From a virus: a DNA stretch of 61,156 nucleotides. The stretch spans positions 1 to 61,156 of IMG/VR virus record IMGVR_UViG_3300045125_000015; one strand, 5' to 3'. Below the pieces are notes generated by a model. It did no database searches, had not been told where the DNA came from, and saw only the letters and a program-made list of their open reading frames with translations. This document shows positions 1 through 61,156 of the stretch, one piece after another (position 1 is the stretch's first letter; the number at the start of each line of letters is the position of its first letter). Both the position numbers and the translations under genes were made by a program.

Positions 1-1478
1 GAGTCGTACCAGAAGAGGAACCACTTTGTTCACTACCCATACATTCCCGGCTTTGGCTTCTATGCCTTCGGCCTTATTCACCTTATCGGTGCTTTTGCTA
101 AGTCTGGTACTTCTATTATTCGTCAGCTTGTTGATGCTGGCACTCTATCGAACCTGCCAGGCGGTCTTAAGACTAAGGGGATGCGAGTCAAAGGGATGAC
201 ACTCCAATTGCTCCCGGCGAGTTCAGAGATGTGGACGTTGCCGCCGGAACGATCAGAGACAATATTCTCCCGCTTCCGTACAAAGAGCCGAGCCAAGTCC
301 TCCTTGGATTGATGAATCAGATCGTTGAGGAAGGCCGTCGTTTTGCAGCGGCGGCTGACCTCAAGATCGCAGACATGTCGGCCAACTCCCCAGTGGGAAC
401 CACGCTGGCTATTCTGGAGCGCACGCTCAAAGTCATGTCGGCAGTGCAGGCGCGTATCCACTACGCGATGAAGCAAGAGCTGAAACTGCTGAAAGACATC
501 ATTCGTGACTACACACCTGATGAGTATGACTATCAGCCGGTAGAGGGCACGCCCTCGTGCCGAAGAAGTCTGACTACGATCGAGGTAGATGTCATCCCAG
601 TAAGCGATCCCAACTCGGCCACGATGGCACAGAAGGTTGTGCAGTATCAGGCTGTGATGCAGATGGCAGCAGGCAACCCGCAGATCTATGACATGGTTGA
701 ACTGAACCGCCAGATGCTGGAAGTGTTGGGTATCAAGAACATCGGCAAGCTCGTTCCCAGTGCGGAAGATCAGAAGCCGAAAGACCCCGTGATCAGAGAA
801 CATGAACATCCTGAACGGCAAACCCGTGAAGGCGTTCATCTATCAGGATCACGAGGCACACATCACGGTGCATATGAGCGCCATGCAAGATCCGAAGATT
901 GCGCAGCTCATCGGCCAAAACCCGAAGGCGCAGATGATTCAGGCTGCAATGATGGCTCACATCAACGAGCACATCGCCTTCCAGTACCGCATGGAAATAG
1001 AGAAGCAGCTCGGCGTACCGCTCCCGGAGATGGACAAAGAACTTGCCGGAAGAGATGGAGGTCGAGGTATCTCGCATGATGGCCATGGCTGCGCAGAAGT
1101 TGTTGCAGAAGGATCAGGCAGAGGCTGCACAGAAGCAGGCACAGCAAGCGGCTCAAGACCCGCTCGTCCAGATGCAGCAGCAAGAACTGCAGCTCAAAGC
1201 GCAGGAAGTGGAGATCAAGAAGCAAAAGCTCGCGATGGACGCTGCGGCAAAAGCAGACCAGATCGAGATCGAGAAAGCCCGTATCGAAGCACAAGAGCGT
1301 ATTGCTGGCGTACAGGCCGGTGTCAAAGCAGCGGCAGAGAAAGAGCGTTTGGATGCAGAGATGCGAGGTCAAAGGTGTGGAGATTGGCAGCAGGATCGCC
1401 AAAGACCGGATGGAGATGCTCCAGACCACAGCCAAAGCCAACCAAACCAAAAGGCTAATTTATGGACAAGACGCTTGA
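1..1478 (+). CDS. Portal protein, P22-like type (5'-truncated, frameshifted)
   Basis: This is the C-terminal part of a portal protein, the dodecameric ring at the capsid vertex through which DNA enters and leaves. The window opens inside the gene. Frame 1 gives HYPYIPGFGFYAFGLIHL, then the reading moves to other frames: GEFRDVDVAAG (about 200), SPVGTTLAILERTLKVM (about 390), and from 802 a helical, glutamine-rich tail (MQQQELQLKAQEVEIKKQK) ending at RLIYGQDA. I see at least four indels, near 198, 560-600, 790, 1045 and 1360. The PYKEPS and VGTT blocks are typical of portals from P22-like and many uncultured aquatic phages. The N terminus lies outside the window. The stop overlaps the next start at 1462. 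Confidence 0.88.
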
Positions 1479-1654
1479 AGTACTCCTCAAACAGGTACGA
1501 GACAAGCGGATACAAATAGTAGAGGCTGTGTCCAACAACGCGGCCAAAGACTATTCTGAGTATCAAAAACTTTGTGGCGAGATTCGAGGCTCTATCACTG
1601 GCGGAGGGCTTTATCCTTGACCTCGCAAAACACATGGAGTTTTCTGATGAGTGA
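1462..1654 (+). CDS. Small conserved head-region protein, one frameshift
   Basis: The start codon ATG at 1462 overlaps the portal 3' end. Frame one gives MDKTLEVLLKQVRDKRIQIV and YSEYQKLCGEIRG. After an indel near 1590 the family-like end SLAEGFILDLAKHMEFSDE follows, with the stop at 1652-1654. The product would be about 63 residues, mostly helical and charged, without membrane segments. Its tight packing between portal and the GroES-like gene suggests a head-morphogenesis accessory role, which is inference. No catalytic motif is visible. Confidence 0.7.
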
Positions 1655-2048
1655 AATTGCCATCGCCAGACAAGACGGTGAGAGTTTCAACGCTGCCAGA
1701 AACAGCGGAGGAGAAAGCAAAGCAACTGCCGGAGCCGACTGGGTATCACATCCTGGTTGCGCTGCCGGAAATAGAAGACAAGTTTGACAGCGGGCTGGTC
1801 AAGGCGGACTCAACCATCCACTTTGAGCAAGTGCTGGCAACCGTGTTCTTTGTCATCAAGATGGGACCAGACTGCTACAAAGATGAAAAGCGGTTTCCAA
1901 CGGCCCATGGTGCAAGGAAGGGGATTTCATTCTCGCCCGTCCTAACACCGGCACCCGCCTGAAGATCCATGGTCGAGAGTTCAGGCTCATCAACGACGAT
2001 GTGGTTGAGGCTGTGGTCCAAGACCCTCGCGGCATTAGCCGGGCTTAA
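1651..2048 (+). CDS. GroES/Cpn10-like small protein
   Basis: Starts at GTG 1651, overlapping the previous stop. The core reads TGYHILVALPEIEDKFDSG then a conserved mobile-loop-like segment and a beta-rich half (GDFILARPNTGTRLKIHGRE, FRLINDDVVEAVVQD). This matches the layout of 10-kDa co-chaperonin-like proteins often encoded beside portal genes in uncultured phages. One base is missing near 1903, where the frame moves from RFPTAHG to the expected RFPTGPWCKEG. About 131 residues. Presumed role: helping GroEL fold head proteins, or a structural role using the same fold; neither is shown here. Confidence 0.7.
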
Positions 2049-2062
2049 CAAAGGAGAAACAA

Positions 2063-3013
2063 ATGGCACAGATGGAAATGGAAGAGTTTGAGTTCCCGGA
2101 CGAGAAGGAGGCAAAAGCCAAGCCTGCTGAGTCCGAGGAGTTTGAGTTTGAGATAGAGGACGACACGCCGCCGGAGGATCGTGGCCGTGAGCCGATGCCC
2201 AAGGAGATGGTCGAGGAGCTGGAAAACGACGAGCTTGAGGACTACTCGGAGAACGTCAAAACCCGCCTGAAGCAGATGAAGAAGGTGTGGCACGACGAGC
2301 GCCGGGAGAAGGAGCAGGCGCTACGTGAGCAGCAGGAGGCTCTGGACTATGCCCAGCGACTGATCGCAGGAAAACCAGGCGCTGAAAGGCCGGCTGACTC
2401 AGGGTGAGCAGGTCTATGTAGAGACCGCCAAGACCGCGGCCGAGCTAGAACTTGATGCGGCCAAGAAGGAGTACAAGGACGCCTATGATCATAGGCGACT
2501 CTGACTCATTGCTGGCGGCACAGGAGAAACTGAACGATGCGCAGTTCAAGCTGCAGCAGGTTCAGGATTTTGTTCCGTCTAGACAACGAGGCAGAAGTTG
2601 AGGTACAACCCCAGCAAACTCCAGTGTCTCGTCCTGACCAGAGGGCAGTTGCGTGGCAAGAGCGCAACGAATGGTTCGGTAAGGACGAGGAAATGACCAG
2701 CTTCGCTCTGGGTTTACATCAGAAGCTGGTCGCTCAGTACGGGACTTCATACCCCTCGACTGATGAATACTGGAAGAAGGTCGATGACACCATGCGTCGT
2801 CGATTCCCAGAGTATTTTGAAGAACGGGAGACGGCCCCCGCGCAGGACACAAAAACCCAGCGCGAGAAAGCACCCCCTGTCGTAGCTCCAGCAACACGTA
2901 GCACTGGTTCCAAAAAAATCAAGGTTACGCAGTCGGCAGTGAACGCGGCCAAAAAATTGGGCGTTCCACTGGAGATGTACGTACAGGAAATGATGAAATT
3001 GGAGGGTAGATAA
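2063..3013 (+). CDS. Scaffolding-type head assembly protein
   Basis: A canonical ribosome site (aaaggag) precedes ATG 2063. The protein is very acidic at the N terminus (EEFEFPDEKEAK, EFEFEIEDDTPPED), followed by long coiled-coil helices (ENVKTRLKQMKKVWHDERRE, LREQQEALDYAQRLIA). The C-terminal third carries AWQERNEWFGKDEEMTSFAL and ends in a basic helix (SAVNAAKKLGVPLEMYVQ). Acidic, coiled-coil and basic-tailed architecture just upstream of the capsid gene fits a scaffold. Indels near 2370, 2490 and 2570 split it. About 315 residues. Confidence 0.75.
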
Positions 3014-3481
3014 ATGGCTGAAAACCGTACACCACGTAATATCGAAACTCGTACCCAAGCGGAGCGTCCCAAGCAGTGGATGCCTCCGGAGCTTCTGCCA
3101 GAACCAGATAAGCAACCGGGTTACAAGTATCGTTGGATGCGCGTCACTCTTCAGGGTGAAACCGACGCTCGCAACATATCAATGAAGTTTCGAGAAGGTT
3201 GGGAGCCAGTGAAGATTGAGGAGCAGCCTCAGTATCAACTGCTAGTCAATGGCGAAGGCAGATGGAAAGACTGCGTTCAAATTGGCGATGTGTTGTTGGT
3301 CAAGACACCTGAAGAGCTGGCCGAGCAGCGGAATGATTACTATCTGAAGCAATCGGAGCAGCAAATCAAGGCAGTGGACAACAACCTTATGCGGCAAAAT
3401 GACCCACGTATGCCGCTATCTTCAAAGAGTCGAGTTCATCGACTTCGCGAGGAAATGGCAGCTAACTTTTTGGAGTTATAA
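3014..3481 (+). CDS. Conserved hypothetical head-region protein
   Basis: Intact 155-residue gene starting one base after the scaffold stop. It is hydrophilic with no membrane segment. It contains YKYRWMRVTLQGETDARNIS and VQIGDVLLVKTPEELAEQRN, the latter looking like a small beta domain followed by a helix. Placement between scaffold and decoration genes, and the stop/start packing at 3481/3482, imply co-expression with head genes. I do not recognise a defined function. Confidence 0.85.
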   Translation: MAENRTPRNIETRTQAERPKQWMPPELLPEPDKQPGYKYRWMRVTLQGETDARNISMKFREGWEPVKIEEQPQYQLLVNGEGRWKDCVQIGDVLLVKTPEELAEQRNDYYLKQSEQQIKAVDNNLMRQNDPRMPLSSKSRVHRLREEMAANFLEL

Positions 3482-4147
3482 ATGGCTTATCCTACTGTAT
3501 CGAAGCCTTACGGGCTTCAGCCGATCAATCTGATCGGCGGTCAGGTGTACGCCGGTTCGACTCGTCTGTTCCGTATCGCTAGCTAGCTACGGCACCAGCA
3601 TCTTCTACGGCGATGTGGTCAAGATCAACTCTGATGGCACTATCGTCAAAGATACTGGTACGACGACCGCGACCCCGGTTGGCATCTTCATGGGTTGCAC
3701 CTACACGAACCCGTCCACTCAGCCAAAAGCTGAACTACCAGTACGTACACTGGCAAGCACCAACTGCCCAAGACATCCAGGCGTACGTGGTTGACGATCC
3801 CGATGTTCTGTTCAAGGTTGCAGCAGTTTCGTCCGGCACTACTGTGGCTTTCTACAGCTCGCAGCAGATCGGCCTGAACGCAGCTCTGGTGCAGAACAAC
3901 GGTAACGAGCACCACTGGTGATTCGCAAGTTGCAATCGATGGCACTTCGTTTGCCACCACTGCATCTCTGCCTATCCGCGTTGTTGACATTGTTCCTGAT
4001 ACTTCAAATAGCGCTAACGGCTATTGCGAGTTCATTTGCAAATTCAACGCACCCTACATGGTTTCCACGCTTCACTAGCCCAGCGCAACACCGTGGCGAC
4101 TCGTGGTGACTGGCGGCCATGCGTATCTGAACCCGACTGGTGTTTAA
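3482..4147 (+). CDS. Head decoration/minor capsid-like protein, frameshifted
   Basis: Starts at ATG 3482 with MAYPTVSKPYGLQPINLIGG, a common opening of small capsid-associated proteins placed just before the major capsid gene. After a local duplication of agct near 3583 the reading resumes YGTSIFYGDVVKINSDG and continues with YVHWQAPTAQDIQAYVVDD, VAAVSSGTTVAFYSSQQIG, TSFATTASLPIRVVDIVP and GGHAYLNPTGV before the stop. At least four indels. About 220 residues, beta-rich. The decoration role is inferred from position and composition. Confidence 0.75.
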
Positions 4148-4157
4148 GGAGTAAGAC

Positions 4158-5068
4158 ATGGCTATTTCACGCGCACAACTACTGAAAGAGCTGCTGCCTG
4201 GCCTGAACGCACTGTTCGGCATGGAGTACGCTCGCTACGGCGAAGAGCACAAGGAGATCTACGAAACCGAGACCTCCGAGCGTTCGTTCGAAGAAGAGAC
4301 CAAGCTGTCTGGCTTCTAGCGCAGCGCCGGTCAAGAACGAAGGTTCGGCAATTCGCTACGACAACGGCCAAGAAGCTTGGACCGCTCGCTACAACCACGA
4401 AACCATTGCTCTGGGTTTCTCGCTGACCGAAGAGGCCATCGAGGACAACCTGTATGACAGCCTGTCTGGCCGTTATACCAAGGCTCTGGCTCGTGCCATG
4501 GCGTACACCAAGCAAGTCAAGGCTGCTGCTGTTCTGAACAACGGCTTCTCGTCCAGCTACCCCGGTGGCGACGGCGTGGCTCTGTTCAGCACTGCGCACC
4601 CGCTGGTGTCTGGTGGCACCAACAGCAACACCCCGACGACCCAGGTTGACCTGTCTGAAACCGCGTTGGAAAACGCAGTCATTCAGATCGCAGGTTGGAC
4701 TGACGAACGTGGTCTGCTGATCGCCGCTAAGCCCCGCAAGCTGATCGTCCCGCCGGCACTGCAATTCGTTGCAACCCGCCTGCTGGAAACTCAGCTCCGT
4801 CCAGGCACCAATGACAACGACGTCAACGCCATCGTCAACAACGGTTCGATTCCGGAAGGCTATACGATCAACCACTTCCTGACCGACAACGAACGGCTGG
4901 TATCTCACCACCGATGTACCGAACGGCATGAAGCACTTTGTTCGTATCCCGCTCCAGAATTCAATGGACGGGGATTTCGACACAGGGAATGTGCGTTACA
5001 AAGCACGTGAGCGTTACAGCTTTGGCTGGTCGGATCCGCTCGGCATGTTTGCATGTCAAGGCGCATGA
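4158..5068 (+). CDS. Major capsid protein (probable HK97 fold)
   Basis: Starts MAISRAQLLKELLPGLNALF with a good ribosome site. Downstream are YETETSERSFEEETKLSGF, ALGFSLTEEAIEDNLYDSLS, LNNGFSSSYPGGDGVALFS, AHPLVSGGTNSN, VPPALQFVATRLLET and, after an indel near 4900, TDVPNGMKHFVRIPLQNSMD and ARERYSFGWSDPLGMFA. The F-S-x-A-H-P block is typical of a large group of phage capsid subunits. An extra T at about 4317 creates a false stop. About 303 residues. A strong terminator follows at 5090. Confidence 0.88.
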
Positions 5069-5089
5069 CCTAGTATTTATGCGGTATCT

Positions 5090-5120
5090 CAAGGGGGCTT
5101 CGGCCCCCTTGTTTTATTTC
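5090..5120 (+). terminator. Rho-independent terminator after the capsid gene
   Basis: An 8-bp perfect GC-rich stem (aagggggc / gccccctt) closed by a TTCG tetraloop is followed by gttttattt. It lies 21 bases after the capsid stop. It would end or attenuate the head operon before the homing endonuclease gene. Confidence 0.9.
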
Positions 5121-5165
5121 CAGAGTCCATGTATCATTACTCGTGTCATATAACAGGAGAGTGAT

Positions 5166-5744
5166 ATGGACTACAGCAGCTACCCTACAGATCGCGCGAC
5201 TGCTAAAGCGTACGGGTGCTCAGTATTACTTCACCGGCAAGCCATGCATTCGCGGCCACATAACTCTGCGAAAAACCAAGGGTTCGTGCGTGGATTGCAT
5301 GAAGGAAGACTGGGAGATAGACAACAAGAAGCGCAGCGAGAAGCCCAAGTCGGAAGCATCCAGAGCCGCTGGTCAGCAGGTATTACGAGAAGAACAAAGA
5401 GACTGGTCAAGGCTAGGGCAAACGCTAGGCCAAAAGATGAGGTCAACAAGTACAAGCAAAAATACAAACAGACAAATCCAGATCTGTAGTACAAGCCATG
5501 ACTAGCGTTCGCAAGCGCCGGCATCGCAACGCCACGCCTAAGTGGGTAACTAAAGAAGAAAAGTTGGCTATCAGAAAACTGTACCTGAAGGCCATGGAGC
5601 TAACCAAGCTGACCGGCGTGAGATATGTGGTGGATCATGACTACCCGCTGCATGGCGAAACCATCTGCGGTTTGCATGTTTTGAAGAACTTGACAGATCA
5701 TGACTCAGGAGGAAAATTTGAAGAAAGTCAAACAAGCTGCTTGA
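5166..5744 (+). CDS. HNH homing endonuclease, frameshifted
   Basis: A free-standing HNH-type nuclease. N terminus: YYFTGKPCIRGH followed by GSCVDC, a zinc-binding Cys/His pattern common in this family. A lysine-rich linker follows (YEKNKETVKARANARPKDE), then RKRRHRNATPKWVTKEEK and the nuclease part YVVDHDYPLHGETICGLHVL with a final N-L-Q-I segment. D-H and H-x-x-N-L-Q-I match the HNH core. Ribosome site aggagag precedes ATG 5166. Indels near 5210, 5385, 5485 and 5690. It sits alone between a terminator and a promoter, as expected for an inserted selfish gene. Confidence 0.85.
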
Positions 5745-5759
5745 GTCATAGAATTCCCC

Positions 5760-5788
5760 TTGCATTCCCTCTCGGCTCATAGTATAAG
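5760..5788 (+). promoter_or_regulatory. Sigma-70 promoter, TTGCAT-N17-TATAAG
   Basis: -35 TTGCAT at 5760-5765, a 17-base spacer, and -10 TATAAG at 5783-5788, close to consensus. It lies between the endonuclease gene and the next structural gene, so it would restart transcription after the terminator at 5090. A perfect 14-base palindrome (ccgggagttcccgg, 5798-5811) at the expected start of the RNA may act as a 5' stem-loop. Confidence 0.75.
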
Positions 5789-5879
5789 GCTATGAATCCG
5801 GGAGTTCCCGGTGCGCTCGAACGGTCCCGGCCGACTTTCATGCAGATCGACGCACCTAACCGCATGAAGGGAAAATCTA

Positions 5880-6357
5880 ATGGCAGTTTCTACTACCCAA
5901 AGTATTTGGCGTTCGGGTGGCGGTGATAACACCCGCCAAGCCTATTGCGGCACCGGCGTCATGGCAGCAGGTTTCTATGTTGCTAACGCAGCAGTGCTCT
6001 GGCAACGTTGTAGTTGCTTCTGGCTCAGACTGCTGAACTTATTCTTCCAGCAAACGCTGTTGTCACGCAGGTGATGATCACCGACGGCCTTGACTTCGGC
6101 ACGATGAACGTCGGCTATGTGACGGTTGACGGCGCTACTAACAACACCTCGTACCTATGCAAACGGCTGCATCGGCTGTCGGCTGACTGTCAGCCCTGGC
6201 TCGACTGGCAGCGGCGCGGGTCTCGGTACTGGTGATGAGCGCGACGAAGAACGTCACAGTCACTACCGAGAGCACAGAGTTCGGCTGCTGGCAACGTTGG
6301 CGGCTATCATCTACCTACTACGTCACTGATCCCCTGTTTGGTCAGCAGAACAACTAA
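5880..6357 (+). CDS. Small structural (tail or head-associated) protein, frameshifted
   Basis: ATG 5880 opens MAVSTTQSIWRSGGGDNTRQ. After an indel near 5990 it continues SGNVVVASGSD, ELILPANAVVTQVMITDGLD and MNVGYVTVDGATNNTSYL, ending YYVTDPLFGQQNN. It is beta-rich with small residues, like small virion proteins found next to capsid genes. About 155 residues, with at least four indels. First gene downstream of the promoter at 5760. Confidence 0.7.
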
Positions 6358-6369
6358 TAGGGGGCCGGC

Positions 6370-6661
6370 ATGGCTCATGCAAACAGACGTTCAGGCCAGA
6401 GCTAATGGCCCTGCTGACGCGCACTGATGCTTCTGAAGGCCGCACTCGCGTGAAGGGCATGATCATTGCGCTGACATCGAGTGCTGGCAACGTTACTATC
6501 ATGGACGGCGGATCGAACGTAGTTCTCTGTTCAGCACCGGTGGCCAACGGCGAGGCATGTCGACTGCTTAGCATTCCTGCGTGAGGGCGTGTTGTGCTCG
6601 TCAAACGTGACCGTGACTGTGCAGTGTTGGTGCAAACTCGGTGACGGTGTTCTATGGCTAA
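6370..6661 (+). CDS. Small beta-rich structural protein, frameshifted
   Basis: Opens MAHANRRSGQ (likely MAHA plus an indel). The well-kept core is DASEGRTRVKGMIIALTSSA then NVTIMDGGSNVV, and it ends EGVLCSSNVTVTV ... NSVTVFYG. This short beta-sandwich-like protein with a terminal VTVFYG resembles small structural proteins that follow capsid genes in related phages. About 95 residues. The stop overlaps the next start by eight bases. Confidence 0.65.
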
Positions 6662-6913
6662 GAAGACTCCATCCCTTGCGATCGGCCGTGGTGAGAAGCT
6701 GCCCGTTTCAAGGGTGCGGGTCTTGACCGCCAAGGGTCGGGCTAAGTACAACACGGCGACCGGGCAGCCGAATCTCAAGGCTCCGCAGCCGGAAGGTGGC
6801 GCGCGCAAGAGGTCATTCTGCGCCCGGATGTCTGGGATGCCAGAGCTCCTATGAAAGATGAGAAAGGCCGCCCAACGAGGAAAGCGGCGTCTTTGAAAAG
6901 GTGGAAGTGTTGA
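6654..6913 (+). CDS. Small basic protein ending SLKRWKC (DUF6321-like)
   Basis: Reads MAKKTPSLAIGRGEKLPVSK, LTAKGRAKYNTATG, NLKAPQPEGGARKRSFCARM and ends MKDEKGRPTRKAASLKRWKC. The R-S-F-C-A-R-M and terminal SLKRWKC blocks are a recognisable signature of a small phage protein family of unknown function; I recall it as DUF6321 but could not check. About 86 residues, very basic. Indels near 6707, 6770 and 6850. Confidence 0.7.
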
Positions 6914-7165
6914 TCGTGGATATCAATCTTGTCTGGAATGGCGCTTTGTCGCTGTTTGTGGGCTTGTTTGCGTATATCGCCCATGAAAAATTCTCAGAGC
7001 TGGCTCGTATCACGATCCTGTTGAACAGGACTCGTGAGGAGATTGCGCGGGATAACGTGACCAAAGCAGAGGTTGATCGTATTACTGACCATATCGATCA
7101 GCGGTTCAATCAGGCTTGAGTCCAAGCTTGACCAGCTGATCGAATCTAACAGGAAGATCATATGA
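6901..7165 (+). CDS. Small single-membrane-span protein
   Basis: Starts at GTG 6901 inside the previous gene. An N-terminal hydrophobic segment (LVWNGALSLFVGLFAYIAH) is followed by a charged helix (LLNRTREEIARDNVTKAEVD) and, after an indel at 7112, RLESKLDQLIESNRKII. One membrane span plus a cytoplasmic coiled coil is the layout of several phage small membrane proteins, including some holin accessory proteins. About 88 residues. The function is not established by sequence. Confidence 0.7.
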
Positions 7166-7847
7166 GAAGCGCAAAGTCAAACGGTTTGCAGAAGGCAAGG
7201 AAGTGGAAATTGAAGAGCGTTCGACTAAAAGTCCTCGCTTGATTGCTGAAGAAAAGGCAAAGGCACCGGAAGATTATGCTGGCCTTGGTGGCCGCATGAA
7301 ACCCACTCCTGCCGCTTCTCCTTTTGCCGGTCCTCGTGAGTACATTACAGAGTCCAAGAAACTGAGGTAGAGGAATCCGAGCCGAGCTATGTCAGAAGGC
7401 ATCGCTGCTGGCAAAGGTGCTCGCAACCTTACGCTTGAAGAGTCCAGAAACAACCAAGGCTCAGCCCTGTAGCCAAGAAGAAACCTGTGGTGAAGAAAGC
7501 TTCTATATGAGGACACTGGCGCAAAGATTAGCAGTCAGTCGACTTTGAGTCCAGACTGAGCCTGCTGGACGAGCGCCGCTAAGACTGCCGATGACTTCGT
7601 GCTAACAAGACCAGCTGCTGGCAAGTCACTGTCAGCAAGATTCCAAAGAATACTTGCCTGACTCCTGAGCGTCTTGAGTCTTCGCGCAAGTCTACTACAG
7701 TGACTTTGAAGTCGCAAGCCTGTACGTAGCGCAGAAGACATTCGTGCGGCTCGTAGCATGATAGCTTCAGGTGGCAAAGCTTCCAGCGCATCTAGCCGTG
7801 CTGATGGCATTGCCACACGCGGCAAAACTCGTGGGAGGATCTGCTAA
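7162..7847 (+). CDS. Basic protein ending in SSRADGIATRGKTRGR, heavily frameshifted
   Basis: Overlaps the previous stop by four bases. The first part is MRKRKVKRFAEGKEVEIEER, SPRLIAEEKAKAPEDYAGLG and PTPAASPFAGPREYITESKK. The middle jumps frames several times (GIAAGKGARNLTLEESRNN; VAKKKPVVKKAS). It ends SSASSRADGIATRGKTRGRI and C. The ending recurs in the next genes. Very lysine/arginine rich, about 225 residues. I infer a virion-internal or DNA-associated role from its basic composition and position; no domain is recognised. Confidence 0.6.
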
Positions 7848-8245
7848 TGGCTGATAAAGACCCAACTCGACGGTATGCAACCTATGGATGATTATTTAAG
7901 GTGCCATGTAACAGAAAAACGCGATGAATCGCAAAAAAGCTTTAGATACTATGACGACTAGGAATAGGCAATTAGGCGCTGTAGGTGCTATACCGAATTG
8001 GTATTGCAGAAAACATGTCCTGATGCAACAAGATTAACAAAAGAATACAAGCAGCACGGAAAAGTCAGGCATGGAATCCTCTGAGGTTGAAAATGCAAGC
8101 AAAGACCGGCGCGTAAAGAGAAGCAGCTACGAAGCGCTATGAAAAGTCAAAGTATGGCATGAAAAAAGGCGGCAAGGTTTCTTCTGCTTCTTCTCGCGCA
8201 GATGGCTGCGCACAACGCGGCAAAACCAGAGGGAAGATGGTATGA
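7847..8245 (+). CDS. Basic protein, second SRADG-type tail
   Basis: ATG 7847 overlaps the previous stop. Segments: MQPMDDYL, DTMTTRNRQLGAVGAIPNW, DATRLTKEYK, PLRLKMQAKTGARKEKQLR, KRYEKSKYGMKKGGKVSSAS and the tail SRADGCAQRGKTRGKMV. About 130 residues with several indels. The tail is a near copy of the one ending the previous gene. Function unknown; the composition suggests nucleic-acid contact (inference). Confidence 0.6.
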
Positions 8246-8604
8246 GAAAGCGCAAAAAGTTTGCTGATGGCGGTGTGACTGGCCAAACCCAGCAGCCTAC
8301 CTATCCTTTCTACGGCAATCAGCCGCAAGCTGGTGGCCAGAACGGCGGCATGAATCAGACCTTCAACATGCAGCCACAGGCTATGGCAGGCCCGAACGAT
8401 CAGATGGGTCAGAACCAGCGGTTCAAGAAGGGCGGCCAAGTCAAGGTCAAGAAGGTGATGGAAGAGTTTAAGGCTGGCAAGCTGAAGTCCTCATCTGGCC
8501 AGAAGGTAACTAACCCCAAGCAGGCGATTGCCATCGGGCTGTCGGAGGCTGGGATGTCCAAGAAGAAAGGTGGCGGTATGGCTGAGTCCAAGAACAATGG
8601 TTGA
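8242..8604 (+). CDS. DUF6496-like small basic protein
   Basis: ATG 8242 overlaps the previous stop. N-terminal RKRKKFADGGVTGQTQQP, a Gln/Asn/Met-rich middle, and a C-terminal block KKVMEEFKAGKLKSSSGQKV, TNPKQAIAIGLSEAGMSKKK. The V-M-x-E-F-K ... T-N-x-K-Q-A-I-A-I-x-L-S-E-A pattern is a well known small domain (I recall DUF6496) of unknown function found in phages and bacteria. 120 residues, no evident frameshift in the body. Confidence 0.75.
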   Translation: MRKRKKFADGGVTGQTQQPTYPFYGNQPQAGGQNGGMNQTFNMQPQAMAGPNDQMGQNQRFKKGGQVKVKKVMEEFKAGKLKSSSGQKVTNPKQAIAIGLSEAGMSKKKGGGMAESKNNG

Positions 8605-8850
8605 AGAAAGAAGTGTCCTTCATGAAGAAGAAGGGCGCTCCCAAGTCGATGATCAAACACGAGGAGGCTGAGATGAAAGCAATGAAAAACGGTGGCTATG
8701 CCAAGAAGGCGGCATATGGCTGCATCAAAGATGGGTGCGGTTAAGACAGCTGCTCCGAGTCGTGATGGCGTTGCCACCAAAGGCAAAACCAAAGGCACGA
8801 TGATCAAGATGGCCGGCAACAAAGGCATGAAGCACGGCGGCAAGTGCTGA
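8578..8850 (+). CDS. Basic protein, third SR(A)DG-type tail
   Basis: Starts at ATG 8578 inside the end of the previous gene (MAESK), then KKEVSFMKKKGAPKSMIKHE, EAEMKAMKNGGYAKKA, MAASKMGAVKTAAPSRDGVA, TKGKTKGTMIKMAGNKGMKH and a final GGKC. The PSRDGVATKGKTKG segment is the third version of the repeated tail. About 90 residues. Indels near 8600 and 8712. Function unknown. Confidence 0.65.
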
Positions 8851-8851
8851 T

Positions 8852-9121
8852 ATGAGGCCATCACGCGGCATGGGTGATATCAGCTCCAAGCAAGATGCCA
8901 AAGGCTAAGACGAAGCCACGCCGGGACAATACCGACTTCACCGAGTACAAGAAGGGTGGGAAGGTAAAACCGGTGTGGGAGAAGCCGCGTCCTAAACAGC
9001 TGGGCAAACCGTCGGTTCTGTCTGCTGTGAAGAAGGCTGCGGCAAAGTCTAGGGCGAAAGGCTGCTGGCCGGCCTTATCCCAACGCTGGTGGATAATATA
9101 TGGGCAGCTAGGAGAAAGTGA
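8852..9121 (+). CDS. Small basic protein MRPSRGMGDI family
   Basis: Opens MRPSRGMGDI and after an indel continues PSKMPKAKTKPRRDNTDFTE, YKKGGKVKPVWEKPRPKQLG and KPSVLSAVKKAA, ending KAAGRPYPN ... DNIWAARRK. The P-S-K-M-P and W-x-K-P-R-P-K motifs are typical of a small basic protein often seen in this gene run in uncultured phages. About 88 residues. The stop overlaps the next start (TGATG). Confidence 0.65.
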
Positions 9122-9299
9122 TGGCAGAGAAATGGATCCAGTCCGCAATCAAGGAAAAGGGGGCGCTACGTTCTGCGCTCGGTGCAAAAAAGGAAAGAAC
9201 ATCCCGGCAGGGAAACTAGCTGCTGCTGCAAAAAAGCCCGGAAAGATGGGCCAACGAGCGCGACTAGCGGAAACATTAGGTAAGCTTCGTAAAAAATGA
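9121..9299 (+). CDS. Small basic hypothetical protein
   Basis: MAEKWIQSAIKEKGALRSAL, GAKKGKNIPAGKLAAAAKKP, GKMGQRARLAETLGKLRKK. One A is missing from a poly-A run near 9190, which otherwise breaks the frame. About 59 residues, strongly basic and helical. It closes the run of basic proteins. The stop overlaps the start of an HNH gene by four bases. Confidence 0.7.
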
Positions 9300-9929
9300 A
9301 CTACCAAAAACTATATGATCAACTCATTGAACGCGCTAAGTTGCGCGTTTTGGATGGGTATTGTGAAAAACATCATATAGTTCCAAAATCGTTGGGCGGT
9401 AGTAACAATAAAGAAAATATAGTTTCCTTAACTGCAAGGGAACATTTTTTGGCGCATTGGTTACTTTTCAAAATTTATCAATGCCCAGCAATGGCCAAAG
9501 CTTTTAGGTTGATGCTTGATCATCAAAAAAGCGGAAAAGCAAAGATTACGAACAGGCAAAACGTGTTTATGCTTTGTCTATGGTTGGAAGCGCAAATGTA
9601 TCAAAGCGCCCAGAAGTAATAGCCAAACTTAAGAAAAATTTTGTTTCTGCTTTTGCTGGGAAAAAACGGCCTGATCATTCTTTGTTTTTGAAAATTCTGG
9701 AATTTTTGCTGGTAAAAATAACCCAATGTATGGCAAAGGACATTTGCAAAAAGGTTCTGCCAATCACATGGCTCGCAAAGTTCAAGGAACACACGAAGTG
9801 CATGGAGTTATGTTTTGGGACACGGCAAAATCAGCTTCTGAGCATATCGGCGTCAGTGTTCAAGCTATAGTTCAAGCAATAAAGAAAAATCACCGATCCA
9901 AGTTGTGGAATTTGGAGTATGTGTCATGA
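9296..9929 (+). CDS. HNH homing endonuclease with C-terminal HTH-like repeat
   Basis: N terminus MNYQKLYDQLIERAKLRVLD; HNH core CEKHHIVPKSLGGSNNKENI then SLTAREHFLAHWLLFK. H-H-I-V-P-K-S-L-G-G-x-N-x-x-x-N-x-V is the HNH signature of phage-type homing nucleases. After indels near 9555, 9690 and 9715 the C-terminal part is NPMYGKGHLQKGSANHMA and AKSASEHIGVSVQAIVQAIK, a NUMOD-like DNA-binding helix-turn-helix. About 210 residues. It is more AT-rich than its neighbours, fitting a recently inserted mobile gene. Confidence 0.85.
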
Positions 9930-10668
9930 CCGGGTACACCACTTCTACTACATCGTTTAATCCAACGCTTAACGAAATTATTGAAGAAGCGTTTGAAAGA
10001 TGCGGCCTTGAACTTAGGTCTGGATATGATTTTAGAACTGCGCGACGAAGCCTTAATCTGTTGATAACAGATTGGAGCAATCGCGGCATTAACCTGTGGA
10101 CGATTGAGCAGGGCACGATCCCGCTGGTGCAGGGCACGATTACCTATGATCTCCCCAGCGACACGGTTGACCTGCTGGAGCATGTGATTAGGACATATCC
10201 CAATTCTCAGGCTAACCAGACGGACATCAACATCAACCGTATCTCGGTCAGCACGTACGCCACGATCCCGAACAAGCTTACGCAAGGCCGGCCGATTCAG
10301 GTCTGGGTAAACCGCCGTAGCGGGCAGACATCGGACGCGGTGGGTGCGACTGAGCAGTATCCGCAGATCAACGTGTGGCCATCGCCTGACCAAGGCACGG
10401 CAGAGACTCCGTACTACTACTTCGTGTACTGGCGTCTGCGCCGGATGGTCGATGCTGGCAACGGCGTGAACGTGGAAGATATTCCATTCCGTTTCATCGA
10501 GCCGATGATTGCTGGTCTGTCATACCGGCTGGCCATGAAGCTGCCGGGCGGTCTGGAGCGGTTACAGTTTTGAAGCAGCAGTACGATGAGGCGTGGGAAA
10601 TGGCGGCAGGCGAGGACCGTGAGAAAGCTCCGGATCGTCTGGTGCCACGGATGATTACGTACAGGTGA
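9926..10668 (+). CDS. Head-tail adaptor, P22 gp4-like
   Basis: MTGYTTSTTSFNPTLNEIIE opens the protein; EEAFERCGLELRSGYDFRTA and RRSLNLLITDWSNRGINLWT follow. E-A-F-x-R-C-G ... R-S-L-N-L-L-x-x-x-W-S-N-R-G-I-N-L-W-T is a strongly recurring block in the first head-completion protein of P22-like and marine podoviruses. It ends with DEAWEMAAGEDREKAPDRLV. Start set at ATG 9926, overlapping the HNH stop. One indel near 10568. About 247 residues. It likely binds the portal and keeps DNA packaged. Confidence 0.78.
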
Positions 10669-10671
10669 TCC

Positions 10672-11094
10672 ATGCCAAGTAAGTACGCAAGTGGCAAAAA
10701 TTCCATCTCTGAGTGTGACCGCTGCGGTTTCCGGTACATGCTCAAGGTGCTGAAGACACTGACGATCAAGACCAAGAACGTCAAGATCAAGGTGTGCCCT
10801 ACTTGCTGGGAGCCGGATCAGCCGCAGTTGTCACTTGGTCTTTACCCGGTGAACGACGCGCAAGCTGTACGGGAGCCGAGGCCGGATAAGTCGTACTGGC
10901 AGTCTGGTTTCAGCGGCGTGCAGACGGCGTTCAACTCTGGGCCGGCGATATCGCAGGACGGATATCCCAGTGAGGGTAGCCGGATCGTGCAGTGGGGCTG
11001 GGCACCGGTGGGTGGGGCAAGAGCAAATGATTATGGGCTGACGCCGAACAACCTGGTGGCGCAGACTACGGTAGCAAATGTGACCATAAACTAG
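10672..11094 (+). CDS. Zinc-ribbon virion-region protein
   Basis: Intact, 140 residues. Two CxxC knuckles (CDRC and CPTC) about 34 residues apart form a zinc ribbon near the N terminus: SECDRCGFRYMLKVLKTLTI ... VKIKVCPTCWEPDQPQLSLG. The C-terminal half is Gly/Pro/Asn rich (GYPSEGSRIVQWGWAPVGG) and has no clear domain. It lies between two adaptor genes, so a minor virion role is plausible but unproven. Confidence 0.85.
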   Translation: MPSKYASGKNSISECDRCGFRYMLKVLKTLTIKTKNVKIKVCPTCWEPDQPQLSLGLYPVNDAQAVREPRPDKSYWQSGFSGVQTAFNSGPAISQDGYPSEGSRIVQWGWAPVGGARANDYGLTPNNLVAQTTVANVTIN

Positions 11095-11103
11095 GAGTGA
11101 CAG

Positions 11104-11259
11104 ATGGACAAGAAACAGGTCAAGAAGATCGCTGATCAAGAGGTCAAAGCCCATGAAAAGCGTATGCACAAAGGCATGAAAAAAGGTGGCGTAACCACGG
11201 CCGATCTGAAAAAATACGGTCGTAACGAGGCGCGTATCCACAACCAGAAGACTAAGTGA
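11104..11259 (+). CDS. Small basic protein, 51 residues
   Basis: MDKKQVKKIADQEVKAHEKR then MHKGMKKGGVTTADLKKYGR and NEARIHNQKTK. Ribosome site taggag ahead of ATG 11104. Helical and highly basic with a conserved-looking H-x-x-x-M-H-x-G-M-K-K-G-G centre, similar in style to the basic proteins at 7162-9299. Function unknown. Confidence 0.8.
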   Translation: MDKKQVKKIADQEVKAHEKRMHKGMKKGGVTTADLKKYGRNEARIHNQKTK

Positions 11260-11266
11260 GGCTGAG

Positions 11267-11522
11267 ATGGCTAAGAAAAACATCCTGCCGGCTTCGTCCT
11301 ACGCCAAACCGCACACCATGAGCGGCAAGACCGTAGAGGCCAAGCTGAAGAAGATGGCTGATCCTAACAAGATGCCAGTGGACAAGCTTGGTCCTAACAC
11401 TGCTGTGCAGCGCGTGTCTGCTGGTGATCCTGGGCGTGAGGACGTCAAGACAGACCGGCATCAAGATCCGTGGCACTGGCGCAGCTACCAAGGGCGTGAT
11501 GGCTAGGGGACCGATGGCATGA
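11267..11522 (+). CDS. Small basic protein ending GTGAATKGVMARGPMA
   Basis: MAKKNILPASSYAKPHTMSG then KTVEAKLKKMADPNKMPVDK, LGPNTAVQRVSAGDPGREDV, KT and, after one extra base near 11455, TGIKIRGTGAATKGVMARGP MA. About 84 residues. The C-terminal G-x-K-x-R-G-x-G-A-A-T-K-G recalls the tails of the basic proteins upstream. The stop overlaps the next start by four bases. Function unknown. Confidence 0.7.
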
Positions 11523-12207
11523 CGTACACGGAGTTGGTCGCGGCGATTCAGTCGTACACGGAGAACTACGAGCAGGAGTTTGTCTCGTATATCCCGACGT
11601 TCATTCGTCAGACTGAGACTCGCGTCTACAACACCGTTCAGATCCCTGCCCTCCGTCGCAACCAGACCGGCACCTTGACCTGCAAGCAACAAGTATCTGT
11701 CAGCGCCCGGCGACTTCCTGTCGGTGTACTCGATGGCCGTTATCCAGAACTACGGCACTGTCGAATGAGACCTACACGTACCTGCTGGACAAAGATGTGA
11801 ACTACATCCGTGAGGCGTATCCGACGCCAGCTGACACAAGGACTTCCTGCTGTACTACGCTATCTTTGGCCCGTCGGTCAGCAGCAACGTGGTCAGCGAT
11901 GAACTGACGTTTATCCTTGGCCCTACGCCCGATGCCGACTACAAGGTTGAGCTGCACTACTACTATTACCCAGAATCGATCTGTGACTGCTCCTGATGGC
12001 CGTACGTGGCTGGGCGACAACTTTGATCCGATTCTGCTGTATGGCTCACTGCGCGAAGCATATCTGTACATGAAGGGCGAGCAGGATTTGATCGCCAACG
12101 TCGAAGCGAAGTACGCCGAGGCTATGGGACAACTGAAACGTCTGGGCGATGGACTGGAGCGTCAGGACGCATACCGCAGCGGTCAGACTAGGGTGAGGGT
12201 CACATGA
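11519..12207 (+). CDS. Head-tail adaptor, SU10-type
   Basis: MTYTELVAAIQSYTENYEQE, FVSYIPTFIRQTETRVYNTV and QIPALRRNQTGTLT match the start of the phage SU10-type adaptor family; downstream blocks are APGDFLSVYSMAVI, YLLDKDVNYIREAYPTP, TFILGPTPDADYKVELHYYY, NFDPILLYGSLREAYLYMKG and LGDGLERQDAYRSGQTRVRV. Indels near 11690, 11762, 11840 and 11975. About 229 residues. The protein would form a ring under the portal that completes the head-tail connector. Confidence 0.85.
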
Positions 12208-12629
12208 CGATCTACCAAGGTCTGACCACAAGCTTCAAAGTAGACATCTTGAATGGCCGGCAGAACATTGCATCGGACACGTTGAAGATGTCGCTGTATG
12301 ACGGTTATGCCGAGCTGGATGAAAACACCACGGCGTACACGACGACGAACGAGATTAGCGGTACTGGTTATACGGCTGGTGGAAACAACTTGTCCAACGT
12401 GACAATTCAGTCCACCAGCAATGGCATTGTGTATGTTAGCTTTGACAATGTTGTCTGGAATCCGGCAGAGTTTACGGTGAGAGGCGCGTTGATTTACAAC
12501 TACAGCAAGAGCAATGCTTCTGTAGCCACGCTGGATTTTGGTGGTGACAAGACGCAGGCTGGTAATGGAACTTTTACTGTAACTTTACCCCCTGATACGG
12601 CGTCGAGTGCGCTGATTCGCATTAACTAA
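12204..12629 (+). CDS. Tail-associated beta-rich protein
   Basis: Intact, 141 residues; overlaps the adaptor stop by four bases. TIYQGLTTSFKVDILNGRQN, DTLKMSLYDGYAELDENTTA and YNYSKSNASVATLDFGGDKT show alternating hydrophobic/polar beta strands with many Thr/Ser/Asn. The same type of protein often follows adaptors in related phages and is assumed to be a tail or fibre-base component. Confidence 0.8.
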   Translation: MTIYQGLTTSFKVDILNGRQNIASDTLKMSLYDGYAELDENTTAYTTTNEISGTGYTAGGNNLSNVTIQSTSNGIVYVSFDNVVWNPAEFTVRGALIYNYSKSNASVATLDFGGDKTQAGNGTFTVTLPPDTASSALIRIN

Positions 12630-12638
12630 GGAGTCATC

Positions 12639-13215
12639 ATGACTATTGAAAAATCCAAATCTAGCGAAACCGTTGCTGGCGCAGTGGAGCGCAAGACTGG
12701 TTTTGTTGAGGGTATGTCGGCAGGCGGTGTGTTTACCGTTACCTGCTATAGCAGCGACGGTGAGCAAAAGTGGGTAGATATTGCTCCCAACCTGGTGGTC
12801 AACACCGGCCTGCAAGACATGAACAGCAAGTACTTTACCGGCAGCGCGTACACCGCTGCTTGGTATATCGGTCTGGTCAATGGCACTTCTGCCAGCACCA
12901 CGTTCTCCGGCGGCGATACTCTGGCATCTCATGCAGGCTGGACAGAGAACTCAAGCTACACCGGCAACCGCAAGGCTGTGACCTTTGGTTCGGCCACGCT
13001 GGCAGATCCATCCAATATCAACAACGCATCGTCCACAGCATCGTTCACCATGAACGCCAACGCCACCATTGCTGGCGCGTTCGTGGCTAACGTAGCATCT
13101 GGCACTATCTGGCCTGCTGTTCTCGGCAGCAGACTTCCAGTCGCCCGGTGATCGTACCGTTGTCAGCGGCGACGTGCTGAACATCACCTACTCTTTCAAC
13201 CTGGATGCGACCTAA
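12639..13215 (+). CDS. Tail-associated structural protein
   Basis: MTIEKSKSSETVAGAVERKT, FVEGMSAGGVFTVTCYSSDG, VVNTGLQDMNSKYFTGSAY, WYIGLVNGTSASTTFSGGDT and LASHAGWTENSSYTG. The GLVN...TLASHAGWTE motif is common in small phage structural proteins of this position. A frameshift near 13120 leads to FSAADFQSPGDRTVVSGDVL NITYSFNLDAT. About 192 residues. Confidence 0.8.
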
Positions 13216-13227
13216 TAGGAGTCAAGC

Positions 13228-13401
13228 ATGTATAAGATTGGTGATGTAGTACGCCTGAACCGTCCTGTCCCGCAAGGCCCTGTGGCTAAAATGCGGATGG
13301 ACGAAGACGGCACTATTTGGTACTTAGTATCGTGGACAGGCGATGATGGTCTGTCCCATGAGCGTTGGTTTACTGGTGATGATCTGGTGGCTGCGGAGTA
13401 A
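13228..13401 (+). CDS. Small SH3-like hypothetical protein, 57 residues
   Basis: MYKIGDVVRLNRPVPQGPVA, KMRMDEDGTIWYLVSWTGDD, GLSHERWFTGDDLVAAE. The short beta-barrel pattern (GDVVRL ... WYLVSW ... W-F-x-x-x-D-L-V) looks like a small SH3-type fold. Intact, with ribosome site taggag ahead of the start. Role unknown; placed among tail genes. Confidence 0.8.
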   Translation: MYKIGDVVRLNRPVPQGPVAKMRMDEDGTIWYLVSWTGDDGLSHERWFTGDDLVAAE

Positions 13402-13404
13402 TGT

Positions 13405-14310
13405 GTGGCAATTGTCGATGGCGGCTATAGCAGTGGTACATGGGGAGAGGCCGGCTGGGGATGCTCAGTCTACTACCCCATCATTGCGTATGGCGGTTGG
13501 AGCACTGGCACGTGGGGTCAAAATGGCTGGGGTTTTGGAGCAGGGTTCCTGTCCATATCTGATCAGACAAACGTAGCGGCCAATGCTCCGATACTTGCGA
13601 CATTCTCTGACACTGTAAATGTCAGTGACACTTATGACGCAGCGCCATTGTTGGTTGGTTCGATTGCGGAAACAGTAACAACAGCAGATACTGTAGCTTC
13701 AGGAATAGTGCTTGGTTCTAGTATTTCTGAAACTGCAAATGCAAGTGAAACAGTAACATCGCTCTTTATTATTTCTGGATCAGTAAGCGAGACAGTAAAC
13801 GCGGCAGACGTATTTGCTACACAGATCAACGTGTTCTCCTCAATTGAGGAAAACACGCAGGCGAGCGAAACGGTCAGCATGTACGTCACGTTCCCTGCAA
13901 GCATTACTGAAACCGCAAATGTTTCTGAAACAGTTGTTGCTGGCTTGGCTTATAGCAGCAACGTGTCGGAGACAGTAAATACGCAAGATTTGATTACCAG
14001 TGCGTTTGGCATTTCAGGCACGGTGTCTGAAACTGTGGTGATGTCAGACAGTGCAAATGTAACAAGGATTACCGAAGCGCAGATTACTGAGGATGTGGTT
14101 GCTCAAGATGTTGATTCCGCTCTGGCAGTATTCCTGTCTTCCATAGCTGAATCTTTGAATGCAGCAGATGGTGATGAAGCGGCAACAACGGGCGACATCA
14201 TAGCAAGAGAAACGGTTGGAATATCGGACAAGGTAAGCGCAAGATATTTGTGGGAACCGATTAACACAGGAAACACTACGACCTGGAATCTAATAGATAC
14301 CACCATGTAA
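13405..14310 (+). CDS. Repeat-rich tail fibre-like protein
   Basis: Intact, 301 residues, best start GTG 13405 just after the previous stop. After a Gly/Trp-rich N terminus (SSGTWGEAGWGCSVYY; STGTWGQNGWGFGAGF) comes a tandem repeat of about 28-32 residues with consensus S-x-S-E-T-V-N-A-S-E-T-V (for example SSISETANASETVTSLFIIS, SGSVSETVNAADVFATQI). At least seven units are visible. It ends YLWEPINTGNTTTWNLIDTT M. Regular Ser/Thr repeats suggest a beta-helical or fibrous shaft. Confidence 0.8.
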   Translation: MAIVDGGYSSGTWGEAGWGCSVYYPIIAYGGWSTGTWGQNGWGFGAGFLSISDQTNVAANAPILATFSDTVNVSDTYDAAPLLVGSIAETVTTADTVASGIVLGSSISETANASETVTSLFIISGSVSETVNAADVFATQINVFSSIEENTQASETVSMYVTFPASITETANVSETVVAGLAYSSNVSETVNTQDLITSAFGISGTVSETVVMSDSANVTRITEAQITEDVVAQDVDSALAVFLSSIAESLNAADGDEAATTGDIIARETVGISDKVSARYLWEPINTGNTTTWNLIDTTM

Positions 14311-14319
14311 GGAAAGATT

Positions 14320-15280
14320 ATGGCAAGTACATATTCCCAGTTAAAGATTGAGCTGATCGGCACTGGCGACCAATCAGGTACGTGGGGCGCGACTACCAAC
14401 ACCAACCTTGGCACTGCCATACAAGAAGCTATTACAGGTAATGCTACGGTTACGTTTGCTAGCGCTAACGCGGCGATTGCTCTGACAGACACTAACGCCA
14501 CGCAGACCGCACGTAACTTGCGGCTAAATCTGTCGGGCACCATTAGCACAAGCTCAGTACCTGTTTGTACCTGCTATCACCAAGCAATACATTGTTAATA
14601 ACGGCCTGACTTTTCCGGTCATTATTGCTAACGGAACAAACTCAGGTGCTACTGGCACGACGTTTACGTTGCCTGCTGGACGCAGTTCTATTGTGTTTAA
14701 CGACGGTACTAACATCAACGATGTTGTGACATTTGTTTCATCGTTAGCAAACGTGTCGATAAATCAAGGCACGGCAAACGGTATTGTTATCAGCAACGTC
14801 AGCATCATCAGCGGCAACGCAAATAACATTACGTCTAACGCATCCACGTTTACAAACGCCACTATTACAACGGCGACAGTCAATGGCGGTACGGCTAACG
14901 GTGTAACGGAAAGCAACGTCACCATCATCAGCGGTACTGTTGGCAACACTACTATCAACGGATATACCGAAGCCGTAACGACCGGGTACGTAAATACAGG
15001 TAGTGCATACACTATCAACATTGCCAACAGCACAATTATCACGGCAAACCTGTCGGCTACCTGCACATTTACGATGCCTGCAAACACCGCTGGTAAGTCG
15101 TTTATCCTGTTCCTTAAAACTGGTGCAGGAACAAACACCGCCACGTTTACTGGTGTTAAGTGGGTCAGCAATACAGCGCCGACGATTACGGCTACCGCAA
15201 ACCGCATGGATATTTTGACGTTTACGGCTGACGGGACTAACTGGTACGGCAACTATGCTCAAGGCTTCAATCCGAACTGA
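14320..15280 (+). CDS. Tail fibre-like protein, one frameshift
   Basis: MASTYSQLKIELIGTGDQSG TWGATTNTNLGTAIQEAI is a widespread phage fibre/tail opening. After a frameshift near 14560 it continues TKQYIVNNGLTFPVIIANG, TTFTLPAGRSSIVFNDGTNI and a Thr/Asn/Ile-rich repeat (NVSIISGNANNITSNASTFT; NVTIISGTVGNTTINGYTEA), ending FTADGTNWYGNYAQGFNPN. About 319 residues. The repeat resembles stacked beta strands of a shaft; the N-terminal domain probably binds the tail. Confidence 0.8.
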
Positions 15281-15289
15281 GGATAAGTA

Positions 15290-16879
15290 ATGTTTGCTTA
15301 TACGAAAATAATGCAAGCGATGACGGCTGCTAGTAGCGGCTATACCGTCGTCCAAACATTTACCGCATCTGGCACTTGGACTGCTCCTACTGGCGTTACT
15401 AGAGTTGACTATTTGGTTGTGGCTGGCGGTGGTGGGGGTGGTTTTGATGTTGGTGGTGGTGGCGGTGCTGGCGGCTTTCTTACTGGCACTGGGTTAAGTG
15501 TTACTGCTGGTACAGATTATACGATTACCGTCGGCGCTGGAGGCGCGGGAGACACAGCGTCTGGTGGAACTGGAACAAACGGTAGCAATTCGGCATTTTC
15601 TACTATCACATCAGCAGGGGGTGGTGGCGGTGGAACTTTAGGTTCAAGTGGTGCTGCCGGAGGTTCTGGCGGTGGTGGTGCTGGTGCTGGCACAGCAACT
15701 AGCGGAGGTGCTGGAAATACACCATCAACTCCTGTCTCACAAGGAAATAACGGCGGCGCAAATGCCGGAGGTTCTAATTATGGCGCTGGTGGCGGCGGCG
15801 GCGCTGGAGCAACTGGAAATAATAGCTCCACTATAGTTGCTGGTAATGGCGGCGCTGGAACTGCATCAACAATCAGCGGTTCCTCGGTAACTTATGCCGG
15901 AGGTGGCGGCGGCGGCGCTGTTGGCACGGCTGGTGGCACTGCTGGTACTGGAGGCTCTGGCGGCGGTGGCAATGGTTCTGCGCCTTCATCTTCAGCCGGA
16001 AGCAATGGCACTGCAAATACAGGTGGTGGCGCTGGTGGAGGTGCTAACTCTGGCGCTGGTGGAACGGGCGGTTCCGGCATCGTTATCCTGAAATATACCG
16101 TCGCATCGCAGACTGTATTTACGTTTAAATCATCGACTAAGTGGGTTGCTCCTACTGGTGTGACTAGTGTGGATTACCTTGTCGTGGCTGGTGGTGGTGG
16201 TGGTGGTTCTCTGCGCGGTGGTGGTGGAGGCGCAGGTGGATTTCGTACTGGAACGAGTTTCTCTGTAACAGCTGGAACTGAATATGCGATAACTGTTGGC
16301 GGTGGTGGGACAGGTTCAACATCTTTTACAGTAAAAGGAGCAAGTGGCTCTAATTCTGTATTCAGCACAATTACCTCCGCTGGAGGTGGTGGCGCCGGTT
16401 CTGTAGATAATAAAAATGGCGACAATGGAGGTTCTGGTGGCGGCGGCGCTGGAGAAGATACTGCTTCTGGCACTGGAGGAACTGGCAATACACCAAGCAC
16501 CACCCCATCACAAGGAAGCAATGGAGGCGCTGGAGTAACTGGCGGTTTATCAACTTCTGGTGCTGGTGGTGGAGGTGGCGGTGCATCTGCGGCAGGTACT
16601 GCGGCAAGCGCACCAAGAACATCAGGCAATGGTGGCGCAGGTACGGCTTCCAGTATTTCCGGTAGCAGCCAGACTTATAGCGGTGGCGGTGGCGGCGGTA
16701 CGTTTTCACCGGGAACTGCTGGAAATGGTGGCGCAGGCGGTGGAGCAAATGGTTCACTTGGAAGTGCGCCTTCAGCTACAGCAAACACAGGTGGCGGTGG
16801 TGGGGGCGGGGAGGCAATTCTCCGTCTTATGGCGGCGCAGGCGGTCTCCGGCATCGTCATCATCAAGATCAATCAATAA
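15290..16879 (+). CDS. Glycine-rich tandem-domain adhesin/tail tip protein
   Basis: 529 residues built from two similar domains. Each begins with a beta stretch (FTASGTWTAPTGVTRVDYLV, residues about 23-42; FKSSTKWVAPTGVTSVDYLV, about 278-297), then VAGGGGGG and long poly-glycine islands alternating with NTPST...QGNNGG and TYAGGGGGGAVGTAGGT segments. Each ends SGIVI(L/I)K. This resembles glycine-rich phage receptor-binding proteins. Two compensating indels around 16815-16850 scramble the expected GNSPSYGGAGGSGIV near the end. Likely binds the host surface. Confidence 0.82.
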   Translation: MFAYTKIMQAMTAASSGYTVVQTFTASGTWTAPTGVTRVDYLVVAGGGGGGFDVGGGGGAGGFLTGTGLSVTAGTDYTITVGAGGAGDTASGGTGTNGSNSAFSTITSAGGGGGGTLGSSGAAGGSGGGGAGAGTATSGGAGNTPSTPVSQGNNGGANAGGSNYGAGGGGGAGATGNNSSTIVAGNGGAGTASTISGSSVTYAGGGGGGAVGTAGGTAGTGGSGGGGNGSAPSSSAGSNGTANTGGGAGGGANSGAGGTGGSGIVILKYTVASQTVFTFKSSTKWVAPTGVTSVDYLVVAGGGGGGSLRGGGGGAGGFRTGTSFSVTAGTEYAITVGGGGTGSTSFTVKGASGSNSVFSTITSAGGGGAGSVDNKNGDNGGSGGGGAGEDTASGTGGTGNTPSTTPSQGSNGGAGVTGGLSTSGAGGGGGGASAAGTAASAPRTSGNGGAGTASSISGSSQTYSGGGGGGTFSPGTAGNGGAGGGANGSLGSAPSATANTGGGGGGGEAILRLMAAQAVSGIVIIKINQ

Positions 16880-16887
16880 GGATAACA

Positions 16888-17142
16888 ATGGACACTAAGG
16901 TTTATCGGTATTTAGGGATAGATGTTGCTATGGAACTACTTCGCCCCGGTGCGAAGTGGGAGATTAGCAACAATATGTTTACTCGTTGGGAAGATTCACG
17001 TCCATGCCCATCTATTGATGAGGTGTATTGGGTCATGGATAAGATCAAAGAGTTCGAGGACAGCATCCCTACCGTATGGACTGACGAGCAATTGAAAGAG
17101 ATGAAAGTTAAGAAAGAGGAATTTGAAAGGGCTGTAGCATGA
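16888..17142 (+). CDS. Small hypothetical protein, 84 residues
   Basis: Intact. MDTKVYRYLGIDVAMELLRP, GAKWEISNNMFTRWEDSRPC, PSIDEVYWVMDKIKEFEDSI, then a charged helix. The R-P-G-A-x-W and P-x-P-x-x-x-E-V block is seen in small proteins next to fibre genes. The stop overlaps the following oxygenase start by four bases, indicating translational coupling. Function unknown. Confidence 0.82.
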   Translation: MDTKVYRYLGIDVAMELLRPGAKWEISNNMFTRWEDSRPCPSIDEVYWVMDKIKEFEDSIPTVWTDEQLKEMKVKKEEFERAVA

Positions 17143-17734
17143 ATATGCACAACCTATTTCCTATTCCTATCGGTATGTTTGACTTAGATCGTGAACTTAC
17201 TGATGAAGAATTATTGTTTGTTCGTGGTCAGGAAACTAGGCCAAATGAAGGCAATACAACTAGTGTTAATAATTTTGTATTACGCGACATGACTTCACTA
17301 CGGGATTGGATTGAAGGTTGCGTTGCAGAATACTTTAAGGCTACCAGCGATCCTAAGCATGATGTTCATTTAAGAATAACTCAGAGCTGGTTTAATTATT
17401 CAGAACAAGGCCAATGGCATCATAAACACGCTCATCCTAATAGTTTTGTATCTGGTGTTTTTATTTCAATACAAATCCTGACGACAAGATTTATTTCTAT
17501 CGTTCTGGATGGCAACAGATTAAATTCCCGCCTGAGTCATGGAATCCGTATAACTCTGAAACATGGTGGTTTGAGGCAATTAAAGGAAGATTGATATTGT
17601 TTCCTTCATCGCTGGAGCATAACGTGCCGACGGTGCAAGGTGATGACGTGCGAATTAGCATGAGTTTTAATACATTCCCGGTCGGTGTTGTTGGGGATGA
17701 GATGTCACTTACAGGTTTGAAACTGGAGGCTTAA
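17139..17734 (+). CDS. Putative 2OG-Fe(II) oxygenase
   Basis: MNMHNLFPIPIGMFDLDREL opens a protein of the phage-type 2-oxoglutarate/iron oxygenase family. Visible family marks: WFNYSEQGQWHHKHAHPNSF, VSGVFY and, in the C-terminal frame, SSLEHNVPTVQGDDVRISMS. The two histidine-bearing segments (HKHAHPNS and LEHNV) supply the expected iron ligands and R-I-S-M-S-F the 2OG-binding arginine strand. A frameshift near 17470 splits it. About 198 residues. Such genes often sit near phage fibre genes; the substrate is unknown. Confidence 0.8.
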
Positions 17735-17735
17735 T

Positions 17736-18098
17736 ATGGCGCACTTTGCCAAGCTTGATGAAAATAACATCGTGACTCAGGTTATCGTAGTAGATAACAA
17801 AGACACAGCAGATGCGTCTGGCGTTGAAAAAGAACACATCGGTGCGGCTTTCTGTGAGCGCCTGCTGGGTGGTCGCTGGGTGCAAACCAGCTACAACGGC
17901 AACAAGCGCAAGAACTACGCCGGTCAAGGTTACATCTTTGACGAGCAGCGTGATGCGTTCATTCCACCTAAGCCTTTTGCAAGCTGGGTTCTGAACGAAG
18001 ATACCTGCCAGTGGAAGGCTCCTGTGGACATGCCTACAGATGGTATGTATTCATGGGATGAGGCTACGACCTCGTGGAAAGCCACAGAGGCTGCTTAA
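17736..18098 (+). CDS. Conserved virion-region protein, MAHFAKLDENN family
   Basis: Intact, 120 residues. MAHFAKLDENNIVTQVIVVD, GVEKEHIGAAFCERLLGGRW, VQTSYNGNKRKNYAGQGYIF, then FIPPKPFASWVLNEDTCQWK. This family occurs repeatedly in tail-fibre neighbourhoods of cyanophages and uncultured phages. The P-x-P-x-x-S-W-x-L and D-x-x-T-x-x-W patterns suggest a small beta domain. Starts two bases after the oxygenase stop. Confidence 0.85.
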   Translation: MAHFAKLDENNIVTQVIVVDNKDTADASGVEKEHIGAAFCERLLGGRWVQTSYNGNKRKNYAGQGYIFDEQRDAFIPPKPFASWVLNEDTCQWKAPVDMPTDGMYSWDEATTSWKATEAA

Positions 18099-18100
18099 TC

Positions 18101-18361
18101 ATGAGCTGGGCAGACGCACTCAAAGCAATTATCCCTATCGTAGTGGCTAGTCTGGCGTGGCTGCTGGGCGAGGTTGGATCCTTCAATACGCGGCTGACTA
18201 AAATTGAGGGATCGATGCCTGCCCTTATCACGCCTCAAGGTGTGCCTACCGATAGCCCGATATCTGCCGAGCGTCGCCATGCCTTGAAGGAAGAGATTTA
18301 CAAAGACCTGCACGACCTGCAAGTGCGAATCAAGCTTATGGAAGAAAGGGCAAAGAAATAA
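18101..18361 (+). CDS. Small membrane protein of the lysis cassette
   Basis: Start taken at ATG 18101, the first in the gene after the previous stop. MSWADALKAIIPIVVASLAW LLGEVGSF is an N-terminal membrane or amphipathic segment. It is followed by RLTKIEGSMPALITPQGVPT and a C-terminal coiled coil (EEIYKDLHDLQVRIKLMEER). 86 residues. Overlap with the holin-like gene by one base and the endolysin downstream suggest a lysis accessory role, for example spanin-like or antiholin-like. Confidence 0.8.
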   Translation: MSWADALKAIIPIVVASLAWLLGEVGSFNTRLTKIEGSMPALITPQGVPTDSPISAERRHALKEEIYKDLHDLQVRIKLMEERAKK

Positions 18362-18855
18362 TGATTCCATTACTTGCCCCTATCCTGACTCAGCTTGCTG
18401 GCGCTGGTCTACAGAAAGTCGCTGATGCCGTGCTGGACAAAGGCGTCGAGCACGTTGAGGAGAAGCTGGGTATCAAGCTGACCCCCAACGAGGACGGTGT
18501 TCTGGACGATAGCAAGCTGGCAGACCTGCAAATGGCAGCGATGAAGCATGAAGAGTTCATGGCAGAGATAGACCTAAAGAACACGCAAGATGCTAGAGAT
18601 ATGCAAGAGAAGGCTATGGAAAGCGCAGACCCGTGGGTTCGGCGGTTTGTCTACCAGTTTGCATGGTACTGGTCTTTTTTTGCTACAGCCTACATCATCA
18701 TTATCACCACCGTTAATATCCCGGAAAAGAACATTCGGTTTGTTGATGTCGTGCTTGGCTTCATTATGGGCACGGTGGTTTCGACGATACTGAACTTCTT
18801 CTTTGGCTCCAGCCAGAGCAGCAAGGATAAGACCAAGGAGCTGATGAAGAAATGA
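18361..18855 (+). CDS. Holin-like membrane protein
   Basis: Intact, 164 residues. A long N-terminal amphipathic part (LTQLAGAGLQKVADAVLDKG) precedes ARDMQEKAMESADPWVRRFV and two membrane spans, WYWSFFATAYIIIITTVNI and VVLGFIMGTVVSTILNFFFG, with a Lys-rich tail. D-P-W-V-R-R-x-x-x-x-x-A-W followed by hairpin spans is characteristic of GTA-type and related phage holins. It overlaps the endolysin start by four bases. Confidence 0.82.
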   Translation: MIPLLAPILTQLAGAGLQKVADAVLDKGVEHVEEKLGIKLTPNEDGVLDDSKLADLQMAAMKHEEFMAEIDLKNTQDARDMQEKAMESADPWVRRFVYQFAWYWSFFATAYIIIITTVNIPEKNIRFVDVVLGFIMGTVVSTILNFFFGSSQSSKDKTKELMKK

Positions 18856-19313
18856 AGCTATCGCCCAACTTTTCCTTGGAGGAGCTGACCGTCAGCGATT
18901 ACGCCGCCAGGAACGGTCTGGACAATACGCCTCAGAACGATCATCTGATGAACCTTCGCCGGCTGGCAGCGTTCCTAGAGTCGCTTCGGTCTTATCTCGG
19001 CAAGCCAATTTCCATCAATTCAGCCTACCGTAGCCCGGAAGTCAACGAGGCAATCAAAGGCTCAAAGACTAGCCAGCACTGCCATGGCACAGCAGCCGAT
19101 ATTCGTGTGGCAGGGATGGTCCCAGATCAGGTGGTAAAGCGTATCATTGCTTCCACGTTGCCATTCGATCAGGTTATTCGGGAGTTTTCTGACCCGGTAC
19201 GCGGCGGTGGTTGGACTCATGTGAGCATTCCAAACACCCGCGACGCGAAGCCCAGAAAGATGGCTCTTATCATCGACAAGAAGGGCACGCGCCCGTACAA
19301 GTCAGGTGGATGA
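18852..19313 (+). CDS. Endolysin, peptidase M15 family
   Basis: Intact, 153 residues. MKLSPNFSLEELTVSDYAAR opens a peptidase M15_3-type domain. Zinc-site motifs: SINSAYRSPEVNEAIKGSKT, SQHCHGTAADIRV (H and D ligands) and WTHVSI (final H). Members cut peptide cross-links of peptidoglycan (D-Ala-D-Ala or L-Ala-D-Glu type). No signal peptide, so export relies on the holin just upstream. The last bases overlap a minus-strand endonuclease gene. Confidence 0.93.
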   Translation: MKLSPNFSLEELTVSDYAARNGLDNTPQNDHLMNLRRLAAFLESLRSYLGKPISINSAYRSPEVNEAIKGSKTSQHCHGTAADIRVAGMVPDQVVKRIIASTLPFDQVIREFSDPVRGGGWTHVSIPNTRDAKPRKMALIIDKKGTRPYKSGG

Positions 19314-20144
19314 CATGGCCTTTCTTTCAGCCCACCGCAGCTTTTGCGATTCTGATATTTTTTGTTTCTGCGCTTCGGTTTTTGGCCGGCGCAGTTTAGC
19401 CTGAACTTCGGGGGTTTTCATTGTGGCAGCTCGTATCTCAGCAGATTGCTTCACGCCCTCACTGATATTCAGTGATGCCTGCTTGAGCGCGGCCACTCGT
19501 TTTGCATTGTATTCCGGGTCTTTGTTCCGCTCGGTCAGCAGCTTCCTGCGGTATTCCCTTAGTTCTTCCGGTGTGCGCTTGGCAGGTTTGGGCTTGCGAC
19601 GGAGCGCTAAGTTTTGCTTGGTATTCAGGCGATGCTATGGTTGCCCGTAGCTTGGCCAGTCTGGCAGCCTTATTTTCGGGATCGTTGAGGGCGGCAGATA
19701 TCTTGGCTTGCACATCTGGTGAGCGCAAGGCTTCAACGCGTTTTGCATGGATCTCTGGAGTCGGTGTTCAAAACTTGATGCTAGCTGCCGCATTGGATTG
19801 CGATGGGTTCGACAGGCGCAATCTCTTGGCTTCTCGCTCTGCCGCCGGTGGATTGATGTTGCCTTCCCCGCCATCAGTAAAGTTGTACAGAACGCCGCCG
19901 CTGTCATGCCGGCCAAAGCAGGCAATGAGCGATCGTTCCGCAACACAGGCGTCCTCCCAAGTTTCAAAGAACATGCGTTGCACTTTGATGTTTTCTGCGC
20001 CATATTTGGCTATGGTGCGCATGCAAGCTTCATTGCGGTCTTTGGCTTTGGCTCGCACAGGATTCCAGCGATTCCGTGTCTTGCCGATGCCAACATAAAC
20101 GGGGACCAGTCAGGTTTGAACCAAATGTATACGTATGATTTCAT
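19302..20144 (-). CDS. GIY-YIG homing endonuclease, antisense to late genes, frameshifted
   Basis: The minus-strand ATG at 20144 gives MKSYVYIWFKPDWSP, then after an indel VYVGIGKTRNRWNPVRAK, a GIY-YIG-like first half (Y-V-Y-I-W ... Y-V-G-I-G-K-T). The core continues NEACMRTIAKYGAENIKVQR, ETWEDACVAERSLIACFGRH and LYNFTDGGEG (metal-binding E in A-E-R and the N-x-T-x-G-G motif). The C-terminal half has repeated NUMOD3-like units (SPEYQAKLSAP; TPEVQAKLRRPKTEAQKQKI). About 280 residues. The only minus-strand gene inside the late region. Confidence 0.83.
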
Positions 20145-20170
20145 ACTATCCTCCTTCATAGGAGTATAAT

Positions 20171-22309
20171 GTGCCTTTACAGAAACTTCAACTCCGTCCA
20201 GGTCTGAACAGTGAAGGAACGTCGCTTGCCAACGAGGGTGGTTGGTTTGAGTGCGACAAGATCCGGTTTAGGTCTGGTTATCCTCAGAAGCTAGGCGGTT
20301 GGACGCCTATCTCCAGCAGTACGTATCTTGGTGTTGCCCGTTCTATGTGGAACTGGGTGACGCTGCGCGGCTATAACCTGCTGGGCGTCGGCACGAACCT
20401 GAAGTACTACGTCGAGAGCGGCGGTACGTACAACGACATCACGCCGATCCGGGACACGAATGTCCTGACCAATCCGTTTGCCACGACTATCAGCTCCACA
20501 ACGGTCACTGTTACTGATGCTGGTCACGGTGCTATTGCTGGCGACTTTGTGACGTTCTCTGGTGCGACTGCTGTAGGTGGGTTGACTATCAACGGCGAGT
20601 ACGAGATTGTTACTGCGACCACCAACACATACACCATTACTGCTGCGTCGGCTGCTACATCCACAGCGACAGGCGGTGGCACGGTTACGGCGGTATATCA
20701 GATCAACGTCGGTGCTCCTATCTATGGATTCCAGACTGGTTGGGGCGCTGGTTTGTGGGGCGGCTTTGTATCCGGTACTACGCAGACTACTTTGTCTGTC
20801 AGCCTGAACTCGTCCAATACCAACATCTCTGTGGTATCTACCACTGGTTCTCGAATGCTACCGGCACGATCCTGATTGATCAGGAATTGATCAAGTACGG
20901 TGGCAATACTGCCATCTTGTTTACCAGCGCCACACGCGGTGCGAACGGAACTGTAGCTACAAGTCACAGCAATGCCACCACGGTTTACAACGCCAACACG
21001 TTTACTGGCTGGGGTCAGTCTGCGGCATTTGGTATCCCGCAGCAGCTGCGTCTGTGGTCAGAGGCCAACTTTGGTGATTACCTGATCATCAACCCTCGCG
21101 GCGGTGCGCTGTACATGTGGGTGCCGGCATATACCGGAGCAGGCGTCATTGCTGTTTAGCACACCAGCAACGCTGCTTTCCAGCACCAGCGCAGGCATAT
21201 ATCAGACGGATGCCAACTGTCCCAGCATTTGCAGCTTAGTCATGGTGTCGGACTCCAGCCGGTTTGTGATTGGTTTTGGCGTCAACGATTACGGTGATAC
21301 TGCGCAAGATCCGCTGCTGGTGCGTTGGTCAGATCAGGAAAACTACCAAGTCTGGACTCCGGCAATTACCAATCAGGCCGGCAGCTACCGCCTGTCATCC
21401 GGCTCGACCATCGTGGCTGCCCAGCAGACTCGTCAGGAGATATTGGTATTCACAGACAGCGCCGTGTTCTCAATGCAGTATCTTGGGACCGCCGTACGTC
21501 TGGGGCTTCAACATCCTGTCGGACAACATCTCGATTGCTGGTCCGAACGCTGTGGCTACGGCCAACAACATTACGTACTGGATGGGCACAGACAAGTTCT
21601 ACGCCTACACCGGCCGTGTGGAAACATTGCCATGCTCGCTGCGTCAGTTTGTCTACGACGACATCAACCTTGACCAAGCTGCATCAGATCTTTGCTGGCA
21701 CGAACGAGGGATACAGCGAGGTCTGGTGGTTCTACTGCTCGGCTAGGTTCAACCGTGGTTGACCGCTACGTCATCTACAACTATCTGGATCAGGTCTGGT
21801 ACTACGGCACGCTTGGCCGCACGGCATGGCTGGACAGCCCGCTGCGCAGCTATCCGATGGGTGCAACGTACAACCAGACAGTTGTGTACCACGAGAACGG
21901 CAACGATGACGTAGAGGTCAGCGGTCAGGCTAATCCAATCATCTGCGTACATCCAGTCTTCTGACTTTGACATTGGTGACGGTCACAACTTTGGTTTTGT
22001 GTGGCGGATGATCCCAGACATTACGTTTGACGGATCGAGCACGGCTACGCCTAACAAGCCGGAGGTGACGTTCACGGTTCGCCCGCGTCAGAACCCTGGT
22101 GCTCCGTACGGCGTGGCAGATACACCAACGGTTGCCTCAACGCAGTCGTACAACGGCGTCAGGTACTACACGGTTCAGGAGTTCACGGAGATTGTGTACA
22201 CCCGCCTGCGCGGCCGGCAGATGGCATTCAAGGTCAGCTCGGATCAGCTTGGATGTGCATGGCAGCTAGGTGCGCCCAGAATTGATGTGCGTCCTGATGG
22301 CAGACGATA
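20171..22309 (+). CDS. Tail hub/stabilisation-like structural protein, frameshifted
   Basis: Start GTG 20171 with ribosome site aggag. VPLQKLQLRPGLNSEGTSLA, NEGGWFECDKIRFRSGYPQK and GGWTPISSSTYLGVARSMWN match the opening of a large, very common phage structural protein in P22-like tails. Further blocks: RLWSEANFGDYLIINPRGGA, DPLLVRWSDQENYQVW, TNQAGSYRLSSGSTIVAAQQ, FNILSDNISIAGPNAVATAN, VDRYVIYNYLDQVWYYGTL and YTRLRGRQMAFKVSSDQLGC. About 712 residues with indels near 20855, 21160, 21490, 21680, 21745 and 21945. Probably the tail hub/needle base, by position and analogy to P22 gp10. Confidence 0.75.
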
Positions 22310-22327
22310 GAATTTTGACAACATTTA

Positions 22328-22994
22328 ATGGCTAACCTTACCGTCACGAACAACATTCTTGTCCCGGCAGTCCCGGCGTTGCCGCTGGGTACTGTCAACT
22401 ACAGCCGCGAGTATCAGGATGAGCTGAACCGCGTGCTGCGCCTGTACTTTCAGCAGCTGGGCGGTGCGTTTCAGGCGTACTTGAATGAAGGCGGCGGCAG
22501 GTTTCTGAGCGTGCCATGCGGGTCATGGTTTTCTAACCAAGCGGTAACGTTCTCATGCAAATGTTGCCACAGTTGTCACATCTGAACAACACGGATGCGA
22601 ATGCCACGATAGATACCACGTTGTCCAACGGCAGCGTGCAGGTGACGTATCCCGGCATCTACAATTACCAGTTCTCTGCCCAGTTCGACAAACTCTGATT
22701 CACAGGCTCACGATGTAGATATCTGGATCACGGGTAGATGGCACAGATGTCTATGAATCTGCATCGCAAGTAACGGTTCCCAGCAGGCATGGCAGCACGC
22801 AACGGAGCAGTAATTGCAGCGTGGAACTTCTTTGTTGACGGCAAGCGCAACAGCGTTATTGATTTAGTAATGGCAGCTAACCATCCAGATGTATCGTTGG
22901 CATGCTTTGCCAGCGTCGATCTAGCCCGTTTGTGCGGCCATCAATACCGTCGCTAATTACCACGGTAACCTTTGTTTCACGGTTGCCTGCATGA
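22328..22994 (+). CDS. Virion structural protein, frameshifted
   Basis: MANLTVTNNILVPAVPALPL, GTVNYSREYQDELNRVLRLY, FQQLGGAFQAYLNEGGG then, in other frames, DANATIDTTLSNGSVQVTYP, GIYNYQFSAQFDNS, AHDVDIWI, NGAVIAAWNFFVDGKRNSV and IDLVMAANHPDVSL, ending PSLITTVTFVSRLPA. The C1q/TNF-like jelly-roll pattern (V-x-Y-P-G-I-Y-N-Y-Q-F-S-x-Q-F) suggests a trimeric head domain. About 220 residues with five or more indels. Confidence 0.7.
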
Positions 22995-23025
22995 TACGAT
23001 TGACAAAATTTCTTGAAGGTGCGTT

Positions 23026-26000
23026 ATGAGTCTGCACACCCTAGCCCAACATCTCCAGAGCGCCGGCCGCAGGCGATGACCGCGTGCTTGTACATATGAC
23101 CCCGCAGCGAGGTCAGCGGCCTACAGTCCTTGGCCATGGCGCACGGCGGCAGCCTTACCATCAACCCTGAGACTGGCCTGCCAGAAGCGGGCTTCCTGTC
23201 TGGCCATTCTTCCCTGTGGTTGCTGGCGCTGCACTTACTGCTACGGGCGTTGGTGCGCCCATGGCTGCGCTAATGGTTGGCGGTGCTGGTGCGGCTGGCC
23301 ACAGGCAGCTTGAGCAAGGGTTTGATGATGGGCTTGGGCGCATATGGTGGCGCAAGCATGGGTGCGGGTCTTGGTGCTTGGCCAAGCGGCTGCTGCTGGA
23401 TCTGCTGGCTGCAAGCTGCTGCACCAGCGATTGCGGCTGCTGCTGCCTACAGCATTTGCTGGTGGCACAACTCTGTTTACAATGCCAACGCGTCACAGCA
23501 CTTGCTGTAGCACTAGCTCCAATGGTGGCGCTAGGTGTATACCTGGCGGCTGGGGCTCCGGCAGCAGGCAACACCTTTACTGTGCAGCAGTTCCAATTCG
23601 CAACCTGTTGTATCTACGAGCGCCAGCTCAAGCGGCGCGCAGCCAGCTGCTCCTCCAAGCGTAGAGTCCAGCATCATGGACAGGCTAAAAACAGCTGGCG
23701 GCAACGTTGGTAAGTTGTTTGGTTCTTCTGATGAAGACAAAGCATACCGAGAGCAGTTTCTAAAAGAACAGAAATTGCCAATGATAGGTGCAGGTATTGC
23801 TGCTCTGTCGTTGTCACAAGATCAGATGAAACAGCCTCAAAGAGGCTGGCACATACCAGACATTCAATCCTACTTGGAACCGGATGATGCAGTCTGGCGG
23901 CAACTATCAGCCTGGCGCATACACTGGCAACGAGCGAGCGCAGATACTTTGCTGATGGCGGTTTGGCAAATCTGCCAGTTGAGCAGATGTCCCAGCAGAG
24001 CATCTGTAGGCGCAAACACCGATTACCCCATGGCTACACATCCAGTCCGTACGGATACGCAGTGCCGCGCAACGTGCCGGTATCTGAGAACGTGTTCAAG
24101 CCTATGGACTACCAGACGCACTAGATCCGTACACAGGCGAGCAGAAGTTTGCCGGCGGCGGTCTTGCATCGCTTGGTCAGCATGGCTACGGGCGGATTTG
24201 TATCCAAGCTCAAAGCTGTGACCAAGCCAGCAGAGGTCAAACCTAAGCTGCAAAGCACGGCGGCGCTGGACAAACAGATTGCCAACCTTGAGAAGTACAG
24301 CAACGTTGATGAGGTTAAGGGACGATATGCTGACTTGCAAAACCAGATCAAGGATTTGCAGGCAAGCAAGAAAGACCGTGACGCGCAGGCAGCACAGGCG
24401 GCCAAGGATTACAACGCAGCAATTGCGGCTATCAACAAAGAGAAGGCTGCCAACCTGTCTAGCCTGAACGCTGACTTTAGCCAACCGCATCAAGCAGACT
24501 TCAAGCTGACAAAGGTATGCCTGCTAAGGAAAAGCAGGCTGCTATTGCTGGCATCCAGAAGGAACAGAAGGATGCGCAGACAGGCCTGAACACAGACTTT
24601 GCCAACCGTATCAAAGACCGTCAGAACGAGTACAAGGGCTACCAGTCAGAGTTGGCTTGCGTTCAACAAAGACTACAGCACCCAGCTGTCGGCGTTGAAC
24701 AAAGATCTTGGCACGGCTAAGAATGCAACATACCTATGCCACTCAGTACCAGACTGCGGTTGCCAACCGTGACAAGATGCTGGCTGCGAACGAAGCTGCA
24801 ACGAACAAGGCTCAGCGAGACAGAACGATGCTGCGATGGCCAAGTACAACCAGTACCAAGATGCGCTGAATGCAGAGAAGCAGGCGTGGCAGGAAGAGAC
24901 TGGACGCAAGGCGACAGGCATTCAAGCTATCCGTCCGCAGACCACAACCAAAGTCTTGCTGGATAATGCTGCGCAAGATTGCTGATCTTGAAAAACAGAA
25001 TGGCATCATTGCCAACTGGACCGGATGGGAGGTCCCAATCCGCAAGCAGCAGAAATCCAGAAACAGATTGACAATCTGAGAGCTGGTGCACATCTGCCGG
25101 TTATACGCCTGCGTATGTCAAAGATCCAAAGACTGGCAAGCTGATTCCTTCGTCGGAAGTTCCTCCAACTACAGAATTCAAGGCGTTTACCAAGGTTCCA
25201 GGATACGACACGACCAAGCGCCTGATGGAAGAGAAGGACATCTCTGCGGTGTTTGAGGATGTGGCTGGCCGTCGTCCGACTAGCAGTCGGAGATGGACAA
25301 GTTCCTTGGCACTCAGTCCACTGATGCTGCTATCGCTCAGTACGCCATGAACCTGCCGGATGTGAAGCAGGCCATGAAGTACACGGATGACGACTTCAAG
25401 GAAAACTTCCAGTACTACATTGGCCGTCAGCCTACTACCGGCGAGCTGGCATCGATGAAGAAGGCGAAGATTACCAACTTCAACCAGATGCGCAACTTCC
25501 TGCAACAGCAGCCTGCGTACCTGAAGAACCTGAACGCGGTTGCCCAGCAGTCGTTTGCCGCACAACAGAAATCCGCAGAAGATGCGCTGGCAGAACAGGC
25601 AAGATTGTCAGCATCGTTGACTCCAGAGCAGGTATCTACGGCCTACCGTGATGCGCTTGGTCGTCAGCCCACGATGGATGAGCTGCGTCAGTACATGGGC
25701 GCACAGCAGACACAAGAAGGTTTGGCTGGCGTGCTGAAGGGTACGCCTGAGTACCTGACCAAGCTGACTCAGCCTTTGGTTCCAACGCCGTCAGCACCTA
25801 AGTACGCTCCGGGCACTGTGTATTGGATACACGCCAGAGCAGAAGGCGGCTACAGGATTGGGCGCTATTACTGGTGGTGTGCAGCCTACGCCGTCAGGCT
25901 TGCAGGCTCCGCTGACCCGTGGTGCTGTGACACTGGAAGGCGCGATGCCGCTGAATCCTACGTTCACAGAGCAGATGGGATTGCAGACTCTGGCTTCTCA

Positions 26001-26491
26001 AGCGGCAGAGAAAGCACCTGCAGTTGCAGACTGGCTTGCAATTCGCAGCTGCCCAGCCGCAGAACGTGTTTGGATTCCAGCCTTATGGTCAGCCAGCCGC
26101 AAGGATCGCCACAGTCTATCGAGGCAATGCTGGCAGCTCTTCGCGCACAACAGCAGCAGGGTGTGACGCAGATGGCAGACGGTGGCTACGCTGGCGGCGG
26201 ATATCACTTAGGCGATTACTCGGACGGTGGTCGTTTGCTGAAAGGACCAGGAAACGGCAGTTAGCGATTCTATTCCCGCTTCTATTGGCGATAAACAGCC
26301 AGCACGACTTGCTGACTGGAGAATTTGTTTTGCCCGGCGAGAATTGTTTCTGAACTTGGCAACGGTGATACGGACGCTGGCGCACGAGAGTTGTACGCGA
26401 TGATGGATCGTATCCAACGGGCAGGGGAAAACCGTTGGCAAAGGTAAAGTAGCTGTAGATGCAAGAGCTAGAAAAGCTGCTTCCTGCATGA
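23026..26491 (+). CDS. Large ejection/internal virion-type protein 1, heavily frameshifted
   Basis: Opens MSLHTLAQHLQSAGR ... LAMAHGGSLTINPETGLPEA then a very hydrophobic Ala/Gly-rich region (MGLGAYGGASMGAGLGALAK) able to insert in membranes. The middle is coiled coil (ANLEKYSNVDEVKGRYADLQ). The last third carries repeats of the GRQPT type (YYIGRQPTTGELASMKKAKI; ALGRQPTMDELRQYMGAQQ). The C terminus, after indels, is SIPASIGDKQPARLADGEFV LPARIVSELG ... YAMMDRIQR, a common phage tail-end signature. About 1150 residues. Likely travels with DNA at infection; this is inference from size, order and composition. Confidence 0.68.
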
Positions 26492-26933
26492 AGCTAGACA
26501 TAGCTTTCATACCGTATGGCTCGATAGCCGGGACTATCCCCGCCATCATGCCGTATCTGGCAGAGTCGGCTAAACGCAGTAGGGGACGGGCAAGCGTGGA
26601 CGATATCCTGCGCTTCCTGTTCTCCGGCGAGATGCAGCTCTGGGTGGTATTTGATGATGAGACCAAAGAGGCGCACGGTCACTTCATCACAGAGGTCAAG
26701 CAGTACCCGCAGTGCAAGATGTTGGTCATCCAGTACGCAGCCATGATTGCCGAACTACATGGCTGAGATTGAGGCGACTGATGCAGAGTTATGCAGAAGA
26801 TTACGCGGTAAGGGCTGGCTGCAAGGGCATTGAGTTCGTTGGCAGACCGGGATGGAAGAAGCACGCTGAGAAGTATGGCTACACAGCACAGAGCGTGACG
26901 TACCAGAGATTTTTTGAGCAGGGGCTACTATGA
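26488..26933 (+). CDS. GNAT-like acetyltransferase-fold virion-region protein
   Basis: MKLDIAFIPYGSIAGTIPAI MPYLAES, RGRASVDDILRFLFSGEMQL WVVFDDETKEAHGHFITEVK QYPQCKMLVIQYAAM, then after an indel IEQLMQSYAEDYAVRAGCKG and GRPGWKKHAEKYGYTAQSVT YQ. The strand-helix order and the final G-R-x-G-W...Y-G-Y match the small GNAT-like proteins placed between ejection protein genes in podoviruses. About 148 residues. The stop overlaps the next start (ATGA). Confidence 0.75.
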
Positions 26934-28042
26934 GCCGTATATCTTTTGGGATGATGGAAGCTGGGTTTATCCCCGGTGATCTTGGCGCTTTCAAGGCAGA
27001 GGGCGGCAAGATCCGTTTGTATGACAGCGGCGGCGGCGGCAGCCAGCCTAGCGCAACCACGCAGACTCAGCTGACCTATCCGGCAGAGTTCAAGCCGATG
27101 GTCTACGAGACCGCGCAGCGGGCGATGGCCGAGGCATCTACTCCGTACACGGCGTACAAGGGTGAGCGGATTGCTGGCTTTGACCCGTTCCAACTGACCG
27201 CCCAGCAGGCTGTGGCCAACCTTGGTCCATCCCAGCAGCTTGGTACTGCCAGCCAGTTTGCTACCGGCGCAGGTCTGAAAGCAGGCGATGTGCAGTACGC
27301 TCCGCAGCAGTTTGGCACGGCAAGCTTTACCACGCCCGGTCTGGCTGGTCTGTACATGTCGCCCTACGCCCAGAACGTCATCGACATCCAGCAGCGCGAG
27401 GCACAGCGTCAGGCAGACATCGCTGGCTCAAGCAGCTGAAAGCGCAGGCGGTCAGCTCGTGGTGCGTACGGCGGTAGCCGTCAGGCAATTCTGGAGGCAG
27501 AGGCAGCACGTAACCTTGCTACAGCAGAAGGGTGACATCCAGAAGGCTGGCTTACAAGCAGCTTACGAGCAGGCACAGAATCTCTACGGCACAGAGGCAC
27601 AGCGTGCGCTGGCAGCCCAGCAGGCGCAGGAGACAGTCGCGTCAGTACGGCGCAGGGCTTGACCATGCAGGGATTGCAGACGCAGCTACAGGCGGCACAA
27701 GGGCTTGGGTGCGCTGGGGCAAGAGCAGATGCAGCAGCAGCAGGCAATTATCAACGCCCTGCAAGCGGCTGGCCAGCAGCGTCAGGCGCTCCAGCAGGCA
27801 CAGCTTACCCGCCAGTACGAAGACTTTCTCCAGCAGAAACAGTACCCGTACCAGCAGCTTGCGTTCATGCAGGAAATGCTCAAGGGCGTGCCGCAGCAGA
27901 CAACACAGTCAATCTACCAAGCACCGCCGTCTACTACCGCACAGCTGGCTGGCTATGGGTACGGCGCTGTACGGTGCGAGCAAGCTATTTGCCAGGCGGC
28001 GGCCTAGCCGATCTGGCAGTTGAACATCTCTCGAAAGGTTGA
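26930..28042 (+). CDS. Internal virion-type protein 2, Gln/Ala-rich, frameshifted
   Basis: MSRISFGMMEAGFIPGDLGA, TYPAEFKPMVYETAQRAMAE, YTAYKGERIAGFDPFQLTAQ, LYMSPYAQNVIDIQQREAQR, GAYGGSRQAILEAEAARNLA, ALQQAQLTRQYEDFLQQKQY, PYQQLAFMQEMLKGVP and a final LADLAVEHLSKG. Long Gln/Ala helices with an M-S-P-Y-x-Q-x-V-I-D motif are typical of a core protein encoded beside ejection proteins in many uncultured phages. About 371 residues; indels near 27430, 27515, 27640, 27705 and 27970. Confidence 0.75.
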
Positions 28043-28044
28043 TC

Positions 28045-29389
28045 ATGAAGCGTGATGATTTCGGGATGCGGATAGATGAAGTCCGCGAGCTGGCAACGAA
28101 GTACTCGAAGCCAGAGCTGGCGCGGATGGTGCAGATGGGGCTGATTCCCCCGCAGCAGGCTTTGATGGCCGGCATGATGATCGACCGCATTGCCAAGTCC
28201 GCTATGCAGCCTCCGCAGACTACCGTGGCTCAGGATGTATTGGCGGCTCCAGCAGCTCCCGCAGCAAGGCATTATGGGTGCGCCTGGTGCTCCGGCTCCT
28301 AGCGGCGGGGTGGCAACGTTGCCATCTGGCCTGCAAAACATGGCGGGTGGCGGCATTGTCGCGTTTGCTGACGGCGGCACCCCAGAGGACATGATCCGCG
28401 CTAACCGCGAGGCTAACGCTGCTTTGTCTGGCATGTCACAAGATCAGGGGCTGACGCTGCCGGGCGGCTTCCAATTCCGGCCGTACGACATGCCTAAGCC
28501 TACGGACATCAAGTCTGAGATGGCGGCACAGCGCGAAGCAGAGCGTGAGGCTGGCGTAGATCCTGACCTGTACAAGCGCATGCGTGAGGAAGAAGCTGGC
28601 CGTCGTGATGAGCTGAAAGGACGTCGCGAGGAGGCTAAGGGCGAGGCGCTGTTGATGGCTGGCCTTGGTCTGATGGGTGCCCGCAAGGGTCAGGAGTTCC
28701 AAGCTCTGTCAGACGTTGGCCGTCAGGCTGTGCAACAGTACAGCGGCGCTTTGCGTGAGATACGCGACACAGAGAAGGACATCAAGAAAACCGAGCGTGA
28801 GCTTATGTTTGCCGAGGATCGTGCCAAGCGCGACCAGTCCGGCAAGGCGTTGTCTCGTGTGCAATCCAAGCAGGACAAACTGGATGAGTTGCAAGTTCGC
28901 CAGACGGACCAGTACAACAAGGCTGCTGAGAAGGCATCTGACCTGTTTGTCACCAAGTACGGCATCGACGAGAACGCGAAGAAAGCGCTGGAAGTTGCCA
29001 AGACTAGCGGCGCTTACCAAATTGCCGTTGCAAAAATCCATGCGGCAGCTGCTGGCAAACCAGGAGAAACAGAACGATTGCTTGGCAGATACCATGACAT
29101 TCTGGCTAAGGAAGGTCCAGAGGCTGCGGCAAAATTCATGGGCGATGTTGAGCGTGTGCGCGGTGCGGGAAAACCTCAGAACATTCTAAGTTTTGAGGAA
29201 GCCATGAAAATTGTGGCTAACAATCCTATTAACGCCGCAAAATCTCCTGAAGAGCAGATGGCTATGGCTAAAAAACTGATGGCATCTGATCCTATGCGTG
29301 CAGGTCAAGCCGGCGGCACAACTGTTCCTAATCCATTTAAACTTAGCCCCGAGGCAGAAGCAGCACTGAAACAATACGGCGGACGATAA
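28045..29389 (+). CDS. Internal virion-type protein 3, one frameshift
   Basis: MKRDDFGMRIDEVRELATKY, SKPELARMVQMGLIPPQQAL MAGMMIDRIAKS. After a frameshift at about 28255 it continues GGVATLPSGLQNMAGGGIVA, FADGG, DIKSEMAAQREAEREAGVDP and MAGLGLMGARKGQEFQALSD, then a long coiled coil (DTEKDIKKTERELMFAEDRA). The L-Q-x-M-A-x-G-G-I-V-A-F-A-x-G-G motif is widespread in phage internal proteins. About 448 residues. Contains the palindrome tggcaacgttgcca at 28311. Confidence 0.78.
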
Positions 29390-32300
29390 ATGGCAACGGT
29401 ACAAGAGCTTGAGCGAGCCTTTCTAAACGCACACAACGCGGGGGATAAGCAGGCCGCACAGGCTCTGGCTGATGCTCTCCGTCAGTCCATGGTTTCCCAG
29501 CCGAGAACCAGCAGCGCCCCAAGAAAGACCTGAAACTGGCTTTGTGGCCGGCATCAAATCTGGCTACGAGCGCCTGAAGGGCGACATCGGCGCTATTGGT
29601 GCGGCAGCTGGGGTTCCAAGGTGCGGAGGAATACGCCGCCAAGCAGCGGGAGAAAGCAGGCGAGATCTACCGCCAGCCTGAGTTCACAGAAGCTCCTGTC
29701 TCGTATCTGACCGGCCTGCTTGGCCAATCCATCCCGTACATGGCAGCGCCTGTAGCAGCGGCCGCAGCAGCTCCCGAAGCATTGGGTGCGCTGGGTGCGG
29801 CTGGTCTGGCTGGCTTGGCATCGGCTACACAGTTCACCGGCTCCAACATTTCCCGCCAGCTTGAGGAAGGCGTATCCGCTAAGGACGCAAATGTCCTCAA
29901 AGCTGTTGCTGCGTCTGTCCCGCAGGCAGCGCTGGATGTGGTCAGTTTCCGCATGATCCCCGGCATCAGAAGATCTTTGGTTCTGTTGGTCGTGAACTGA
30001 CGGAGCAGGAGGCAGCTGTTATTGCCAAGGACGGAATCCTCGGCAGACCATGACCAACGCGGTCAAGTCATACGGTCCATCAGCCCTGAAGACTGCCGGC
30101 GTGGAAGGGACCACAGAAGCTGGCGCAACAGTTCTTTGAGCGCCTGCAAGCTGGGTTATCCATATCGGACGAGGATGCTCGCCGTGAGTATCTGGATAAC
30201 TTTGTCGGTGGCGCATTACTGGGTGGAACTCTGTCTATACCAGGTCGGGCGGTGGAGAAAGCTCAGGCTCGTCAGCGACTGGCAGCCCAGCGGGAAGAAG
30301 CTCCAGCCGAACAAGTGGCAACGTTGCCACCCTCCAAGGCTGTTGCCAGATCCAGTGGCGCCAAGCTGCACCTGCCGTAGAGGCTCTGCCTGTTGCTCCG
30401 CCACCTACCGCCCCAGAAGCCGTAGCTCCAAAGGTTGCTGCCACAGAAGAGGACAAGACTTCGCGCTCAGGGCAGAGGCCGCGCCAGAGGGTGAGTACGT
30501 ATCCGAGTGAGCCGCAGCCGAAAGCCGCCAGAAAGTTGCGGACATCAGAAAGAGCGTACAGACTTTGAGAAGCAGGTTGAAACGCTGAAGAAAGGCCAGC
30601 CGGGCAAGAGCTTGTGGTCGGCAGTCCAAAGGCAAGCTGGTTCCGTCAGAGCTTGCAGAACTGGGCGAGCGCTAAGCGTTTGTTCAGCCTGCGTGCGGCT
30701 AAGGATACTCGTGGCTACACCATTGCCGATCTTGTGGCTGATGGTGAGCTGGACGCTTGGTTGCCGCCGGAATACCGCAAAGGTTCCGGTTGATGCAGAG
30801 ATGCAGATGGATCCGCGGGCGGCACTGGATCGTGACCTTGCGGCAGAAGAGCACATTAAAGAAATTGTTCAGGTCTGGCAACTACCTGACGCTATGCGAC
30901 CACATGAAAGACTTAGAGCAAATTGGTTCCGGATCATTGTCAGATTTAGAGGACTGCTTACCGGGAGACATATCGATGCAAAAACATTCAACGATCTCGT
31001 CCAAGAAGCGGTCGATGAGCAAGGAAGAATTTATCAAGACGCTGAGGCAGCTCTCACCGAAGCAGAGGTTGGAGGTCTTGAGCCACCTGCGCGAGTTTTC
31101 GAAACCATCCCAGAACAGAGAGTAGAGGATGAATACTATCCCGATATGAGTGAGGTGAGAGACACCTCCTCCTCAGAACTGCGCTAAGAGATAAAGGAAG
31201 ACAAGATTGATAAAGAGCAGCAAAAATCTGCTGGCCTATCAGAAACAATAGGTGAGCTGCTCCGCATAAATCAAGTTCCAGAAAGCATTAAACACCGAGC
31301 CAAAATACAAAAGGGTTGAGGGTGAGTGTTTCTATGTCTTTCGAGGGTGAACCTAACAAACAGCTATCTGATTTTGTTTCCAATAACGAATCAAGCGGTG
31401 TTATCTCGGCACTTCAAAATAGCGGCAATCCATTTCATCCAAAGGATTGGCGATAACGCTTGCCAGTCAAGCCAGCCCGTTTAGGTGTTGGGCTTTATCC
31501 TGATAATGCCGCAAGAAGCATCAAGAAGTATGCAGGTATTTATGTGCCGGGCGAGCGCAAACATTCTACATGCGCAGCAAAGCAATGGCTGCATCTGGCA
31601 GTCATGCGGTTGCGCATGAGGTTGTACATCACCTAACGCTTGATGCTTTGCGTAACGCCAACCGCAGAACAAAAACGCGTGATCTGTTGAGCAAAATAGA
31701 AAAACTACTTCAAGCACTGAGTAGAGTTATTCGTCTTGCTCAAACAAGGAAAGGGAAAACTTTATGGTTTGAAGAAATCAACGCGCTGAGTTCGTTGCAG
31801 AAGCTAACTGCAAGCGTTAAGTTTTCAATACGAGCTATGCAGAAGATACCTTAGCGAAAGCAAAATGGCGATCGGATGCATTTGACACGATTGTTGTATC
31901 CGCAAGTTGCTTGGTTGTTACCAAGCCATACCAAACGGCGCTGGATCACGGTAAAGACCATCAGAATCCATCTTTGACGAAGATGTAGACGTTGTTGTCG
32001 ACAAGACCATAGCCAAGCAGCAAAGTATGGAAAAGAAGAAGTAATTGGGTTGGAGAAAGAAGAGCCAAGCAAGGTTGAGAAAGCCAAGGAAGCGGTCAAG
32101 GCTGCCATCCAGCCCCGCAAGCTGCCGAAGAGTCAGTTCGATGGCGTGGCTGACGATTACTACGATGCACTCAAGCCTATCTTTGCGCCTGAGAAAAAGA
32201 CCATCGTGGACAAGATCGACGGTATGCGCGATGACTTCTGGCGCAAGCTGGCGCAGGGCATAGCTGACCAGTACCGCACGATTAAGGACTACAGCGAAGA

Positions 32301-34802
32301 AGCCTACATGAAGGCTCGCATGTCCAAGACCATAGACGGTGCGCTGGAGGGCATCCTGTTCAACGGCGAGGTCAAGCTGACTGACGGTGCGCTGGATATT
32401 GCCAAGGACACCAAGGGTCTGCTGAAAGTGCTGGAGCCGATTGGCAACGAGGTTGATCGTTACCAGATTTGGGTGGCACTAAACCGTGATGCGCAGCTGG
32501 TCAAGCAGGGCAAAGCTCCGTCCGTCAATAAGGATCTGGTTGCTCGACGTAATGAGCTGGCTGCCGGCAAGATTGGTAACAAATCCAGGCTGGAGGTATA
32601 TCAGCAGGTTCAGAAGGATATGAACAAGCTGAATCGTTCTGTGCTGAAGTATCGCTGTCCCGGCAGGGCATCATCGACAAAGAGGCGTACAAGATCTACG
32701 CCCGTGACATCAACTACATTCCGTTCTACAAAGTCATGGACGAGAACGGTGATGTGCAGTCTGCCGCTACCAAGTCAGGGCTGGTCAGCCAGTACTTCTC
32801 AAAGGCGCTGAAGGGTGGAGAGAAGCCGTTCGGTGATCTTGATGGAAAACACCCTGCGGAACTGGAGCCATATCCTGTCAGCCTCCATGAAGAACGAGGC
32901 TGCGAATGCCACGGTCCGTGCAGCTATGGACATGGGCGCTGCGTATCCAAACCTCAAAGGTCGGGCTCGATGTGGCGTGACGGCAAGGTCTACAGCGCCA
33001 AGTCTGGTCGAGCTGGTCAACGGCGGCAAGCTCAAGCCTGAGTTCACCACCAGCGGCAAGGGCATGGTCAAGACCATGATCGGTGGCAAGCAAGCGTACT
33101 TTGATGTGGTAGATCCGCTGCTGCTTGAGTCCATCATGTCCATCGGCTACATGGGTCCGAAGTCCAAGTTCTTGGATGTGGCGCGTGACTTCAAGAACAT
33201 GCTGCAATTTGGCGTTACGCTATCGCCTGCGTTCAAGATCCGCAACTTGTTCCGCGACTCCATCATCCGCCATGGCGGTCAGTGACCTGAAGAAGAACCC
33301 GTTTGCCAACGTGGTGAATGGCTGGGTATGCATCAGACAATGAACAACCCTGCGCATATCTCTGCACTGGCTGGCGGCGCGATCTTCAACTTTGGTTCTG
33401 CCTATGAAGGCGACCAAGCCAAGATGATCAAGCGCCTGCTGGACAAGGGCGTGTCTGGTGACTCCATCCTCGACAACGAGAAGAAGATTGAGCGCGGTCT
33501 GAAGGCGGCATACAAGGCGTACCAAGACTGGGGCAACAAGTCTGAAGCGGCCAACCGTATGGCGCTGTACAACCAGCTCAAGAGAAAAAGGACTACAGCC
33601 ATCTTGAGGCATCGTTCTACGCCCGTGACATGCTGGACTTTTCCATGCAGGGTGCGTGGCCTGCCTTCCGGCTGGTTACGCAGGTAGTGCCGTTCCTGAA
33701 CGCTCGTGTGCAGGGTCTGTACAAGCTTGGCCGTGACGGACTTATCCCTACCAGCCGCGTGATCTACAACACTGTCTACTGGCAAGCCGATAGATGCTAC
33801 GGACAAGCAGAAAGCCGAGCAGTTCAGCGTAGTCATGGGCGCTGTGGCACTGGCCTCGCTCATGCTGTACATGGCGTTCAAGGACGACGACGAGTTCAAG
33901 AAGCGCGAGCAGTGGGACCGCGATAACTTCTGGTGGTTCAAGTTGCCAGGCATGGATTCGGCTATCCGCGTACCTAAGCCATTTGAGATTGGTGCGCTAT
34001 GGAACTATGGCCGAGCGCGTGGCAGAGCAGATCTTTGACAGCGGCGCGGAAGGCAAAGTGTTTGAGCAGAGCATGAAGCGTATGCTGACTGACACGTTCG
34101 CCATCAACCCCATCCCGCAGATGATCAAGCCGCTGGTGGATCTGTACGCCAACAAGGACAGCTTCACCGGTGCGCCGATTGAGACTGCCGGCATGGAACG
34201 TCTGTCCAAGGATCAAGCGTATTGCAGAGAAGACCAGCCCGCTGGCTATCGCACTGTCCAAGGTATCCAACGTATTCCTGCCAGAGTCCACGGAGGTCTC
34301 TCCTGTGCAGGCCGACTATGCGATCAAGGCGTACTTTGGCTGGCTGGGCGGTACGGCATCGTGGGCATCTCACTACGCTGTGCAGCCGTTCTCAAAGTCT
34401 GCCTACCCGGACAATGACTGGACTGAAACTATGTCGATGGGATTCATCAAGTCCCTGCCGGCAACGCAGTCCAAGTACGTCACGGCGTTCTACGAGAACA
34501 ACAAGGAGATCAGCCAAGCTTATGCTGACATGCGCCACTTCGCCCAGCTAGGCGAGGCAGACAAGGTGCAGGAGATCCTGAAGGAGAAGGGCGACAAGAT
34601 TGCCATGGCCAAGTTCTATGACAATGCGTCCAAGGATATGGCCAAGGTACGCCAAGCCATCCTGCACATCCGGGCGGATGAGAACATGACTGGCGCTCAG
34701 AAGAAGGAAGAGATTGACCGGCTGAAGATAATCATCGGCGAGATAGCCAAGCAGATGGAGGACGCAAGGCTGATGGTTAAGAAGAGTTATGCCGCTCAAT
34801 AG
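29390..34802 (+). CDS. Giant polyvalent ejection protein with HExxH motif and LPD38-like domain
   Basis: About 1800 residues, broken by many indels. Order: MATVQELERAFLNAHNAGDK; an Ala-rich membrane-active stretch (YMAAPVAAAAAAPEALGALG) typical of ejected proteins; IADLVADGELDAWLPPEYRK and EEHIKEIVRSGNYLTY; a zincin-like part with AGIYVPGERK and SGSHAVAHEVVHHLTLDALR (HExxH at 31615-31629); then FDGVADDYYDALKPIFAPEK, DRYQIWVALNRDAQLVKQGK, LSPAFKIRNLFRDSI and an LPD38-like end (MLDFSMQGAWPAFRLVTQVV PFLNARVQGLYKLGRDG). It probably enters the cell with DNA and may carry protease activity there (inference). Confidence 0.75.
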
Positions 34803-35062
34803 TCATGGCCATCAAGATCCCACTCTGTGAGCTTGTACCGTGTATAAAACCCTCTGCTTCCTAACCCGTGGTAGCCAGCTTGATCCCTGATGGTGCTCTG
34901 GGCAGAGTGGAATCACCAGCCAGTCTGAAGCCCGCTGCGCTCCTCCGACCGCGTCCCGTGGATGGTGGAGGTGAGCAGGCGTGTGACCGTAGCCCAAGAT
35001 GGTGGCAGAGCACGCAGCCAATCTCTGGCTACTTCGTTCATATACTGCTTAACTGTCTTCAT
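34796..35062 (-). CDS. Ref-like HNH nuclease (RecA-dependent nuclease type), frameshifted
   Basis: The minus-strand ATG at 35062 gives MKTVKQYMNEVAR, then CVLCHHLGYGHTPAHLHHPR, DAVGGAQRASDWLVIPLCPE HHQGSS and FYTRYKLTEWDLDGHDY. CxxC ... H-L-H-H-x-R-D ... R-A-S-D-W-L-V-I-P-L-C-x-E-H-H-Q-G is the pattern of phage P1 Ref-type HNH nucleases that act with RecA. About 88 residues, indels near 35015 and 34870. It ends inside the 3' end of the ejection gene, so the two transcripts converge. Confidence 0.75.
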
Positions 35063-35104
35063 TGATTCGATCCAGAACTAGCTGCGGCAGAGTCTCTGCC
35101 GTCG

Positions 35105-35248
35105 TCAATGATGTACGTGGTCTTGAGGATAAGGAATGCACCGCTTGGTAGCCGCATCCCATCCGGCAGAAAAGGCAGACTCTTGCAAGACCCCATGCTT
35201 TGACGCATCCATGGCAGACCAGCTTTTGTAGCTCTCACTCTTCTTCAT
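35105..35248 (-). CDS. Small hypothetical protein, 47 residues
   Basis: MKKSESYKSWSAMDASKHGV, LQESAFSAGWDAATKRCIPY, PQDHVHH. Overlaps the upstream zinc-ribbon stop by four bases (ATGA). The A-F-x-A-G-W-D-A-A pattern is common in very small phage proteins. Function unknown. Confidence 0.75.
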   Translation of the reverse strand: MKKSESYKSWSAMDASKHGVLQESAFSAGWDAATKRCIPYPQDHVHH

Positions 35249-35441
35249 CTTCCCTCCCAAATTTTCGGTAGTTTGTAGTACTTCTCCCATGTCTCCTGCG
35301 GTATCTCGATGGACATCATCTTGATAGTCGCAGTCCTTGCAAACGCGCTGACGCTGCACGAAGTCAAACGTGTTCGATGATGTCACGATACCGCCTGGTG
35401 TCAGTGACGGCGGTCTTCTTATCGCAGTGTGGGCACCACAT
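35245..35441 (-). CDS. Small NrdR-like zinc-ribbon protein, frameshifted
   Basis: MWCPHCDKKTAVTDTRRYRD, then VQRQRVCKDCDY and MMSIEIPQETWEKYYKLPKI WEGR. CxxC ... T-D-T-R ... R-x-R-x-C-x-x-C copies the N-terminal zinc ribbon of the transcription repressor NrdR, without the ATP-cone domain. About 64 residues, indels near 35373 and 35312. Could be a DNA-binding regulator; unproven. Confidence 0.7.
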
Positions 35442-35442
35442 A

Positions 35443-36355
35443 TTATTTAAGTATCTTGTCTGCTGCGAGGAAAATGGTCTCCAGCGATGTAAGCGTAGGC
35501 CGGTATCCCAGTGCGTAGGCTGCGGTGTTCGTGGAGTAGTACTTCTCCTTGATGCCCGTGGTTGGCATTCCTGCCGGGTAGCCAGTGGTCTCGTACTCCA
35601 GCCCGTACCGCTCGGCCATCTTGACCAGCAGGGTGTCCTTGCTGACAGGCTGCCGGCTGTAGCAGTCTATCGCCGTGTTGATGTTGTCCGTGGATAGCAG
35701 CACGTTGATCATCTGGAAGAAGTCCAGCGGGCCGATGTAATCCCGGACGATCTGGTTGCGGTCTACGCGGTAAGTCACCTTGTCTTGTATGGCGCGGATC
35801 ATGTCTGTGATCATGAACCTGTGCTTCAAGCTCATGCTGTGGCTGAAGTAATTGAACACCCGCAGGTCGATGATGTTGCGGTCAGACACGCGGTGCCGTA
35901 TCTCTGCCATGGCCTTGGCTGCGCCGTAGTAATGCTCAGGCTGGAGGTTGTTGATGGGCAGCACACAGGTCTTCTGTGCAGTCTGCGGGCGTGGAGAAGT
36001 TGTCTCCGAACGCTGCGCCGCTGGACATAAAGATGTACAGGCAGTGTTTGTTGTGATCCAGATAATCCATCGCCATCCGGTCAAACGTTTCCGTGATGTT
36101 GAAGATGTTGGCACCCATCTTCTTGACCCGCTCAGGGTTGCCTGCGCCCACGAAGTTGATGATGGCGTCCAGCCCGCTGGTGGCAGGAAAGTCAAAGTAC
36201 GTGCGGCTGTTGTAGTTCCGCAGGTTCTTTTCAACCATCCACCTGCCCATAGCCGTAGCCTCGCGGGAGAACAGTTCAAGATGGTGCTCGTCACCGAAGG
36301 ACTGGATCAGGTCTTTGGCGATCTGGCTGGTAGCGCCGAGGATAGCGATCTTCAT
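35443..36355 (-). CDS. NAD(P)-dependent epimerase/reductase (SDR), YerF-like by context
   Basis: Extended short-chain dehydrogenase. MKIAILGATSQIAKDLIQSF is the Rossmann G-x-x-x-x-I-A strand-loop; YIFMSSGAAFGDNFSTPA holds the active Ser region; YYGAAKAMAEIRHRVSD holds the Y-x-x-x-K pair; RDYIGPLDFFQMINVLLST follows. One indel near 35960. About 303 residues. It directly follows the ThDP enzyme (ATGA overlap) and RfbH. In yersiniose synthesis the matching gene, yerF, reduces the ketone of the branched sugar, so I propose that role by context. Confidence 0.8.
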
Positions 36356-38134
36356 AGTGGCACCACCATTTCTGCGGCCAGTTCTTCGTCAGACAGGAAC
36401 GGGAACCATGTCATGCAGGGGGCCTGCTTGCCGTCCTTAAATGACTTGCGATGGCATGGATCTGCTGGTTCTCTGTGCAGAGCACGTCAACGATGTATGG
36501 GCGCGTCCAGCTTGAATGACCATCGGCAGGTGTTTGTTCAAAGTGGGTATGCTCACATGCTCGCTCGCGTATCTATCTTGAATGTCCTGGCTACTTCCTC
36601 AAAGTCTGGGGAACCACAAACCAGTTTCTGATGTTCACGCCGTGCACGCTTCCGTCGTAGAACCTGGACTGCGTGTTCTTGATGCTGAGATATCCCTTGG
36701 TTGTTCAGGATAATGATCTTGATGGGCAGGTTATGCTCACGGATAACTGCCAGCTCCTGCATGTTGGACATGAAGCTGCCGTCACCTACTATGACGATGA
36801 CGTTCTTTGCTCCTGCCTTGGCCACGCCGATGGCGGCCGGCAATGCCCAGCCCATGTCGCCCTGAGATTGGCTATGAACGAACCGCTGCTGCGCCCTGGA
36901 TGCGGACAGCTTGCGGCACCGTGTAGAAAGCAGTGCCTGCGTCGGCCATGAACACGGCATCGTCCGGGGCGTGGCGGTAGATGGCATCCAGTACGGCGTA
37001 GATGTTCAGGCCGTTGGTGTCATTCAAATACTCCGGCTGCATGACTGGCCACTTGGCTTTCCAGTGGTTGCACTTGTCTATCCATTCCTGTCTGGTCATA
37101 GCATGGCTCCGAAGAATTGATGTAGCGGTACGGTTATCTTGTGGTCTACCGGCACGATGTCCTTGGCCAGCTCGTCAGGTTCAATGTCCACGTAGATCTT
37201 GTCGGCTCTGCGGGCTGAACTGTTTGGGGTCATAGCCAATCACGCCGGCATTCATGGATGTGCCAAGGATCAGCAGCAAGGTCAGCGTTCTGCATGGCAA
37301 AGTTGCCAAACCTGGTGCCGCGTGAGCCTATGGTTCCCATGTTCAGCGGGTGGTCGTAGGGCAGGTAATCCTGTGCGCCGTAGGTGGTGACGAACGGTGA
37401 TCTCGTACTTGTGACGAACTGGACAAACTGATCCACCATGCCTGACTGCCGGATGCCCATGCCTGCCAAGATGATCGGGCGCTCGGCGTTCTTCATGTCG
37501 TGCCAGATGGTCTTCGGGTCAAAGACGTACTCAAGTTTGGCGTCTGTCTGAATGTTCTGATTATTTATGTGATATGGAACTGCGTCGTCCGGCATTTCTG
37601 CCTGTTGAACATCTATGGGGATGTCTATCCATACCAGGTCCCGGTCTTCCTGATATTGCGTGATGTACTGCCGGCCTCAAGTGCAATCCTGACAACATTA
37701 ACATCGGAAACAAAGAGCGATAACTTGGTCATCGACCTCATGGTTGCTGCGATGTCGTGCTCTTGCAGTCCGTAGTGGCGCAGGGACAAGTTTCTTTCTT
37801 TGTTGATATGCGCTGTGCAGGTATCCTTGCGCACGTTGCCGGAGATGAACAAGTACCGGCACTCCATCCTGCCAAGCGTTCAGCACACTGGTTGCGCAGT
37901 TGGTTCCACCGCAGCCGGTAGTGGGATTAACCACGGCCAGCTTGCCTGTGTACTTAGCCTCACCTATAGCTGCATGGCCAGCGCCCTGCTCATGGTGGTA
38001 GCAGATGTACTCGATGCCGCCGTGCTTGATGAAGCCGTCGTTCAAGCCAGCTGCTCCGCCACCCATCAGCCCATGCACCCGGCGTACGCCTATGCTGTCA
38101 GAGATACTCTGCTAATCCAGTCAGCAACTCTCAT
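36352..38134 (-). CDS. Thiamine-diphosphate carboligase (acetolactate synthase family), YerE-like by context
   Basis: About 590 residues, broken by indels. N-terminal domain: VHGLMGGGAAGLNDGFIKHG, ICYHHEQGAGHAAIGEAKYT with the catalytic Glu in H-H-E-Q-G-A, and GKLAVVNPTTGCGGTNCATS. Centre: IWHDMKNAERPIILAGMGIR and YGAQDYLPYDHPLNMGTIGS. C-terminal ThDP site: GDMGWALPAAIGVAKAGAKN and VGDGSFMSNMQELAVIREHN ending LNNQG (GDG...NN). Next to rfbH and an SDR, the best reading is a YerE-type enzyme adding a two-carbon unit from pyruvate to a CDP-keto-sugar. An ordinary acetolactate synthase role is less likely in this setting. Confidence 0.82.
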
Positions 38135-39367
38135 TGGTACTCCTCCATGAACTTGTCGATGGTGTCGCACATATAGTCCAGCATGGGCTGCGTCAGTGCT
38201 GGCTGTACGCCCATCCAGAACGTGTTGTGCATGACGTAATCTGTCTGGTCTCAGGCTGCCGTGGACTCGGTAGACCTGATCCTTCAGGAACGGCTGCTTG
38301 GTAGCGTTGCCAGCAAACAGCAGGCGAGTGCCGATGTTGTGACCGGCCAGCCACTGGATCAGATCATCCCGCTTGAACTTGACCTCCGGCGACAGCGTGA
38401 TCGGCAGACCAAACCAGCTAGGATGTGCGTCCGGGTAGACGGTCGGCAACCACAGCTGCTCATGGTTCGACAGCCGGTTGTGCAGGTAGGCGTAGTTGTT
38501 CCTGCGCATGGAGATGAAGTAGTCCAGCTTCTCCAGCTGTGCCACGCCACAGGCTGCCTGCATCTCAGTGATCTTCAGGTTGTAGCCCAGATGCGTGAAC
38601 ACGTACTTGTGGTCATAGCCGTAGGGCAATCCCTCGAACTGCTGGCAGTACCGCTGCTTGCAGGTGTTGTCCTTGCCAGGCTCGCACCAGCAGTCCCTGC
38701 CCCAGTCGCGGAATGACTCCACCAGCCGGGTCAGCTTTGGGTTGTTGATGACCACCGCCCCGCCCTCGCCCATGGTGATGTGGTGCGCAGGGAAGAAAGA
38801 CATGGTAGCCAGATCGCCGAACGTGCCCACGTTCTGGTTACTGCCAGCGAGCGCCCAGCGCGTCACAGCAGTCCTCGATGAGCCACAGGTTGTGCTTGCT
38901 CTGCCAACGCCACGATCTCTTCCAGGTTGAACGGATTGCCCATCGTGTGCGCGAGGAAGATGGCCTTGGTCTTGGGCGTGATGGCGGCCTCCAGATCCGT
39001 GGTGGCGATGTTCAGGGTGGTGTTGATGTCCAAGAACACTGGCACAGCGCCGAACTGGATGATCGGGGCGATGGTCGTGGGAAACCCGCAGGCCACGCTG
39101 ATTACCTCGTCGCCCTTCTTGATAGCCCGCTCGCCCAGCTTGGGGATGGTCAGTGCCATGAAGGCCACGAGGTTGGCAGAACTGCCAGAGTTGACAGTCC
39201 TGATCGCCTTGCGCCCAGCCAGCGGCAGAGCGTGTCCTCGAACTCGCGGTTGAAGGAACTGGCCGTCAGCCAGCCCTGTCCACAGCCTTGTGCATCAGCT
39301 CCTTCTCCCGCTCTCCGATCACTTGACCGGAGGCTGGGATAAAGGTCTCGCTGGGTATGAATGTCAT
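38131..39367 (-). CDS. rfbH: RfbH-type CDP-4-keto-6-deoxyglucose 3-dehydrase
   Basis: DegT/aminotransferase-fold enzyme. MTFIPSETFIPASGQVIGER, SSFNREFE, VNSGSSANLVAFMALTIPKL, VACGFPTTIAPIIQFGAVPV, FLAHTMGNPFNLEEIVAL and LIEDCCDALG. MSFFPAHHITMGEGGAVV carries His where aminotransferases have the PLP-binding Lys, the hallmark of RfbH/E1. Cysteines for a [2Fe-2S] cluster lie in DWGRDCWCEPGKDNTCKQRY C. Indels near 39245, 38868 and 38260. About 411 residues. It removes the C3 hydroxyl of CDP-4-keto-6-deoxyglucose in O-antigen sugar synthesis; the partner reductase (E3) is not in the window. Confidence 0.92.
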
Positions 39368-40144
39368 ACAGCCTCTGCTGTGGGTTGCGGGGGTTGTGGT
39401 TTCTCTGTCAGGATGCCGTCGAACTTGTGGGTGCCGATATGCGCACAGCTGTGCCCACGGTGCTGCCCATACGCTGACCGCCGCACTTCTCGCGCCAGAT
39501 CTTGCAGAAGTGGTAGTCCTCGGACAGCAGGCGCTCGCCCAGCGGCTCGATGCTGGTAGCAAAGTACTCATAGATACGCTCGTTGCCAATCGCGCCAGCT
39601 CAGGTCATGGGTGTCATTGATGTAGCTGGGCACATGATCGCGCGAGCTGCTCGAACACTTCGCGCTTGATCATCATGAAGCCAGTGCCGCCGTTCCAGAT
39701 CTCGACCGGCTGGTTCAGGTCTACGCGCTGCTCGTTCTGGTAATCCACCAGGTTGACCACGAAGGAGCCGCTGTACTTGCGCAGGTCTTGCGGGGGTACG
39801 CCTGCCAGAGCGGCTGCATGGATCTGTGTCCAGTTCGATCTCTTTCTTGGGGTAGATACCGCAGATGATGGGCTTGTCTGCCAGCAGCATCGGCAGAACG
39901 TCGTGCGGATTGAAGTGGATGTCAGCGTCGATAAACATCAGGTGGGTGAAGTCTGTCTTCAGGAACCCGTGGACCAAGCGCGTTACGGGCACGCTGGATC
40001 AGGGACTCGTTGAACAGAAAGCTGGCAGCCATGTCCACGCGGTTGTCCCGGCAGGATGTTCTGCAAGCTGCATCAAGTGACTGGGCGAAATAGCCGTAGC
40101 AAAGTCCACCGTACATCGGGGTAGGCTACGAAAAGTTTTGCCAT
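39364..40144 (-). CDS. GT-A glycosyltransferase-like protein A, frameshifted
   Basis: MAKLFVAYPDVRWT, then VTRLVHGFLKTDFTHLMFID ADIHFNPHDVLPMLLA, KPIICGIYPKKEI, SGSFVVNLVDYQNEQRVDLN QPVEIWNGGTGFMMIKREVF EQLA, NDTHDLSWRDWQR and LGERLLSEDYHFCKIWREKC G. D-A-D-I-H-F is a DxD-type nucleotide-sugar/metal site and the G-G-T-G-F-M-M-I plus S-E-D-Y-x-F-C-x-x-W blocks recur in the second copy at 42901. About 260 residues. Probably transfers a sugar onto surface glycan; donor unknown. Confidence 0.72.
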
Positions 40145-40155
40145 TGTGTTTTCTC

Positions 40156-40872
40156 CTAAGAAGTTAAAGACTTGGGGTTTTGTCCAAGGGAAGTCAGTGA
40201 AGCGCTGTTTCATGAACTCGTTGTTGCCGATAAATGCGTCTCTGGCGTCATGCCGCCGGTGCCATCGTGGGACAGCCGGTAGCTGACGCTGTGCTTGCCG
40301 GTAGTGCCGCACTTGATCCTGCTGCCCGCATCAGCTCTGCTTGGAACGCCCGGTCAGACACAATCGGCACGTACCAAGCATGGCTGTGCTTGCGGGCAAC
40401 GTCTGTGCGTACGGCATAGCAGGAGTTATCCACAAGGTAATGACCGCTGGCGTTAGGCTGGCAGCCCAGCGACTCGCAGTTGTCATCGCAGATCCAGTTG
40501 CCATCGTTGTCCACGATCTTGCGCAGGCTGTACGCCCAGCCGAGGTCGTGCTTGGTGATCAGCGAGACAAGGGACTCGACGTGGTCGGGGTCGTAGAAGT
40601 TGTCGTCGTCGAGGTAGAAGATGATGTCTTCATCCACAACGAAGGGGGCAAGAGCAAAAACAGGAGCCATGCCATAACCGCCACCGCCATTAGCGTTAGG
40701 TAGGTATACGGCGACCGTATCAGTCCGCGACCAGAGACTCTGACCTTGTCGGAATGCTCTTCGCCATGGGAGAAAACATAATGTCGTAGCCTTGTATGTT
40801 TGGTTATGTACGCTCTATGCAGCGAGTAAGTGTTGGCCTGCCCTGTGTGCTGGTAATGACGGCTACTTTCAT
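40156..40872 (-). CDS. Family-2-like glycosyltransferase, frameshifted
   Basis: MKVAVITSTQGRPTLTRCIE, then PNANGGGGYGMAPVFALAPF, VVDEDIIFYLDDDNFYDPDH and VESLVSLITKHDLGWAYSLR, GHYLVDNSCYAVRTDVARKH, VSDRAFQAELMRA, GTTGKHSVSYRLSHDGTGG and FMKQRFTDFPWTKPQVF. Y-L-D-D-D-N-F-Y is the metal/nucleotide DxD motif, and the N-terminal V-I-T-S-T-x-G-R-P-T-L-x-R-C-I-x-S is a classic GT2 start. About 240 residues. The exact stop is blurred by an indel; 40156 is the best stop ahead of the next gene's ribosome site. Confidence 0.78.
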
Positions 40873-41077
40873 TCCTTCCGCTTCTCTTCCAGCCATTTGC
40901 TAAACATCTGCTCGAACTCCTTTTCCCACTTGGTAGGCAAGGAGAATTCAATCCATGTGGTTGGTTCTTTTGCTTTTATCGCCGCTATCTCTTCCGGCGT
41001 TGGGTCTGGCTGGGCGTTGTCAAACTTGGACCCACTGTCCCTCTGCGCGAATGGGCGCATCTACCGAATCCGTTCAT
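40869..41077 (-). CDS. Small hypothetical protein between glycosyltransferases
   Basis: The likely start at 41077 overlaps the GT10 stop (ATGA), but an indel separates it from the body: PFAQRDSGSKFDNAQPDPTP, EEIAAIKAKEPTTWIEFSLP, TKWEKEFEQMFSKWLEEKRK E. About 69 residues, charged and helical. An alternative start is ATG 41060. Function unknown. Confidence 0.65.
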
Positions 41078-42024
41078 CGGTGCTCCTCGATTAACTTGTA
41101 CAGCTGCTTGACCTCGTTGCCGCAGTCGAACTGGTCAGCCTTGCTCCGACCGGATGAAACTGTCTATCGCCTCCAGGTACCCGCAGTACGTGGTGTAGTC
41201 CATCTCCCGCAGGAAGTTGTACAGCTCCTTGTACGACTTGAACTCCCGCATGTCGATGTAGCACTCGGGCGGGATATGGTCGTGGACGTTAGGCGCACCC
41301 CAGTACACAGGCACGATGCCGGCCATGAAGGCGTCCAAGATCTTCTCGCTGATGTATCCAACGTCCTTGTCGGTGTTCTCGAACGTGATGGCAAAGTGGT
41401 AATTGGCTGTAGGTTGGCCAGCTTGTTGATTGGTCGTGTCCTTTGTAGAACGGGATGTGTACGGATATCCCAGCCACGTCCGTACAGGTCGAGGTCAAAG
41501 ATGGCGTTGTCCTTGAACCACTGGATCAGCTCTATGCGCTTCTCGTACAGGCTGCCGGGTATGTTCTTGGCGGTCTGGATCATGACTGCCAGCTTGTGGG
41601 TGAAGAAGTCTCCCCGCGATTTCTCGCACGGCCAGCGGTCATTCCAGTCCACGGTGAAGTTGTGCTTCTCGTATTTCTTCTTGATGGTCAGCCTGTCATC
41701 CCATGTCAGCACCCGGCTGAACTGGTCGTGGTACGCCTCGTCCCAGTTATCGGGCAGGATCAGCGGCGGCTCGTACAGGATCAGGACTTTGCTGGCACCT
41801 GGTACGTCAGGCTCCACGCGAGGGCGATCCATGTAGATCACGAGGTCCACGATGTGCGGGTCTACTTGGTCGAGGGTGTACAGCTCGATGCCGGTGGACT
41901 TGCACAGTTTGTACAGGTCGTTCCAAGACTTCAGCAGGTTGTGGCCGATGTCACTGTTCTGGTTCTTGAACAGGTAGCCATCGGTCGTGATGAACTCGTA
42001 GTGGTTATGAACTGCGACTCTCAT
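41074..42024 (-). CDS. GT10 (fucosyltransferase-like) glycosyltransferase, frameshifted
   Basis: MRVAVHNHYEFITTDGYLFK, SDIGHNLLKSWNDLYKLC, IYMDRPRVEPDVPGASKVLI, LYEPPLILPDNWDEAYHDQF, WDDRLTIKKKYEK, then NYHFAITFENTDKDVGYISE KILDAFMAGIVPVYWGAPNV and YIDMREFKSYKELYNFLREM. The F-x-F-E-N-T...Y-I-S-E-K-x-x-D-A-x-x-A-G-x-V-P-V-Y-W-G block is the donor-binding signature of GT10 alpha-1,3/4-fucosyltransferases. Indels near 41410 and 41140. About 316 residues, ending YKLIEEHR. Confidence 0.87.
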
Positions 42025-42314
42025 AGACCGTTCTTCTCCTTCAGCTTGGCTTCGATGGCGCTGGCAAACGTATTCAGAGCCATCCCAAAAATAGGATCGG
42101 AGTACAAACACTCCTGTCGTTCCTCATCCGTCAGCCCTTGCCATTCGCGCTGTGGTGGTATGAAACGATCAAACTCGCCACCAGACAAATTCAAATCTGC
42201 TTGCATCAAGTCCTCAAGAACTTGCTCGTCTTCTTCGTGCCAATTTTCCGGGTAGGCTTGCTTGAAGGTATCCAGCGTATCCCAAGCGCGACGCAGTAAG
42301 TTAATCATGTTCAT
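42021..42314 (-). CDS. Small protein with EWQGLTDEE module (copy 1)
   Basis: MNMINLLRRAWDTLDTFKQA, YPENWHEEDEQVLEDLMQAD, then PPQREWQGLTDEERQECLYS and FASAIEAKLKEKNGL. The C-terminal REWQGLTDEE ... AIEAKLKEKN block recurs in genes at 52541 and 52994. 97 residues, acidic and helical. Overlaps the GT10 start by four bases. Function unknown. Confidence 0.78.
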   Translation of the reverse strand: MNMINLLRRAWDTLDTFKQAYPENWHEEDEQVLEDLMQADLNLSGGEFDRFIPPQREWQGLTDEERQECLYSDPIFGMALNTFASAIEAKLKEKNGL

Positions 42315-42455
42315 TCTTCTCAAAAGGCAGCGGGCCGAGTTCTTGCATAAAGTCATCTTCCATCTTGCATACCCAAGCTTCCTCTTCTGGATTCCAAGTA
42401 AATGCAAGGGCAACATCAAGGTCATCAACCTGGACCACAACTTAACTCTTTTCAT
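42301..42455 (-). CDS. Small acidic protein, about 50 residues, frameshifted
   Basis: MKRVKLW then, after an indel near 42430, VQVDDLDVALAFTWNPEEEA, WVCKMEDDFMQELGPLPFEK NEHD. The stop overlaps the next start region. Acidic, with a W-N-P-E-E-E-A-W-V core. Function unknown. Easily missed because the frame break leaves no long open frame. Confidence 0.6.
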
Positions 42456-42652
42456 TCTTCTCCCCTTCGTATGGCTGCCGCTATGTCTAGGCTGCCCATC
42501 TCCTCACATACCCTCGCGCACCGCTCCCGTTCCTGTGTTGCTACCATCTTTGCAAACTTGCGCATCCAAGCCATGGCCGCCGAGTCTGGGGCGTAGATCA
42601 GCTCCTCCTCCTCGGCAGCCTTGTTGGCCAGCTCAAAGAGCTTCCGACTCAT
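42452..42652 (-). CDS. Small helical protein, 66 residues
   Basis: MSRKLFELANKAAEEEELIY, APDSAAMAWMRKFAKMVATQ, ERERCARVCEEMGSLDIAAA IRRGEE. The E-R-E-R-C-A-x-V-C-E pattern is widespread in small phage proteins. Intact. Overlaps both neighbours by four bases. Function unknown. Confidence 0.82.
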   Translation of the reverse strand: MSRKLFELANKAAEEEELIYAPDSAAMAWMRKFAKMVATQERERCARVCEEMGSLDIAAAIRRGEE

Positions 42653-42891
42653 CTAAACAGCCAGTCGAACATCGCCCGCACGACAGTCAGCGCTACACCT
42701 ATGGCCGCATAGAACAGGATGATCCACGCACCCACATCGATGGACGACAGGTACTTCTCGTGGATATGCTGCCAGCGGTTGGTGTACTCGACTGTCGGGT
42801 TCTCGTCCGTCACGGTCTTATAGAAAGGTGCGACGTACGCAGAGCCGATCTTGGGCGGCTCTTCCTTAATGAACTTTCCATCTCTTAGCAT
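42649..42891 (-). CDS. Small protein with C-terminal membrane span, 80 residues
   Basis: MLRDGKFIKEEPPKIGSAYV, PFYKTVTDENPTVEYTNRWQ and a C-terminal membrane helix (VGAWIILFYAAIGVALTVVR). Intact. N-in or N-out topology cannot be told. Possibly membrane-anchors a surface-modifying step, but this is only a guess from the neighbours. Confidence 0.82.
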   Translation of the reverse strand: MLRDGKFIKEEPPKIGSAYVAPFYKTVTDENPTVEYTNRWQHIHEKYLSSIDVGAWIILFYAAIGVALTVVRAMFDWLFR

Positions 42892-42900
42892 CTTTGCCTC

Positions 42901-43672
42901 CTACGTGTTATTCCTACCAGCCCGCATCAGGTCGCCGGCGTATACGTGTTGCCCAACATGCCGTAGCTCTATTGTTGGATCAGCAAAGATTTTACCGCCC
43001 TCCCTTTTCCACAGCTCGCAGAAGTGATAATCCTCTGACAACAGCAGTCCTGAGCTCAGTAATGCTGGTGCCGAAGAACTCGCGGGTTAGCGGCGGCTAG
43101 GAACTGGCCGTTGGCCGGGTTCGTGATCAGGCTGGTGCGGTAGGTTGGCACCTTGAATCTCAACTGCTTGAACACGTTTCTGTGGATCATCATGAAGCCT
43201 GTGCCGCCGTGCAGGACTTCCACCAGCCCGTCTTCGTTCAGCGGGACCTTGTCGCCGTCGTCAGCCACGGCATTCAAGTACATACGAGCAGCCGAACTTC
43301 TCGATATCCTTTTCACCGCGCAGGGCAGCCTCGCGGATCCGGTCCCAGAACAGAAACTTCTTGGGGTAGATCACCGCAGACCATATCCTTGCTCGTGCTG
43401 CAGCAAGCTTGTAGATGCCGTCTGTCGGGAACCAGATGTCGGCATCAATGAACATCAGGTAATCGTCCTGAGTCTCATCCAAGAAGTACCGGGCAATCTC
43501 GTTACGGGCGCGGGTGATCAGCGCCTCTTTGTTCATGAACTGCCAGCGGGTGCGGATACCCTGCTGCTCAAGGAAGGACAGGTTCCGGGCTAGGCTGTCT
43601 ACGTACTCCATGAACATGGCACCGCCGTAGGCAGGGGTGCCGATCATGATGGTTGGTTTTGCCGTCAATCAT
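42901..43672 (-). CDS. GT-A glycosyltransferase-like protein B
   Basis: KPTIMIGTPAYGGAMFMEYV, SLARNLSFLEQQGIRTRWQF, NKEALITRARNEIARYFLDE, DDYLMFIDADIWFPTDGIYK, VIYPKKF, VLHGGTGFMMIHRNVFKQL, then EYHFCELWKREGGKIFADPT and IELRHVGQHVYAGDLM. D-A-D-I-W-F is the DxD site. The I-T-R-A-R-N segment and the C-terminal H-V-G-x-H fit the same family as the gene at 39364. The start is either TTG 43668 or ATG 43672 with a one-base break. Indels near 43270 and 43070. About 256 residues. Confidence 0.78.
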
Positions 43673-43922
43673 TCTTGCTTCCCATTCCGTCGGATGGCCA
43701 ATCTGGCTATGTAGTTGTCTGGCCATACAACATGTAGCTCTGCTTTTCCAACCCAAGCGTCAGCGCAGCCGGTGCGCGACCATAGCAGGTTTCCAGTGAA
43801 GTGCTGGCTCACAGTGCTAACCGTCCAGCGATGACTGACATTGATTCTGCATCAGGTCTATTTACGGTCATCATGCCAGCCTCCTTGCGCGAATTGCTCC
43901 CGCGACGCATTAGCAGCGTCAT
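43669..43922 (-). CDS. Small hypothetical protein, frameshifted
   Basis: MTLLMRRGSNSRKEAGMMTV, NRPDA, then after an indel INVSHRWTVSTVSQHFTGNL, LWSRTGCADAWVGKAELHVV, WPDNYIARLAIRRNGKQE. Both ends show ATGA overlaps with neighbours, supporting a real gene of about 83 residues despite the frame break. Function unknown. Confidence 0.55.
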
Positions 43923-44000
43923 GCCGTTACACCATCAATTTTCTGCTAGGATCAGCGCATTCACACGACTGCCATCGACTTTCTTAGCGGCGTGACTCAT
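43919..44000 (-). CDS. Very small peptide gene, about 27 residues
   Basis: MSHAAKKVDGSRVNALILAE, then an indel and IDGVTA with a stop overlapping the next start. Supported only by ATGA-type overlaps at both ends and a sensible composition. It could be the N-terminal part of the following gene, because an in-frame TGA alone separates them. Confidence 0.35.
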
Positions 44001-44120
44001 GATGTTGCGAATAAGATCCATCGTTCATCTGCAATCACCGCATTATAGCAAGTCCACGTACTCGGCTGCTAATGGCGAGGATAGGCTCATTCACAGTGCA
44101 ATGCGTTCTTCCTCAGTCAT
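43997..44120 (-). CDS. Very small peptide gene, about 41 residues, frameshifted
   Basis: MTEEERIAL, then NEPILA, LAAEYVDLLY and AVIADERWILFATS, the stop overlapping the next start (ATGA). Two indels within about 120 bases make the exact product uncertain. Acidic and helical; function unknown. Confidence 0.4.
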
Positions 44121-44397
44121 TGATCAGCCCCTCTATCTGGTCGATCAGGTGGTCAGCAATCCGCTTGTCATTCACAGACACTGTGCCGGCCAGCTCGTCC
44201 TTGTGGATCAGATCCATGGCATCCCGCAGCCCTTTGTTGTAGCCGCTGGTGAACTGGTCTGTCCCTTCAAGGATCATGGTGATGGCATCCCGCACGATCT
44301 TGCTGGCCTGGCGGGCGCGAGCCTTCTCCTTCAGCGCAACATGGACTTCCTCTGACAGATAGACCGAGTACGGTATCAGTCGCTTCGAGCCTTCCAT
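44113..44397 (-). CDS. Ribbon-helix-helix-like small regulator
   Basis: MEGSKRLIPYSVYLSEEVHV ALKEKARARQASKIVRDAIT MILEG then DAMDLIHKDELAGTVSVNDK RIADHLIDQIEGLIND. The strand (LIPYSVYLS) followed by two helices with A-S-K-I-V-R-D-A-I matches a CopG/Arc ribbon-helix-helix DNA-binding unit. 94 residues, start at ATG 44397 inside the upstream gene's end. May regulate early phage promoters; untested. Confidence 0.72.
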   Translation of the reverse strand: MEGSKRLIPYSVYLSEEVHVALKEKARARQASKIVRDAITMILEGTDQFTSGYNKGLRDAMDLIHKDELAGTVSVNDKRIADHLIDQIEGLIND

Positions 44398-44797
44398 GAC
44401 GCGAACTCCTGCTTTAGCCCCAGCATCTTCTCTACGGCTTGCTGACTTTTTGCGATGTCCGCCCGGCTGTCTACCTTCAGATACGTCTTTAACCATGTCG
44501 TTGCTTCCTTCTCTGTCTTATCAATAATCTCGCCCGACTCACCCAAGAACTCCCAGAACTTCGGGTCCCTGCACAGCATCCCGCTTACCCGCACCATGTC
44601 CTTGGATAACTCTGCCTCTCGGTTCATAGGCCGCTCTTCCTCGTTCAGCCGCACCATCACGGTCATGTACCTGCTGCCAACGAAATCTCTTGCGACCGTC
44701 TCTGGTATCTCGTCTGGGTGTATACGCAGCGTCAGGATGTAGCCAGAGCTGTCCTGCTTTAGCCCACCTTGATTGCCTCGAACTGGCTAGTCTCCAT
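44376..44797 (-). CDS. Hypothetical protein of the recombination operon, frameshifted
   Basis: METSQFEAIKVGLKQDSSGY, ILTLRIHPDEIPETVARDFV GSRYMTVMVRLNEEERPMNR, VSGMLCRDPKFWEFLGESGE, EATTWLKTYLKVDSRADI. An indel near 44758 breaks the first ten residues from the rest. About 140 residues. H-P-D-E-I-P ... D-x-x-G-x-R-Y-x-x-x-x-V-R-L is a recurring pattern in phage operons containing single-strand annealing genes. Function unknown. Confidence 0.72.
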
Positions 44798-45023
44798 CTT
44801 TCACCCCTATCAAATCCTTGTATGTCCCGTCTGCGTACACAAACCTGACGCCGACCAGATTTTCATCCTTGTCGTAGTAGCAGGCAAACATGTTGCCATC
44901 CACCCACGGCGCCCTTGGTTGCAGGCTCAGGCTGGTCATTTGCTCTGGCACGAAGTAGTGCATTGCCCCTACATAGCTTGGGTGCGGGTTCCGCTGGTAG
45001 TCGTACAGTTTGATATCCGGCAT
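44787..45023 (-). CDS. Small hypothetical protein, 78 residues
   Basis: MPDIKLYDYQRNPHPSYVGA, MHYFVPEQMTSLSLQPRAPW, VDGNMFACYYDKDENLVGVR, FVYADGTYKDLIGVKDGD. Intact, beta-rich, no membrane span. Overlaps both neighbours. Function unknown. Confidence 0.82.
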   Translation of the reverse strand: MPDIKLYDYQRNPHPSYVGAMHYFVPEQMTSLSLQPRAPWVDGNMFACYYDKDENLVGVRFVYADGTYKDLIGVKDGD

Positions 45024-45345
45024 CAGCTAATGTCCTCCACTCTCAACACGTACCGCCCCTTGCTGTTCTTCGTCCAGCCCCATACCTGAATCACGCCAAG
45101 CCGGCTTCGCGCACCTTCGGCAGATACTCGCTCTCCTGAATCTTTCGTATCCGCTCTGCCACACCGGAAGATGTGCATTGCACGGCCAGCGTTTCATCCC
45201 GCTTGATTGCCAGCACATCGATGAGACCAAGAGATCCTGGCGTATCCGCGCATGTGGATTCCACTTCTCCACAATGGCGCAGGTATAACCCTGCTCCCTG
45301 AGTTCCTTCAACGCTGCGCTCGGTAGGTGACTTACTAGATGCCAT
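45023..45345 (-). CDS. Resolvase/PD-(D/E)XK-like small nuclease, frameshifted
   Basis: MASSKSPTERSVEELREQGY, TCAIVEKWNPHARIRQDLLG, LIDVLAIKRDETLAVQCTSS, GVAERIRKIQESEYLPKVRE, AGLAVIQVWGWTKNSKGRYV LRVEDIS. The conserved E-K-W-x-x-x-x-x-I-R-x-D-L-x-G-x-I-D ... L-A-V-Q-x-T-S layout resembles small Holliday-junction-resolvase-like folds, with Gln in the usual Lys position. Indels near 45290, 45225 and 45105. About 107 residues. Nuclease activity is uncertain. Confidence 0.6.
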
Positions 45346-45347
45346 TA

Positions 45348-45636
45348 TCAGAAAGGCACATCTTGTGAATCATCAACCGGCGGTGGTGGCGGCGGGGTGG
45401 CAACGTTGCCATCAGGCTTCTTGTACGTGTTCACTTTGATACTGAACCACGCGCCGTAGTTGCCATCCTGCTGCCAGCCGTCAAGCTTGATAACAATGTC
45501 ATCCTCGTCTGTCTGTTCCATCAAGCCCTTCAGGAAATGACGGTCAAGCACCAGCTCGCCGTACAGATCGGGAGACTTCGGGTGGATCTTGCGCTGGCTG
45601 TAGTTCAGCCGGCCAGAGTTGGGAACTTAGTTGCCA
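45348..45636 (-). CDS. SSB-like protein with acidic ...DVPF tip, frameshifted
   Basis: MATKFPTLAG then LNYSQRKIHPKSPDLYGELV, LDRHFLKGLMEQTDEDDIVI, KLDGWQQDGNYGAWFSIKVN, TYKKPDGNVATPPPPPPVDD SQDVPF. A compact beta domain, a proline linker and a final acidic D-x-x-x-D-V-P-F tip copy the architecture of single-stranded DNA-binding proteins, whose C-terminal tip (DDDIPF type) recruits partners. The core is not the standard OB sequence. About 95 residues, one indel near 45606. Role inferred from the tip and the adjacent ERF and nuclease genes. Confidence 0.6.
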
Positions 45637-45647
45637 TTTTCCCTCCG

Positions 45648-45844
45648 TTATTCGGCCGACGCCACAAAGATTCTTTTACTTTCTTTGCGCCAAGCATTAC
45701 CAGCTCATTCCACTTGTACTCAGTAAAATTGTTCCATGCGTAACCGGGGCCAACGTAACAATCTTTGGAGTAATGAGGAACGTACAAAATTCCGTTTAGC
45801 TCCAAACAATCTGTAATAAAAGTATCCATTTTTACATCAGCCAT
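45648..45844 (-). CDS. Small hypothetical protein, 65 residues
   Basis: MADVKMDTFITDCLELNGIL, YVPHYSKDCYVGPGYAWNNF, TEYKWNELVMLGAKKVKESL W. The open frame runs on into the next gene only because of an indel near its end; the TAA at 45648-45650 is the likely stop. Overlaps the ERF gene end by eight bases. Function unknown. Confidence 0.7.
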
Positions 45845-46540
45845 CGAATGACTCCTTGTAGGTCTTGAATGTAGCGGTCAGCTCCCCGTAGGCTTCGGCA
45901 TCCTGCTGCTCAATGACCTTGTAGATGTTGGCGTTCGTCCGCCAGATGTTCATAACGTCATCCTTGCTTGCCGCAGTGTCCAGTGCCGTAATCGTAAGTT
46001 CAACCACCACCGTGAGCCAGTCTTCAAAACTGGTGCCTGGATCGGCCGAGACTTTGAGCTGCCACTCCGCGTCTTTCCCTTCCACCTTCTTCGGCGTAAC
46101 AACCGGAGGCTTGGGTGGCGTCGGGACGGCCGGCGCTGCTTTAGGAGCCGCTTGCGGCGGCGCAGTCTTCGTTGCTGCGTTGCCATCGTCGTCCTCCGGG
46201 GCAATGCCACAGGCGGCCATCAGGCTGTACCTGCGGGCATAAGACAAAGCCGAGCCAAAACCCTGGGCGTCGTTCTTGGTGGCTGGCATGAACAGAGTTG
46301 CCACCGGACAGCTGCTCGCCAGACTCGTGGATAAAGGTGGTGGATACCTTGACGCCAGTCTCGGTGCTCTTCTGTCAGCTGCATCAGGAAGATGCCGTTG
46401 TTATTCAAGGCATCGATGACCGCTTCCACGCAGGCTGACAGGTCAGCGTAGCGGCTGCGGAAGTGTGGGTTGGTACTGGTCTTCAGCGCAGGACCAAACT
46501 CCCGCTGCGCTTTGACCAGTGCCGAGGCGATTGCTTTCAT
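45837..46540 (-). CDS. ERF-family single-strand annealing recombinase
   Basis: MKAIASALVKAQREFGPALK, TSTNPHFRSRYADLSACVEA, VIDALNNNGIFLMQLTEE, VSTTFIHESGEQLSGGTLFM, PATKNDAQGFGSALSYARRY, SLMAACGIAPEDDDGNAATK. N-P-H-F-x-S-x-Y-A-D-L ... G-x-A-x-S-Y-A-R-R-Y is the ERF core (P22 Erf type), which pairs complementary single strands. A Pro/Ala linker and an acidic helical tail follow. Indels near 46375 and 46305. About 233 residues. Works with the RecB-like nuclease and SSB-like protein in the same operon. Confidence 0.9.
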
Positions 46541-46721
46541 TTGTTCTCCTTCGTTCTGTACTGGCGCGGTCAGGTTCTGCGAGGTGTGCCATCCATCTTG
46601 CAGACCGTACGGGGCATCAGCGTGACTTGCCGCCAAGGTTGCGCATCTTCACGCCCAGAGCCTTGGCAATAGTTACCAGCTGCTCAGGCTTGGCGTCCTC
46701 AATCTGGATGTTGATCTTCAT
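46537..46721 (-). CDS. Small hypothetical protein before ERF, frameshifted
   Basis: MKINIQIEDAKPEQLVTIAK, ALGVKMRNLGGKS, then either an in-frame stop at 46617 (34 residues) or, after an indel, HADAPYGLQDGWHTSQNLTA P up to the ERF start (about 60 residues). I favour the longer form because that reading leads straight to the coupled ERF start. Function unknown. Confidence 0.5.
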
Positions 46722-46730
46722 GGCTGCACC

Positions 46731-46880
46731 TTAGAAGCAGTTGGTATTGCAGTTGCCTGCGTAGTCACAGCAGGTGGTGCATGTAATGTACCGGCCGTTC
46801 TGCTGGTAGGTATGGGTGGTGCAAGCTGCGTAGGACAGGCTTGCTGCGGTGATAGCCCAGATAGCGATGAGGTATTTCAT
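46731..46880 (-). CDS. Small cysteine-rich exported protein, 49 residues
   Basis: MKYLIAIWAITAASLSYAAC is a textbook signal peptide or lipoprotein-type leader. The rest, TTHTYQQNGRYITCTTCCDY AGNCNTNCF, is packed with cysteines (seven in all including the one after the leader). The start overlaps the RecB-like gene stop (ATGA). Intact. Probably a periplasmic or outer-membrane disulphide-rich micro-protein; function unknown. Confidence 0.8.
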   Translation of the reverse strand: MKYLIAIWAITAASLSYAACTTHTYQQNGRYITCTTCCDYAGNCNTNCF

Positions 46881-47760
46881 AGTTCACTCTCCTTACGGTA
46901 GTTTTTCCACTGATCGCAGAACGGTGCTGCCTGACAGAAGCTCTCGCATCGTGTCCTGCCGCCCTCTCTGGTCTCAACGTAATGCGCTCCTTTCTGTTCG
47001 GCCAGGAACGCTTCGGCCTCCTGCTTGATGGCAAATACTTTCTTCGCCCGCTTGCCGCCGTCCTTGAAGACAGCGTAGGTCGTAGGCTTCTCCCACATCT
47101 CTGCCGGCGTACACTCAGGCATCTGGCCAGAGACTGCGGCGAAGTTGGCCTCGTTGTGCTGGTGCAGCCGTGTCGCGCACAAACTGCTCGCGGGTGTCCT
47201 GATCCCACAGCGGGATGTCCAGTGGTCACGATGGGTGCCTGCGGGTAGGCGTCCTTGTAGGCTGCTTCCCTGCGGCTCCAGTCCCGCACGATGCCGACAA
47301 TCTTCAGGCCGGTGACAGGCACAGACTTCACGCGCTCGACCAGCCATGCGTACATGTTGAGCTGGTCTATCCAGTCGGTCTTCTCCTGCTGGACTGCCCA
47401 CGCGCTGGTGACTTTGTAGTCGCTGATAATCACGCTGCCGTCAGACTGGTATTCCTGCAAGTCAATCTGGCCAGAGATGCGCCAGCCCTCGAAGGTGGTG
47501 AACAGCCGCTCCTCGACTACGTGATGGTCATCCTTGCCGTGCTGGAGGATGTTGTGGCAGGCTGATCCGAACAGGCTCCATACCTGGTCAGCGGCATCTA
47601 CCTCGATCTCCTCGGCATGGCGGCGGCGTAGCTGCACCAGCTGCGGCGGGGACAGGATCTCAGTCACACTGATCTCGCTGTCGCCACGGCTGTAGGTAGG
47701 CCGCGCTGATGACGGTAACGGAATGTGGCGGGACAGTTGTGTTTGTTGGTCAACTTCAGT
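46877..47760 (-). CDS. RecB/Cas4-like PD-(D/E)XK exonuclease, frameshifted
   Basis: RPTYSRGDSEISVTEILSPP, QLVQLRRRHAEEIEVDAADQ, VWSLFGSACHNILQHG, EERLFTTFEGWRISGQIDLQ, EYQSDGSVIISDYKVTSAWA hold the nuclease core (E in the E-E-R helix region, D in Q-I-D-L, D-Y-K). The C-terminal part is QDTREQFVRDRLHQHNEANF ... RCESFCQAAPFCDQWKNYR, whose Cys group recalls the Fe-S cluster of Cas4/AddB-type nucleases. The start is ambiguous: an extra C at about 47758 seems to have turned ATGAAG into ACTGAAG. Indels near 47705 and 47200. About 295 residues. Supplies single strands for ERF. Confidence 0.83.
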
Positions 47761-47943
47761 GTCTTTGTCCTCTATGGCACAACGCGGTAAAAATATCACC
47801 AGCAAGTTCATGGTTTCTTCAGCGTGTCTCTCTGCATGTCTCAAGTCAAATTCCCAACGACAACGCGCATCTTGTCGTATGCGGCGTGAGCTGGCGAAGC
47901 GTACGGTCGATAAGTGCCGTCCTCAGGTAATTGCTTTGCTCAT
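47756..47943 (-). CDS. First gene of the leftward operon, small protein, frameshifted
   Basis: MSKAI then EDGTYRPYASPAHAAYDKMR, VVVGNLT, DMQRDTLKKP and ELAGDIFTALCHRGQRH. Three frame breaks within 190 bases, but the stop overlaps the next start as everywhere else in this operon. About 61 residues. Ribosome site aggaggag lies eight bases upstream, just below the leftward promoter. Function unknown. Confidence 0.6.
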
Positions 47944-47969
47944 GTGTTCTCCTCCTAGATCTAGATATT

Positions 47970-47998
47970 ATCCTAGTCCTACATTTAGATCATGTCAA
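47970..47998 (-). promoter_or_regulatory. Leftward early promoter, TTGACA-N17-TAGGAT
   Basis: On the minus strand: perfect -35 TTGACA (47998-47993), 17-base spacer, -10 TAGGAT (47975-47970). The RNA would start about 20 bases before the aggaggag ribosome site of the gene at 47943. The stretch just downstream (atctagatctagg) is an inverted repeat and may be an operator. It would drive the recombination and carbohydrate genes down to 34796. Confidence 0.8.
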
Positions 47999-48005
47999 TA
48001 GGTAG

Positions 48006-48034
48006 TTGCAGGCAGGAACAATGTGTTGTATCAT
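48006..48034 (+). promoter_or_regulatory. Rightward promoter, TTGCAG-N17-TATCAT
   Basis: -35 TTGCAG at 48006-48011, 17-base spacer, -10 TATCAT at 48029-48034. Back to back with the leftward promoter. The spacer contains caggaacaatgtgttg, identical to the spacer of the promoter at 49388. ACAA-tgtg-TTGT within it is a small inverted repeat that could bind a repressor. No good gene starts follow before the terminator at 48189, so the product may be an RNA. Confidence 0.7.
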
Positions 48035-48040
48035 ACATCA

Positions 48041-48220
48041 CATGTGGAAGAACTGCCACGAGCTGGGAAAAGGTGGTAGAGTTTTCACGGGTCAGTCCGT
48101 CGGTGATCACTCTCCCTTTGCTTGATCTCCTCAGCTGGCGTGGCTGACCCCTGAATTCTCGCGGTCGCTAAGAGGCGAGCGGCGCTTTGCCCCGGTCTCG
48201 GTGATGCCGGGGTCTTTTTT
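48041..48220 (+). ncRNA. Candidate structured small RNA, about 180 nt
   Basis: Bounded by the promoter at 48006 and the terminator at 48189. A long-range 7-bp perfect pairing (gggtcag 48089-48095 with ctgaccc 48144-48150) closes a roughly 48-base internal region. The only open frame is 27 codons (from ATG in catgtgg). I therefore propose a non-coding regulator, but a leader peptide is possible. Confidence 0.45.
48189..48220 (+). terminator. Rho-independent terminator
   Basis: ccccgg (48190-48195) pairs with ccgggg (48207-48212) around an 11-base loop, followed by tc and six T. Directly beyond its T-run lies the stop of a possible minus-strand micro-gene at 48220. Confidence 0.8.
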
Positions 48221-48357
48221 CAGGAGTTGCCGGAGATGGCCGATAGCACCACGGCCACGAGAAAGACGGCAGCAACGACGCCCAGCCGGGGGTGGCGAGT
48301 AACACCGGCAGCCGGGGCTCGACTTTGCCTATAGAGCCAGTGACCCGGCGCTTGCAT
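48220..48357 (-). CDS. Possible single-span membrane micro-protein, 45 residues
   Basis: The minus-strand ATG at 48357 gives MQAPGHWLYRQSRAPAAGVT, then RHPRLGVVAAVFLVAVVLSA and ISGNS. A basic N terminus and a clean 17-residue hydrophobic span make a plausible N-in membrane peptide. No clear ribosome site, and it lies opposite two candidate small RNAs, so it may be fortuitous. Confidence 0.4.
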   Translation of the reverse strand: MQAPGHWLYRQSRAPAAGVTRHPRLGVVAAVFLVAVVLSAISGNS

Positions 48358-48380
48358 GAAGTCTCATACTGTCTTACACT
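48352..48380 (+). promoter_or_regulatory. Candidate promoter, TTGCAT-N17-TACACT
   Basis: -35 TTGCAT at 48352-48357, 17-base spacer, -10 TACACT at 48375-48380. It directly precedes the second hairpin-ended transcript. Moderate match to sigma-70 consensus. Confidence 0.5.
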
Positions 48381-48386
48381 GTGCGC

Positions 48387-48490
48387 GTCACTGTGTCGGG
48401 CAGCGACAAGCCACCGAACCCTTGAGGTTTGGTTCTTACCCCTGAGGGAACGTGCCCTACACACGGAGAGCCAAGCCTCAAGGGTTTTTC
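48387..48490 (+). ncRNA. Candidate small RNA with 11-bp terminator stem, about 104 nt
   Basis: Expected start about 48387 from the promoter at 48352. The 3' part forms a perfect 11-bp stem, aacccttgagg (48417-48427) with cctcaagggtt (48476-48486), extended by ttgg/ccaa, with T5 at the end. The 40-base apical part can form further short helices. No convincing open frame fits inside. Such long-stem, T-ended structures act as terminators or stable small RNAs. Confidence 0.5.
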
Positions 48491-48520
48491 ATTTCCGGCT
48501 AGTGACCGTACCTTCCGCGA

Positions 48521-48777
48521 TGAGCAGAGAGCCTGCATGGGCTGCCGAAGAGAGAACACCGGCTACCGAGCACCCCGGCAACGCCGCGCAGCCTGTTAGT
48601 GAGGGACTGCACAAGATTACGGAGCCAGTGGTGAGACAAATCCGTGGTCGAAGCAATCGCTACCTTCTGGGAGCCAGAGCAAGTAACGGGATACGAAAGT
48701 ACCCAGCACAAGCGACCGGCAGCCAGGATCAGCAGGAATCATTGCTGGTCTGGGCAGGTGTGATACTCCAGTCGTGA
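48521..48777 (+). CDS. Doubtful open frame, 85 codons
   Basis: MSREPAWAAEERTPATEHPG through VRQIRGRSNRYLLGARASNG to VWAGVILQS. No ribosome site, no family resemblance and a basic/Ala-Gly composition typical of GC-rich non-coding DNA. It fills the stretch between the second small RNA and the HNH gene, where I otherwise see nothing. Listed so the gap is described. Confidence 0.25.
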
Positions 48778-48822
48778 CCTGCGGTAGGGGAAACGGCACG
48801 GCTTATCACCCTTGGAGGACCT

Positions 48823-49356
48823 ATGGGAGAAATGATGGGAGCGTCAAAAATTGGTATGGCCATGCTTTCCAGGTACATCAAGCACCGGCTTGGCTGCGGA
48901 GCAAAGAATGGAGTCAGCCCGTACGACTTGGCCTGCAAGGTCTTGGAGATGGATGGGAAACGTAAGCCTTTTGGCTTGAAGTCGAAAGCATGGGTGGAGC
49001 GCAACCTTGAGCACATATCTGCAATCTCGCGGCAGTACGTCAGCACAAAGCCATACCAACCACCGCCAAAACCAAAGAAGAAAGCGCCAGCAATTAGTCC
49101 CAACGTTATCTCAAATGATTTATTTTTAAAAACATATGAGTGGCGTCGTCTTCGCATGGAAGCGTTGAAAAAGTATGGGCCGAAGTGTATGTGCTGCGGC
49201 GCTACGCCTGCGACTGGTGCGGTCATGAACGTGGATCACATCAAGCCACGCAAGTTATTCCCAGAGCTGGCGTTGGAGATATCCAACCTTCAGATCCTCT
49301 GCCATGAGTGCAACCACGGCAAAGGCAACTGGGATCAGTCGGACTGGCGGTCGTGA
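48823..49356 (+). CDS. HNH endonuclease, first clear rightward early gene
   Basis: Intact, 177 residues, ribosome site ggagg before ATG 48823. The helical N terminus (LSRYIKHRLGCGAKNGVSPY) and a Pro/Lys linker precede the nuclease part: YEWRRLRMEALKKYGPKCMC CG, VMNVDHIKPRKLFPELALE and NLQILCHECNHGKGN. Zinc cysteines C-M-C-C and C-H-E-C frame the H-I-K-P-R-K and N-L-Q-I-L-C-x-x-C-N-x-x-K motifs. Because it is kept intact in the early operon it may serve recombination or defence rather than homing. Confidence 0.88.
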   Translation: MGEMMGASKIGMAMLSRYIKHRLGCGAKNGVSPYDLACKVLEMDGKRKPFGLKSKAWVERNLEHISAISRQYVSTKPYQPPPKPKKKAPAISPNVISNDLFLKTYEWRRLRMEALKKYGPKCMCCGATPATGAVMNVDHIKPRKLFPELALEISNLQILCHECNHGKGNWDQSDWRS

Positions 49357-49387
49357 TTCTTTTTACTATTGAAGCAATACATGAGTG

Positions 49388-49416
49388 TTGACAGGAACAA
49401 TGTGTTGACGGATACT
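49388..49416 (+). promoter_or_regulatory. Rightward early promoter, TTGACA-N17-GATACT
   Basis: -35 TTGACA (49388-49393), 17-base spacer, -10 GATACT (49411-49416). The 16-base word caggaacaatgtgttg (49392-49407) is identical to that in the promoter at 48006, arguing for a shared operator or activator site. A small palindrome (cctagatatagg, 49438-49449) follows just before the next gene. Confidence 0.75.
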
Positions 49417-49456
49417 AGATGTAGAGGTACAGTGATTCCTAGATATAGGAGTGGAT

Positions 49457-49618
49457 ATGAAAGAGGGGGAGTGGCTGCGGGAGTATGTGCAGGAATTTGC
49501 GGACAAGCTGGAGCAGTCTGTGGTGGAGCGGGAGCGCGAGCGTGCGGCCATGATCTGTCATGCCTGTCGTGACCTGCCGCCGGAGGTCATCGCGGAAAGG
49601 ATTTTGGATCGTAAGTAA
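49457..49618 (+). CDS. Small helical protein, 53 residues
   Basis: MKEGEWLREYVQEFADKLEQ, SVVERERERAAMICHACRDL, PPEVIAERILDRK. The E-R-E-R-A-A-x-I-C pattern matches the type seen at 42452. A ribosome site (taggag) lies seven bases upstream. Intact. Function unknown. Confidence 0.8.
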   Translation: MKEGEWLREYVQEFADKLEQSVVERERERAAMICHACRDLPPEVIAERILDRK

Positions 49619-49620
49619 TA

Positions 49621-50005
49621 CCTGGCGAGGCACGGCTTGGCTCGCCAAGGCGAGGTCGGGAAAGGTGGGGGCTGGCAACAGCGGATAGGGGATTCTCAAG
49701 AGTCCTCCTTCCCCTGGCAAGCTAGTGCTGGGCACGGCAGTGTCCGGCAAGGTTCGGTCAGGTGCGGTATGGGCTGGAAACAGCGTACAGAATCTTCTAC
49801 GAGGGTCTCTGTGCGATGTGAAGAAATCAAACACTGCGAGGCGAGGCTAGGCTGGGTAGAGCTTGGTCCGGCTAGGCAAGGTATGGGCTGCTGTGCAGCG
49901 TATAGCAGGTTCTCTGAGCCTGTTATGCGATGCGTAAGCATCAAGGGTTCGGCGCGGTCTGGAATGCAATGGCGGTGCAGGGACTGGTATGGCAAGGTTC
50001 TTTTA
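49621..50005 (+). repeat. Non-coding tandem degenerate repeats with GGYRN pentamers
   Basis: No gene in about 400 bases. Units starting at 49664, 49766 and 49880 (spacing 102 and 114) share ggt(a/g)(t/g)gggctg..acagcg(t/g)a(t/c)ag, and a partial fourth start lies at 49986. Each unit also holds a pentamer-phased stretch (ggcac ggcag ... ggcaa ggttc ggtca ggtgc ggtat) and a short hairpin (for example aggttctctgagcct; gatgcgtaagcatc). A further partial copy lies at 50683-50706. Could be a replication origin, a recombination site or an array of small RNAs. Confidence 0.7.
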
Positions 50006-50021
50006 ACTTAGGAGAGTGATC

Positions 50022-50636
50022 ATGGCAAAAGCCAAACAAGTAGCAGAAGTTTCCAACGGCGGCGCAGAGTCAATCGAGTACGGCATCCCGTACACCGCGC
50101 ATGTCACCATCGAAGGCAGCGCAGACTTCCTGTTCCATCGCTGGAACTGCGAGGCCGTAGAAGCAAAATCCAAAGCGGCAAAGAATTCCGCAGCCAAGAA
50201 AACAGACGACATCGAGTCCTACGTCTGGCGCAACGACGACGGCGAACTGTGCTGCCCCGGCGAGTACCTGCGGCAGTCCATCATCATGGCCGCCAAGTTC
50301 AAGCAAGACCCACGTTCACCACGCAAGTCAGCGATGGATCTGACCAAGGCGGGCGTAGTCAGCCTGACCAACTTGGCCAGCTTCGGCAAGACAGAGTGGG
50401 ACTACGAAGACAAGCGCCGCGTTGTCATCCAACGTGCAGGCGTGAACCGTGTGCGTCCGGCGATGAAGGCGGGCTATCGGCTCGACTTTGACCTGATGGT
50501 TCTGACACCGGAATACATCGATCAGTTCTGGCTGCAAGACACGTTATCTATGGCCGGCAGACTGGTCGGTATCGGTGACTTCCGTCCGACGTTTGGCCGG
50601 TTCAACGTAGTGAAGTTTGATATCTCTCAAGGGTGA
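50022..50636 (+). CDS. Conserved hypothetical early protein, 204 residues
   Basis: Intact; start at ATG 50022 with ribosome site taggag. YGIPYTAHVTIEGSADFLFH, RWNCEAVEAKSKAAKNSAAK, ESYVWRNDDGELCCPGEYLR, QSIIMAAKFKQDPRSPRKSA, MDLTKAGVVSLTNLASFGKT, DYEDKRRVVIQRAGVNRVRP, LSMAGRLVGIGDFRPTFGRF. A well-conserved type of phage protein just after the repeat region. Alternating beta strands with many basic residues suggest RNA or DNA contact. Function not known to me. Confidence 0.82.
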   Translation: MAKAKQVAEVSNGGAESIEYGIPYTAHVTIEGSADFLFHRWNCEAVEAKSKAAKNSAAKKTDDIESYVWRNDDGELCCPGEYLRQSIIMAAKFKQDPRSPRKSAMDLTKAGVVSLTNLASFGKTEWDYEDKRRVVIQRAGVNRVRPAMKAGYRLDFDLMVLTPEYIDQFWLQDTLSMAGRLVGIGDFRPTFGRFNVVKFDISQG

Positions 50637-50682
50637 GGTGCGGCGATGATCAGGCAGCAGTGGACGGGCAATGCAGGGATTA

Positions 50683-50706
50683 GGTTCAGGTCAGGCACGG
50701 TATGGG
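50683..50706 (+). repeat. Partial copy of the 49664-type repeat
   Basis: ggttcaggtcaggcacggta then tggg closely matches the end of unit A/B junction at 49751-49773 (ggttcggtcaggtgcggtat then ggg). As at 50005 it ends just upstream of a ribosome site, that of the gene at 50724. Confidence 0.6.
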
Positions 50707-50723
50707 TTTTATAGGAGAGTTTC

Positions 50724-51843
50724 ATGCTTCAATTTAATAGGTACATTTTGCGCGGCGAAACTGATGACTTCCACATCCGGTTCATCGCGCTGGTCAACTC
50801 CATCATCCACGAGCTGCCGGGTGACATGAAGGGCAGCATGGACAAGCTGCGTGAACTAGCACACAGGTATCCGCTGAACGACCGCCTGCCAGCAGTAGCG
50901 GCCAGGTTGTTCTTCTGGGGCAAGGTTGCATGGGATGACATCAAAGACATCCTGCCGGCAGAACTTCCATCGGCCTTCTTCTACAAGCAGGAGATCGTCG
51001 GCTGTCTAGGATACGAGCGGGCATGGCGCAGGTACGGCATCAACGAGGATCAGTGGATGCTGTATCAAGGCATGGATACCTACACCCCGCACAGTTCTCA
51101 GCCCGGCGGCTTCATCTGCTACCAGCCGCGCAGCAGCGGGTTCTTCTCCGTGATCGAGAACATCATCGCCGCTGACATTGCCGCCAGCATCGAGGGATAC
51201 GCAAATGGTTCTTCGATATGTCCGGCAACTGGTGGGCGTACGATGAGCCGTTCGAGGATATTTTCGGCGACATTTTCCAGTACCCAAAGAACGGCATGTT
51301 GCCCAAGATGAACTTCGATGCCATGCGCAAGATCTGGATGACGCCGACAGACACCACGGCATCCTTGCTGTCCACCATGAAGGCAACCTGGTACGCCCAT
51401 ATCTATCAAGCTATCGGCGCGTACGCTCCGGAGGTCAAGGGCATGGATAACTGCGGCGTAATCTTCGTGCGCGGCGGTGACAAGCTACATGACCGAGACT
51501 ATTCCATCGCCCACGCAGCCTGATCAGGCGTGACCTGAAGACGATGGAACGCTTGTGCCAGACGCGGTACGTCCTGTCTGATGACAAGGAAGCAGGCGCG
51601 AGGGTAGCGGGTCTGGATGGGTATGTCATTGACCGCAGCCATCAGGTAGAGGGCGGCTATCATCATCGCCCCGGCCAGAAGACCAGCTGCATGAACATCC
51701 TCGGCAACTATCTGGCTATGGTGGAAGCCAAGATGAACATGTCCTGCCCGTCAGCCAACCTTGTCAACGCAGCGCAGTGGACGCGGAACGATGACGAGAA
51801 CTGGAGCCAGGCCAACCCTGTTTACCGATACCTTTTGATTTAG
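50724..51843 (+). CDS. Possible GT-B (fucosyltransferase-like) enzyme, frameshifted
   Basis: MLQFNRYILRGETDDFHIRF, IALVNSIIHELPGDMKGSMD, LAHRYPLNDRLPAVAARLFF, then WFFDMSGNWWAYDEPFEDIF, PKMNFDAMRKIWMTPTDTTA and NCGVIFVRGGDKLHDRDYSI, CQTRYVLSDDKEAGARVAGL and MNILGNYLAMVEAKMNMSCP SANL. The V-x-x-R-G-G-D-K loop and a following Y-V-L-S-D-D strand resemble the H-x-R-R-G-D-K and D-D motifs of GT23/GT68-type fucosyltransferases. Indels near 51205 and 51520. About 373 residues. Fold assignment is tentative. Confidence 0.5.
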
Positions 51844-51851
51844 GGGTTGTT

Positions 51852-52021
51852 ATGACTGCTATCGGATTTTTTGTTTGATGACCTGCTTAGTAATTGGCTC
51901 TTTTGCATCTAATTTTATTGCTCCTAAATGGTTTGAATATTGTTTTGATGCGCTTGCCCTGATTGGTGTTGTTTTATTTGTGCTTGGCGTAGGAAAATTT
52001 CTTTGGGAAGTAATGCCATGA
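51852..52021 (+). CDS. Small two-span membrane protein, one frameshift
   Basis: MTAIGFF then, after an indel near 51876, LMTCLVIGSFASNFIAPKWF, EYCFDALALIGVVLFVLGVG, KFLWEVMP. Two hydrophobic helices of about 18 residues joined by a short loop. About 56 residues, AT-rich. The stop overlaps the next start (ATGA). Possibly an early inner-membrane protein, for example for superinfection exclusion. Confidence 0.65.
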
Positions 52022-52128
52022 ACTTCATCATCCACACCAAATCTTTCCTGCTCGGCATGGTGTTCGCATGGATAGCCAGCTATGCCATAGCAGCCTTGTA
52101 CAAGATGATCTTCGGGAGGCCAGAATGA
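52018..52128 (+). CDS. Single-span membrane micro-protein, 36 residues
   Basis: MNFIIHTKSFLLGMVFAWIA then SYAIAALYKMIFGRPE. One hydrophobic helix with a basic tail. Overlaps the genes on both sides by four bases. Intact. Function unknown. Confidence 0.7.
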   Translation: MNFIIHTKSFLLGMVFAWIASYAIAALYKMIFGRPE

Positions 52129-52517
52129 ATGACCGCGAACTGATGCAACAAGGATATGAAGTTCCGCTAGTGGAACAGCTTGATGCTGTGCCAAGAAATG
52201 CGCGATTGTGGATTGAAAATCCAAACGGAATGGGTAGCCGCCATTTCCCAATTGGCCTTATGTGTTACAAAGCCGCAGAAGCCCTCCGCGCCCGACTCGC
52301 GCAGCCTGAACCGGAGCCGTATGGATACATAGCGCGACGCAATTGGAAAATGCCAGTGTTCATTGAAGCTGACAATGTAGAAGCGACAGGATTACCATAC
52401 AACAACGCTGACTACGAGCCGGTATTTAAAGCCCCACCACAGCGCGAACGAGTGCAATTCCCGACGATGCTACGCAAGATGTGGAGTGGTGGCGAGGATG
52501 CAAGCGTGGCTGGATGA
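52125..52517 (+). CDS. Hypothetical early protein, 130 residues
   Basis: MNDRELMQQGYEVPLVEQLD, AVPRNARLWIENPNGMGSRH, FPIGLMCYKAAEALRARLAQ, PEPEPYGYIARRNWKMPVFI, ADNVEATGLPYNNADYEPVF and KAPPQRERVQF. The E-P-Y-G-Y-I and Y-N-N-A-D-Y-E-P-V-F-K-A-P-P-Q-R-E segments resemble phage proteins of the EWQGL group but lack the final module. The last 20 residues may be out of frame. Function unknown. Confidence 0.72.
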   Translation: MNDRELMQQGYEVPLVEQLDAVPRNARLWIENPNGMGSRHFPIGLMCYKAAEALRARLAQPEPEPYGYIARRNWKMPVFIEADNVEATGLPYNNADYEPVFKAPPQRERVQFPTMLRKMWSGGEDASVAG

Positions 52518-52540
52518 GAATGTAAACAAGGAGAATAACA

Positions 52541-52780
52541 ATGGATAGACAGTGTTCAAGTTGCGGAGGCTTTTGTAAGAAGTCAGGGTGTGAACGTGAG
52601 AACGTAAAGCCGAAGGAATGGCAAGGGCTGACGAATGAAGAAATAGAGGACGCGTATCTGTCTGGAACTGGCTTTGTGTTAGCGCGGCAAAATAATGTGC
52701 AGCAACATTTGAGCAGATACGACAATTTTTGTTTTGCCCGTGCTATTGAAAAAACTTTGAGAAAGAAAAACAATGGATAA
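52541..52780 (+). CDS. Small protein with EWQGLTNEE module (copy 2)
   Basis: MDRQCSSCGGFCKKSGCERE holds a cysteine cluster (C-x2-C-x3-C-x4-C), then KPKEWQGLTNEEIEDAYLSG, DNFCFARAIEKTLRKKNNG. Intact, 79 residues. The module matches those at 42021 and 52994. The Cys cluster suggests a metal site. Function unknown. Confidence 0.8.
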   Translation: MDRQCSSCGGFCKKSGCERENVKPKEWQGLTNEEIEDAYLSGTGFVLARQNNVQQHLSRYDNFCFARAIEKTLRKKNNG

Positions 52781-52997
52781 CTTAGATGCAATATTGTCAA
52801 TGCACGACCCACAACATCAATATGTAAGGCGCTTAGTTGGCTGCGGGCATGGGGTTTTGTTCAAAGATTACTGCCGTGATTGTGAATTAGTGCTGCTTGT
52901 TGCCAATTATAAAAACGCCCAAAAAACCATACAAAAAGTGCGAAACAGGTTAAAAGAAATGGGCGTTGATGATTTTCCAGAAGGGACAATCACATGA
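52773..52997 (+). CDS. Small Cys/His-containing protein, 74 residues
   Basis: MDNLDAILSMHDPQHQYVRR, LVGCGHGVLFKDYCRDCELV, LLVANYKNAQKTIQKVRNRL. C-x-H and C-x-x-C within CGHGVLFKDYCRDC form a likely zinc knuckle, followed by a basic helix. Intact. Overlaps both neighbours. Function unknown; could bind nucleic acid. Confidence 0.8.
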   Translation: MDNLDAILSMHDPQHQYVRRLVGCGHGVLFKDYCRDCELVLLVANYKNAQKTIQKVRNRLKEMGVDDFPEGTIT

Positions 52998-53316
52998 ATA
53001 ACCCTGTGGCATGGATACATAGGTTTATTGAAGGTGGCATTTCAATAGGCAAGAAGCCGGTAGATTTAGACAGACACCCAGATCGTTGGATGCCGGTTTA
53101 TGCCGATCCAACGCCATGTCAAACCTGCGAAGCACTAGCGCGAACAGTGATGATGGATCAAACATCGCACGACACCCCACCACAGCGCGAATGGCAAGGG
53201 CTTACGGACGAGGAAATAGACGAACTATTTGATGTGATCGTCTATGACTTACCACATGCTATTCAAGTTACCCGCGCCATCGAAGCCAAGCTGAGGGAAA
53301 AAATGGAAACCTTTGA
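52994..53316 (+). CDS. Small protein with EWQGLTDEE module (copy 3), end frameshifted
   Basis: MNNPVAWIHRFIEGGISIGK, HPDRWMPVYADPTPCQTCEA, TPPQREWQGLTDEEIDELFD, AIQVTRAIEAKLREK. The open frame runs on into the following membrane protein, but copies 1 and 2 end K-N-G-L and K-N-N-G. One extra A in the poly-A at 53298 would give LREKNGNL and stop at 53316, so I take the fusion as an error. About 107 residues. Confidence 0.7.
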
Positions 53317-53425
53317 ATGGTTGACGCTACTCGGTGGCGTGATGATCGGCATGGGAGTGTTGTTATTTATGTTCGCGGCAGCCGTCGCATTTTTTATAGG
53401 AGCAGCAGATGAACCTGAGTCTTGA
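53303..53425 (+). CDS. Single-span membrane protein, 40 residues
   Basis: METFEWLTLLGGVMIGMGVL LFMFAAAVAFFIGAADEPES. One long hydrophobic helix between an acidic N and C terminus. Start chosen at the ATG inside the poly-A junction, because the upstream gene most likely ends at 53316. Overlaps the ParB-like gene. Function unknown. Confidence 0.6.
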   Translation: METFEWLTLLGGVMIGMGVLLFMFAAAVAFFIGAADEPES

Positions 53426-54206
53426 CAAGATAAGAATTGATGGCGGCACACAAAGCCGACTCAAGATAGACGAGAACGTAGTAGCGCAGTACGCCTATGA
53501 CTTAGAGAATGGTGCTGAGTTCCCGCCGGTGGTGGTCTATAACGACGGCACAGATTACTGGCTGTCTGATGGCTTCCACCGCTACCTATCCCGCAAGCGT
53601 ATCAACAGCCCAGGGATCAACGTAACCGTCCGTGAAGGCACATCCAGGGACGCCCTGCTCAACGGTATAGAGGCCAACAATAAACACGGCCTGCGCCCAT
53701 CTAACGAAGATAAGCGGCACGGTGTACTCATCATGCTTAAAGATATCGAGTGGCAGGACATGAGCGACCGGCAGATAGCCAAGATCGCAGGCGTGAGTCA
53801 CACCTACGTCAGTAACTTGCGCAGAGAACTGAAGGAAGAAAACAAGAAAAGTGTAAACGTTGCCACAAGCAAGAATCGTACCAAAGAAGAAAAGCCTGCT
53901 GATCCTGTCGCTGATTTTACCGAGGCGGAGGTTGAGCGCGAGACCATGGCGGCGGCGGTAGAGGAATTGCAAAAGCAGAATGAGGACTTGCAAGATCAGC
54001 TGGCGATTGTCATGGCTGCAAGTACGGATGATATCCAGAAGGAAAGAGCTGAGTCAGTCATCAAAGATTTACGCGCACAACTGCGGGCAGCGGAGATAGA
54101 ATTAAAAGAAGTCACCATCAGCCGCGACATGTACCAGCGTGAGAACGGCGAGCTGAAGAAGCAAGTGACTTCCCTCCTGAAGAAACTCAAGAAGTACGAA
54201 CAATAG
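53409..54206 (+). CDS. ParB-like nuclease-domain/HTH protein with coiled coil
   Basis: Intact, 265 residues. LSLDKIRIDGGTQSRLKIDE, ENGAEFPPVVVYNDGTDYWL and SDGFHRYLSRKRI form a ParB/Sulfiredoxin-like domain (D-G-F-H-R in place of G-x-R-R). A helix-turn-helix follows (MSDRQIAKIAGVSHTYVSNL) and a C-terminal coiled coil of about 100 residues (VEELQKQNEDLQDQLAIVMA). Phage relatives lie in replication operons. Likely a DNA-binding replication or partition accessory, not proof of a plasmid state. Confidence 0.88.
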   Translation: MNLSLDKIRIDGGTQSRLKIDENVVAQYAYDLENGAEFPPVVVYNDGTDYWLSDGFHRYLSRKRINSPGINVTVREGTSRDALLNGIEANNKHGLRPSNEDKRHGVLIMLKDIEWQDMSDRQIAKIAGVSHTYVSNLRRELKEENKKSVNVATSKNRTKEEKPADPVADFTEAEVERETMAAAVEELQKQNEDLQDQLAIVMAASTDDIQKERAESVIKDLRAQLRAAEIELKEVTISRDMYQRENGELKKQVTSLLKKLKKYEQ

Positions 54207-54250
54207 GAAACGCCCAAGCCGGCGGGCGTGTGTGCCGGTAGGAGAAACTA

Positions 54251-55739
54251 ATGCCTCTAACATTGCGGGACTACCAAGAAGAAGCTATCCAAAAACTCAG
54301 AGAAGGATTCGCGAAGGGACACAGATCACAACTGTTATATCTAGGAACTGGCGGCGGCAAGACTGAGATTGCCATCGCCATGCTGGATGCGGCCAAGAAG
54401 AAGGGCAGCAAGGCAGCGATGATCCTAGATCGTATCGTCCTGTGCGATCAGACAAGTCGGCGGCTCGACAAGTACAGCGTCGATCACGGCGTACTCCAAG
54501 CAGGTCACTGGCGGTACAAGCCATACGAGAACATCCAAGTCTGCTCTGCTCAGACATTGGAGAAGCGCGGAGACTTTCCAGGTCTTGATCTTTTGGTCGT
54601 TGACGAGTGCCATGCCCAGCGTAAGCAGACCATCGAGTTCATCAAGAACAATCCGCACGTTCGTGTGGTCGGATTGTCTGCTAGTCCGTTTACCAAAGGG
54701 CTGGCCAACACTTATTCCAACGTCGTCAGTCCCATCACCACCAAGCAGCTAGTCGAGCAGGGTTCGCTGGTTCCGCTGCGCGTGTTCATCGCCAAAGAAG
54801 TGGACATGACTGGAGCCAAGAAGGTAGCGGGCGAGTGGAGCCAGGCAGATGCGACCGAGCGCGGCCTCAAGATCACCGGCGATGTGGTCACAGAGTGGGC
54901 GAAGAAAACCCGCGAGATATTTGGTGAGCCTCGCAAGACCATCGTGTTCGCGTCCGGCGTTGCGCATGGTGCAGATCTGGCGGCCAAGTTCCAAGCACTC
55001 GGCTACAACTTTGTCAGTCTGAGCTACAAAGATGATGAGGAGTGGAAGCGCGAGGTGATCGAGGACTTTGCCAAGCCCGACAGCAAGATCATCGGCCTGA
55101 TTGCCTGCGACATTCTGACCAAAGGATTTGACAACGAGCATGTCATGATCGGCGTGTCGGCGCGTCCGTTCTCCAAGTCATTCAGCAGCCATGTCCAGCA
55201 GATGGGCAGGGTCATGCGGGCAAACCAGACCAACCCTGAATCCAAACCGTTCGCTGTGTGGCTAGACCATAGTGGCAACTACCTTGCGGTTTCGCACCGA
55301 CTGGGAGGAGCTGTACGACGTAGGCGTAACCAAGCTGGAGGATGGTAAAGAGAAGCCCAAGAAAGAACTGACAGAGAAGCAGAAGAAGGAAAGCAAGTGT
55401 CCTGTCTGTGCAGCGTTGTGGGTTGGTGGGTCTGATACTTGTTACAACTGCGGCCACGTTCGTGAGCGTCGGAACATGGTGCAAGAGGTTGACGGCAAGC
55501 TGGAGGAACTCAGCGGCCATGTCCCGAAGGAAAACAAGCAGCAGTTCTGGTCTGAGATGGTCTGGATGATGCGGTATCAAGGCTGGTCGAAGGGTAGGGC
55601 AAGCCATACCTATCGGGAGAAGTTCGGAGTCTGGCCGAAAGGTCTGAGCGACAACACTCCGTCCGTACCATCGGCAGAAACCAAGAAGTTTATCGACAAG
55701 AAGCTACACGCATTCCTTAAAAAGATAGGCAGAAGATAA
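54251..55739 (+). CDS. SF2 DEAD/DEAH-type helicase with C-terminal zinc knuckle
   Basis: MPLTLRDYQEEAIQKLREGF; Walker A LYLGTGGGKTEIAIAML; motif Ia/Ib region VCSAQTLEKRGDFPGLDLLV; DECH box VVDECHAQRK; motif III VVGLSASPFTKGLA; motif V GLIACDILTKGFDNEHVMIG; motif VI QQMGRVMRANQ. After one indel near 55283 the C-terminal part has CPVCAALWVGGSDTCYNCG, a zinc ribbon, and a basic tail. About 496 residues. Probably the replicative or origin-opening helicase for this phage, acting with the primase downstream. Confidence 0.9.
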
Positions 55740-55981
55740 TGAATGAACTTATTTTGTACGATATAGGCGTGGCTATTCCAATTTGCGCGGTGTGTGACAA
55801 GCCAGTTGATAAAGTGGAGTCTATGTATGACCCAAACTATGACGGGAAAATATTTAGGGTGTACTGCCACGGCAAAATGGAGCAGCAGATTCTTGGGGCT
55901 TACATCATGATGGACGCTAAAGAAATAACTTTTGGCAAGGCGTTTGACTATCCAAAATTACCAAAGCAGGAGGGCGAGTGA
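55739..55981 (+). CDS. Small hypothetical protein with Cys/His pairs, 80 residues
   Basis: MNELILYDIGVAIPICAVCD, KPVDKVESMYDPNYDGKIFR, VYCHGKMEQQILGAYIMMDA, KEITFGKAFDYPK. C-x-x-C and C-H-G suggest a small zinc site. Intact, AT-rich compared with its neighbours. Overlaps helicase and primase genes by one base each. Function unknown. Confidence 0.8.
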   Translation: MNELILYDIGVAIPICAVCDKPVDKVESMYDPNYDGKIFRVYCHGKMEQQILGAYIMMDAKEITFGKAFDYPKLPKQEGE

Positions 55982-56853
55982 TGGACTTCATTGACATTTG
56001 CCCGCAGCCACGGCATCATCATCAACGAGCTGCCACCCATCGGCGTATGGAAACGCTACCGCACGCAAGATCACCCGCGTAAGCGCAACGGCGCGGCCAA
56101 GTACATGGGAACTCATGGGTTCGTGCAGAACCATGCGCTGTCAACCGTTGTCAGTCTGTGGAAGCCTGACTCACTCGACCGTCTGAACTCACCCGATATG
56201 CGGGCGATCATCATAGGTCAGGCGAAGGCCGAGCAGGAGCGCAAGAAGTTGCAGACCGAGGCGGTCGGCAAGGCAGTCAGGATGCTGAACGATAGCGGCC
56301 TCAGTACGCATGAGTACCTGACAGCAAAGGGATTTCCAGATGAGCAGGGAAATGTTCTTCTGATCGAAGAACAAGCCTGTCCTTCTCATTCCAATGAGGT
56401 GCGGCAAGTCGCTCGTCGGAGTGCAGCAGATATGGCCGGACGGCAACAAGAAATTCCTGTACGGCCAGCGCACAGCAGGCGCGACCTTCTCATTCGATAA
56501 CAAGGGAATCAATATCGTCTGCGAGGGATACGCGACCGCGTTGTCCGTTCGTGCGGCCATGAAGCAGATGAAGCGGCGGTACAACATCCATGTGTGCTTC
56601 AGTGCTGGCAACATGGTGCGCGTGGCGGCGGGGCTGGAGCCTGGGCTGGTCATCGCTGACAATGACAAAAGCGGGACGGGACAACAGGCGCGCGCAAGAA
56701 ATTGGCTGGCCTGTTTGGATGTCTGATCGGGAAACAGAGGACGCAAACGACTGCCACCGTCGGATCGGCTTGTTTCAGTTCTCACAAAGCCTGACTCATT
56801 CAATGCTCAACATCGGTGCGGGCTGGCATGACGAGCGACAATCCACCGTCTGA
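55981..56853 (+). CDS. TOPRIM primase-like protein, frameshifted
   Basis: MDFID then FARSHGIIINELPPIGVWKR, YMGTHGFVQNHALSTVVSLW, KAEQERKKLQTEAVGKAVRM, STHEYLTAKGFPDEQGNVLL, MRCGKSLVGVQQIWPDGNKK, AGATFSFDNKGINIVCEGYA TALSVRAAMKQM and GLVIADNDKSGTGQQAA. The VCEGYATALS Glu and the IADNDKSG Asp pair form the TOPRIM core seen in phage primases. Indels near 56000, 56370 and 56690. About 290 residues. The end is uncertain and runs 54 bases into the convergent gene at 56800. Confidence 0.83.
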
Positions 56854-57003
56854 GAACGGCTGAACCGCCGACAGCATGGACATGATTTCCACGCCCATGC
56901 TCAAGCAGCGGTCGCCTTGCCCGCTATAGTCGGAAACTACCCTGACCTGCCCGAACTCATCTTCGATCAGGTACAGGGTGAACATGCGCAGGTGATTATT
57001 CAT
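56800..57003 (-). CDS. Small hypothetical protein, 67 residues
   Basis: MNNHLRMFTLYLIEDEFGQV, RVVSDYSGQGDRCLSMGVEI, MSMLSAVQPFSDGGLSLVMP ARTDVEH. Start at ATG 57003, just inside the end of the upstream gene, is preferred over an upstream alternative. Last gene of the leftward small-protein operon, convergent with the primase. Function unknown. Confidence 0.78.
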   Translation of the reverse strand: MNNHLRMFTLYLIEDEFGQVRVVSDYSGQGDRCLSMGVEIMSMLSAVQPFSDGGLSLVMPARTDVEH

Positions 57004-57244
57004 GCGCGCAGGATAGCAGGTCGGCTGCGGCGCGCTCGAAAGCGGAGCGTGTATCGTCAATCATCTCGGCGATGTCGCGGCCGGAATAATCCTCGACGGC
57101 TTCCCAAGCGATGATGTCATCGTGCTCCAGATATTCGTCTGACCGAAGCTGGTCTAATATTTCTTGATACGTCATATCGCAGGGCGTGTCGGAAAGCCAC
57201 TGATTCAGCTCAAAAGTTTCTGCGGTTTCGCGTAGTGTGTTCAT
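56996..57244 (-). CDS. Small acidic protein, 82 residues
   Basis: MNTLRETAETFELNQWLSDT, PCDMTYQEILDQLRSDEYLE, HDDIIAWEAVEDYSGRDIAE, MIDDTRSAFERAAADLLSCA HE. Intact, strongly acidic and helical. Preceded by the leader aggagatcagacg, shared exactly with two other genes of the operon. Function unknown. Confidence 0.83.
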   Translation of the reverse strand: MNTLRETAETFELNQWLSDTPCDMTYQEILDQLRSDEYLEHDDIIAWEAVEDYSGRDIAEMIDDTRSAFERAAADLLSCAHE

Positions 57245-57275
57245 CGTCTGATCTCCTATAAGTTATCAAAAGTTT

Positions 57276-57297
57276 AATGTGGTAACGTTTCCACATT
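57276..57297. promoter_or_regulatory. Inverted repeat aatgtgg-N8-ccacatt, probable operator
   Basis: Perfect 7-bp inverted repeat around taacgttt, in the 73-base gap between two genes of the minus-strand operon. The centre taacgtt resembles the tggcaacgttgcca palindrome found elsewhere in the window. It may be a repressor site or an RNA hairpin in the operon message. Confidence 0.55.
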
Positions 57298-57317
57298 GCG
57301 AATTTGGCAAGACTGAC

Positions 57318-57587
57318 TCATTCGTTTTCGGCGCGGTCGATAACTGCCAGCATTTCTAAACGCAACTGTCGGACGGCTCCAAGCTTGTATGCGGTATCGG
57401 CTTCAATATCTTCAATAAAGGGTAACAGGCGGTAAAGCATGTCGAGCATGTCCGGCGCGGCTGCCATCAGTCGGCCGATATTCAGCGGTATGTCGCGGGC
57501 TATTTCCTGATCGCCTGAGCCGATCGTACATCGGTCGTCGGCAATATCGGCAAGCCAGATTTGCTCGGCGGTCGTGGAGTAGGTCAT
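57318..57587 (-). CDS. Small hypothetical protein, 89 residues
   Basis: MTYSTTAEQIWLADIADDRC, TIGSGDQEIARDIPLNIGRL, MAAAPDMLDMLYRLLPFIED, TAYKLGAVRQLRLEMLAVID. The M-A-A-A-P-D-M-L-x-x-L pattern is a frequent module in small phage and mobile-element proteins (data-poor, function unknown). Intact. Same leader as the genes at 57244 and 57785. Confidence 0.83.
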   Translation of the reverse strand: MTYSTTAEQIWLADIADDRCTIGSGDQEIARDIPLNIGRLMAAAPDMLDMLYRLLPFIEDIEADTAYKLGAVRQLRLEMLAVIDRAENE

Positions 57588-57598
57588 CGTCTGATCTC

Positions 57599-57785
57599 CT
57601 AAAAATTCTTGGCAATTTGCTTAAAGGTGCGCAGATAATCCAGCGCGTTGCGGTAGTCGTCGCATCTGATCTTGTCGTGCAGTTCGCCGTTTGGCCGGTA
57701 GCATTTGACAGTCCAAAAATGGCGCGGGCGGTCGGCTTCGATGACGGTGTGCGCGCCATTGCGGGAAGGTTTTAATTTGAATCAT
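57599..57785 (-). CDS. Small hypothetical protein, 61 residues, one frameshift
   Basis: MIQIKTFPQWRAH then, after an indel near 57745, TVIEADRPRHFWTVK, CYRPNGELHDKIRCDDYRNA, LDYLRTFKQIAKNF. Leader identical to those at 57244 and 57587. Function unknown. Confidence 0.72.
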
Positions 57786-57799
57786 CGTCTGATCTCCTA

Positions 57800-58118
57800 T
57801 TAATTGGCGTTCCATGCTCGATGATTGGGAGGCGCGTTGATACGGCTTGCCGCGAATCCAGCTTCGGCCAATACATTTGAAAATCGCGGACGTCTTGCAG
57901 GCGCGGCAGCTCGCTTCGCGCAGCGGTCGCAAAGTTCGTAACCCTGGTCGGCGGTGGATTTCGAGTCGGGCACTAAGGCAAGCTGGCCGTTCTCGTTGGC
58001 GGTCGATGGCCGGAAGTACAAGTAAAAGCGGCTCCAGGTTTCCGAGCGTTTGCTGGCATCCTGGCGCGGTTGTGATGCCGGCCTCAGCGCAAGCGGTCAC
58101 AATGTCATTAAATTTCAT
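57800..58118 (-). CDS. Small Cys-containing protein, about 105 residues, one frameshift
   Basis: MKFNDIVTACAEAGITTAPG, CQQTLGNLEPLLL then, after an indel near 58020, YFRPSTANENGQLALVPDSK, STADQGYELCDRCAKRAAAP, ARRPRFSNVLAEAGFAASRI. C-D-R-C in the centre may bind metal. Function unknown. Confidence 0.72.
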
Positions 58119-58127
58119 CCACGGTTG

Positions 58128-58335
58128 TCATCGTGCGGTCTCCAGTGAGGCAATCATTCGGGGCGGTGGGCTGAATACTTCGATGGCGATAACCCAGCGC
58201 GGCAATATCTCGCAGGGCGTGGGCGGTCAGCGTCTTTAGTGCCGGCGATGCGGGCGAATAGCTTGCAGCGGCTTTGCAGGCGGGATAGTAGGTCAATAAT
58301 CCGTAGTTTTTATCTGTGCGAATAGTTATTTTCAT
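58128..58335 (-). CDS. Small hypothetical protein, 68 residues, one frameshift
   Basis: MKITIRTDKNYGLLTYYPAC, KAAASYSPASPALKTLTAHA, LRDIAALGYR then IEVFSPPPRMIASLETAR after an indel near 58188. The start overlaps the upstream stop (ATGA). T-L-T-x-x-A-L-x-x-I-x-A-L-G-Y-x-I-E-V suggests a small alpha/beta fold. Function unknown. Confidence 0.73.
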
Positions 58336-58632
58336 TTTGATAATCCTTTACAAGTAGCATATCCATTTTGTTTGAGATATTCGCTTAGTTCTCAAAGGTT
58401 GCTTGTGTTGCAGCCTGACATAATTGTTAAAACTTTTAACTATTGGGGCTTCAATTGCGCCGATTTTTGTTGTGCGTAATTGGTCGGGCGGGCAATTTAA
58501 AATTACTGCGCCATCGCTTAATAATTTTTCGTAAAGCGGGAACCAGTCGGGAACTAATTTCATAGGAACTTCGGAAACCTGCAAACCTTCCGCAAGTTTC
58601 CAAAAATCCGTCTGTGATTTGCGGGCTTTCAT
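58332..58632 (-). CDS. Small hypothetical protein, about 99 residues, end frameshifted
   Basis: MKARKSQTDFWKLAEGLQVS, EVPMKLVPDWFPLYEKLLSD, GAVILNCPPDQLRTTKIGAI, EAPIVKSFNNYVRLQHKQPL R. After an indel near 58395 the expected end is SEYLKQNGYATCKGLSK, whose stop overlaps the next start; without it the frame ends earlier at 58348. AT-rich. Function unknown. Confidence 0.7.
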
Positions 58633-58636
58633 GCGC

Positions 58637-59083
58637 TTACCTAAACCAGCGTTGCGCTACTGCGGCAGATAATTCGCGGCGGGCGGTGCGTCTGATCTCG
58701 TCGGCCGTTTTGCGGTCGTCTGGTAGGTCTGCGCGGAATCTATCCCAAAGGGCTGACGATAAAACGGCGCAAGCTGCGCGGCGGTATTCAGTCGGCCAAT
58801 ATTGGCCGGTGCAATAGTCACGCGATAACCTGATTCTGTTTTGACCAGGGACAAGCGGCCGGAATAACTGCTGCGGGCGGCTTCGAGTAAATCTTGGGCG
58901 GTGATACTGTCGCGCCAGCTAATAGCTGCAAGTAGTGCCTGGGCGTGGTGCAGGTCGCGGGTTATGCTGCGGCTTTCGCTGCGGTAGGCTGAAACATCCC
59001 CATAATTGCAGGAATTCCAGGCCAGGGCGTTGACGTATCCAGCGGTCGAGGGCGGCGATTATTTGGGCTTTTTCGTTTTGCAT
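58637..59083 (-). CDS. Conserved hypothetical protein with YCTGQYWPTEYR motif, frameshifted
   Basis: MQNEKAQIIAALDRWIRQRP, GLEF, NYGDVSAYRSESRSITRDLH, HAQALLAAISWRDSITAQDL, LEAARSSYSGRLSLVKTESG, YR, DYCTGQYWPTEYRRAACAVL, SSALWDRFRADLPDDRKTAD, EIRRTARRELSAAVAQRWFR. The G-L-E-F-x-N-Y-G-D-V...Y-C-T-G-Q-Y-W-P-T-E-Y-R signature belongs to a family common in phages and integrative elements, of unknown function. Indels near 59012 and 58820. About 146 residues. Confidence 0.78.
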
Positions 59084-59097
59084 GGTGGTGGCTCCAA

Positions 59098-59382
59098 TTA
59101 GTTTAGGTCTAGGGCTTGCTGCTGCGGGTAGCGGGCGTGGTTGGTGAAATAAAACCGGACGGTGTAACAGTCGGCGTGTAAACGGCTTATAGCGTCAACG
59201 GCGAACTGTGATTGATCGTCGGCGGTGCTTATGGTCAAGTCGGGCAGCGCGGCGAACGTCATCATGTAAGCGTCAAGTTCGGCGGCCTCATCGTCCGATA
59301 GTCCGGTGTAATCGGCATTGATAAGGGCTGGCAGCCAATGAGCGGCAAGCGTTTCTTCGTAGTAGTCGTTTAATCGGTGCAT
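59098..59382 (-). CDS. Small acidic protein, 94 residues
   Basis: MHRLNDYYEETLAAHWLPAL, INADYTGLSDDEAAELDAYM, MTFAALPDLTISTADDQSQF, AVDAISRLHADCYTVRFYFT. Y-x-x-x-L-x-x-H-W-L-P-A-L-I-N-x-D-x-x-G-L-x-D-x-E is a common layout of small proteins in mobile elements. Leader gaggccgacc shared with the gene at 60075. Intact. Function unknown. Confidence 0.82.
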   Translation of the reverse strand: MHRLNDYYEETLAAHWLPALINADYTGLSDDEAAELDAYMMTFAALPDLTISTADDQSQFAVDAISRLHADCYTVRFYFTNHARYPQQQALDLN

Positions 59383-59390
59383 GGTCGGCC

Positions 59391-59555
59391 TCAGTCGATT
59401 TCAGGTTGTGTGCGGGCAAGGGCGGCGCAAAATAGGCTTGTGCCGGTGGTGAATAGTCCGCTGGCGTGGTCAATGTGGCCGAGAGTCCAGGCGGCAAGAC
59501 AGATACCGGCCAGGATCAGGCAAGCGGCGCAAAGGGCGAGATTAAATAGGCGCAT
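59391..59555 (-). CDS. Small two-span membrane protein, 54 residues
   Basis: MRLFNLALCAACLILAGICL AAWTLGHIDHASGLFTTGTS LFCAALARTQPEID. Two hydrophobic stretches around GHIDHASG. Leader gaggccaacc is nearly the same as in neighbouring genes. Intact. Function unknown. Confidence 0.72.
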   Translation of the reverse strand: MRLFNLALCAACLILAGICLAAWTLGHIDHASGLFTTGTSLFCAALARTQPEID

Positions 59556-59850
59556 GGTTGGCCTCTGGAATGGTAAAAGTGGCGATAAGCCAGCAGCAAT
59601 CAGGAAAGCCTCGGTTATCGTGGCGCAGGTGGGCTGGCGGCTTGTCAGTGCCGAGCGGAAAGGTGTACAGGTCGGCGTGTTTGAAGCCGAATTCCTGCAT
59701 GGCTTGCACGAGTGCGCCGAATTGGCCTTTTCCAACAGCAACAGACAGTCCGAGTTCACCGCCTGCATGGTGAGCGCATTGCGCGGCCTCGATAGCGCTT
59801 GTAAACGGCAAGCGGGTATCTTGCGGAAGGTCGAAAAACGATCGGTTCAT
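59542..59850 (-). CDS. Small hypothetical protein, 102 residues
   Basis: MNRSFFDLPQDTRLPFTSAI, EAAQCAHHAGGELGLSVAVG, KGQFGALVQAMQEFGFKHAD, LYTFPLGTDKPPAHLRHDNR. Intact alpha/beta protein; a Q-C-A-H-H and D-L-Y-T-F-P centre. Leader ttggagccaat is shared in part with 59083. Function unknown. Confidence 0.8.
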   Translation of the reverse strand: MNRSFFDLPQDTRLPFTSAIEAAQCAHHAGGELGLSVAVGKGQFGALVQAMQEFGFKHADLYTFPLGTDKPPAHLRHDNRGFPDCCWLIATFTIPEANHAPI

Positions 59851-59898
59851 AGTATTGGCTCCAATGGTGGCCGAGCGCGGCGGCTCGGCCGGTATTAG

Positions 59899-60075
59899 TC
59901 AATAAAGCTCGTCGGCGTGATCTTCGAGGGCGGTTACAAGTCCGTCAAAATCTTCAGATGCGCCCAGGATTGATGCGAGCGTGAAAACGGTCTGCGTGTC
60001 GATGCCGAAATCTTCGGCCAGTGCTTCAAGGTATTCGCGGCGGTTGGTGTATCCGTTGGCGGTGTAATCGTTCAT
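59899..60075 (-). CDS. Small acidic protein, 58 residues
   Basis: MNDYTANGYTNRREYLEALA, EDFGIDTQTVFTLASILGAS, EDFDGLVTALEDHADELY. Intact. The G-Y-x-N-R-R-E-Y-L-x-x-L-A-E-D-F-G...F-D-G-L-V-T-x-L-E-D pattern is widespread in phage and plasmid small proteins of unknown function. Leader gaggccgacc. Confidence 0.82.
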   Translation of the reverse strand: MNDYTANGYTNRREYLEALAEDFGIDTQTVFTLASILGASEDFDGLVTALEDHADELY

Positions 60076-60085
60076 GGTCGGCCTC

Positions 60086-60336
60086 TTATGGTTGAAAGCG
60101 GGGAAGGTTGCGAACGAAGGTATTTTCCTGGTACAGCTCGCGGTATTCGACCGGTTGGCCAGCGGCGGTCTTTGCGGCGTGGAAAACCGCAAAATCGCAA
60201 TCTTCTTCCAGGTATGCTATATCGTCGCGCTGGTAAGAGTAATTACTGATCTTGTGGGTTATGCCGAGCGAGTCCAGCTCGGCGCGGGAACTTCCAGCCA
60301 GCCATGGCCAGGGTCGGTAATAAAGCGGTATGTCAT
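60086..60336 (-). CDS. First gene of the leftward small-protein operon, one frameshift
   Basis: MTYRFITDPGHGWLEVP then, after an indel near 60287, RAELDSLGITHKISNYSYQR, DDIAYLEEDCDFAVFHAAKT, AAGQPVEYRELYQENTFVRN, LPRFQP. The D-P-G-H-G-W-L-E-V and Y-L-E-E-D-C-D blocks are a familiar signature in mobile elements. About 82 residues. Ribosome site ggagag. Function unknown. Confidence 0.75.
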
Positions 60337-60394
60337 GATTTCACTCTCCAGGTTAGGCGATACAGGGGTGCATCGCATGGGCTAAAGACTAGCA

Positions 60395-60413
60395 GAATGC
60401 AATACATTCGCAA
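60395..60413. promoter_or_regulatory. Operator-like inverted repeat gaatg-caata-cattc
   Basis: A 5-bp inverted repeat (60395-60409) extended by cgcaag, in the 227-base intergenic region between the leftward small-protein operon and the terminase gene. It lies 59 bases upstream of the leftward first gene. A weak -35-like TTGCGA on the minus strand overlaps its edge, with only a poor -10 match beyond. Confidence 0.45.
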
Positions 60414-60430
60414 GTGTCGAATCATGTTTT

Positions 60431-60474
60431 ATTGATGGTATTTATTGATTGATTTGGGCGGGTTGATTGATTTT
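60431..60474 (+). repeat. Short TTGATTGATTT direct repeats
   Basis: ttgattgattt occurs at 60445 and 60463 (18 bases apart), with a related attgatgg at 60431. AT-rich and non-coding, about 90 bases before the small terminase gene. Candidate packaging or replication-initiation iterons; equally could be a regulator site. Confidence 0.5.
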
Positions 60475-60563
60475 CTGTATTTGTTCCGGTATCGTGCGGG
60501 CAAATAGGGGCGCAGCCTGGAGGGTTGCGCGGCGGCAAGTGAGCGAAGCGAACATCGGTACAA

Positions 60564-61156
60564 ATGAATCGAAAGTCCATCAAAGCACAAGTAAAGGAAA
60601 GAGGGATAGAACAGGCAATGCGTGTTCCCAAAGGTACGCTCACACCTAAAATGCGGAAGTTCGCGGAAGCTGTAGCGTTAGGCAATACCGGCGCGGATGC
60701 TTACCGGCAAGCGTATAGCGACAAGGGAAGCGTCGATACCATCGGCAATAATGCCAGCCGGTTAAAAGCGGACGCTAGGATAAAAGCAGAGATCGATCGC
60801 ATAGAACGGGCTAATCAGTTGGCTGCGTTGCATTCTGCAGCTGGCTTGCGTTCTATCGTTATTTCAACGCTTGCCGAGATAGCAACAAATCCCGATTCAA
60901 AGGATGCTGTGCGCGTCCAGGCTGTGCGCTCCATCGGGCAGCTTGTTGGCGTGGACGCGTTCAGGGAAACCAAGCGCGTCGAGCACGTCCAGGATTCGGG
61001 CGAGATCAAAGCGCAGATATTAGACCAGCTGAAACGTATGGTGCTGAACACCGGCGAAGCGGAAACAGTGGACGCGGAATCGCTGCTCAGTGAAATAGCT
61101 GGCGACGGAACCCACCGTGGGGGCACCACCCCAAATCAGAATCGGGACTCCGACTC
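60564..61156 (+). CDS. terS: Terminase small subunit, 3'-truncated by the window
   Basis: Open to the window end with no stop. MNRKSIKAQVKERGIEQAMR, VPKGTLTPKMRKFAEAVALG, NTGADAYRQAY, SVDTIGNNASRLKADARIKA, EIDRIERANQLAALHSAAGL, RSIVISTLAEIATNPDSKDA, VRVQAVRSIGQLVGVDAFRE. L-T-P-K-x-x-x-F-A-E-x-x-x-x-G-x-x-x-x-x-A-Y-R-x-A-Y ... A-x-R-L-x-x-x-x-x-I is the N-terminal DNA-binding pattern of small terminases; the oligomer helix follows. It recognises phage DNA for packaging. At least 197 residues are visible, apparently without indels. Confidence 0.88.
   Translation, partial: MNRKSIKAQVKERGIEQAMRVPKGTLTPKMRKFAEAVALGNTGADAYRQAYSDKGSVDTIGNNASRLKADARIKAEIDRIERANQLAALHSAAGLRSIVISTLAEIATNPDSKDAVRVQAVRSIGQLVGVDAFRETKRVEHVQDSGEIKAQILDQLKRMVLNTGEAETVDAESLLSEIAGDGTHRGGTTPNQNRDSD

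Follow-up and report, generated by a model that had tools for sequence, protein, structure and literature searches.

Structured RNAs and a conserved R2-R3 cassette in the noncoding region between divergent operons of an environmental phage

In the phage sequence studied here, the interval 47944-48822 appears to form an island of noncoding RNAs among the early genes of a tailed phage. At its core stands a cassette in which a small RNA ending in a pseudoknot-terminator (R2) is followed by a larger folded RNA (R3), and this pair has relatives in more than 60 other environmental phage sequences. Judging from covariation, the RNAs are almost certainly real. The best-supported mechanism, to which we give a probability of roughly 0.55, is that the core cassette would be transcribed from a single sigma-70-type promoter, with R3 reached by polymerase that passes the terminator of R2.

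Gene setting and features of the region

The window, that is, the whole stretch of DNA analyzed (61,156 bases), is the entire virus record IMGVR_UViG_3300045125_000015. An exonuclease gene and an Erf-like annealing gene lie leftward of the RNA region, and an HNH endonuclease gene, a ParB-like gene, and a helicase gene lie rightward of it. Related phage contigs were gathered by searching with the exonuclease and HNH proteins, and their alignment indicated that the noncoding interval is kept piecewise: contig L079 aligns to 48351-48489 and 48511-48672 of the window and L080 to 48352-48642, both without the HNH gene. The following features were identified.

46765-47844, leftward of the RNA region: exonuclease gene (phrog_2139)
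47944-47998, minus strand: leftward early promoter TTGACA-N17-TAGGAT at 47998..47970, 10 of 12 matches in the promoter scan
47955-47964 and 47979-47988: palindromic sites CTAGATCTAG and CTACATTTAG, paired at the leftward promoter
48006-48034, plus strand: promoter-like TTGCAG-N17-TATCAT of the preliminary description, 8 of 12 matches, uncalled by the scan
48074-48082, plus strand: conserved extended -10 TGGTAGAGT (TG.TA..GT), the better-supported R1 promoter
48089-48220, plus strand: R1 RNA, a long hairpin with CACTCTCC and TCTCCT motifs, then an intrinsic terminator
48194-48220, plus strand: intrinsic terminator of R1, 9 pairs and T6
48235-48266, plus strand: R4 remnant, CCAACACGCATGGGGATTG...CAGTCCCCAGCCGTGTTGG, aligning to 4275-4306 of contig L003
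48352-48380, plus strand: R2 promoter TTGCAT-N17-TACACT, conserved in relatives
48386-48490, plus strand: R2 RNA, consisting of a 5' hairpin (H1), stem A (TGTGTCGGGCA paired with TGCCCTACACA), stem B (48416-48437 with 48466-48487, 22 continuous pairs, 28-nt loop), and a T-run
48507-48822, plus strand: R3 RNA, helices P1-P5 and two long-range pairings
48823-49356, plus strand: HNH endonuclease gene at the 3' edge of R3 (phrog_144, E 5.6e-19, 177 aa)
49388-49448, plus strand: TTGACA-N17-GATACT, the next promoter in the rightward direction; two CTAGATNTAG sites with 24-bp spacing

No conserved reading frame stays open among the homologues; compared with the window, each of the 40 R3 relatives carries indels whose lengths are not multiples of three. 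This agrees with the preliminary description, which had seen no credible gene before the first terminator; the homologous regions of related phages likewise hold no conserved peptides.

Relatives have an additional 1-2.5 kb of small leftward genes. The window lacks these and therefore looks deleted or damaged at 47820-47943. The first leftward ORF (47820-47943, minus strand) has a strong Shine-Dalgarno sequence and an ATG and stops after six codons, after which the frame runs on into the exonuclease ORF. The helicase ORF (54251-55348) covers only part of its PHROG profile (269-602 of 986), and this partial match suggests a split gene or sequencing indels in the record. Ten ORFs outside the region were scanned against PHROG, with little gain in information on host or lifestyle. 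A match to an Acidovorax phage helicase, together with the name of the Rfam family RF02932 discussed below, weakly hints at a host among the Betaproteobacteria. Blast searches against 50,697 phage genomes, with the region or with a mixed R3 query, gave no match, and we found no description of these RNA elements in the open-licence literature.

Structure and conservation of the RNAs

The segments of R2 are arranged in the order A5'-B5'-A3'-B3'-T-run, so that the two stems interleave as a pseudoknot whose second stem, B, is the terminator. The same topology, with differing sequence, was seen in a side-by-side comparison with contigs L003, L082, L084, and L087. In an alignment of 21 sequences, 96.5% of the cells were paired and 15 of 33 pairs had changed on both sides (7/11 in stem A and 8/19 in stem B), giving a covariation of 0.251 against 0.122 in shuffled alignments and at most 0.07 when the structure was slid. 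Across 63 R2 elements, stem A scored higher within its own locus than with swapped loops (Mann-Whitney p 2.5e-23, an optimistic value because the sequences are related). These conservation tests are far stronger than the folding score of R2 (z -6.2 versus dinucleotide shuffles). By eye, the 5' arm of stem A often sits in a small 5' hairpin loop (GTC...GAC in the window).

The most widely conserved stretch is R3, downstream of the interval singled out in the preliminary description. It is 230-320 nt long and matches the pattern CCTGTYAGYGAGGGAYKG, for which at least 119 viral stretches were counted, a few of them chance matches; those judged to be false (L092, L126, L149, L162, L174, L187, and L197) were taken out of the R3 set. 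A slightly narrower pattern had one match in 257 Gb of bacterial genomes (L208), a 28-nt fragment of 13.4 bits that was discarded. In a 41-sequence alignment, R3 was 94.9% paired, both sides had changed in 27 of the 33 pairs counted, and the covariation was 0.586, compared with 0.191 in shuffles. The first long-range pairing joins the P4 loop to a downstream segment; the search pattern fixes one of its arms and leaves the partner arm free, and L080, which lies outside the pattern retrieval, keeps the pairing by compensatory changes (CGATGA/TCATCG). The second joins the P5 loop to the 3' end and alternates between GGUGA/UCACC and GGUGG/CCACC. When the window and its closest relatives were left out of the training set, the resulting covariance model recovered 48529-48667 at 116.5 bits (E 3e-26).

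The order of the two elements is also conserved: R2 was found upstream of R3 in 66 of the 71 loci with enough upstream sequence, and the same scan matched 1 of 193 background windows.

Homologues of R1 were found in six contigs (L003, L080, L093, L097, L121, and L175). The parts unchanged across these and the window are the extended -10, seen as the invariant columns T17, G18, T20, A21, G24, and T25, and the two CUCC motifs. Because the extended -10 is invariant in all seven sequences, R1 transcription more likely begins at about 48089, later than the TTGCAG-N17-TATCAT sequence would imply. The letters of that sequence, proposed earlier as the rightward promoter, are indeed present; its -10 is not conserved among relatives, and it is probably not the promoter of R1. 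The terminator reported for the rightward RNA was confirmed. R1 would be an RNA apart from the cassette, ending at its own terminator; its CUCC motifs could base-pair with Shine-Dalgarno sequences, pointing to a possible anti-Shine-Dalgarno role.

The secondary structure of R1 is poorly supported by its own alignment, and its RNAalifold consensus fold was dropped as evidence; its folding z was -3.3 versus dinucleotide shuffles (-2.5 for the longer stretch 48037-48220). YCUCC hairpin loops are mildly commoner on the R1 strand (33 vs 21), too weak a signal to be taken as a general excess of CUCC loops. The best sub-threshold Rfam match in the window, anti-hemB at 18.1 bits, is confined to the R1 terminator and was rejected as an identity.

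Element R4, a long hairpin, has conserved arms and is interrupted by an internal loop; it is intact in relatives, some of which have two copies, and degenerate in the window. It was found upstream of R2 in 15 of 65 loci checked, including L080, L082, L084, L096, and L134.

The preliminary description had pictured two small RNAs ending in terminators. Covariation in R2 and motif conservation in R1 uphold them. The promoter at 48352 was confirmed and is conserved, and the second structured element does end in T5 and has a longer stem than the 11 bp first proposed. The pseudoknot of R2, the larger third RNA, and the R2-R3 cassette had been missed.

Transcription of the cassette and alternative readings

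The leftward sigma-70 promoter was present as first described. By eye, a TTGACA-N17 promoter lies at the equivalent place in L003, L079, and L080, where its arrangement with the paired sites is repeated; in the window, the segment 47944-47998 also holds the Shine-Dalgarno sequence of the truncated first ORF. CTAGATNTAG-like palindromes, paired at a spacing of 24 bp, lie at 47955-47988 and, by the 49388 promoter, at 49415-49448; such pairs recur in many relatives and look like operators of a phage regulator. The 16-mer CAGGAACAATGTGTTG at 48013-48028, inside the promoter-like sequence at 48006-48034, has an identical copy at 49392-49407, so that it precedes two rightward transcription units; it also occurs twice in L079.

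Divergent early promoters, paired palindromes at the leftward and rightward promoters, and early terminators recall lambda-type early control, whereas the window differs in having several conserved structured RNAs between the promoters and no repressor or integrase that we could find: neither an integrase (PF00589) nor an HTH_3 domain above the cut-off was detected in the window, the latter giving only a sub-threshold match at 53748-53819. A role for the small RNAs in the early switch, as first suggested, is not established, since cassettes headed by R2 are also found at a distance from divergent early promoters, as behind a primase gene in GenBank MW202426. The paired palindromes at the leftward and 49388 promoters are the likelier switch elements.

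The promoter score was 8.47 before R2 (shuffled, 6.39) and 5.36 before R3 (shuffled, 6.03), and about 16 nt separate the R2 T-run from R3 in the window. The promoter signal before R2, its absence before R3, and the short gap argue for one transcription unit, in which R3 is probably made by read-through of the R2 terminator. The two elements are 130-360 nt apart in some relatives, in one case with a small ORF between them, so that a separate R3 promoter is possible there. In the proposed sequence of events, R2 would be the first product, and its 5' hairpin loop would pair with the stretch immediately preceding the terminator's 3' arm. Owing to this pseudoknot, most transcripts would probably end at the R2 terminator, and some polymerase would continue into R3. 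The pseudoknot-terminator would give R2 its stable 3' end and would at the same time act as a gate setting the amount of R3. One point against this model is that stem B is a strong terminator, so that little R3 could remain. Early in infection, the RNAs may act in trans, with RNAs or proteins of the host or of the phage as targets.

Alternatively, R2 could be a regulated attenuator and R3 a riboswitch-like or antitermination leader for the downstream gene or operon, both acting only in cis with no role of their own. In the window, R3 does have a start codon immediately after it and no promoter of its own, and the early leaders of phages such as HK022 contain RNA antiterminators. However, the downstream gene varies among phages; where the HNH gene is lacking, a separate promoter and operator-like sites stand between R3 and the next operon; and no terminator or occluded ribosome site is seen consistently after R3. 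We regard control in cis alone as unlikely.

The HNH gene offers another reading, in which the RNA behind R2 would work with the nuclease as a selfish element, comparable to omega RNA and IscB, or would be a ribozyme or intron. When searched from the HNH side, about half of the HNH relatives had an R2-like element, mostly 250-480 nt upstream. Yet the gene is within 1.5 kb of only 3 of 95 R3 sites, which rules out HNH and R3 as one unit as a general rule; the HNH gene is an optional insert or neighbour outside the core cassette. Moreover, the RNA type behind R2 varies among loci with similar HNH proteins, and the window has no Rfam match to introns, HEARO, or ribozymes. The 177-aa phage HNH protein is also too short to be IscB, which has split RuvC and HNH domains. 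We regard a selfish HNH element as improbable.

It is still more doubtful that the conserved structure acts as DNA, i.e., as a replication origin or a packaging or recombination site. A position between divergent early operons would suit such a site, but the G-U pairs and compensatory changes are as expected of a folded RNA, the promoter and terminator are conserved along with the structure, and R2-headed cassettes sit inside operons in other phages. Least credible of all is R2 as an RNA antitoxin or decoy of the type III toxin-antitoxin kind: type III RNAs (ToxI) are likewise small and pseudoknotted and a phage mimic of ToxI is known (PMC3475682), but R2 has no repeats or tandem copies in the window, its second helix is a long terminator stem, and the neighbouring gene codes for an HNH nuclease instead of a ToxN-like protein.

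Exchangeable RNAs behind R2 and relation to known families

In related phages, several distinct structured-looking RNAs fill the slot downstream of R2 and upstream of the HNH gene. Large, differing examples were seen in L004, L009, L021, L008, L036, L018, L072, and L075; the type shared by L009 and L045 has a T-loop-like GTGGGTTCAAGTCC, and L072 has a tRNA-like stretch. In the slot RNA of L004 and its kin, 23 of 80 predicted pairs show compensatory changes. Two GenBank phages also carry such cassettes, under or beside CDSs labelled 'hypothetical protein': MW202484 (L221, MW202484.1 33508-33900) has R2 and then an R3-like RNA, and MW202426 (L222, MW202426.1 7510-7990) has R2 and then another RNA type. 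We tentatively suggest, as a possibility short of an even chance, that phages widely share a cassette headed by a constant R2, whose exchangeable slot takes different large folded RNAs that would be effectors against host machinery or defences early in infection.

Rfam 15, in which membership is a covariance-model score above the gathering score of the family, gave no match in the window, R1, R2, and R3 included, and only tRNAs reached threshold at the R3 loci scanned. The slot RNA of L065 matches RF02932 (Betaproteobacteria-1 RNA) at 83.6 bits, a family that R1, R2, and R3 of the window do not match. GOLLD and ROOL are large, elaborately folded phage RNAs, often located by tRNA genes and of no known function (PMC12286853). 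tRNA genes are similarly close to the cassette in L082 and L084, whereas R3 is much shorter than those families of several hundred nucleotides, is paired with R2, and did not match them in Rfam.

Large folded RNAs of unassigned function are a standing problem in phage biology. Our results add two RNA families that Rfam does not contain; their structures are supported by covariation, their tandem order is conserved, and they offer a testable transcription logic of one promoter, a pseudoknot-terminator, and read-through into a large RNA. Such cassettes are easily overlooked, since the corresponding loci in some GenBank phage genomes carry hypothetical-protein annotations. The slot behind R2 is where more such RNAs may be sought.
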